In this document: positions 1-25,922 of the stretch, one piece after another
Layout: the number at the start of each line of letters is the position of its first letter
Numbering within the stretch: the stretch's first letter is position 1
IMG/VR virus record: IMGVR_UViG_3300037882_000279
Location: 1-25,922 of that record
Length of the DNA stretch: 25,922 nucleotides
Source of the DNA: a virus
Direction: 5' to 3' (one strand)
The notes under the pieces: generated by a model
The model's input: the letters and a program-made list of their open reading frames with translations, nothing else
The model's database searches: none
What the model was told of the DNA's origin: nothing
Position numbers and translations under genes: made by a program

Positions 1-422
1 ATCGGGCTTAGACCCATAATGTCGTTGTATTCCTTGTTGTTCTTTGACTTCTTAATAGCTACGTTAATCATGCCTTCACAACCAAGTAACGAAACCAAAG
101 AGAATTTTTCCGCTTGCTCGTCTGTCATTTTAATAGCAAACCATGCGTTAAGCATTTTTCTAAGGTTAGCGTTTGAATGCATTGAGAACAAGAATTCACG
201 AGACACAATAAAAGGCTTATCATTGTCTTTTTCGTTTTTAGTTTTTGATAATTCCCAATAGATTTTTACCTGTCTTTTACGGCTTACATGGCCTTCAAAA
301 TCGTGGTCTATTGTACCTAGTTCTACAACTCCGATACATACACCTAAGTGGTTACCAGCAGGGGCAAGGACGAACGTACCTCCGATGTCTCCTGTCATTT
401 CTTCATTAGCGTATTTGCTCAT
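1..422 (-). CDS. Partial phage protein, probably ssDNA-binding/DNA-metabolism type (runs off the left edge)
   Basis: An open frame starts at ATG 422 (MSKYANEEMTGDIGGTFVLA...) and runs 140 codons without a stop to the window edge, so the C-terminus is missing. The start lies 34 bp after the stop of the Ala-repeat gene, so the two may be cotranscribed. The order of blocks (a 'PAGNHLGVCIGVVELG' strand, a charged 'YWELSKTK' strand, then a helical 'NLRKMLNAWF...MTDEQAEKF' segment and 'LLGCEGMINVAIKK') resembles phage OB-fold ssDNA-binding or replication-associated proteins found among early genes. That assignment is from memory of the family pattern and is moderate at best. Its place after the lysis genes suggests that the early/replication region begins here. 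Confidence 0.8.
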   Translation of the reverse strand, partial: MSKYANEEMTGDIGGTFVLAPAGNHLGVCIGVVELGTIDHDFEGHVSRKRQVKIYWELSKTKNEKDNDKPFIVSREFLFSMHSNANLRKMLNAWFAIKMTDEQAEKFSLVSLLGCEGMINVAIKKSKNNKEYNDIMGLSP

Positions 423-456
423 GGTCTTTTGTTTTTTAAGTTGAAAATTGTTTTTT

Positions 457-1122
457 TTATTTTTTGGGAATTGTGAAATACTTACGGCAAATATCTGCGC
501 ATTGCTTTAGTACTTTTGACCTAGCAGCAGCAGCAGCATAAGCAGCAGCATAAGCAGCAGCAGCAGCATTAGCAGCAGCAGCAGCATTAGCAGCAGCATA
601 AGCATTAGCAGCAGCATAAGCAGCATTAGCAGCATAAGCAGCAGCATAAGCAGCAGCATAAGCAGCAGCATAAGCAGCATTAGCAGCATTAGCAGCAGCA
701 TTAGCAGCATTAGCAGCAGCATAAGCAGCAGCAGAAGCATTAGCAGCAGCATAAGCAGCAGCAGCAGCATTAGCAGCAGCAGCAGCATTAGCAGCAGCAT
801 AAGCAGCATTAGCAGCATTTTGAAGTTCTTCATCTGTGGCTTCGTTATTAGCCCAAGCCCAAGCAACTTTCAATGCTATTTTACTACGCTCGTCTGTCAT
901 TAAATGCACAACCAAGTTAGCACACTCAACTTTCACCTTAGTGATAGTTTTAATGTCAGGGTATCCAGAATGACCACGCTTATGTTCTCTAAAAAACCAC
1001 CAAAGCAACCAATCTCCACGGTCACATTCTGCCAAGCATTGTTCTTCTGTTCGATCTTCAAGCCAGTGCAAAGCTTCTTCGCAAGCACCGTAACTTTTTA
1101 ATTTTTCTTTAAAAGTAGGCAT
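457..1122 (-). CDS. Alanine-repeat protein of the 'putative immunity protein' (Imm5-like) type
   Basis: A 221-residue protein in three parts. Residues 1-100 are an ordinary globular region with the block 'ACEEALHWLEDRTEEQ...ECDRGDWLLWW'. Residues about 101-200 are almost pure Ala with Asn, Tyr or (once) Ser every 3, 4 or 6 positions. Residues 200-221 form a short tail (VLKQCADICRKYF). The CxxAxxWL / DRGDWLLW head, Ala-rich helical middle and 'LxxCADxxRK' tail are the pattern I know from proteins annotated 'putative immunity protein' (Imm5-like). That functional name is computational, and the role in a phage is unknown. In the repeat every Ala codon is GCT, Asn AAT and Tyr TAT, which suggests growth by slippage. 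It is transcribed from its own promoter at 1149-1180, which lies inside a duplicated operator. No neighbouring toxin gene is visible. Confidence 0.85.
   Translation of the reverse strand: MPTFKEKLKSYGACEEALHWLEDRTEEQCLAECDRGDWLLWWFFREHKRGHSGYPDIKTITKVKVECANLVVHLMTDERSKIALKVAWAWANNEATDEELQNAANAAYAAANAAAAANAAAAAYAAANASAAAYAAANAANAAANAANAAYAAAYAAAYAAAYAANAAYAAANAYAAANAAAAANAAAAAYAAAYAAAAARSKVLKQCADICRKYFTIPKK
523..818. repeat. GCT/AAT/TAT trinucleotide repeat tract inside the Ala-repeat gene
   Basis: About 296 bp built only from AGC, ATA, ATT and one AGA triplets on the plus strand (Ala, Tyr, Asn and Ser codons on the coding strand). Around 633-675 a 12-bp unit (AGCAGCAGCATA) repeats about four times without change. 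A longer block encoding Tyr-Ala3-Asn-Ala5-Asn-Ala5-Tyr-Ala3 occurs twice, near both ends of the tract, so there has also been segmental duplication. All unit lengths are multiples of 3, so length changes would keep the frame. Other frames also stay open across it (poly-Leu on the same strand), but these are shadows. Confidence 0.95.
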
Positions 1123-1142
1123 ATAATTTAATTGGGTTAATG

Positions 1143-1190
1143 TTTAAGCAAACTTATATCAAAAAATATTGCTATCAAAATATTTTGATA
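1143..1190. promoter_or_regulatory. Operator copy 1 with overlapping promoter (upstream of the Ala-repeat gene)
   Basis: A 48-bp element that matches 1469-1516 at 45 of 48 positions. It holds a perfect 18-bp palindrome, TATCAAAATATTTTGATA (1173-1190), and an adjoining imperfect one (1157-1174, TATCAAAAAATATTGCTA). On the minus strand TTTTG (1180-1176), 19 bp of spacer and TAAGTTTG (1156-1149) fit the Bacteroidota TTTG / TAnnTTTG promoter. A start near 1142 would leave a leader of about 20 nt before ATG 1122. A protein bound to the palindromes would cover -33 and the spacer, so repression is the simplest reading. The binding protein is inferred to be the HTH product of the gene next door. Confidence 0.75.
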
Positions 1191-1192
1191 TT

Positions 1193-1456
1193 TTATTTTG
1201 ACATTATTTTTCCGTCTGCTAAGTCTTGCAAAAATTTATTGCCTGTAGCAATCATGCTTTTATTAAGGTAAGCGTGATTCTTAGGGTTTTTGTAGTTCAT
1301 GAACCTACTCAATGAGCTACTAGACACATCCATTTTAGCAGCGATAAAATCCTGCTTTAACTTTGTGTCTTTCAACTTTTTAACAAGTTCTTTTGCTTCT
1401 TTCAAAAGCTGTTTATTAACAGAAGCAGGCTTCGATGTATCGTTTGTGTTTGGCAT
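1193..1456 (-). CDS. Small helix-turn-helix DNA-binding protein, probable autoregulator
   Basis: An 87-residue basic protein. Residues 15-34 form a Lys-rich amphipathic helix. Residues 35-60 (QDFIAAKMDVSSSSLSRFM...) have the spacing of a repressor-type helix-turn-helix, with SSSSLSRFM as the likely recognition helix. There is no other domain. It lies between two near-identical palindromic operator-promoters: copy 2 is 12 bp upstream of its own ATG, and copy 1 begins right after its stop and drives the next gene. This layout suggests that it controls itself and the Ala-repeat gene; that is inference, since no binding is shown. It is separated from the lysis operon by a strong terminator. It could act as a lysogeny or early/late switch or simply as a local regulator. 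Confidence 0.8.
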   Translation of the reverse strand: MPNTNDTSKPASVNKQLLKEAKELVKKLKDTKLKQDFIAAKMDVSSSSLSRFMNYKNPKNHAYLNKSMIATGNKFLQDLADGKIMSK

Positions 1457-1468
1457 AATAGTTTAAAT

Positions 1469-1516
1469 TTTAAACAAACATATATCAAAAAATATTGATA
1501 TCAAAATATTTTGATA
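1469..1516. promoter_or_regulatory. Operator copy 2 with overlapping promoter (upstream of the HTH gene)
   Basis: Near-identical partner of 1143-1190. Palindromes lie at 1483-1500 (TATCAAAAAATATTGATA) and 1499-1516 (TATCAAAATATTTTGATA, perfect), sharing their TA. On the minus strand TTTTG (1506-1502), a 19-bp spacer and TATGTTTG (1482-1475) match TTTG-N19-TAnnTTTG with no mismatch. The expected start near 1468 leaves only about 12 nt before ATG 1456. The element begins directly after the T-tract of the late terminator, so it isolates the HTH gene as its own transcription unit. Confidence 0.75.
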
Positions 1517-1555
1517 AAAAAAATAACCCCGTGGCGCAGGAGGTCGCACACGGGG
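1517..1555 (-). terminator. Strong intrinsic terminator closing the lysis/late transcript
   Basis: The arms CCCCGTG (1527-1533) and CACGGGG (1549-1555) pair, with an inner GCG/CGC pair (1534-1536 with 1545-1547) and a loop around AGGAGG. On the minus strand the stem is followed by TTATTTTTTTT. It lies 22 bp after the stop of the last lysis gene (1578). Confidence 0.85.
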
Positions 1556-1577
1556 AACAATCAACCAGAAAAAAGAT

Positions 1578-2201
1578 TTATTTCTTGGATTTCTTATTAA
1601 AAGGTAGTATAGCAACAACAATAGACAAGCCTGTGGTAATTATGGCCGTCGGTGGGCTTGCAATACTGGCTATGTTTAAAATAACAATAATGCCTGCTTT
1701 TAATGTGTTATTAGCTTTTACTCTAGTAATGTCTTTTTTAGACTCAATCAGTTTTTTATCTTTAAATTCGATTAAGCTATCTTTTAGATCGTTTACGTTT
1801 TCGCTTTCAGTCAATGCATGCGTAAGGTCTTCTATTTTTTCGTTCCTGTTCACCAGAGCCGTATCACTGTACTTCTTCACACTATCGCATTTATAAAGCT
1901 CTACAAGAACAGTATCAATAGTGGCAAGCGTATCAAATGTAGTGCGGTAAATAATTCGATCACGTTTTTGTAAAATGGTTTTGTAAACAGTGTCTTTTGA
2001 TAAAGCTTGTTTCTTCCAGTACTCTTTTGAAGCATTGGCATTATTTATAACCGTATACAACTCCGCTTCTTTTTGGCTGTCCGTAACTTCAACAACTTGC
2101 GGAGTATCGCTACAACGCTGTAGAATGAAGCCTAACGCTATGCCTGTAAACAGCAACAGCATGTATATTAAAAACCTATTGTCTTTTTTTTCAGTTTCCA
2201 T
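1578..2201 (-). CDS. Membrane protein of the lysis cassette, N- and C-terminal membrane segments around a coiled region; spanin candidate
   Basis: A 207-residue protein. Residues about 10-28 (FLIYMLLLFTGIALGFIL) form a membrane segment followed by Cys30. Residues 35-165 are polar, Lys/Glu/Asp-rich and probably helical or coiled-coil. Residues about 168-200 are again hydrophobic (AGIIVILNIASIASPP..., ITTGLSIVVAILPF), with a KKSKK tail. It is the last gene before the late terminator and follows an endolysin and a holin-like gene. That place and the N-terminal anchor plus long coiled region fit an inner-membrane spanin. A canonical unimolecular spanin would have a lipobox, and 'LQRC' is a poor one. 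No overlapping outer-membrane lipoprotein gene was seen. The spanin role is therefore a hypothesis from context. Confidence 0.8.
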   Translation of the reverse strand: METEKKDNRFLIYMLLLFTGIALGFILQRCSDTPQVVEVTDSQKEAELYTVINNANASKEYWKKQALSKDTVYKTILQKRDRIIYRTTFDTLATIDTVLVELYKCDSVKKYSDTALVNRNEKIEDLTHALTESENVNDLKDSLIEFKDKKLIESKKDITRVKANNTLKAGIIVILNIASIASPPTAIITTGLSIVVAILPFNKKSKK

Positions 2202-2203
2202 AA

Positions 2204-2503
2204 TTATGAATTCGAGTCTTCGTTAATTGGCTTATCTTTTGAAAGTCTATGTATACCAAGCATTGAGCCTCCAAGGCCAAACAATGCTATCATTTGCATA
2301 AGTAAATTTTGAAGGAATCCAATCGTTTGTGGGTCACGTTCAATCTTAAACAATACCATTATTAAAACAATATTTCCGCTTGTCATAATGCCTCCAAGCG
2401 ACACCATACACGCAATAAAACCAGCGGTAAGGGTAGGGCTTGTTTTCCCGTTGCTATCGTTAAAAAGCTCTGGAAGCTTGAATTTTTGAATGTCTAGTTT
2501 CAT
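2204..2503 (-). CDS. Small two-segment membrane protein, holin candidate
   Basis: The chosen start ATG 2503 overlaps the endolysin stop as ATGA, giving 99 residues (MKLDIQKFKLPELFN...). The frame is open further upstream, but that part is Arg-rich and is the shadow of the endolysin 3' end. There are two hydrophobic stretches, about residues 25-51 (TAGFIACMVSLGG..., NIVLIMVLF) and 60-80 (FLQNLLMQMIALFGLGG), and a charged tail (LSKDKPINEDSNS). Size, topology and translational coupling to an M15 lysin are typical of a class II holin, though holins have no shared sequence signature. Two nt separate its stop from the next start (2201). Confidence 0.8.
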   Translation of the reverse strand: MKLDIQKFKLPELFNDSNGKTSPTLTAGFIACMVSLGGIMTSGNIVLIMVLFKIERDPQTIGFLQNLLMQMIALFGLGGSMLGIHRLSKDKPINEDSNS

Positions 2504-3003
2504 GCACGTACAACTAAAAGTTTTGTCTGGTTTGGAATGTATCTGAAGTCTGTATGTAACCAGCCTGTAGCGTCTCGCACGTCTTCTATACATGTAATGC
2601 CTTTTGAAAGGAACAACGCTTCATTTTGCATAATGACACGGTGAACTTCTACGTAGTCTACTTCTTGACGCTTGCCATCGGTGAACACTACCCATATTTC
2701 ACAATCGAAAGCGTTAAAGGCTCTATGCTGTGATTCTTTCGCACCTTCTGTGTAGCTTGGTGGCCTGTATCCAGAGAATTGTTTACCGCCTCCAAAATGC
2801 CAATTGTTTACAACGATTGAAACTGAAGCAACTTTGTTTGCTCCCAATTTCTTTTTATAATAATCGGTAAAGAATGATTTGTAAAACTCTGCGGTATCAA
2901 TAGTTTGTTTACGTACAAACCATGTAGCATTTACTCCGTAACGATCGAATGTTTCTTTAGAAACAAATTCTCTTATGTCAAAATTGTCGCTTACCTTTGT
3001 CAT
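2500..3003 (-). CDS. Endolysin-like M15-type zinc peptidase (D-Ala-D-Ala family)
   Basis: A 167-residue protein. The zinc-site pattern of M15 peptidases is visible: His93 in 'ESQHRAFNAFD' with Asp100 (S-x-H-x6-D), and His150 in 'GWLHTDFRY'. Glu119 or Glu140/Asp141 could be the acidic catalytic residue. 'GYRPPSYTEGAKESQH' precedes the site, as expected for the substrate loop. M15 enzymes cut peptide bonds in peptidoglycan stem peptides, and in phages they act as endolysins. There is no signal peptide, so export would depend on the neighbouring holin. It is coupled to the holin-like gene by an ATGA overlap, and 1 nt separates it from the upstream membrane gene. The family call is firm; cell-wall bond specificity cannot be read here. 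Confidence 0.85.
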   Translation of the reverse strand: MTKVSDNFDIREFVSKETFDRYGVNATWFVRKQTIDTAEFYKSFFTDYYKKKLGANKVASVSIVVNNWHFGGGKQFSGYRPPSYTEGAKESQHRAFNAFDCEIWVVFTDGKRQEVDYVEVHRVIMQNEALFLSKGITCIEDVRDATGWLHTDFRYIPNQTKLLVVRA

Positions 3004-3004
3004 G

Positions 3005-3313
3005 TTATTTTTCTCCCGGTGCTGGTAAATACTTTTTTAATTTTGGAAACCAAACGCAAACATATTCGGTAAAAAACCATTTGCATAAGATTCTAAACAT
3101 ATACAACGTAAGCCACACAAGGCAAGGAACAATGAAGACTACCAGTATATAATGCCACCATGATTCTTCATTCTCGTGTACGTTTGGTGTGCTTATGTAT
3201 AAGAACACTGACAACGCCTCTATACCACCAAACCAACTTAAATTGTAAAAGAATTTTTGAGGATCAATTTTGTCTAATGAGTCCCACAAGTCTATTAAAT
3301 TTCTGAAGTGCAT
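3005..3313 (-). CDS. Small membrane protein preceding the lysin (possible holin/antiholin)
   Basis: The start is taken as ATG 3313, two nt after the Tfa-like gene's stop, giving 102 residues. An in-frame ATG at 3337 would add 8 residues and overlap the upstream gene. There are two hydrophobic segments, about residues 26-42 (SWFGGIEALSVFLYIS) and 55-78 (WHYILVVFIVPCLVWLTLYMF), a Trp/Phe-rich second half and a basic C-terminus (WFPKLKKYLPAPGEK). I do not recognise a family. Its place directly before the endolysin makes a lysis role (holin or antiholin) plausible, and with the gene at 2204 there would be two such membrane proteins. Confidence 0.75.
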   Translation of the reverse strand: MHFRNLIDLWDSLDKIDPQKFFYNLSWFGGIEALSVFLYISTPNVHENEESWWHYILVVFIVPCLVWLTLYMFRILCKWFFTEYVCVWFPKLKKYLPAPGEK

Positions 3314-3315
3314 GC

Positions 3316-3633
3316 TTAAACTTTTTTGTAATCCCAACCTTTACTATTGAAAACTATCAAGTCTTCTCCATTGTCTTTCAAAGGCTCTACATCTGTAGTG
3401 TTTGCAGGCATGTTGAATACTCCACGTTCGATAGGGCATTCAAAAGCAATGGTAGTTCCGTTATATTCTTTTGTAACAGGATCGTAAGAATATACTTTTT
3501 TCTGACCGGGGTCATGTGCAATTACTTCCGGGTTAGGGGTCAATGCCTCTACTTTTGTTTCAAACTTATCCACACTGTTATTAAGTAGTGGAGAAGCATT
3601 ATTTTTCTGGTTCTTGCTGCTTGTTTTTGCCAT
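3316..3633 (-). CDS. Tail fibre assembly (Tfa)-like chaperone
   Basis: A 105-residue protein. Residues 1-40 are polar and low in complexity. Residues about 45-105 carry the pattern 'KVYSYDPVTKEYNGT...', 'ECPIERGVFNMPANTTDVEP', 'VFNSKGWDYKKV', which is the layout of the Caudovirales tail fibre assembly domain (Y-yd-x-ty-x-G, a P-x-n-T-x-x-x-P strand, and a terminal G-W). Tfa proteins help trimerise fibres and may stay on the tip. It starts 4 bp after the collar-domain fibre gene, the usual neighbour for a Tfa. The match is by pattern and not by measured similarity. Confidence 0.75.
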   Translation of the reverse strand: MAKTSSKNQKNNASPLLNNSVDKFETKVEALTPNPEVIAHDPGQKKVYSYDPVTKEYNGTTIAFECPIERGVFNMPANTTDVEPLKDNGEDLIVFNSKGWDYKKV

Positions 3634-3637
3634 GGTA

Positions 3638-4639
3638 TTAATATTTAATGCATGCTAATAACGCAATGTTTTTAGGTCTTGTTTCCGTACCTCCTGTTGC
3701 TGACACCTGATTACCTGTATCACTACTATTGTCTCCTCTGTCTGCCCAGTTCCACCTACCCAGTACAGATCCTAAGTTATTTGTATTTATCGCATCGTGT
3801 GTATGACTCTTAAAGTCGTCTGCTTGATACTGTGCAAATACACGTGATGGATCTTGACCACGGCCATTGTCCCAGCCTCTTATAAACACACCTCTACCGT
3901 CTGGAACGTTAAAAGTTGTGGTTCCATTACCTACACCGTTTTGAACGCCTATAACAGAGAATAAGCGAGCGTATGTAGTTCTGCTTATCGCTGCTCCGTC
4001 TGCTGCAATATACCCAGCAGGAGGCGTTGACGTTGCAAAGTATTCAACTTTACCAATAGCACTTGCATTCTTTTTATGGAATACGATAAGTTGCCATTGT
4101 GTACTGTTTTTACGAACTATTCTAAGCATGTCACCTTCTGTAAAATCGTTAGTGTCGCCTATAATACTTCCGTCAAAAGATGTGAATAAAACTTTACAGT
4201 TGAAGTAAGTTGAAGAAGAAGCAGCTATAACAAAATCAAAAATCGCTCCGTCTAAAATACCAGTAAGCGTAGGCATACGAACCGTAAGCGTATTAATGTT
4301 CGGGTCAATAGTGATAAGCTTTCCGTAATCAGTTGCGCCTACAGCAAATGGAGAACCACTGTTTATTGTTACAAAACCTCGTGAATAGTTTGTGCCTAGT
4401 GTGTGAACTCTCGAAGCTTCTAATGCACCTATACGGCTTTCATGATCTGTTAATGCTGTGCCGTAAGTAAGTATAGTAGCTTCCGCAGCGTCCAAGTGCT
4501 GTTTAAGGTAAGCCGTTCTATTAGCAAGACCTTTAGCACTTTTATTTGCTATTCCAGTTTCGCCGCCTACAACAGCGTCCGTAGTTTCAATTCTGTATAT
4601 GCCAGCATCAAATGCTGCTGACTCTGATAAGTTTGCCAT
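3638..4639 (-). CDS. Tail fibre with phage tail collar domain
   Basis: A 333-residue protein. The N-terminus (residues 1-60) has 'GGETGIANKSAKGLANRTAYL', a motif common at baseplate-attachment ends of phage fibres. The middle region (90-190) is beta-rich. A tail collar domain begins near residue 195 (GKVEYFATSTPPAGYIAADG) and contains 'YARLFSVIG' and 'FNVPDGRGVFIRG'. A 'HTHD' motif near residue 280 matches the His-x-His metal-binding repeats of T4 gp12-like tips, and the end 'RPKNIALLACIKY' is typical. It probably binds the cell surface. It follows the gpI and small fibre genes and precedes the Tfa-like chaperone, the usual P2-type order. Confidence 0.9.
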   Translation of the reverse strand: MANLSESAAFDAGIYRIETTDAVVGGETGIANKSAKGLANRTAYLKQHLDAAEATILTYGTALTDHESRIGALEASRVHTLGTNYSRGFVTINSGSPFAVGATDYGKLITIDPNINTLTVRMPTLTGILDGAIFDFVIAASSSTYFNCKVLFTSFDGSIIGDTNDFTEGDMLRIVRKNSTQWQLIVFHKKNASAIGKVEYFATSTPPAGYIAADGAAISRTTYARLFSVIGVQNGVGNGTTTFNVPDGRGVFIRGWDNGRGQDPSRVFAQYQADDFKSHTHDAINTNNLGSVLGRWNWADRGDNSSDTGNQVSATGGTETRPKNIALLACIKY

Positions 4640-4643
4640 AATA

Positions 4644-5108
4644 TTAGAATAAGATTTTCCAAGTACCGTTTATTGTGAAGTCATTTTCTTTATTGATCGG
4701 GTTTCTAACTTTTCTTGCGAACAAGTCACCGTTATTTGAGATTAACCCAAATTCAGTGATAGCAACACCGTTCATGTCACTAAGACCCAAAGACCAATGG
4801 AAGGCTACAGAGTTGTTGTCAGGATAAGTAACGCTATCCATTTCAAATTCAGTAGAACCAGTAAGCACAAGATCTGCAACGTCTGCAACACCTGTACCGA
4901 TACCAAAGCCTATTTTATCAATGAAGACAGAGTTTCCAGAAGCACTGATTAAACGTGCCATGTTAAAACGTGCTTTGTCAACAATTAAATTTTTGTCAAC
5001 ATACGTTTCAATAATTTTACCGTTTTTGTCACGGATTACTAATGAGAATTCGCCTCGCATTTCTTTGTTGGCTCTCATTTTTTCTATGCTTTCTTTATTC
5101 GCCTTCAT
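4644..5108 (-). CDS. Small tail fibre / baseplate-attached structural protein
   Basis: A 154-residue protein whose first codons overlap the end of gpI by 14 nt. The N-terminal 20 residues are basic and helical. The rest is beta-rich, with 'DKIGFGIGTGVA', 'DSVTYPDNNSVAFHWSL', 'ITEFGLISNNGDLFARK' and 'GTWKILF'. This is the layout of small tail-fibre proteins encoded after baseplate genes (a beta sandwich ending in a 'FARK...I...xxxxWxI' strand pair). I recognise the pattern but have no specific family name. The place between gpI and the collar fibre supports a role as connector or short fibre. Confidence 0.75.
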   Translation of the reverse strand: MKANKESIEKMRANKEMRGEFSLVIRDKNGKIIETYVDKNLIVDKARFNMARLISASGNSVFIDKIGFGIGTGVADVADLVLTGSTEFEMDSVTYPDNNSVAFHWSLGLSDMNGVAITEFGLISNNGDLFARKVRNPINKENDFTINGTWKILF

Positions 5109-5964
5109 AGTAGTTTACACTGGTTTCTAAAATTATGCTGTTACCGTCTTCAGTAATGAATTCGTATTCATCTTCGGTAGCTATAGAGATACCCAAAGGT
5201 GCAATAATTATTTTAAAATCGCTATCATTAGCACTATTTAATACGTCTTCAAACTCAAAATTTTCAGCAAATTCAAATTCGCTTGAATCCGCACTGTAAA
5301 GCCATGACCCGTCGAAAATATTGGTATCGTTGTAGTAATGGGTTACGTTGAATTCGTCCTGTAAATTAGATTCTGCGTTTATAGAAAATTCAGAATCTTG
5401 TATTTCGTCAAAATAATCTATTGTAGTGGCAGAAAGTATAATGTCAAGCAGCTTACACCTTGCAGGTTTATACTTGTTGACAACTTCAATAATCGTTGCT
5501 AGGTCTTCTGTACTGAATCCTTTTGACTCTCCAAGGTCTAAAAGCGATAATCTGAAGTTAGCCCAATTACCACCACCGTATGTAATCGTTGCATCATGTA
5601 CATACGTAGCATCGTACAACGCTCCGCTAACACCCTCTTGTATGCTTACATCATTATACCCTACAGACTTCAAAGCCTCTTTTACAGACCATGGAGTGCC
5701 TCTGAAACGCTTTAATTCAATAGCTCTTTTTATAAGCGTTCTTCGTTGTTCTTCAGTATCGCACAAAGCCCAGCCATTGAAGCCTAATACATCAAATTGC
5801 TCTGCAAGCGCAGGAAGCGCAGCCACAGGTACAACGTCAATCAAATACATAAGCATAGGCACTAGGTCTATAGACTCTAAGCGTGCTTGTACCATTCGAT
5901 CAAATACCGTAATGTGATCTATGGAGTTTACCGAACTTGCTAATATGTTTTCATTATCCGGCAT
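5095..5964 (-). CDS. Baseplate wedge protein, P2 gpI-like, with long acidic C-terminal extension
   Basis: The start is taken at ATG 5964 (MPDNENILASSV), overlapping gpJ by 11 nt; a TTG nine bases further up is possible. Residues about 1-180 match P2 gpI: 'LPALAEQFDVLGFNGW', 'EEQRRTLIKRAIELKRFRGTPWSVKEAL' and 'YKPARCKLLDI'. gpI is a wedge component that links the baseplate to fibres. The last 105 or so residues are an acidic, Asp/Glu/Ser/Phe-rich extension (for example DSSEFEFAENFEFEDVL, ending near EDGNSIILE). That is longer than I expect for the family and may be a fibre-attachment segment. Confidence 0.88.
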   Translation of the reverse strand: MPDNENILASSVNSIDHITVFDRMVQARLESIDLVPMLMYLIDVVPVAALPALAEQFDVLGFNGWALCDTEEQRRTLIKRAIELKRFRGTPWSVKEALKSVGYNDVSIQEGVSGALYDATYVHDATITYGGGNWANFRLSLLDLGESKGFSTEDLATIIEVVNKYKPARCKLLDIILSATTIDYFDEIQDSEFSINAESNLQDEFNVTHYYNDTNIFDGSWLYSADSSEFEFAENFEFEDVLNSANDSDFKIIIAPLGISIATEDEYEFITEDGNSIILETSVNYYEGE

Positions 5965-7081
5965 TGCTTCCAACGATTAAAATGTCTAATGTGTCACAGA
6001 ATGCGTATTGAGTTTCACTCACAACAATATCTGTAAAAGGTGTCGTACCGTCTGATAAAAACAAAGCACAGTCATATACAAACGCTTCGTCGTAACAAAC
6101 TTTTTTCTTTATGTTCGTAATAAGAACATCACGGCCTAGTTTAACTCCTATGTCTTTTAAATACTGAGTTAATGAAGGTGTAACAATATCCAATATGTCT
6201 TGGTTTACCGCACCTGTTTTTTTAGTGATTTTTACAGTAAGTCCATAGCTTGTTTTCGTAGGCGTTTGAACTACTACGGTATCGCACATTGTTCTTGTTT
6301 TTTCTGGATCTAATCGAGCTTGTACAGCGTCTAGTAATTCGGTTGGTGTATCTATACCACCTGCTACAAGTGGATACACTACAACTGTACCAGCAACCGC
6401 AGGAGGGTTAGGAACTGCTACGTCAATAATAAGTGGTGAAGTAGCGTAAGTAAAATACTTGTATGCATCTACTGGACCAGCTACAGAAAAAGAATTGGGA
6501 GCTAAAATAATCCTTTCTCTCAATTGTTCGTCTGTTTCTTGATCGCTACCGCTGTTACTTATATCTGTGTTTGCAGCAGAAAGTAAAAAAGGTTGTGGAT
6601 CTAAAATTATTGATATGTCACCTATTGCGTAATCGTTTCCGATTATACCCGGTGTATCTGCAATACATAGTGCTGAAATCGTTTCAACATCTTCAGCTAC
6701 AAATAAATCTTCAGCAAGCGCAAACACTACTTTTCCGTCAGTAGTTTGAATTCTCATATCTGCTGGAAGAAGTATATTACCGTGAGTTGGTGGAAATGTA
6801 AATTCTATTGTAGCATTAGCGTTCTGAGCCACTAAGCGTATAACTCCTACAAGGTATCCGAGTTCATCAAGCACAGGAGCTTTAGAATACCTTACAAGCA
6901 TGTTTGTTCCTGCGCTTTGTAACGCTGATCTATGGTCAGTCATGCGAGAAGCAATCATGTTTATGATTTTCATTTCAGGCGATCCCGGTTGTGGTTCAAC
7001 ACCTGTATCTGCTTTATAGAAATCTATACATGCTTGTATCTCTGCGTATGGATCGTTCTCAACTAATATTGGTGCTGCCAT
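5954..7081 (-). CDS. Baseplate wedge protein, P2 gpJ-like (Baseplate_J)
   Basis: A 375-residue protein of the Baseplate_J family. It opens with 'DPYAEIQACIDFYKADTGVEPQPGSPEMKIINMIA'-like sequence (the classic G-x-P-x-x-x-L/I-I region), has the 'GNDYAIGDI' segment, then 'TDEQLRERIILAPNSFSVAGPVDAYKYF' and 'VVYPLVAGG' in the central part, and the 'LDIVTPSLTQYLKDIGVKLGRDVLIT' helix near the C-terminus. gpJ builds the outer baseplate wedge with gpI and gpW. It starts 1 bp after gpW/gp25. Confidence 0.93.
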   Translation of the reverse strand: MAAPILVENDPYAEIQACIDFYKADTGVEPQPGSPEMKIINMIASRMTDHRSALQSAGTNMLVRYSKAPVLDELGYLVGVIRLVAQNANATIEFTFPPTHGNILLPADMRIQTTDGKVVFALAEDLFVAEDVETISALCIADTPGIIGNDYAIGDISIILDPQPFLLSAANTDISNSGSDQETDEQLRERIILAPNSFSVAGPVDAYKYFTYATSPLIIDVAVPNPPAVAGTVVVYPLVAGGIDTPTELLDAVQARLDPEKTRTMCDTVVVQTPTKTSYGLTVKITKKTGAVNQDILDIVTPSLTQYLKDIGVKLGRDVLITNIKKKVCYDEAFVYDCALFLSDGTTPFTDIVVSETQYAFCDTLDILIVGSNAG

Positions 7082-7082
7082 A

Positions 7083-7445
7083 TTATTGTAATGTTACTGG
7101 TAAAACTAATGAACTGTCTCCGAACGAAGAAGTCCAGTATATTGTAAATGTTAAATGAGACTGATCCAATTCAAAAGTGATTTTTTGAATTGTTGCTCTT
7201 TTTTCCCAAGTCTGTATTGCGTTTCCTATTTCACGAATCATATTAGGAACAGCAATGTTTGCAGGCTTATCTATATACTTAAACAACCCACAACCAAACG
7301 TATAATTGTAGGGGTCTGTGCCTTGTTCAGTAGTTAGAATAATATACATGCATTGGCTTATATCTTCTATGTCGGTCACAATCTTTCCTTGCTCTTTTGC
7401 AGAGATAGACCAAGATTTTGTTTTTATATTAGATACAAGTGTCAT
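7083..7445 (-). CDS. Baseplate wedge protein, P2 gpW / T4 gp25-like
   Basis: A 120-residue protein of gp25 size. 'ISQCMYIILTTEQGTDPYNYTFGCGLFKYID' corresponds to the conserved gp25 motif (I-x-LLLTxxGexp-x-pxFG-x-gL-x-xlf), and 'IREIGNAIQTWEKRATIQKITF' to its second half (I-x-x-AI-x-x-we-P-R-x-x-l). It initiates sheath assembly at the baseplate. Its ATG overlaps the gpV-like stop region (7442-7445). It should not be confused with the unrelated lambda gpW-like connector at 22345. Confidence 0.92.
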   Translation of the reverse strand: MTLVSNIKTKSWSISAKEQGKIVTDIEDISQCMYIILTTEQGTDPYNYTFGCGLFKYIDKPANIAVPNMIREIGNAIQTWEKRATIQKITFELDQSHLTFTIYWTSSFGDSSLVLPVTLQ

Positions 7446-7987
7446 GGTTTAAAGAAAGTATTCATTCGTGAAATAATCGCTACAATATTTGCTGCGTTTG
7501 TTGGAGGTCCAGCAGTTGCACCCGATACTGGCATAGTCATAGTTGCGCATTCCTGTGCAAGATCTTTATTTAATTTTCCTAAGTCTTCACTGCCTTTATA
7601 AATATTAAATCCACCAGATCTATTTATAACAAAACTTATTGTTCCGTTTGTAACAGAGTATTCATGCGCTTGTTTGTCGTACTTGAATATTGTTCCGTCT
7701 GCGAATTTTTTAACCCATTTGTTCGCACCAGATTCAGCAGGCGGTACGTCTGCTTCAGAATAAATACAACCTAGTATAACTCCGTTTTCTAAATTACAAT
7801 CCATTAAGCACGCTACGTGATCGTCTTTTTCTAACGGGTCATTTTCAGTGTCACCTGAAGTGCGATTACTAAGGTATGGAAGAAAATCACTTTCAATGTC
7901 TATATCGTCAAAGTGAACTTTTGCAAGACCTTTTCCGGGCTGTACATTGGTGACTATTCCATACTTTAATTCGCATCCTAATTTCAT
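7442..7987 (-). CDS. Baseplate spike protein, P2 gpV-like (Phage_base_V)
   Basis: A 181-residue protein. The N-terminal OB-fold is seen in 'KYGIVTNVQPGKGLAKVHFDDIDIESDFLPYL' and 'DPLEKDDHVACLMD..LENGVILGCIYSE', the Phage_base_V pattern. It is followed by a beta segment (KWVKKFADGTIFKYDKQAHE..., FVINRSGGFNIYKG) that fits the triple-stranded spike. The C-terminus (GPPTNAANIVAIISRMNTFFKP) is helical, and no His-x-His iron-binding apex motif as in P2 gpV was found. The spike punctures the outer membrane. It is next to the hub gene (gpD-like), as in P2. Confidence 0.9.
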   Translation of the reverse strand: MKLGCELKYGIVTNVQPGKGLAKVHFDDIDIESDFLPYLSNRTSGDTENDPLEKDDHVACLMDCNLENGVILGCIYSEADVPPAESGANKWVKKFADGTIFKYDKQAHEYSVTNGTISFVINRSGGFNIYKGSEDLGKLNKDLAQECATMTMPVSGATAGPPTNAANIVAIISRMNTFFKP

Positions 7988-8001
7988 AACACAATATAAT
8001 A

Positions 8002-9075
8002 TTATTCAACTACACTAACGGTATATTTAGGTGGTTTTCTTTCCTTGGTAGTCTTTTGTTTTTCCTTCACTACAAATCCAACTTTTTTAATTTCTACGCC
8101 TGTTGTCCATGCCCCTGAACGGTCAACATTGTGACTGCTGCTCATGATGTGGTATTTTCCAGAGAATAGACCCAACCCGATTAAATCAAAGTTATTGCCT
8201 GCACAAAGATATGGGTTTCCTTTCGTGCTTATAGATCCTTCCTGTTGTAAACTATTTGCACGGTAAATTGCTGCCTGTGCTTTTGCTTTTGCTTGTTGTT
8301 CGTTTTCAGCTTTGGTATGTATTGTCAATACGTCTTTAGTGCGTATGTAAGTGAATGGAACTCCGTCTTTGTTTTTAACAGTCTCAACGTATGTAGAAAC
8401 TGTTTTTGTTTTCGGGTTGTGGTATTTTACCTCAACTTTAGAATATGTTTTTAGCGTCTTATCTAAAAGATCGTATGAAGTGCAATCCGTTTTGTCAATT
8501 TCTAATTTGCTAGGTAAATCTTCAATGTCGTAAATAGACATGAACGTAAGTTTTTTACCACGTACAGAAAATATGAAACCATACTCTTTTGAAATTCTAT
8601 TTAAAAAAGCTAAATCAGTTTCATTGTTTTGTGTCACACGTTCAATAACTATTGGAAGTAAAGTTCCTTCTAATGTTAATCCATTTTTTTTCGCAATTGT
8701 ACTCGCTATTTGAGGTAAAGTTTTATTCGCATGCGCAGTACTTACTTTTGTTCTTATGTCTCCACTTATACCCGTTCCAAGCCCTTGAAGCGTAACTGTG
8801 TCAGGTGGTCCAGACGCTTGTATCTGATCTATTTCAAAAACACCACAATCTAAAAACACTCCGTTTTCTCCAATAGCAACAGTGAGTACCGCTCCCTTCT
8901 CTGGATACCAACCATTTTTCCAATACTGGTCTACGTCTTCTAACCTAAGTTCAATAGTGTCACTCATGCCTTCTGTATTGTCCTTGTACGTCACACCAAT
9001 ACAGTATTTAGATATGTCTTCCGAAATATCCTTTCCATTATAAGCAACCTTTAATTGTACTTTGTCTGCTACCAT
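8002..9075 (-). CDS. Baseplate hub protein, P2 gpD-like (late control gene D family)
   Basis: A 357-residue protein. It has the beta-barrel pattern of hub proteins: 'DTIELRLEDVDQYWKNGWYPEKGAVLTVAI', 'FEIDQIQASGPPDTVTLQGLGTGIS', 'ANKTLPQIASTIAKKNGLTL', 'RVTQNNETDLAFLNRISKEYGFIFSVRGKKLTF'. The last is the signature of the gpD/VgrG-like hub. The C-terminal part (AKAQAAIYRANSLQQEGSISTKGNP..., GLFSGKYHIMSSSHNVDRSGAWTTGVE) is also typical. It joins the tail tube to the spike. It starts 3 bp after the gpX gene. The 'late control' name is historical; no regulatory role is implied. Confidence 0.93.
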   Translation of the reverse strand: MVADKVQLKVAYNGKDISEDISKYCIGVTYKDNTEGMSDTIELRLEDVDQYWKNGWYPEKGAVLTVAIGENGVFLDCGVFEIDQIQASGPPDTVTLQGLGTGISGDIRTKVSTAHANKTLPQIASTIAKKNGLTLEGTLLPIVIERVTQNNETDLAFLNRISKEYGFIFSVRGKKLTFMSIYDIEDLPSKLEIDKTDCTSYDLLDKTLKTYSKVEVKYHNPKTKTVSTYVETVKNKDGVPFTYIRTKDVLTIHTKAENEQQAKAKAQAAIYRANSLQQEGSISTKGNPYLCAGNNFDLIGLGLFSGKYHIMSSSHNVDRSGAWTTGVEIKKVGFVVKEKQKTTKERKPPKYTVSVVE

Positions 9076-9078
9076 AAT

Positions 9079-9297
9079 TTATGAACGCTTCCAAGGAGGC
9101 AATAATTCTTGATTAGTATCTACAACTTCTTTGATCGGTATACGCAAAATTATACCAGCTTGCAACGGTTGGTCTAATACAACTTCTGGATTCGCTGCTT
9201 GGATTTCAGGTGTGTATTTTGCGTCTCCATATTCTTCGTAAGAAATAGAGTCCCAACGTTCACCCGGCTTTACTGTATGTGGTTTATAGTCTGCCAT
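9079..9297 (-). CDS. Tail protein X-like (LysM-like fold)
   Basis: A 72-residue protein, the usual size of P2 gpX. 'HTVKPGERWDSISYEEYGDAKYTPEIQAANPEVV' and 'LQAGIILRIP' follow the LysM-like gpX pattern (xTxxGDxxdxIaxxxYG..., xxANP, LxaGxxixlP). In contractile tails it sits between tape measure/gpU and hub. Its ATG overlaps the stop of gpU by one base (9297), which suggests coupling. Confidence 0.92.
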   Translation of the reverse strand: MADYKPHTVKPGERWDSISYEEYGDAKYTPEIQAANPEVVLDQPLQAGIILRIPIKEVVDTNQELLPPWKRS

Positions 9298-10136
9298 TAT
9301 ACTGATCTTCTAAGTGAGTAGCTTTTTGTAAATGGAGACGTAGCACCACTTACATTTCCTAAATTAGTTTGAAAATCCCTATTGGCCTGCATAGCAGATT
9401 CCATGTCACGAATTTCTAATGCTGATTTTAATTTTGCTAAATCCTTCTGAGATCTTTCAGCTTTTTTTTCTAGGTTCTTTGCTTCGTTTACTAAACGAAA
9501 AGAATTAGCAACAATATTTTTTACATTTTTTAAATTTTGATCTAATTGCTGTGTTTTTAATAATGCTGCCTTCATTTTTTGACCACGTTTTGCAGGATTA
9601 TTATTAGCATCTTGAATGTCTTTGTCCATTGCGTTTGCCATTGCTGTTGTGTCGTGAACATCTGTTACAACCTTACCAGCAGGAGACATTGGAACATCTA
9701 TAGATTGAAAACGTGGAGGGTTGTTGCTAGATATTGCTTTGCCTTGTATAGTAGCGCTAATGTTTCCAACCCATTCTAAAATGCTTATATCTAAAGTACA
9801 TTCAAATATTGTTCCGTCGTCAAGAGTCTGTACTACCTCTTTAGTAATATTTGTAATTACAAATTCTCCTAAATATTCTCCTGTACCTAAAGTAATTGGA
9901 ACAATGGTTTTTTCATTTAGATACTGTGTGAATTTTTCTATTTCAGTTTCGGGTATTATGAACTGACGGTGAAGACGAATAGAAAACTTTAATGCTATAA
10001 GGTCGTCGCCTGTGCTTTGCAAACGAGGCTTTGAATCAATTAACGCATGTTGCGCATATTGAACACCTCGTGTGTCTGTAAATCCAGAAAAGCCGTATCT
10101 GTTAGATAATACAATGTCTCCTATTTGTGCGTACAT
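9297..10136 (-). CDS. Tail protein, P2 gpU-like, with C-terminal coiled-coil extension
   Basis: A 279-residue protein. Residues 1-150 follow gpU: 'AQIGDIVLSNRYGFSGF', 'QYAQHALIDSKPRLQSTGDDLIALKFSIRLHR' and 'GEYLGEFVITNITKEVVQTLDDGTIFECTLDISILEW'. gpU is about 150-160 residues in P2-like phages, so the remaining 120 or so residues are extra: a Lys/Glu/Ala-rich predicted coil (NLEKKAERSQKDLAKLKSAL) with a short Ser/Arg tail. Extended gpU proteins exist in other phages, but the role of this extension is unknown. It is located between tape measure and gpX. Confidence 0.88.
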   Translation of the reverse strand: MYAQIGDIVLSNRYGFSGFTDTRGVQYAQHALIDSKPRLQSTGDDLIALKFSIRLHRQFIIPETEIEKFTQYLNEKTIVPITLGTGEYLGEFVITNITKEVVQTLDDGTIFECTLDISILEWVGNISATIQGKAISSNNPPRFQSIDVPMSPAGKVVTDVHDTTAMANAMDKDIQDANNNPAKRGQKMKAALLKTQQLDQNLKNVKNIVANSFRLVNEAKNLEKKAERSQKDLAKLKSALEIRDMESAMQANRDFQTNLGNVSGATSPFTKSYSLRRSV

Positions 10137-10148
10137 AACTGCTATAAA

Positions 10149-12167
10149 TTAATATTTAGCTCTGTTTTTATTTGCCATTACCCTTTCAATCAATGCTACA
10201 AGTTCGTCTCCACTTTCTCTAAGCGCAGACATTAAATCTGCTTTGCTTGAACCTGAACCCATGTGAATAGTAGGGTTGAAGTGTATTACAAATCCACCAC
10301 CAAAAGAATTTGACTGTGGAGGTCTTGCCGTAATTGCACCTGCTTGTGAAACTACATTAGACAACGCACGAACCATTGGAGCGGCTTTTATAGTGCCTGC
10401 GATGGTCTCTACTATTTTAAGCTTGTGGAGGTCTTTAAACGGTCCAGTTTTAGCAGGTGAAAACGGGAGAAGATCCCTCATTCCTTTAACAATATTTTTC
10501 ATAGCTTCTACTGGTTTTGAAGCCATTTGCTTTATTCCATCAAAAAGAGATTTTCCAATATTAATACCAGCATTTAACCAAGTTACCGGGCTTAATAATA
10601 CTAATGCTTCTGCTACATATTTTTTTATCACTGAAAACGACTTACCAATGAAAGAAGTAATAGAAGGCCAATTTTTATAAACCCATTTTCCAAATAATAT
10701 AAAAGGAAGAAGAACTAATGTAAATGGAAAAGCCATTACAATGAATGCCATTAGCCATTTCCATTTTGATTGTACAAATTTTACAATATTATCCCAGTAC
10801 AAATATATTACTGCTGCTGCAATTACTATAGCCATTGCAATTGCTATAAATGGATTTATAGCTAAAGTAGCGTTAAGTATTGTAGTGACAGCTATAATAC
10901 CTTTTATAATCATTATAACTCCTGCTAATGCCAACCCAGCACTAACAATGGCCGTTATAAGAACAGAAAGCTTTGCCAGTTTAGGATTTTCTTTTACGAA
11001 ATTAGCAATTCCGCTGGCCATGGTATTCATTAATTTCGCTATATTCGTCAACATAGGCTCAAACTGAGATGCAAGACTAGCAGAAATATTTGTAATTGTT
11101 CCGTCAAAAGCTTCCATCTGAGAATTCAAACCAGACGTTTGCAAATTTACTTTCTGCGTCAATGTTGCTTGATCCGACATTGCTTTAGTCATTGCATTAA
11201 AGCCTGCGCTTCCTTTGTCTGCAAGTATGTTCATGAAATCTGAATCTTTACCATCACCTAAGAATGCAGAAGAAATAGAATTCTTTTGTGCAGCAGTAAG
11301 ATTTTTCATTTTATCAAACTGAGCCATCATGTTTTCTATTCCTAAGAACTTGCCAGACTTCTTATCCATAAATTCCATAGTGATTCCAAACTGTCCTGCT
11401 ACTGCATTTAAAGCAGACATGGATTTAGGATCCAACATGTTTTTAAAAATAGAAGTCATACCAGTACCTATGGTCTCACCAGACTGACCCGATTTGATTA
11501 GCATAGCATCTACAGCAGCCATAGACTTTGAAGCCTCTAAGCCTTGTATGCCCATTAGTTTTAACGCTCCTGTACTTTTTGCAAATGCGTATTGCATTTC
11601 AATAGCGTCTACACCTACTTGTTTTGTTCGTGCAATGGTGTCAAGAAAATCCATTAACTCAGAATCCGCAACGCCTGTGCTTTCTTTCATTTTAGCAGCG
11701 AATTTCCCTGCTTCGTCATAAGGCATTTTTAAAGCTACAGCAAGATATGCTGCACCTTTCCCTACCCCGTTCAAAATATTTTCAGCGTTAATTCCGCTGT
11801 TTATCATTGTTGTGAACATCTTATGGAAATCCGCAGTTGTACCCGGTAGACTATTTCCAAGATTTATTGCAATATCGTTTACAGCATTAAATTGTTTTTC
11901 ATTAAGAATGCCTCCGTCCTTCATCATTGTAGACTTCAGGTCTAGCGCACCTTCTTGGAGGTCTGCAAAATCCTTTACGGTCTTGCCTATTAGAGCGAAA
12001 CCAGCAACACTAGTTCCTAGCATCCCGGTTCCTTTTGCAAAAAGCATTTTTGAATGGTTCTGTAAATCGGTAAGCTCCTTTTTACTTTTACCAACAGCAC
12101 TTTGAACCTCACGACTCATTGCGTCGTAGGCGGTCAACATTACTGCAACTTTTAATAAACTGTTCAT
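10149..12167 (-). CDS. Tail tape measure protein (TP901-type)
   Basis: A 672-residue protein. An N-terminal helix is followed by the TP901 tape-measure core ('VAGFALIGKTVKDFADLQEGALDLKSTM', 'LGNSLPGTTADFHKMFTTMINSG', 'LKLMGIQGLEASKSMAAVDAML', about residues 1-380). Hydrophobic segments follow at about 395-460 (ITAIVSAGLALAGVIMIIKG, INPFIAIAMAIVIAAAVIYLYW) and 470-490 (LMAFIVMAFPFTLVLLPFILFG). The C-terminus has 'LLPFSPAKTGPFKDL', a conserved tape-measure motif. It sets tail length and probably enters the cell membrane during DNA injection. It starts just after the terminator hairpin that follows the tail chaperone, and a 'GGAG' lies 5 bp before its ATG, a rare Shine-Dalgarno-like site here. 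Confidence 0.93.
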   Translation of the reverse strand: MNSLLKVAVMLTAYDAMSREVQSAVGKSKKELTDLQNHSKMLFAKGTGMLGTSVAGFALIGKTVKDFADLQEGALDLKSTMMKDGGILNEKQFNAVNDIAINLGNSLPGTTADFHKMFTTMINSGINAENILNGVGKGAAYLAVALKMPYDEAGKFAAKMKESTGVADSELMDFLDTIARTKQVGVDAIEMQYAFAKSTGALKLMGIQGLEASKSMAAVDAMLIKSGQSGETIGTGMTSIFKNMLDPKSMSALNAVAGQFGITMEFMDKKSGKFLGIENMMAQFDKMKNLTAAQKNSISSAFLGDGKDSDFMNILADKGSAGFNAMTKAMSDQATLTQKVNLQTSGLNSQMEAFDGTITNISASLASQFEPMLTNIAKLMNTMASGIANFVKENPKLAKLSVLITAIVSAGLALAGVIMIIKGIIAVTTILNATLAINPFIAIAMAIVIAAAVIYLYWDNIVKFVQSKWKWLMAFIVMAFPFTLVLLPFILFGKWVYKNWPSITSFIGKSFSVIKKYVAEALVLLSPVTWLNAGINIGKSLFDGIKQMASKPVEAMKNIVKGMRDLLPFSPAKTGPFKDLHKLKIVETIAGTIKAAPMVRALSNVVSQAGAITARPPQSNSFGGGFVIHFNPTIHMGSGSSKADLMSALRESGDELVALIERVMANKNRAKY

Positions 12168-12181
12168 TGGCTCCGATATAA

Positions 12182-12211
12182 AAACAGCCAGATTTATGAG
12201 TCTGGCTGTTT
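12182..12211 (-). terminator. Intrinsic terminator-like hairpin between tail chaperone and tape measure
   Basis: AAACAGCCAGA (12182-12192) pairs with TCTGGCTGTTT (12201-12211) over 11 bp around an 8-nt loop. On the minus strand it is followed by TTTTTATA. It overlaps the last codons of the -1 frame of the chaperone, so it is translated during frameshifting. It could reduce tape-measure expression relative to sheath, tube and chaperone. Confidence 0.75.
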
Positions 12212-12639
12212 GTTTAGTCTGTTAAATTCCTTTACTGATTGATTGTACCAATAACAACATTCGTCAATTGTACATTCTAACCAATAAGGCAAAGGCGTGT
12301 TAGTGAAATGCGATAAGAACGTTAGTTGCTGATCGCTGATTAAAAATTTACACTAAACATGGCTTGCAGCTTCAACACATCACGCCCAGGCATTTCGTCA
12401 ATGTCTTCGAGTACGATTTTTTTACCGTCAATGGTGGTGGTAATTGCAATTAGTGCAAAAATCATTTTGCCTGCATTACCGTCTGCCATTTCCGTTGCTT
12501 GTCTGATGTGCTTACCTTTGAAGTCAGAAACTACAGCAACTTTACCACTTGGTAAAACTGCTTCTTGTGAACCTTTAAAAGGCTCTTTAATTTCTTCCAT
12601 CGGTGTTGCTTGTGATTCGTTTTGTTCTCCTGTTTTCAT
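12194..12639 (-). CDS. Tail assembly chaperone, -1 frameshift fusion product (G-T / E-E' type)
   Basis: The zero-frame gene (12340-12639) ends GTA AAT TTT TAA. The bases 12349-12343 read A AAT TTT, a perfect X-XXY-YYZ slippery heptamer directly before the stop. A -1 shift continues with TTA ATC AGC GAT... for 49 codons to TAA at 12196-12194 (LISDQQLTFLSHFTNTPLPY...WYNQ...NRLNKQPDS), giving a 148-residue fusion. The -1 frame has a stop (TAG) just upstream of the heptamer and no ATG or GTG inside, so it can be reached only by slippage (one TTG aside). A weak stem (GCGAT at 12336-12332 with ATCGC at 12314-12310) begins 6 nt after the heptamer. Tail chaperones of long-tailed phages are known to use this mechanism, and the gene lies between tube and tape measure as expected. 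Confidence 0.85.
12340..12639 (-). CDS. Tail assembly chaperone, zero-frame product (PF10109-like)
   Basis: A 99-residue protein. A polar N-terminal tail (residues 1-24) is followed by 'AVLPSGKVAVVSDFKGKHIRQA', 'KMIFALIAITTTIDGKKIVLEDIDEMPGRDVLKLQAMF', the pattern of the Mu gp41 / P2 gpE type chaperone (beta-hairpin, 'T-x-idG-x-x-x-x-eDl-x-x-x-x-x-Dv-x-x-l'). It binds the tape measure protein during tail assembly and is not part of the virion. It shares its whole length with the -1 fusion product (12194-12639). The gene lies 15 bp after the tube gene. Confidence 0.9.
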   Translation of the reverse strand: MKTGEQNESQATPMEEIKEPFKGSQEAVLPSGKVAVVSDFKGKHIRQATEMADGNAGKMIFALIAITTTIDGKKIVLEDIDEMPGRDVLKLQAMFSVNF

Positions 12640-12654
12640 ATAAATTATGGTTGA

Positions 12655-13179
12655 TTAAATACCTAAGTTTGCTCTGTACTGCGCAAACTGATCTACTCCA
12701 TTTACTTTGTAAATGTTTGACAAAACGTTTACTTCTATGATTTCTTCGCTGTCAATTTCCATTTTGAAGTAGTACACGTTGAACATGTTTTCAAGTTCAA
12801 CATTGTCATGTTGCTTGAAGTTTCCAAGTGGAAAATCTTTAGACTGTACAGTTAAGAAAATCACCAACGGTAATTCTTCTATACGTCCTTCAGAGTTGTA
12901 ACCCTCAATACTAGCACGAACTTGCATAGTTACTGACTTGAATGGGTTAGCAAGTATTTTCATTACTTCTGGATACAAGCTGTTCCACTTGATCTTGCAT
13001 TCCATTTTGTCCATGCCAGAAGGGAACTCCATGCTTCCGAACAAGCCAATAGCTTTGTGTTCTGACATTTTGAACTTAACAGTAGGCAAGTTTATTTCTT
13101 CTGCACGACCTAGGAAAGACTGTCCTTCAAGGTATACGTTTGCATTTGTTACTCGACTGATTTGAATTTTTTCTGCCAT
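12655..13179 (-). CDS. Major tail tube protein (P2 FII-like)
   Basis: A 174-residue protein. 'TNANVYLEGQSFLGRAEEINLPTVKFKMSEHKAIGLFGSMEFPSGMDKMECKIKW' follows the P2 FII tube pattern (N-x-F-x-dG-x-x-x-G-x-aeei-x-LPxLxxk-x-E-x-x-agG-x-x-G). The length matches the family. The second half is beta-rich with 'EGRIEELPLVIFLTVQSKDFPLG' and the C-terminal 'YKVNGVDQFAQYRANLGI'. It forms the inner tube within the sheath. It directly follows the sheath gene (4-bp gap). Confidence 0.92.
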   Translation of the reverse strand: MAEKIQISRVTNANVYLEGQSFLGRAEEINLPTVKFKMSEHKAIGLFGSMEFPSGMDKMECKIKWNSLYPEVMKILANPFKSVTMQVRASIEGYNSEGRIEELPLVIFLTVQSKDFPLGNFKQHDNVELENMFNVYYFKMEIDSEEIIEVNVLSNIYKVNGVDQFAQYRANLGI

Positions 13180-13183
13180 GGTT

Positions 13184-14617
13184 TTATACAGCTAAAAGTT
13201 TAGATAATAATGTTATGTCGAGAGTAGAATTAAACGTAATTCTTTCCATCGGTGTAGGAGACATGAAGTTGAGAGAGTAAACAACTTGACCTAATGCAAG
13301 TTGTTCAACACTGTTAAGCGTAGGATCGAAAGTACAAGTACCGTCAATCAATGCGCCTTTTTGTATCAAGCCTTGCATAAAGTTGTTGACTGTTTGTCTT
13401 ACACTGTCAATGCCTCCTTTGTTAATTGGTTGGTCAATGTAAGGAAGCATTGCAGCTTCTATTGAATCTTCCAAAATATCTTTTGTTCTTTGAACGCAAA
13501 TAAAGTTCTCTGCACCAGTATCGGAAGGGAACTGAGCAGATCTGTTACCCCAAGTTTTCAAGCCTGTTCCAAAGCTATTGAAGTAAGTTACAATACCTGC
13601 TGCGTTCAACAATTGATTCTGCGCATTAGAATCTGTCATTGAACAAGTAATTGTAACTTCAGGAGCTACCACCCCTAAAATATCTTTGTTCGATGGAGAA
13701 ACCCAATATCCGTTTGCTCTGTCATTGGCTGCAATTACGCCTGCCATTAAAGCACTATACCATTCAAGTACTGTTGAGTCACTTGCAGAACTTGGATCTG
13801 GATCACCTTTCTTCCAACGTGGATATAACAATACATTTCTTGAACTGTTTGTGTTCCATCCGAAAGTACCACTAATTCCACGGCCTGTAATAGCTTGTGC
13901 GTATGTAGTACCTGTTGGTGCATCTAACAAACAAATACCTCTGTACGTGTTTGCGTATCCAAGCATTGCAGCAGATACTGCAGGTATATGACTGTATCCC
14001 GGACAAATAATCAATTTAGGTTTGAAACCAAACAATGAAAAAATATTGTCTATTAATTTCATACCTGTACGAACTTGTGTTACTCCATCCACAGCACCAT
14101 TAATTTGTGCAGCGTTAACCGTAGTAGCATCGAGTTTTTTGTAAGTCACTTTTATAGTGCTTGCGGAAATGTTTGTAGTGTCTAAAACAACACCGTTACC
14201 GAATTCATCAATAGTGTATTGAGTGCCTTCAGTATACGTGATTAAGCTTGTAGCTGCGTCTTTTACAACTGGACGTGTAGCACCAACAGGAGCAAATGCC
14301 AATTTGAATTTTGCATTTGTAATAGTAACAACTTCAGCTGTTACCGATGCGGTGTTTGCTGTTTCATCAAATGTATTGATTACAATAGCAATACCAGATC
14401 CTTGTGCAAAAATAGAATCTAATGCTTCTGGTATCGAGAATCCCGGAATACGACTTCCGAATTCTGCTGCGTCTGAAGTATTCGCAACAATAGTTGGAAC
14501 GTTCTTCTCACCAGTAGGAGCAATGCCTGTAAGGATTATGATAGAACTAGGCACGGCCTGTATAGATCGTATGCCTTTTTTTAGTGTTATCGTTTCTACG
14601 CCGTGTAAGAATGCCAT
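13184..14617 (-). CDS. Contractile tail sheath protein (P2 FI-like)
   Basis: A 477-residue protein. 'MAFLHGVETITLKKGIRSIQAVPSSIIILTGIAP' is the standard N-terminus of sheath proteins, followed by 'PEALDSIFAQGSGIAIVIN', a variable domain (residues about 90-190), 'ICPGYSHIPAVSAAMLGYANTYRGICLLDAPTG', 'VLLYPRWKK', 'VWAGV-like LMAGVIAANDRANGYWVSPSNKDILGV' and a conserved C-terminal domain ('IPMERITFNSTLDI'-like end). It identifies the phage as a myovirus. A strong hairpin (14652-14686) separates it from the upstream esterase gene, so it may begin a transcription unit. Confidence 0.95.
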   Translation of the reverse strand: MAFLHGVETITLKKGIRSIQAVPSSIIILTGIAPTGEKNVPTIVANTSDAAEFGSRIPGFSIPEALDSIFAQGSGIAIVINTFDETANTASVTAEVVTITNAKFKLAFAPVGATRPVVKDAATSLITYTEGTQYTIDEFGNGVVLDTTNISASTIKVTYKKLDATTVNAAQINGAVDGVTQVRTGMKLIDNIFSLFGFKPKLIICPGYSHIPAVSAAMLGYANTYRGICLLDAPTGTTYAQAITGRGISGTFGWNTNSSRNVLLYPRWKKGDPDPSSASDSTVLEWYSALMAGVIAANDRANGYWVSPSNKDILGVVAPEVTITCSMTDSNAQNQLLNAAGIVTYFNSFGTGLKTWGNRSAQFPSDTGAENFICVQRTKDILEDSIEAAMLPYIDQPINKGGIDSVRQTVNNFMQGLIQKGALIDGTCTFDPTLNSVEQLALGQVVYSLNFMSPTPMERITFNSTLDITLLSKLLAV

Positions 14618-14651
14618 AGTATGTTGGGGTTTTAAATCGTCACAATATAAG

Positions 14652-14686
14652 AAATCCAGTATATTTTTTTAAGATATACTGGATTT
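14652..14686 (-). terminator. Hairpin between the esterase gene and the sheath gene
   Basis: AAATCCAGTATAT (14652-14664) pairs with ATATACTGGATTT (14674-14686), 13 bp around a 9-nt loop. The region on the minus strand after the stem is ATTTCTTAT, a weak U-tract, so termination may be partial. It lies in the 98-bp gap between the genes, with a partial match to the left-end operator just next to it (14692-14714). I saw no convincing TAnnTTTG promoter for the sheath gene. Confidence 0.65.
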
Positions 14687-14691
14687 ACTCA

Positions 14692-14714
14692 TTGATAGCA
14701 AAAAAAATTGATAT
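14692..14714. promoter_or_regulatory. Third, partial operator-like match
   Basis: TTGATAGCAA, six A, then TTGATAT. The minus strand of operator copy 1 reads TTGATAGCAA, six other bases, TTGATAT with the same spacing. All 17 defined bases agree. No -7 box follows on either strand, and the sequence is very A/T-rich, so chance is possible. Confidence 0.3.
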
Positions 14715-14715
14715 T

Positions 14716-15483
14716 TTAAGTATAGTAACGTGCTAAGTTTGCGCAATCCAAACCTATTGAATTATAAGATGAAGAATTAGGATGAACAACCGTAGGTTCA
14801 TAAGGATCTGTATCTATTAAATCAACATCGGAATCACCTGTTGCGATAGCATTCTGCGCAGCTCTTACTATTGAGCTATATGTGTAGATAGCTATATCAT
14901 GAACTCTAATAATTACAAACTTACTTATACCAAAATCAATTTTAGATTGTGCAATAAATCCAGTTAAATTTGCATTGTATGCGTTTGCATAAGTCAAGTT
15001 CTGTGCATCTGCTTCGCCTTGGTACCATAACATGGCTACAAAATCAAGAGTAATATTTAAAGATAGAGCTTCGGCTATTGCATTTGTGACATATGTTTTT
15101 AATGTGTTGTAAAGACCTGTTGGCCTAGAAATAGCCCAGCAGTTATCCGTACCGTCGTTTGCTAAATATGTGCCTCCAACACCATATTTTATTAAACAAA
15201 CCTCTTCGCCCATTAGGGTTGTCATTTGATAACAAAAATTAACTTCTATTCCATGATACAAAATAGACAATGCTTGATTGTTTGATCCAGCTAATAATGT
15301 TTCTATTTTTCCTGTAACAGGATTAAATATTGAAGCATGATTAACTGGTGATTTTAATATAGTAGATAAGCTACTGACCGCAGCAGTACTCCATCCTAAA
15401 GCATTAGATTGTCCAGCTAAAATATATGTTTTTATTATTTTAGAATCAGAATATCTCCTGCTGAAATTATGAACTTGTCCCAT
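14716..15483 (-). CDS. SGNH / sialate O-acetylesterase-like hydrolase, likely virion-associated
   Basis: A 255-residue protein. 'TYILAGQSNALGW' (nucleophile Ser26), 'KYGVGGTYL' (Gly103-Gly104 oxyanion region), 'MLWYQGEADA' (Glu157) and 'DPYEPTVVHPNSSSYNSIG' with His234 are the blocks of the SASA/CE6-type SGNH esterases (PF03629). Such enzymes remove acetyl groups from sugars. There is no signal peptide. It overlaps the preceding lectin-like gene by one base (15483) and belongs to the adsorption-type gene group before the sheath. A role in trimming O-acetylated surface glycans during adsorption is inferred; the substrate cannot be read from sequence. Confidence 0.85.
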   Translation of the reverse strand: MGQVHNFSRRYSDSKIIKTYILAGQSNALGWSTAAVSSLSTILKSPVNHASIFNPVTGKIETLLAGSNNQALSILYHGIEVNFCYQMTTLMGEEVCLIKYGVGGTYLANDGTDNCWAISRPTGLYNTLKTYVTNAIAEALSLNITLDFVAMLWYQGEADAQNLTYANAYNANLTGFIAQSKIDFGISKFVIIRVHDIAIYTYSSIVRAAQNAIATGDSDVDLIDTDPYEPTVVHPNSSSYNSIGLDCANLARYYT

Positions 15484-16310
15484 TATATTACACTTCCTCC
15501 TAAAGCAATCATGTAATTGTTAATGCTTGCCGATAATTCTGATTGATTAACAGATCCAGCACCCATGTAATAAAATGAAGTAACACGACCACTTGGAGAC
15601 ATAGTAGTGTTATCTTGAAACAATGCACATATACCAAAATTAAAATTTTGCAAACTAACAGATGCACTTGTTGAAACTCCAAGTGAAGAACCGTTTTTAT
15701 AGAATCCAACTTGTGAAGAGTTTGTACGAACAATAGAATGTAATCCTAAACTATTCGTGTTTGATTTTCCAACTGATATATTATTAGAATCAAAAGTATT
15801 CAATAAATTACCAGTCCTTGATTGTAATAAGCATCTATTAACTGTTACTGAAGATTTATAATAACCCATATCGCACCTACCATTGTCGGAATCAGTCAAA
15901 GTGTAAGTGCCGTAAGAATGGTCGTTTAGTTGAAAATTAACGCCATGAATAGTTGGAGACCAATTACTATTTATTCCATCAGTTCCAGTAGTAGGACAAA
16001 AGAAACCTCTATCCATTACCCATTGCATGTTTGAAGCGTGTTCTGTCGGGTTTGTTACTGCTGGGTTTTTCCAATTGATCTTTGAGGCTTGGCGATCATG
16101 AGAAGCAAGAACCCCTAAGCAGTCAATTTTAGACCAGTTATTTGAACCTGATTTTAAAGAAGTAACTAAAGATTGTATGTGATAAGCACGCATCCTGTCA
16201 GGCTTAACCGTCATGGCTGCTATTATAGCCAGTACATCGCTATCAAGATTCAAACCTTGATATATATCAATCGCTCTAGTAGATATTACACGTGTATTGT
16301 AACTTCTCAT
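15483..16310 (-). CDS. Virion protein with lectin-like (LamG/concanavalin-type) C-terminal half; probable receptor-binding protein
   Basis: A 275-residue protein. Residues 1-60 look like an attachment region. From about residue 115 on it is beta-rich with 'VNFQLNDHSYGTYTLTDSDNGRCDMGYYKSS', 'VGFYKNGSSLGVSTSASVSLQNFNFGICAL' and 'GRVTSFYYMGAGSVNQSELSASINNYMIALGG'. This is the order of strands and final helix of LamG/concanavalin-like modules in phage fibre proteins (a 'ixxfxiG-x-x-Ls-x-x-E-x-x-x-l-x-x-x-I-x-x-Y-l' ending). It is followed by the SGNH hydrolase with a one-base overlap, so binding and hydrolysis may work together. The exact ligand is unknown. Confidence 0.8.
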   Translation of the reverse strand: MRSYNTRVISTRAIDIYQGLNLDSDVLAIIAAMTVKPDRMRAYHIQSLVTSLKSGSNNWSKIDCLGVLASHDRQASKINWKNPAVTNPTEHASNMQWVMDRGFFCPTTGTDGINSNWSPTIHGVNFQLNDHSYGTYTLTDSDNGRCDMGYYKSSVTVNRCLLQSRTGNLLNTFDSNNISVGKSNTNSLGLHSIVRTNSSQVGFYKNGSSLGVSTSASVSLQNFNFGICALFQDNTTMSPSGRVTSFYYMGAGSVNQSELSASINNYMIALGGSVI

Positions 16311-16311
16311 G

Positions 16312-17103
16312 TTAATTATAATCTACTTCAATTATTGGAGCTGTACCCGGACTTGTAGCATCATTTTCAGCTACACCTGTTACACATCTTACCGACAAAG
16401 CAGTTCCGAAAGCTCTACCTATATGGTAATCTATTCCTATGAAAGAACCAATACCAGCAGGAACAGCTATTGTAAATATTGGTGTGTCTGAACTTAATCC
16501 ACCAGTCTTGTTGTAAAATTTAACATAAATCAAGGAAGCATCTTTATTTATAATTCGTATTCCATAAATATTACCAGCAGATGATTTAATGTTTTGAAAA
16601 GAAGTATTAACTAGAAGACTCCTAAAGTAAGACAATCCTGTATATGATATATTAGATGTGCTTGAAGCTATTGCTCTAGATATATCTAAAGCTGGATCAA
16701 GGTTCCCTTGTGCTACTATCAATGCGCCTGTATTTTTATCAAACGCAGCAGAAACTGCATCTCCGGGTGAATAAGCAGGTGCGTAAGTTGTAACATCAAC
16801 CGCTTTACCACCTAAAATAGCTGGGCGTATTAATTCTAATGGATCTCCATCAACTATATCACTATCATGATACAATATGTACAATTCATCATCATCATTC
16901 ATGGTTGTTGTATCAAAAGTAAGTGTTAATACATTGGTTGATACAACACCTCCTTTTAAAACGTTAGCAGCTTCATAAATAGTTATACCAGCAGTTTGAT
17001 TAATAACAGCAAGTACTGATTCTAACTTAATATTACTATAAGACGTAAATGTTATAGTTTTTGCATCTTTGTCAAAAACGTAATTTTCTATTTTATTTTT
17101 CAT
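16312..17103 (-). CDS. Phage structural protein of the tail-fibre/neck type (beta-rich)
   Basis: The start is taken at ATG 17103 (MKNKIENYVFDKD), one nt after the upstream stop; a TTG nine bases earlier is possible. It has 263 residues. The N-terminal domain 'NYVFDKDAKTITFTSYSNIKLESVLAVINQTAGITIYE...LTLTFDTTTMNDDDELYILY' is a module I recognise from many phage structural proteins (YxFdxxxxtItfxxyxxixlexilxIxNxTxxxiIY). The rest is beta-rich, without recognised catalytic residues. It occurs in the adsorption-type gene group and may be an adaptor for the lectin-like protein. No measured similarity supports a finer call. Confidence 0.75.
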   Translation of the reverse strand: MKNKIENYVFDKDAKTITFTSYSNIKLESVLAVINQTAGITIYEAANVLKGGVVSTNVLTLTFDTTTMNDDDELYILYHDSDIVDGDPLELIRPAILGGKAVDVTTYAPAYSPGDAVSAAFDKNTGALIVAQGNLDPALDISRAIASSTSNISYTGLSYFRSLLVNTSFQNIKSSAGNIYGIRIINKDASLIYVKFYNKTGGLSSDTPIFTIAVPAGIGSFIGIDYHIGRAFGTALSVRCVTGVAENDATSPGTAPIIEVDYN

Positions 17104-17104
17104 T

Positions 17105-17380
17105 TTAACCAAAAATTATAGCGTTTATAAATGATTTATCTCTTGATGTTATTCTATTTTCCACTGCTTCTACCGATGGATAAAGTGAATTATTTATTGT
17201 TGAAAAATTATTCACTTTGTTTGAAGAGTCTTCTTTGCTTTCTAAGGCGGTTAGTATTTCTTGATTAATCAAAAAAACTGGTATTTTTTTTGATATGCCA
17301 CCTTGAACAATAACTAATAAATCTTCATTACTAGCCATTGTTGCAGATTCCAATTCGCTTATTTTTTTTTGACCCGGCAT
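17105..17380 (-). CDS. Small adaptor-like structural protein
   Basis: A 91-residue protein. 'KISELESATMASNEDLLVIVQGGISKKIPVFLI' is the short attachment module often found at the N-terminus of phage fibre or collagen-like proteins (kIsxLxxxtxxxxxDlxxixxxgxxxKIxxxxl). Here it is almost the whole protein. The rest (SLYPSVEAVENRITSRD...) is helical and polar. It follows the Gp37-like tail terminator by 2 bp. It may be a stand-alone connector for the next genes. Confidence 0.7.
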   Translation of the reverse strand: MPGQKKISELESATMASNEDLLVIVQGGISKKIPVFLINQEILTALESKEDSSNKVNNFSTINNSLYPSVEAVENRITSRDKSFINAIIFG

Positions 17381-17382
17381 AA

Positions 17383-17883
17383 TTAATAATCTTCTGGTAA
17401 ATCTATGCCTACACTAGCTGTGACAGGCGTATTTATTTCTCTTAAAATAACGTCTAACGCTGTGCCAGACGCTTGAACTTGCAATGCTTGACAACTGTAT
17501 AGCTGTCTAAAATTCCATGTTCCTTTGTCGTCTAGTTTTAATAATTCTTCATCGGTAAGATACAACATTTGTAAACCATTTGGAATAAAACCAACCAATA
17601 AAAGTTTTATAGCTTCCATCAAAGTATAACAGCCTTGCGCACCTCGTAATAGTCTCGACTGTACAATGATTTCAAAACTTAATGTTGCATTTGAAGAAGC
17701 TGAAGAAGTTGAATTCGGAAATTTATAAGTTGTTCCGTTATAAGAAACCCATATAAGTGGTTTTTTTATAACGGGCTTTAAGTCTTCTAGTATTTCTGGT
17801 ATTGGAGACACAATGACATTTCCTCCTGTTGTCATTGGAGCCAATCTACCTACAATTTCTAATTCTGATTGTTCGTAATTCAT
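17383..17883 (-). CDS. Gp37-like tail terminator protein
   Basis: A 166-residue protein. 'VSPIPEILEDLKPVIKKPLIWVSYNGTTYK', 'ATLSFEIIVQSRLLRGAQGCYTLMEAIKLLLVGF' and 'NFRQLYSCQALQVQ' follow the Gp37 (PF09646) pattern of contractile-tail phages: a predicted alpha/beta protein with a conserved 'xxfxvxvxxrxxrgxxGaxxll' helix. Gp37-type proteins sit in the tail terminator slot, capping the tube and sheath. The ATG shares its A with the upstream TAA stop (17883). Confidence in the family is moderate to good. Confidence 0.75.
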   Translation of the reverse strand: MNYEQSELEIVGRLAPMTTGGNVIVSPIPEILEDLKPVIKKPLIWVSYNGTTYKFPNSTSSASSNATLSFEIIVQSRLLRGAQGCYTLMEAIKLLLVGFIPNGLQMLYLTDEELLKLDDKGTWNFRQLYSCQALQVQASGTALDVILREINTPVTASVGIDLPEDY

Positions 17884-18263
17884 TACAGTTCGTACGCTTG
17901 GTCGCTGTCAATGTTTATTCTGTAAATTTTTCCATCCCACATTCTACCACGCTCCATTGTAAAATACTCTACTGCTGTAGAAGGGTCTGCGCCTATCTCG
18001 TAGATCATTAAAGACTCACGCTGATTACGTGCAACGAATTCATACAGTCCCGGCATATCGCCTTCTATGTACTCAATAAAAGCAGAGGTCGGAGTGAAAT
18101 CCACTGAACCGACCTCGTACTTTTTAGTAGGAGCTTGGAACAAACATTTTGCCGTGCGCTTTTCGCCACCACCTATAGAAGGTGTCCACTCAACCATATA
18201 CCCAAATGTAGTATTGATTGTGCGTTGCAAATTAAGCTGCATCGAATCAAAAATATTTGCCAT
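17883..18263 (-). CDS. Head-tail joining protein (lambda FII / Gifsy-2 type)
   Basis: A 126-residue protein, near the 117 residues of lambda FII. Features: 'MVEWTPSIGGGEKRTAKCLFQAPTKKYEVGSVDFTPTSAFIEY' followed by 'QRESLMIYEIGADPSTAVEYFTMERGRMWDGKIYRINID'. The second half resembles the phage attachment / joining protein beta-sandwich that takes the place after decoration proteins. The position between the DUF2190 and Gp37-like genes fits. The call rests on size, layout and context and not on a clear motif. Confidence 0.6.
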   Translation of the reverse strand: MANIFDSMQLNLQRTINTTFGYMVEWTPSIGGGEKRTAKCLFQAPTKKYEVGSVDFTPTSAFIEYIEGDMPGLYEFVARNQRESLMIYEIGADPSTAVEYFTMERGRMWDGKIYRINIDSDQAYEL

Positions 18264-18268
18264 TGCGC

Positions 18269-18598
18269 TTACTCAATCAATCTTGCTTGACCTGTTGTTG
18301 CTGCTGCAATCGCAGGTTGTGCAGCCCATGCTACAAGCGTATTGCCTGAAGCGGTTGTAGTTAATTTCTTTGTAGTGTCATTCCAATACAAAGCTGCACC
18401 TACTGCCCATGCTTCTGAAGTTGTTTTAGCAAATTCAAAAACACCAGCAAATCTGTGTGATACTGGTTCTCCAACAACTGTTGAACTTCTAAGTGGAATA
18501 CCTAGTTTCGTTCCGTACAATACGGGTGCGCCTGTTACTACGGCTGCTAAAATTGGGATCTCGATTTGATCGCCTTCTTGAATGAAGTTTTGTGCCAT
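18269..18598 (-). CDS. DUF2190-type capsid decoration protein
   Basis: A 109-residue protein. 'NFIQEGDQIEIPILAAVVTGAPVLYGTKLGIPLRSSTVVGEPVSHRFAGVFEFAKTTSEAWAVGAALYWNDTTKKLT' is the DUF2190 pattern (xxvxxGxxixxxxxxxvxsGxpVxxgxxxGVaxxdiaxGexgxvxxxGvxxxpkxxxaxxxGxxvyWd). DUF2190 proteins are short beta proteins at capsid surfaces next to the major capsid gene. It is separated from the capsid gene by a strong hairpin (18635-18667), so it may need readthrough or its own start. Confidence 0.88.
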   Translation of the reverse strand: MAQNFIQEGDQIEIPILAAVVTGAPVLYGTKLGIPLRSSTVVGEPVSHRFAGVFEFAKTTSEAWAVGAALYWNDTTKKLTTTASGNTLVAWAAQPAIAAATTGQARLIE

Positions 18599-18634
18599 GA
18601 TATTTATGAAATTTAATTGTGAAAATTGTTTTTA

Positions 18635-18667
18635 AAAGAACGGGGGCTTTATAGTCCCCCGTTCTTT
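18635..18667 (-). terminator. Strong intrinsic terminator after the major capsid gene
   Basis: AAAGAACGGGGG (18635-18646) pairs with CCCCCGTTCTTT (18656-18667), 12 bp around 9 nt, followed by TTTT on the minus strand. It lies 23 bp after the capsid stop. It would give high capsid mRNA relative to the decoration and neck genes if not suppressed. Confidence 0.85.
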
Positions 18668-18689
18668 ATTTCTTATGTTGTTGAATTAA

Positions 18690-20714
18690 TTACGCACCAG
18701 CGTTTTTAACAACACCACGGAACCCAATAGGAGCAACACCCCAATCGTGTCTGATTTTCCAAGACATACCGTCAACCTCATAACCCATTTGAGATTCTAA
18801 GCTTGGGGTTTCTTGACCATTCAAGAACACAACTTCAAATACTGGCTCCATGTTAGGATCTGCAAATGCATACCACGCAGTACCAGACAAACGTGGAGTG
18901 TCAATGATTTGATCGAACAAACCAGCAGAAATGTTTGGAGTCGTATTGTTACGAGCTGTTGCAACTTCGTATTGTGATTTATTCACAAGATCCGCAGCAC
19001 CTTTCAATGAACTTGGCCCAAGCCAGATTGAAGGTTGAATATCTAAGAAGTCGTTTCCGTCTTGATCTTTGATACCTTTCATTTGCACTCTAATTGCATC
19101 GAATGATGCTGTTGTAGGTGCTGCTGCTGTTCCTGCAATGTTACCATGCGAAGCGTGGAACAATGGGTTACCGTCAACCATTGTCGGTCCGTTTCCAGAG
19201 TTCAATGAGAATTGACCGTACACATCACTTTCAATAGAACGAGCTGCTGCACGTCCTAATTGGCTTGCGTATTCAGCGATTCCACCTAAGTCATCATTGA
19301 TAATCATTTGACGAGAAATGTTAATCAAATTTCCTTTTGTGGAAAGTGACACTTTCTCGTATTGAGCATCATTGATTTTCTTAGTCTTGAATTCTCCGTT
19401 TTCTCCAACGGTATCAAGGTTTCCAATACTACCCATTCTCAAACGTCTCCAATCTCTGAAATCTGAAACAGATCCAACTTTTGAAAACCTTCTCCAAGTG
19501 TCAGGAATTGCACTGTAAGAACGCAACAAAATTTGTCTGTTCAATCCAGACAATAAGATCGGAAGATCTGAGCCTGAAGACGTGATAGCAACACGTACCA
19601 TGTCCATAGGATCCATGCCACGGTGTTTGATACCTAAGTGATCTAAAGACGCACGTACCATGTCAAACAATTTGTCTGAGCGATACTCACGTGCAGCAGA
19701 TACTTGGTCAGGTGTAAGCAATTTGCTACGTTCTGCATCCGGGAATACACGGAGCAACTGAGCGTTGGTCATTGCTTCTCTACGTTTGTCTACTTCGTCT
19801 GCACCTGTAACGCTTACGTTAGACGATCCTTTGTTAGGATCTGCTTTTTCAAATTCGTCGAAAATCATTTTGCGTGCTTTTTCAATTGAGACATTGTCGT
19901 CAATCATTTTTTGCGCAAAGTCAGCAGGCAATTTTGCCATACGTGTCATTTGCGTAATTTCTGATACTCTCGACTTCTCGCCTGCAATAGCTTGTTGGCG
20001 GATTTTTTCAACGTCAGATTCAGAAGTACCTGCTCCACGTGTACGTGCTTCGGCTGCTTCATCTTCTGCTTTTCTTTTTGCTTCAGCATCGGACTTCTTT
20101 TTCGCTTCTGCGTCTAGTCGTGCCTGTTTTGCTTCGGGTGTTTCTTCGTCTTCCATTTTACGAGATTTATTTAGTTGTGAAATTTTTACTTCGTGATCGT
20201 TTTCTGATTTCTCAGAACGTACACCAGCTTCAAAATCTGCTGGCACAGAAACTATGCTAATTTCTGAAGGCTCCCAGTCTATTGCTTTTAGAGTAGTAGT
20301 GTCGCTGTCAGTTGCACTCATATCTAAGTACTCATAAACATTGTAACCAACAGAAATATTTCGCACAATTCCGTCTACTACATCATTCCAAACTTCTTCA
20401 GCATCTTTGTTTTTGCTAAAACGAATTACTGCAACACCTTTTCCGTTTTCAACTCTGGCACTTTCAACGACTCCTATTTGTTCGTCTTTTCTGTGCATTT
20501 TTAAAAGCGGTGCGCCTGCATTAATTCTGTCCATTCTAACATGCGCAGGATCAAAAGAAAGTATTTCCATGTAACGGCCAATATCCCAATTGTACATACG
20601 TACAGGTACATCTGTTCCGAATACAACTTCCACTGTTCTATTTTCTTTGTCTATTGACGAAGACGTGACCGCTGCACGGGTCTGTAACATTGAAAGCTTC
20701 TTTGTTTTTGACAT
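18690..20714 (-). CDS. Prohead protease - scaffold - major capsid fusion protein
   Basis: A 674-residue fusion. Residues 1-165: a U35/HK97-type prohead protease with 'GAPLLKMHRKDEQIG' (His74), 'GIVRNISVGY' (Ser121) and 'DWEPSEISIVSVPAD' (Glu151), the expected catalytic trio. Residues about 170-305: a charged, Lys/Glu/Ala-rich coil (scaffold-like), with an internal Met187 that could be an alternative start. Residues 305-674: an HK97-fold major capsid protein ('LPILLSGLNRQILLRSYSAIPDTWRRFSKVG', 'FQMGYEVDG-like SQMGYEVDGMSWKIRHDWGVAP'). The protease should cut the fusion during maturation. Fusions of this type are known in phage databases. It follows the portal gene by 92 bp. Confidence 0.92.
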   Translation of the reverse strand: MSKTKKLSMLQTRAAVTSSSIDKENRTVEVVFGTDVPVRMYNWDIGRYMEILSFDPAHVRMDRINAGAPLLKMHRKDEQIGVVESARVENGKGVAVIRFSKNKDAEEVWNDVVDGIVRNISVGYNVYEYLDMSATDSDTTTLKAIDWEPSEISIVSVPADFEAGVRSEKSENDHEVKISQLNKSRKMEDEETPEAKQARLDAEAKKKSDAEAKRKAEDEAAEARTRGAGTSESDVEKIRQQAIAGEKSRVSEITQMTRMAKLPADFAQKMIDDNVSIEKARKMIFDEFEKADPNKGSSNVSVTGADEVDKRREAMTNAQLLRVFPDAERSKLLTPDQVSAAREYRSDKLFDMVRASLDHLGIKHRGMDPMDMVRVAITSSGSDLPILLSGLNRQILLRSYSAIPDTWRRFSKVGSVSDFRDWRRLRMGSIGNLDTVGENGEFKTKKINDAQYEKVSLSTKGNLINISRQMIINDDLGGIAEYASQLGRAAARSIESDVYGQFSLNSGNGPTMVDGNPLFHASHGNIAGTAAAPTTASFDAIRVQMKGIKDQDGNDFLDIQPSIWLGPSSLKGAADLVNKSQYEVATARNNTTPNISAGLFDQIIDTPRLSGTAWYAFADPNMEPVFEVVFLNGQETPSLESQMGYEVDGMSWKIRHDWGVAPIGFRGVVKNAGA

Positions 20715-20733
20715 AGTAATGAAAAAGATTGTT

Positions 20734-20803
20734 CAATTATAAAATATAAATCACTAATAACCGAATTTTATCAATCGGTTTATTTTTTATTATCAATCGG
20801 TTT
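20734..20803 (-). promoter_or_regulatory. Region before the capsid gene: repeated hairpin arms and a possible -7 box
   Basis: In this 92-bp gap TTATCAATCGGTTT occurs twice (20768-20781 and 20790-20803). AACCGA (20759-20764) can pair with TCGGTT of the first copy (20775-20780) or the second. On the minus strand TATAATTG (20741-20734) is one base off TAnnTTTG, but no -33 box lies at 19 bp. The gap could hold an attenuator or a weak promoter; low certainty. Confidence 0.3.
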
Positions 20804-20806
20804 TCT

Positions 20807-22348
20807 CTAAACCTCTGGTGGCGTGACTTGCGCAGGGGCATGAGGTACAGCGTCACCTGTAAGGATTTTACTTGATAACGTAGCACCTGTCCTGTTAGCA
20901 TCGAATCTTGGATCGCAAGCAAGCATTAACTTGAATTCTTCAAACATTGCTGCTTCTTTTACAAGCTCCTGTAATAACTCGTCTGCGTCCCATCCACGTG
21001 AGGCCACAGCTTCTTGCCATGATGTAAACCCATTACGAACCTCTGCACTCATACCTGCTATTTCTTTCACAGGATCTACCATTTCTCTACGTGGTGGAGT
21101 CCATGAAGCTGTAGCTTCTTCGTCACGGAATTTGCCTGCTAATACGCCTGCTTCAATAAACCATTTGAATATCTTATTAAGGGCTGGAATCATTACGTTG
21201 TACTGCATGTTCTCTGCCTGTAATTGCTGCGGTATCTGGCCTGCTTTGTAAGAAGTGAAATTTACATTAGACAAGTCACCTGTAACTGATTCGTAAGTGA
21301 GACCCATACTCGCAGCATATTTTCTCAATACGTTTTTTGCATATTCTCCATAGCCTTCTGTACCCGGTGGATTTGCAAAGCTTATAGTTTTGCCCGGTGT
21401 AAGATGTTCGATAAGACCGGGCTGCACTCGCTCGGAAATTGTTCCGTCGTCTTCTTCGTCGTCTCCACTTATACCGCTGGCTGGGTCTTCACCCGGTGCA
21501 TTGTGAATAAACACCGCAAAACATGCTGCAATTTTTTGTCTCATTAACTGCGCATCTTCGTATTCGTCAAAATCACGCAAAGGAATCATTCCACTTACAC
21601 CGTCTGGAACACCACGAACTTGACCCGGTCGCAAAACTTCATACACGTGTATAATGTCTTCTTTCGGAATTCTTCTCGACTGTGCGTAATTCAAAAAACC
21701 TAAATTATCATTTGGGTGTTGGTCGAACATCCAATACGCTACCTTCTTTCCGTTACTATCGTATTCTACACCTTGAACGATACGGCCTCCGTTCTGCGCT
21801 GGCTCTGTTCTGCTAGAGTCTAGCAAGTCCGCTTCAACAACTTGAAGTTGTATTGGTAAAACTCCGCTTTTCCCTACACGTCTTCTTCTTATCATTACTT
21901 CTCCACTCTCAGACTTTGCACGAATTAAAAGTAGTTCTAATCCGTAAAAATTTAACTGATCGTCAAAGTCGCATTCTGTAGTCTCTGCCCATGCTTTCCA
22001 AGCAGCTACAATTCTTTTTTTCTCAGTAGCACTTTTTGCACTAAACTTTGGCCTTATGCCTGTACCTACTACAATGTTTGCTAAAACTTGTGTGGCTTTT
22101 TTTGCATACGCATTATTGCGAACAAGATCACGTGAGCGATCACGAAGCCTTGGGAAAGCTTGTACGTTCTCAATATTAACAGACGTTGAATCCGCTTGCC
22201 AATTCTTTGTACGAGGGCTTTGACTTGCAGCATCATACTTACGAATCAAATCTAATTGGAAACGTTTTTGCGCTCTCTTTAATCCAGCACTAGGATTCAA
22301 AAAAGAAATTGCGTCTTCAAGAAAATTGCTTGTATATTTTATTTTCAT
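20807..22348 (-). CDS. Portal protein, lambda family
   Basis: A 513-residue protein of the lambda-type portal family (PF05136). Features: 'AASQSPRTKNWQADSTSVN', 'LRDRSRDLVRNNAYAKKATQVLANIVVGTGIRPKF', 'GEVMIRRRR...LPIQLQVVEADLLDS', 'HVYEVLRPGQVRGVPDGVSGMIPLRDFDEYEDAQLMRQKIAACFAVFI', 'LTPGKTISFANPPGTEGYGEY' and 'ASMGLTYESVTGDLSNVNFTSYKAGQI'. The C-terminus has 'WTPPRREMVDPVKE'. It forms the dodecameric DNA entry ring and docks the terminase. Its ATG overlaps the gpW-like stop as ATGA. Confidence 0.95.
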   Translation of the reverse strand: MKIKYTSNFLEDAISFLNPSAGLKRAQKRFQLDLIRKYDAASQSPRTKNWQADSTSVNIENVQAFPRLRDRSRDLVRNNAYAKKATQVLANIVVGTGIRPKFSAKSATEKKRIVAAWKAWAETTECDFDDQLNFYGLELLLIRAKSESGEVMIRRRRVGKSGVLPIQLQVVEADLLDSSRTEPAQNGGRIVQGVEYDSNGKKVAYWMFDQHPNDNLGFLNYAQSRRIPKEDIIHVYEVLRPGQVRGVPDGVSGMIPLRDFDEYEDAQLMRQKIAACFAVFIHNAPGEDPASGISGDDEEDDGTISERVQPGLIEHLTPGKTISFANPPGTEGYGEYAKNVLRKYAASMGLTYESVTGDLSNVNFTSYKAGQIPQQLQAENMQYNVMIPALNKIFKWFIEAGVLAGKFRDEEATASWTPPRREMVDPVKEIAGMSAEVRNGFTSWQEAVASRGWDADELLQELVKEAAMFEEFKLMLACDPRFDANRTGATLSSKILTGDAVPHAPAQVTPPEV

Positions 22349-22554
22349 AATCCTTTTGAAAAATTACCAACACGACGACTGCCATTAGCCACAGGCGTTA
22401 CAAGTCCTAAATCTATTTCCATTTCAGACAAAAGCCTACGCATTTCTGCATCGGATTTGTACTCAATCCTTTTATCTGCGTACTCTACACGTAAAGCACC
22501 TTGTGCAATTGCAGCTTTTAAAGTCTCATATTGCTCAACTGTCCATCTTGCCAT
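22345..22554 (-). CDS. Head-tail connector, lambda gpW-like
   Basis: A 69-residue protein, the usual size of lambda gpW (68). 'WTVEQYETLKAAIAQGALRVEYADKRIEYKSDAEMRRLLSEMEIDLGL' follows the gpW pattern (xxxxxLxaaiasGaxsvxygdrxvtYrsxxdlxrxxxxle), with short alpha-beta-beta-alpha order. gpW binds the connector after DNA packaging. It precedes the portal by a 4-nt overlap, as in lambda. It is preceded by a 84-bp gap shared with the divergent lipoprotein gene, and it follows a terminator, so a promoter in that gap is expected, though I cannot assign one firmly. Confidence 0.92.
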   Translation of the reverse strand: MARWTVEQYETLKAAIAQGALRVEYADKRIEYKSDAEMRRLLSEMEIDLGLVTPVANGSRRVGNFSKGL

Positions 22555-22638
22555 AGAAATTTTTTTTTGATTTATTTCAACAAATTAACAAATAAAACTT
22601 ATAATTGTGTCTAAAATTTTAAATAAAACAACAAAAAC
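22555..22638. promoter_or_regulatory. Divergent A/T-rich gap between gpW-like gene and lipoprotein gene
   Basis: On the plus strand TATAATTG (22600-22607) is one base off TAnnTTTG and would give a leader of about 25 nt to ATG 22639; TTTG at 22566-22569 is 30 bp upstream, too far for the usual 17-23. The minus strand has TAAGTTTT and TTAATTTG, each one base off. Promoters for both directions are expected here because the bidirectional terminator at 22971 isolates both genes. Confidence 0.35.
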
Positions 22639-22950
22639 ATGAAAAAAAGCATAGGAATTATCTTTTCGGCTTTACTGAGCTTGGCTCTGTTACTGACCGC
22701 ATGCAGTGAAAGTAAATTTCAAAGTGAAAAAGTAGACAAGCAGTCAGTCGACACCGTCGATTATAGCGACTCTATCAAAATTCAATTGAATGACACTTTG
22801 CAACACTCGTACCTTGAAATTGCACCGCAATACGCAATGTACGAAGAAAAAGAAAAACAAGTATTTGTGTTCCATCCTTACGTAATCAAGCGTAATGCGT
22901 TAAGAGAGCCAATACGTGTAAGGCAAAATTATATACGCAATAACTGTTGA
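22639..22950 (+). CDS. Small lipoprotein on the opposite strand ('moron')
   Basis: A 103-residue protein. The signal peptide MKKSIGIIFSALLSLALLLTAC has a lipobox LTA-C (Cys22). The mature part starts CSESKFQSEK and ends with a basic tail (RVRQNYIRNN-C). It is the only plus-strand gene supported in the window and lies between terL and the gpW-like gene with its own upstream gap and downstream terminator, the layout of a moron. Phage-encoded lipoproteins of this size are known to block superinfection (such as T5 Llp) or alter the host surface. The exact role is not visible. After Cys22 residues SES are followed by K/E/D, compatible with Bacteroidota surface export, but weakly. Confidence 0.85.
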   Translation: MKKSIGIIFSALLSLALLLTACSESKFQSEKVDKQSVDTVDYSDSIKIQLNDTLQHSYLEIAPQYAMYEEKEKQVFVFHPYVIKRNALREPIRVRQNYIRNNC

Positions 22951-22970
22951 GTTCATTAAAGACAAAAATA

Positions 22971-22998
22971 AAAAAGCCACTATTTTAGTGGCTTTTTT
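22971..22998. terminator. Bidirectional intrinsic terminator between lipoprotein gene and terL
   Basis: GCCACTA (22976-22982) pairs with TAGTGGC (22986-22992) around a 3-nt loop, extended by A5 (22971-22975) with T6 (22993-22998). U-tracts result on both strands. It lies 20 bp after the lipoprotein stop and 2 bp after terL's stop, so it serves both convergent genes. Confidence 0.85.
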
Positions 22999-22999
22999 A

Positions 23000-24919
23000 T
23001 TACCAAAAATCATTGCTTCGCTTCACCTTTTTTACTTTTTTCTTTGCTTGCTGAGATTCTGAAACCTGCGCAGGTTTTATATTTTTCTCCTTATTATTCA
23101 CTTGCTTATCACGTAGTTTCTGCCAGCTGTCTTTTGATAAACGATCCATGCCTAATACTGCTGCTGCTGCACGAGCATATACCCGACAATCTAAAGGCTC
23201 GTTTCGATCATAATGTTTTTCCCAGACATACTGTTTGTAACCTCGAACTACTTTTAACGTCAAACGCTCTGCTGTCATACCTTTGAAGTACTCTGCATTG
23301 TACTCTGGAAAATGCATATACCCGTTAGGTATTTCTGTTTCTATTTTTTCTTGACGCATCCAACCGTATAACTCACTTTTTACAACCGATACACCAACAT
23401 GCCAAAGCTTAATTGTTCCTACTTTCCTTCCGTCTTTTTGCTTTACGTCTACAGACGTAGGAGTACGTACAGTGGTTACTTGTTTGTCTTGACCCTTTAC
23501 AGGTATTACACGACTTGGATCGAATCTACGACAGAATGTGTATACTTCCGTTGTGTTATACCCGGTGTCAATTGCAGTAAGACGTATAGGCAAAATTGTA
23601 CCGTCTTCCTTTTCATAATGTTTATCAATATGCTGTGCGAATTCATCCCAAACCTTTTTGTTAGAAGTGTCACCATTAAAAACTAAATATTCAATACTGT
23701 ATGATCGCTTGCCTTCACACCAGCCCACTACTTCAGCCTCTATACGGTCACGCTGAACGTCTGCACCCATCGTAATGAAAACAACATCTTCAGCAACGCT
23801 ACCAACATCGTATTTTTCTCTACGATTGTATAAATTTTCCCACGGTGGTGTATCTGTTTTTTCTGCAAATGACAATCCAAGAACTGTATTTACAAACGTC
23901 CTTAATTTTACAGGGTCGTCTTTTACAATTTCATATTCTTCTACAATTTGTTTCCAAGACAACCAACCCAAAGGAGAGTAAAGACCGTTTATAATAAAAC
24001 CGATTACATCTTTTCTGCTCAACTCTGGTTCCGTCGCTAACCATTCTGCTGTGCCTCCGAAACCTTTTTCAAGTAGAAATTTTGCTTTGTGTCTTTCGTC
24101 AATCAATGCACCACAGTGCGCACATTCATATTTTACTGTATGAGGTTTTCCAGCCTCCCACTTTAAACCCTCGAATTCTAAAGCTTGACCTCCACCCTCA
24201 CAACATGGAAGATTAACAAAATATTTTTGCTTATCCGTTTTTTCTATTTCTGTTTCAATCGCAGATTGTCCAGTAATTGTAGGAGTAGAAAGAATGAATA
24301 TTTTTTTATTGCTAAAAGTAATGGTACGCTTTTTAGCAAGCTCCATTGGTGAACCTTCATTGTCAACATTGATAGGATAGCGATCTACTTCGTCCATTAT
24401 CAATACACGTATAGGACGTGACGACAATTCCGCAGCACTATTCGCACCTGTTAAAATTACAATACCACCTGCAAAACTTTTTTCAAGTACTGTGTTATTT
24501 GCGTCACGCTCCCTGCTTGGTTTTACCTTTGCATTAAGATTAGGACACATGTCAATCATTGGCTGTAACCTTGACTTACTAAAGCCTTTTGCCATGTTGA
24601 CCGTAGGCATTATATACATTATTGGACATGGTGAAATATCCATATAAGTACCTAAGGCATTTAATCCAGCTTCACTGAAACCTTGTTGCGAAGCCTTCTG
24701 CGCAATGACTTCTTTATATGTAGAAGTAGGCGAAAGACAATCTAATATTTTACGCAAATACGGTGTACGCTCTGTTCTCCAACGCCCCGGACTACTACTG
24801 CTTTCTGAAGAAAGAAAACGGTTTGCGTCGCTCCACTCGCTACAAGTTAGTAAAGGCGTAGGTTTTAACCCATCTTTAAAAGCTTGTATGATTTGATCGC
24901 TATAATTATAACCTATCAT
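23000..24919 (-). CDS. terL: Terminase large subunit, lambda gpA-type
   Basis: A 639-residue protein. Residues 27-60 (EWSDANRFLSSESSSSPGRW...PYLRKILD) match the gpA N-terminus. The ATPase has 'QKASQQGFSEAG' at 74-85: Lys75, Gly80 and Ser82 sit like the KSARVGYSK P-loop of lambda gpA, without the usual GK[T/S] lysine. Walker B is 'VLIMDEVDRYP' (Asp176-Glu177). A Cys-rich segment (PCCEGGGQ...YECAHCG, about residues 240-275) suits the zinc finger region. The nuclease half shows 'ITMGADVQRDRIEAEVVGW', 'TAIDTGYNTTEVYTFC' and 'EPLDCRVYARAA'. It packages DNA and cuts cos in lambda-like phages. Its ATG overlaps the upstream small ORF's stop as ATGA. Confidence 0.95.
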   Translation of the reverse strand: MIGYNYSDQIIQAFKDGLKPTPLLTCSEWSDANRFLSSESSSSPGRWRTERTPYLRKILDCLSPTSTYKEVIAQKASQQGFSEAGLNALGTYMDISPCPIMYIMPTVNMAKGFSKSRLQPMIDMCPNLNAKVKPSRERDANNTVLEKSFAGGIVILTGANSAAELSSRPIRVLIMDEVDRYPINVDNEGSPMELAKKRTITFSNKKIFILSTPTITGQSAIETEIEKTDKQKYFVNLPCCEGGGQALEFEGLKWEAGKPHTVKYECAHCGALIDERHKAKFLLEKGFGGTAEWLATEPELSRKDVIGFIINGLYSPLGWLSWKQIVEEYEIVKDDPVKLRTFVNTVLGLSFAEKTDTPPWENLYNRREKYDVGSVAEDVVFITMGADVQRDRIEAEVVGWCEGKRSYSIEYLVFNGDTSNKKVWDEFAQHIDKHYEKEDGTILPIRLTAIDTGYNTTEVYTFCRRFDPSRVIPVKGQDKQVTTVRTPTSVDVKQKDGRKVGTIKLWHVGVSVVKSELYGWMRQEKIETEIPNGYMHFPEYNAEYFKGMTAERLTLKVVRGYKQYVWEKHYDRNEPLDCRVYARAAAAVLGMDRLSKDSWQKLRDKQVNNKEKNIKPAQVSESQQAKKKVKKVKRSNDFW

Positions 24920-25065
24920 TTACGCTTTTTCTTTTTTGGTGTGAAATTCTGTTTTTTGTTTCTCCACTTCTTTTGTCCTGGAACTCCTTTTGCTTCTTCA
25001 AAAGCTTTGCGCTTTTTCTCTTTCCATTCTTCAGAACAGAAATAATCTTCATCGGACATAAACAT
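24916..25065 (-). CDS. Small basic protein between terS and terL
   Basis: A 49-codon frame, ATG 25065 (MFMSDEDYFCSEEWKEKKRK...) to TGA 24918-24916; MSDEDYF could also start (ATG 25059). The start is one base after the terS stop and the stop overlaps the terL ATG as ATGA, so it is embedded in the packaging operon. The first 15 residues are acidic, the rest is Lys/Arg-rich and ends in TPKKKKRK. The only cysteine is C10. I do not recognise it. The tight coupling and clear strand agreement support a real gene; a DNA-binding or terminase-accessory function is a guess from charge and place. Confidence 0.7.
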   Translation of the reverse strand: MFMSDEDYFCSEEWKEKKRKAFEEAKGVPGQKKWRNKKQNFTPKKKKRK

Positions 25066-25066
25066 A

Positions 25067-25711
25067 CTATTTTGAAGGTTTGGTTAATTGTCTTGGTTGT
25101 GAAAGTGCGTATAGTGCTTTGTTCAATTCGATGTTCAAAATGTTCAATGCTTCTTGCCTGTCGTCTGCTGCTCGAATCAAATCTATTACCCTGTCACCGA
25201 TTGACATAATGTTATCCCGGATCTCAATACCAAAAGTGAAAAGGGATTTTTCAACCTCTGCTTTGTTGACCAACTTTCCTATTCGTTCTTCCAAGTTAAT
25301 TTCGGCCAATTGAGCTTTTGCAGACTTTTCCCGTCTCTCAGCTTCCAAGACCTCCATTTTCTCCATGTCCATTTCGGTCTGTTCCGGGTGGCCTGCGTCT
25401 TTTAACTGTTGAGCTTTCCGTTCTTTTGCATGGACAATTCGCTCAGACAAACTAACAGCTGTACCAGCATGCTGTTTAGCTGCTTTTATGATTTTAGGCA
25501 AAGGTTTTTCTTCTTGCTCTACAAGTGGAGTATAAGAATTATACTTTTTCCAAGCTTCTAATGCTTCTTCAAAAAAAAGTCCAGAAGGTTTTTGATTCTC
25601 GTCCAGCACTATTGCTGATTCTGGTATTTTACCCTTCTTTAGATACTTTCTGATAGTCATATCAGAAGTTCCTACCCTTCGAGCGAATTCCCTAATGCTT
25701 ATATTTTCCAT
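25067..25711 (-). CDS. terS: Terminase small subunit-like (Nu1-type HTH)
   Basis: The start is taken at ATG 25711 (MENISIREFARRVGTS), 214 residues. In-frame ATGs at 25729 and 25789 exist, but the longest version would add a hydrophobic stretch read from the repeat DNA. Residues about 4-28 (ISIREFARRVGTSDMTIRKYLKKGKI) are a winged-helix/HTH with the spacing of Nu1/MerR-type small terminases. A Lys/Glu-rich helical region follows ('ERIVHAKERKAQQLKDAG', 'EVLEAERREKSAKAQLAEINLEERIGKLV'), and the C-terminus 'ALSQPRQLTKPSK' is basic. TerS binds the packaging start (cosB in lambda) and loads TerL. It lies first in the late cluster, next to repeated motifs (25713-25841). Confidence 0.85.
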   Translation of the reverse strand: MENISIREFARRVGTSDMTIRKYLKKGKIPESAIVLDENQKPSGLFFEEALEAWKKYNSYTPLVEQEEKPLPKIIKAAKQHAGTAVSLSERIVHAKERKAQQLKDAGHPEQTEMDMEKMEVLEAERREKSAKAQLAEINLEERIGKLVNKAEVEKSLFTFGIEIRDNIMSIGDRVIDLIRAADDRQEALNILNIELNKALYALSQPRQLTKPSK

Positions 25712-25712
25712 G

Positions 25713-25841
25713 TTTTTAGCGGTTCGCATATTTTGCGATCCCCTAAGATAGGTAAAAAAAATTAAAACGCTAAAAACGCTAAAAATCATTCTAAAATGAG
25801 TTTTTAGAGGTAAAAATGGCTTTGCGACCCCTCAGCGAACC
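25713..25841. repeat. Repeated short motifs upstream of terS, possible packaging (cosB-like) or promoter elements
   Basis: CGCTAAAAA occurs twice in tandem (25768-25776, 25777-25785) and once inverted, as TTTTTAGCG (25713-25721). TTTGCGATCCCCTAAG (25732-25747) recurs as TTTGCGACCCCTCAG (25821-25835) with one deletion and one change. GGTTCGC (25721-25727) recurs inverted as GCGAACC (25835-25841). In lambda, TerS-binding R sites lie in such a place, between the cos cut and the terS start. No nicking site can be named here. Confidence 0.5.
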
Positions 25842-25874
25842 TCCCAAAATCGGTTTTTCGGGCTTGCCAGCAAC

Positions 25875-25922
25875 AGATCGGAAGAGCACACGTCTGAACT
25901 CCAGTCACCATCAAGTATCTCG
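25875..25922 (+). other. Illumina adapter with index at the sequence end (artefact)
   Basis: AGATCGGAAGAGC at 25875 begins the 34-base TruSeq read-1 3' adapter (to 25908), followed by an 8-base stretch CATCAAGT (25909-25916) in the index place and ATCTCG, the start of the adapter's next constant part. It is not phage DNA. True sequence ends at about 25874. Confidence 0.97.

Follow-up and report, generated by a model that had tools for sequence, protein, structure and literature searches.

An 87-amino-acid helix-turn-helix (HTH) protein, encoded between two near-identical composite operator-promoter elements at one edge of a phage late region, is likely to be an XRE-fold, Cro-like autorepressor of early and middle promoters in a contractile-tailed phage that is probably non-lysogenic and probably infects Bacteroidota. 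The DNA analyzed, referred to below as the window, is the entire 25,922-base IMG/VR record IMGVR_UViG_3300037882_000279. From an anonymous piece of metagenomic phage DNA, the analysis derives a concrete, testable circuit of one protein and a ~44-bp element, with about 19 sites in six phages. No such operator system in Bacteroidota phages was found described in the open-access literature, itself an incomplete body of text; the system is a new example of the well-known phage repressor circuits, and establishes no new principle of regulation. The element can be used to mark this phage lineage, and Bacteroidota genetics might also gain a repressible promoter from it.

Architecture of the twin elements

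The window contains the late region of a contractile-tailed phage (large terminase phrog_15, portal phrog_21, endolysin, sheath-like and tape-measure-like genes), with all 24 genes of at least 120 amino acids on the minus strand. The HTH gene is bordered on one side by a terminator and the lysis genes, and on the other by a gene for an Ala-repeat protein and a replication initiator gene (Table 1). A sequence-only reading of this DNA had proposed that a strong terminator sets the late operon apart, and the stem-loop at 1527-1555 on the minus strand bears this out (-18.4 kcal/mol, z = -4.4, followed by a T tract).

Table 1. Predicted features of the HTH locus, in window coordinates.
Feature	Position	Strand	Basis or remark
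Phage replication initiation protein, NGO0469 family, second operon gene	3..422	-	NF046043; cut by contig end
Ala-repeat protein, 221 aa, first gene of controlled operon	457..1122	-	phrog_18326, E 2.2e-6
Early-operon promoter, TTTG-N19-TAAGTTTG	1149..1179	-	predicted start ~1144; spacing rule PMC6847099
O2 of early-operon promoter (putative operator), 3 mismatches	1157..1174	.	palindrome search
O1 of early-operon promoter (putative operator), perfect palindrome TATCAAAATATTTTGATA	1173..1190	.	palindrome search
87-aa HTH (XRE-fold) protein, proposed autorepressor	1193..1456	-	alignment, AlphaFold model, Foldseek
HTH-gene promoter, TTTG-N19-TATGTTTG	1475..1505	-	predicted start ~1470; spacing rule PMC6847099
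O2 of HTH promoter (putative operator), 2 mismatches	1483..1500	.	occupies promoter spacer; 19-site consensus
O1 of HTH promoter (putative operator), perfect 18-bp palindrome TATCAAAATATTTTGATA	1499..1516	.	palindrome search, 19-site consensus
Intrinsic terminator at late-operon/HTH-promoter boundary	1517..1555	-	stem-loop 1527-1555 and T tract

The duplication described in that reading was recomputed and holds in full: 45 of 48 bases are identical between 1143-1190 and 1469-1516, one copy preceding the HTH gene and the other the Ala-repeat gene, and a repeat search delimits the duplicated stretch as 54 nt at 91% identity. Each element combines a promoter with two 18-bp palindromes, both built as TATCA-N8-TGATA and set 16 bp apart in register. 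One palindrome (O1) is perfect in both copies, giving the two longest perfect palindromes of the window, while the adjoining O2 is imperfect. O1 and O2 share 2 bp; the right arm of O1 contributes the -33 TTTG, O2 takes up the 19 bases of the spacer, and the -7 box comes immediately after it. At up to three mismatches the palindrome has four matches in the window versus 0.11 expected, a number never reached in shuffled sequences, and the composite element is significant, with no match at up to three mismatches when 218 kb of first-order Markov sequence is scanned. Identity is high within the element (40/42 between the window copies and 41/42 between the paired copies of a relative, G006) and near background just outside, this sharp drop marking the element itself, rather than a longer segment, as the conserved unit.

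The promoter claimed for each element, TTTG-N19-TAnnTTTG, was recovered exactly and overlaps the palindromes. It corresponds to the Bacteroidota sigma-ABfr consensus, with TTTG near -33 and TAnnTTTG near -7 (PMC6847099, PMC7366714), which is matched exactly by both window copies and by most of the 19 sites discussed below. The pattern TTTG-N18..21-TAnnTTTG occurs exactly twice in 25.9 kb, both times inside the elements, a count that alone is not significant in the window (2 observed vs 1.44 expected). In Flavobacterium the G of the -7 element lies at -5 (PMC6847099), a spacing that predicts the starts in Table 1 in place of the earlier estimates of 1142 and 1468. A G at -9, rare in F. johnsoniae (PMC6847099), is present in both window copies. 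With the same spacing (4 nt past the -7 box), the predicted +1 falls exactly on the A of an ATG at 5 of the 19 sites, supporting promoter function and predicting leaderless early transcripts from these operator-promoters. The ATGs concerned are at 1073, 1587 and 15949 in L018 (the relative G001), at 5444 in L019, and at 41849 in G006.

Related phages and the controlled genes

Relatives were sought in IMG/VR with a composite DNA pattern of 20 specified bases containing no protein information. Seven contigs were recovered. An HTH homologue is encoded by six of them, among which G005, G006 and G007 had been overlooked by the protein-based search. All six have sites on either side of the HTH gene, or of the two-gene operon that contains it, and five carry extra copies deeper in the early region, with the proviso that the relatives form one lineage and these co-occurrences are not independent. 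The comparison thus supports the earlier view of the elements as operator-promoters tied to the HTH gene, which is flanked by them in every relative encoding it, and suggests an element system common to at least six related uncultivated phages. The seventh match (G004, 7 kb) lacks both the left arm and an HTH gene, and was treated as a probable chance occurrence.

The 19 non-redundant sites from six phages define the consensus TATCA-N8-TGA-TATCA-N8-TGATA-TAnnTTTG, in which the palindromes keep a fixed register to the -33 and -7 boxes. The TATCA arm upstream of -33 formed no part of the search pattern and a promoter does not require it, yet it is exact at 15 of the 19 sites; the N8 stretches consist almost entirely of A and T, and their bases differ from phage to phage. 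In G007, the relative that has diverged most, the sites upstream of the HTH gene and at 13.2 kb have a single palindrome; its HTH homologue is only 26% identical over its length, and its half site is the same.

A scan with the 22-base palindrome gave one true relative (L005/G001, 46 kb), related to the window over terminase and portal, whose HTH homologue is 42% identical where the two sequences match (39% when aligned in full) and whose sites lie on both sides of the HTH operon, with further copies downstream; the five remaining contigs (L003, L004 and L006-L008) represent a single repeated coincidence in apparently coding sequence, with no HTH homologue. Retrieval by the tail fibre protein gave 37 loci, in which elements and HTH gene occur only in those of already known carriers and the rest have neither in the sequence retrieved, a weak test in that many loci are short or come from unrelated hosts (e.g. 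L065). Single-sequence protein searches with the HTH protein gave no match in IMG/VR or in annotated phages, and a scan of GTDB species genomes with the composite pattern produced only six single hits, and the sequence retrieved for them contained neither the arm nor an HTH homologue. The HTH profile found no homologue in 396 Bacteroidota genomes, which is weak evidence from a set without a known positive. The promoter type, together with a BT4734-like domain in G001, indicates that the host is probably a member of the Bacteroidota.

In the window, the operon behind the second element runs from the Ala-repeat gene across a gap of 34 nt, in which no terminator was found, into the initiator gene, which matches the NCBIfam model NF046043 with 116 bits (cut-off 75) and is 46% identical to a gene of G001 (1907-2557). 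Initiator homologues are found at the same place in G001 and G006, while the gene between element and initiator varies: the window has the Ala-repeat gene there, G007 one for a Cys-repeat protein, G001 one for an 85-aa protein, and G006 none. The sequence-only reading placed the element in the right class and underestimated its reach. Its compact regulon stands as regards the linkage of the elements to the HTH gene, but its single controlled effector is not supported: the unit continues into the initiator gene, the relatives contain more elements, and the Ala-repeat gene is absent from the slot in those relatives where the slot can be read.

The relatives carry one to three additional copies in the early and middle region. 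Such copies follow a primase-like gene in G001, G005, G006 and G007; in G001 and G007 a copy also follows a gene for a membrane protein that lies upstream of the Pif1 helicase gene (with a single palindrome in G007). Further along its early region, G001 encodes a DUF3799 nuclease-like protein, a Pif1-like helicase and a BT4734/VapE protein that is probably a primase. The late regions of the window, G001 and G006 yielded no composite element. The additional copies imply that the regulon is phage-wide; judged from where the sites lie, it would serve early and middle genes, for which a repressor with a single effector is too narrow a description.

Several observations concern the cargo of these operons and the makeup of the genomes. 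The protein in the slot of G007 has a Cys-x-x repeat (L046:17403-18395), and G005 has a homologue of the N-terminal domain of the Ala-repeat protein (5788-6351 of L040), located in its post-primase operon; a pentapeptide-repeat protein is encoded at another place in the early region of G005 (L040:17434-18375). The slot may be an accessory cargo site for differing repeat-rich proteins. The Ala-repeat protein presumably resembles proteins annotated as 'putative immunity protein', a likeness for which Pfam and NCBIfam gave no support. G005 (L040-L042) shares the early region and HTH regulon with the window, its head and tail genes look different, and it has a plus-strand gene block at 44.5-50.4 kb, an apparent case of modular exchange.

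The HTH protein and comparable regulators

The AlphaFold model of the 87-aa protein comprises five helices (residues 10-30, 35-42, 46-53, 58-63 and 66-80; mean pLDDT 80), consistent with a five-helix XRE-like HTH fold and without a C-terminal oligomerization or cleavage domain. The top Foldseek matches are XRE regulators, P22 c2, HipB and C.Esp1396I, with probabilities up to 0.98 and weak E-values (at least 0.19). No curated family model identifies the protein as HTH, Pfam giving no HTH family at E 0.1 and PHROGs only weak regulator matches (best E 0.00067). In an alignment of six sequences, the predicted helix-turn-helix is the best conserved part.

The closest likeness in organization is to the Cro- and CI-type lambdoid repressors (e.g. 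P22 c2, and PY54 Cro, PMC4488713), which are likewise small XRE-like HTH proteins encoded at the edge of the early region, with palindromic operators over early promoters and control of replication genes; in the six phages described here, the predicted sites overlap both the HTH gene's own promoter and early promoters. By contrast, no second, divergent XRE repressor was recognized at the locus, the sites are at four to five separate promoters that all fire the same way, the two operators share 2 bp and are embedded in a Bacteroidota-type promoter, and no integrase was found. In G001 (L018:346-1016, minus strand) and G003 (L019:4667-5385, minus strand), two genes diverge from the HTH promoter; a family search with the G001 pair found none, and the switch could have a second arm to which such genes belong.

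HipB, the XRE-fold antitoxin of HipBA, binds TATCC-N8-GGATA (PMC3376134), an operator that shares the spacing of TATCA-N8-TGATA and has an almost identical half site, and similarly autoregulates through several operators. Such likeness does not establish that the protein belongs with HipB: no HipA kinase gene lies among the neighbours of the HTH gene, the targets here are phage early operons, and no sequence similarity was detectable with the tools used. The restriction-modification controller C.Esp1396I is likewise a small XRE dimer with several operators and self-regulation (PMC3758141), whereas the elements here cover a phage-wide set of promoters, and no endonuclease or methyltransferase genes are found in the neighbourhood of the HTH gene. 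The best PDB sequence match of the HTH profile, a weak one (E 0.0011), is AcrIIA15, which represses its own transcription (PMC10901769); compared with the N-terminal HTH domain of AcrIIA15 and with Aca regulators, the window protein shares the proposed self-repression, but has no anti-CRISPR domain and would control a replication operon.

Proposed circuit, alternative readings and lifestyle

In the proposed circuit, HTH dimers would bind TATCA-N8-TGATA, occupying O1 over the -33 TTTG and O2 over the spacer up to the -7 box at each controlled promoter, and thereby excluding RNA polymerase. Upon infection the open promoters would fire and the HTH protein accumulate, until it silenced its own promoter, that of the replication operon (start near 1144) and, judging from the relatives, those of further early and middle operons in the part of the genome absent from the contig. 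The elements, their conservation alongside the HTH gene, their distribution in the relatives, the gene content and the terminator are observed; direct binding, the sign of regulation, its timing and a Cro-like lytic mode rather than a lysogeny switch are what we infer; repression in particular is read from operator position and predicted protein fold. A negative circuit is the most likely, since polymerase would be blocked by operators that cover the -33 box and the spacer, and a promoter of this type also drives the HTH gene.

The principal competitor, which we regard as unlikely, is that the protein is a lysogeny (immunity) repressor that silences all early promoters while the phage persists as a prophage or in a carrier state. 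P22 c2 is among its closest folds, and every early promoter found is covered, including that of the replication operon. The missing C-terminal domain in so short a protein speaks against this, as does, in a weak test, the absence of homologues from the Bacteroidota genomes searched. It also disagrees with the gene content of G001, G005, G006 and G007, in which no tyrosine integrase (PF00589), resolvase (PF00239), rve transposase (PF00665) or ParA (PF13614) was found by a search that gave matches in control genomes; terminal overlaps in G001 (70 bp) and G006 (127 bp) suggest that these two genomes are complete. Lysogeny by a route that needs none of these integration and partition functions would be compatible with that result. 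Since these families were not found, a lytic phage whose Cro-like protein limits early transcription is favoured, with moderate confidence, over one with a lysogeny repressor, and the phage is probably non-lysogenic.

The remaining readings carry far less weight. That a host regulator or another phage protein binds the palindromes, the HTH gene being simply one target, gains something from G007, where a strongly diverged homologue accompanies an unchanged half site, but it is improbable given that elements flank the HTH gene in all carriers, that carriers found by DNA alone encode the protein, that its predicted HTH is the best conserved part, and that GTDB composites are limited to six chance-like singletons. 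Activation by the HTH protein, for which controller proteins of similar fold that can both activate and repress offer a precedent (PMC3115060), is slightly more improbable still, as operators over the -33 box and whole spacer normally block polymerase and the promoters match the consensus without help. Three further readings were rejected. Replication-origin iterons for the adjoining NGO0469-type initiator would explain why palindromes adjoin its gene, but the copies are spread over ~15 kb, belong to separate promoters and invariably keep one register relative to the -33 and -7 boxes, which makes this highly improbable; a toxin-antitoxin module is contradicted by the lack of HipA; and a recent short duplication without regulatory meaning, suggested by the 45/48 identity within 326 bp, has a negligible probability, considering the sharp edges of the identity and the retention of the arrangement, with different N8 bases, in divergent phages.

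Building on the Cro-like autorepressor, a wider picture is offered as a tentative proposal: a non-lysogenic lineage of Bacteroidota phages in which nearly every consensus housekeeping-type promoter is placed under one small HTH protein through an operator pair within the promoter, producing a self-limiting early pulse with several leaderless transcripts.

A separate observation concerns a small plus-strand gene located between terminase and portal in the window (22639-22950), which is counter-transcribed and begins with a lipoprotein-like signal sequence; it may have a role of the superinfection-exclusion type. Genes with a signal-like start occupy the same slot in G001 (22887-23339) and G007 (43309-43716), and are only ~24% alike.

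Follow-up and report, generated by a model that had tools for sequence, protein, structure and literature searches.

The window analysed here, the full 25,922 nucleotides of a 25.9-kb viral contig, carries a contractile-tail module on its minus strand. The genes of this module run in the order tail sheath, tail tube, chaperone open reading frame (ORF) and tape measure, followed by P2 U/X/D-like genes (Table 1). The chaperone gene lies between the tube and tape measure genes, the position typical of tail chaperone genes that undergo frameshifting.

Table 1. Features of the tail chaperone locus and its neighbours, in window coordinates
Feature	Position	Strand	Remarks
Tail sheath gene	14617-13184	(-)	Tail module
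Tail tube protein, P2 FII family (upstream neighbour)	12655..13179	(-)	Phage_tube, E 6.5e-50
0-frame ORF, tail assembly chaperone	12340..12639	(-)	99 aa; analogue of lambda gpG / P2 gpE
Upstream stop TAG in the -1 frame	12353..12355	(-)	Restricts shifting to 10 nt
Slippery heptamer A AAT TTT, in frame	12343..12349	(-)	A AAT TTN kept in 16/26 loci
0-frame stop TAA	12340..12342	(-)	Directly 3' of the heptamer, within the spacer before the hairpin
Stimulatory hairpin, predicted	12310..12336	(-)	Starts 6 nt past the heptamer; also encodes -1 frame residues
-1 frame extension, P2 E' / Mu gp42-like domain	12194..12343	(-)	49 codons (12343-12197) and stop (12196-12194)
Tape measure protein (downstream neighbour)	10149..12167	(-)	PhageMin_Tail, E 2.4e-21; phrog_28 tail length tape measure, E 3.1e-56

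The 99-codon ORF ends with ATG TTT AGT GTA AAT TTT TAA. The original prediction placed a slippery heptamer here, and the codons bear this out: AAT and TTT follow GTA in frame and abut the TAA stop. Translation likewise confirms that the -1 frame continues for 49 codons past the heptamer (FLISDQQLTFLSHFTNTPLPYWLECTIDECCYWYNQSVKEFNRLNKQPDS) to its own TAA, that it is closed upstream by a TAG, and that it contains no ATG or GTG, the sole possible start being a TTG at 12292, 17 codons inside. Because the upstream TAG closes the -1 frame, any shift must take place in the final 10 nt of the 0 frame ahead of its stop, and A AAT TTT is the only in-frame X XXY YYZ heptamer inside this stretch. The motif itself is unexceptional. 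AAATTTTTAR is observed once in the window against a chance expectation of approximately 1.2, and A AAT TTY occurs in frame five times among 7,885 codon pairs. Since about one occurrence is expected by chance, the heptamer alone is not significant; significance rests on its conservation, its position, and the accompanying hairpin.

In the original prediction, A AAT TTT followed directly by a stop was not regarded as a common slippery site, a view that is refined by E. coli measurements covering all 64 heptamers. In that survey, the class H_HH.U_UU.Y, to which both A AAU UUU and A AAU UUC belong, was among the most efficient -1 motifs, and stimulators strongly increased shifting (PMC4066793). 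A literature search for AAATTTT or AAAUUUU as a phage tail slip site found no example, and returned only a passing mention of AAATTTT in one paper on a Wolbachia phage hydrolase.

The identity of the 99-aa product as a tail assembly chaperone is supported by its position between tube and tape measure and, more weakly, by a fold match to the HK97 tail assembly chaperone. The AF2 model of this product (pLDDT 78) has both chains of the HK97 chaperone 2ob9 as its top two PDB matches. These matches are weak (probabilities 0.93 and 0.87, E 0.087 and 0.24, TM about 0.5), and are the only PDB matches with high probability. Nine of ten aligned members of the chaperone family match Phage_TAC_7, which comprises chaperones E, 41, and 14 (best E 1.3e-4). 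The window's own chaperone scores 14.7 bits, below the Pfam gathering cut-off of 25, and is thus related to Phage_TAC_7 without being a member by the Pfam criterion.

Profile comparison also upholds the proposed kinship of the extension with P2 E' and Mu gp42. The -1 extension matches both Mu gp42-like extensions (hhalign probability 94.9%, E 4e-8) and P2 E'-like extensions (94.3%, E 1e-7), while a reversed control reaches a probability of 0.6%. One family member matches Phage_P2_GpE (E 0.0065). The 148-aa protein predicted from the joined frames is most likely the counterpart of gpGT and gpE+E'.

Relatives were collected using profiles of the sheath, tube, and chaperone. The chaperone gave almost no matches as a single-protein query, and relatives were instead reached through the sheath and tube, and then with a chaperone alignment. 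One locus from the single-protein chaperone search, L002, was dismissed as an unrelated gene. The main table comprises 26 distinct chaperone loci, with the window counted among them. Many of the tube matches L051-L060 were left out as unusable, having a portal-like gene next to the tube instead of a chaperone. This group has a related tail tube (52-56% identical) but a different gene order: in most, a 485-491-aa portal-like protein directly follows the tube, sometimes with a methyltransferase-like ORF after it. A genome scan with the chaperone alignment returned a single locus, L104, and a phylum search around L104 returned no others; consequently, the host is not identified by homology.

Non-conservation of the heptamer and -1 frame had been named as grounds for refuting the original prediction; both are kept in relatives, as is the hairpin. 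An in-frame A AAT TTN lies near the 0-frame end in 16 of the 26 loci, whose chaperones, where aligned, are 31-61% identical to that of the window. The codon preceding this motif varies (GTA, ACA, TCA, GAA, GGA, AAA, CTA, and ATA). Given the amino acids and the codon usage of each locus, the chance of this A AAT TTN codon choice is approximately 10^-13, a product taken before allowing for the picking of 16 loci out of 26; as the loci share descent, this and the other p-values given here are optimistic. Most of the other loci have a different slip motif at the same place, and in one (L089) none was recognised. The slip sites of these sister groups include U UUU-type runs (CTT TTT, GTT TTT, CTT TTC), G GGA AAC, C GGG GGG, and A AAG. 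They are mostly accompanied by a hairpin at a similar distance, although this is not significant in L076 and L078.

In every pair of loci compared, the -1 frame is the conserved one. In nearly all pairs the second -1 codon position has the fewest substitutions, and in 20 of 21 the third has the most. For example, the window and L050 share 73% amino acid identity in the -1 frame versus 46% and 42% in the other frames, with 14, 7, and 23 substitutions at the three -1 codon positions. The extension is 49 codons long in the window and in the six closest relatives compared. By these sequence patterns, the -1 frame evolves as coding sequence.

The stem originally proposed (12336-12332 with 12314-12310), starting 6 nt past the heptamer, is present and forms the lower half of a larger predicted hairpin. 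The full hairpin has 10 interrupted base pairs, with 12336-12325 paired to 12320-12310 around a loop of four (12324-12321). It starts at +6 in the window and at +6 or +7 in most relatives, within the usual spacing of around 5-9 nt. Its predicted energy in the window, -8.5 kcal/mol, is weak, and hairpins at the same spacing range from weaker still (L004, -4.6 kcal/mol, z -1.3) to a perfect 11-bp stem (L075).

Because the encoded peptide S-x-E-L-x-F-L might itself favour a hairpin, stability was compared with that of 1,000 synonymous recodings of the -1 frame at each locus. The native hairpin is more stable than these recodings, with z = -4.77 in the window, and a mean of -2.4 and median of -2.5 over the 26 loci. 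Mean z values for 232 control segments in the same genes are 0.0 and -0.15 (Mann-Whitney p 1e-8 versus native). When the test is anchored on the slip site, the mean z is -2.5, and 15 of the 26 loci fall below -2. The synonymous test found no significant hairpin in L062, L085, and L104.

The consensus hairpin of five close relatives includes three pairs with compensatory changes on both sides, and almost none of this compensatory signal is left when the 3' partners are slid along. Counted on the minimum-energy pairing of the window itself, the covariation did not exceed column shuffles. The RNAalifold consensus pairing, a structure chosen on the same five sequences, was above them, with the observed score reached 18 times in 500 shuffles of the five-sequence set. 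As the pairing register shifts between subgroups, the synonymous test is given more weight than covariation. An upstream Shine-Dalgarno stimulator is not apparent in the window, in agreement with the rarity of Shine-Dalgarno leaders in this genome. Such leaders are absent from most genes of the window, and this scarcity suggests, but does not prove, a Bacteroidota host.

Comparison of the loci establishes the slip site, the hairpin at its spacing, a -1 frame that is coding in nature, and the homology of the extension. Very probably, the tail assembly chaperone gene of this P2/Mu-type contractile-tail phage contains a signal for programmed -1 ribosomal frameshifting. From this we infer that frameshifting occurs, together with its efficiency and its role in assembly. 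The majority of ribosomes would terminate at the TAA and release the 99-aa chaperone. A minority would pause at the hairpin 6 nt downstream with AAU and UUU in the decoding sites and slip back by one base, re-pairing from AAU UUU to AAA UUU in the tandem manner of X XXY YYZ sites, and then read UUA. These ribosomes would translate through the hairpin to yield the 148-aa protein with its C-terminal E'/gp42-like domain. By analogy with lambda gpG and gpGT, both forms may coat the tape measure, with the extended form recruiting tube subunits.

Other explanations for the same arrangement fare poorly. The -1 ORF might be a separate small gene, translated by ribosomes that terminate at the TAA and then reinitiate close by. 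Some relatives seem suited to this, since the -1 frame ATG overlaps the 0-frame stop in L007 and L122 (TAATG, ATGA), and several relatives have an in-frame ATG about seven codons in. However, the window offers only its internal TTG, and three loci (L050, L088, and L092) have no ATG, GTG, or TTG in the -1 ORF, as scanned up to 90 nt past the stop. Reinitiation also requires neither a conserved heptamer nor a hairpin at +6, yet even L007 and L122 keep the hairpin and a slip motif. It is thus a very unlikely account of the locus.

Slippage of the RNA polymerase on the A3T5 run, generating mRNAs with an extra base and a fusion protein from edited transcripts, is harder still to credit. The site is indeed A/T-rich (AAATTTTTAA), but its runs are short (five T and three A). 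Relatives carrying AAATTTCTAA, AAATTTGCTA, or GGGAAACTAG break these runs while keeping the X XXY YYZ logic, and a downstream hairpin at +6-7 fits ribosome pausing. Both transcriptional slippage and separate initiation are rejected as main explanations. There is next to no likelihood that a chance heptamer happens to sit at the gene end before a spurious -1 ORF: approximately one copy of the motif would be expected in the window anyway, but coincidence is contradicted by the kept heptamer, reading frame, 49-codon length, and hairpin.

Within the frameshifting interpretation, the stop codon beside the slip site deserves separate consideration. Of 34 loci, 28 have their 0-frame stop no more than two codons from the slip site. 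Synonymous recoding of the -1 frame, with the slip site fixed, predicts 17.2 (sd 2.1), and shared ancestry inflates this result. Stop adjacency is also seen at other slip sites, such as G GGA AAC TAG in L087 and L092. This suggests that ending the 0-frame ahead of the hairpin is favoured. The stop is not essential, as three loci (L080, L085, and L104) keep the heptamer with the 0-frame stop six codons downstream. In L080, the hairpin is still 6 nt past the heptamer despite the distant stop; thus, at least in this locus, the hairpin follows the slip site and not the stop.

Release factors plausibly have a role at the phage slip site. According to the account of Horsfield 1995 given in PMC4373837, a stop at this position lowered -1 shifting on the HIV-1 site in bacteria, and extra RF2 abolished it, which is taken there to mean that some slipping takes place while the stop occupies the A site. 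At the phage site, UUU would occupy the P site after translocation, preceded by U, making perfect -1 re-pairing possible. One tentative refinement is that slippage is mainly post-translocational, when the P site contains UUU and the A site the stop, and that release factors compete with it and so set the chaperone ratio. Both the stop-position bias, which extends to other slip sites, and the HIV-1 results favour this refinement. Against it stand the loci that lack an adjacent stop, and the relatedness of the loci, which makes the stop-position test optimistic. The bias may instead simply give a shorter 0-frame tail or keep terminating ribosomes clear of the hairpin. It is conceivable, if somewhat doubtful, that selection keeps the stop in the 6-nt spacer, with competition between release factor and slippage allowing host termination capacity to tune the ratio of short to long product.

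Frameshifting of this kind is already known from other phages. What is new here is a well-conserved example with its own slippery site, distinguished by an A AAU UUY motif with the 0-frame stop inside the spacer. Rous sarcoma virus uses an A AAU UU-type heptamer at its gag-pol -1 site. There, too, the slip site is directly followed by a stop codon (PMC4373837) and then by RNA structure, a likeness that is an analogy only. In contrast to the small hairpin of the phage, this eukaryotic virus has a large and complex stimulator in which a pseudoknot stem is significant (PMC5009743).

Closer parallels are found among tailed phages. As here, the lambda G/GT gene lies between the major tail (tube) protein and the tape measure, and a low-level -1 shift near the end of its first ORF yields a C-terminally extended chaperone (PMC5009743). 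The lambda heptamer, however, is G GGA AAG, whereas the present phage has A AAT TTT with an abutting 0-frame stop. In addition, the extension described here is short (49 aa), and the searches made detected no sequence relation to lambda gpG/gpT. The resemblance to P2 E/E+E' and Mu gp41/gp42 extends to the contractile tail with FI/FII-type sheath and tube, the weak Phage_TAC_7 match, and an extension that is a profile relative of the P2 E'-like and Mu gp42-like domains. The Mu-like loci retrieved have other slip sites, for instance T TTT TTG and G TTT TTT runs that are followed by a stop about two codons later, in place of the A AAT TTY site found here, whose spacer contains the stop and whose hairpin starts at +6. 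Pseudomonas phage Bise (L106, chaperone 5998-6294) is also unlike the window, with its extension likely in the +1 (-2) frame, and so the direction of the shift differs between related contractile-tail phages.

These uncultured phages thus carry a compact, well-conserved frameshift signal, consisting of a heptamer, a stop in the spacer, and a small dual-coding hairpin. Hairpin spacing can be retained even as the slip motif changes among A AAT TTY, U UUU-type, G GGA AAC, and A AAG. The locus offers a clean natural system for the effect of a stop beside a slippery site on bacterial -1 frameshifting, where a stop inside the spacer may let release factors help set the product ratio. It also matters for annotation, as standard gene callers would miss both the -1 ORF and the 148-aa product.

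The region upstream of the chaperone gene varies between loci. The gap in the window is only 15 nt, and four relatives carry a tRNA-Met(CAT) gene just ahead of the chaperone (L094:2342-2416, L104:2893-2965, L003:5980-6048, and L050:436-504). The copies in L094 and L104 are above the Rfam tRNA cut-off, and that of L104 has, by eye, an initiator-like anticodon stem and a C1-A72 mismatch. The tRNA-like copies in L003 and L050, which directly follow the tail tube gene, are shorter and were picked up by ARAGORN alone. An element of this sort could act on the transcript, by cutting or attenuation, between the genes for the abundant tube and the scarce chaperone. Among loci without a tRNA, a terminator-like GC hairpin is often present in the pre-chaperone gap (L048, L062, L075, L083, and L086), and L077 has a tRNA-like fold without a clear anticodon upstream of the chaperone.

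At the other end of the locus, where the -1 ORF ends ahead of the tape measure start, the minus strand of the window has a near-perfect inverted repeat at 12182-12211 (AAACAGCCAGA...TCTGGCTGTTT), followed by T-rich sequence. This looks like an intrinsic terminator or attenuator, and a hairpin is also found at the equivalent place in L004, L006, L083, and L086. Elsewhere in the window, an ORF at 457-1122 has a long low-complexity A/N/Y stretch (AAANAAAYAAA...) in its C-terminal half.
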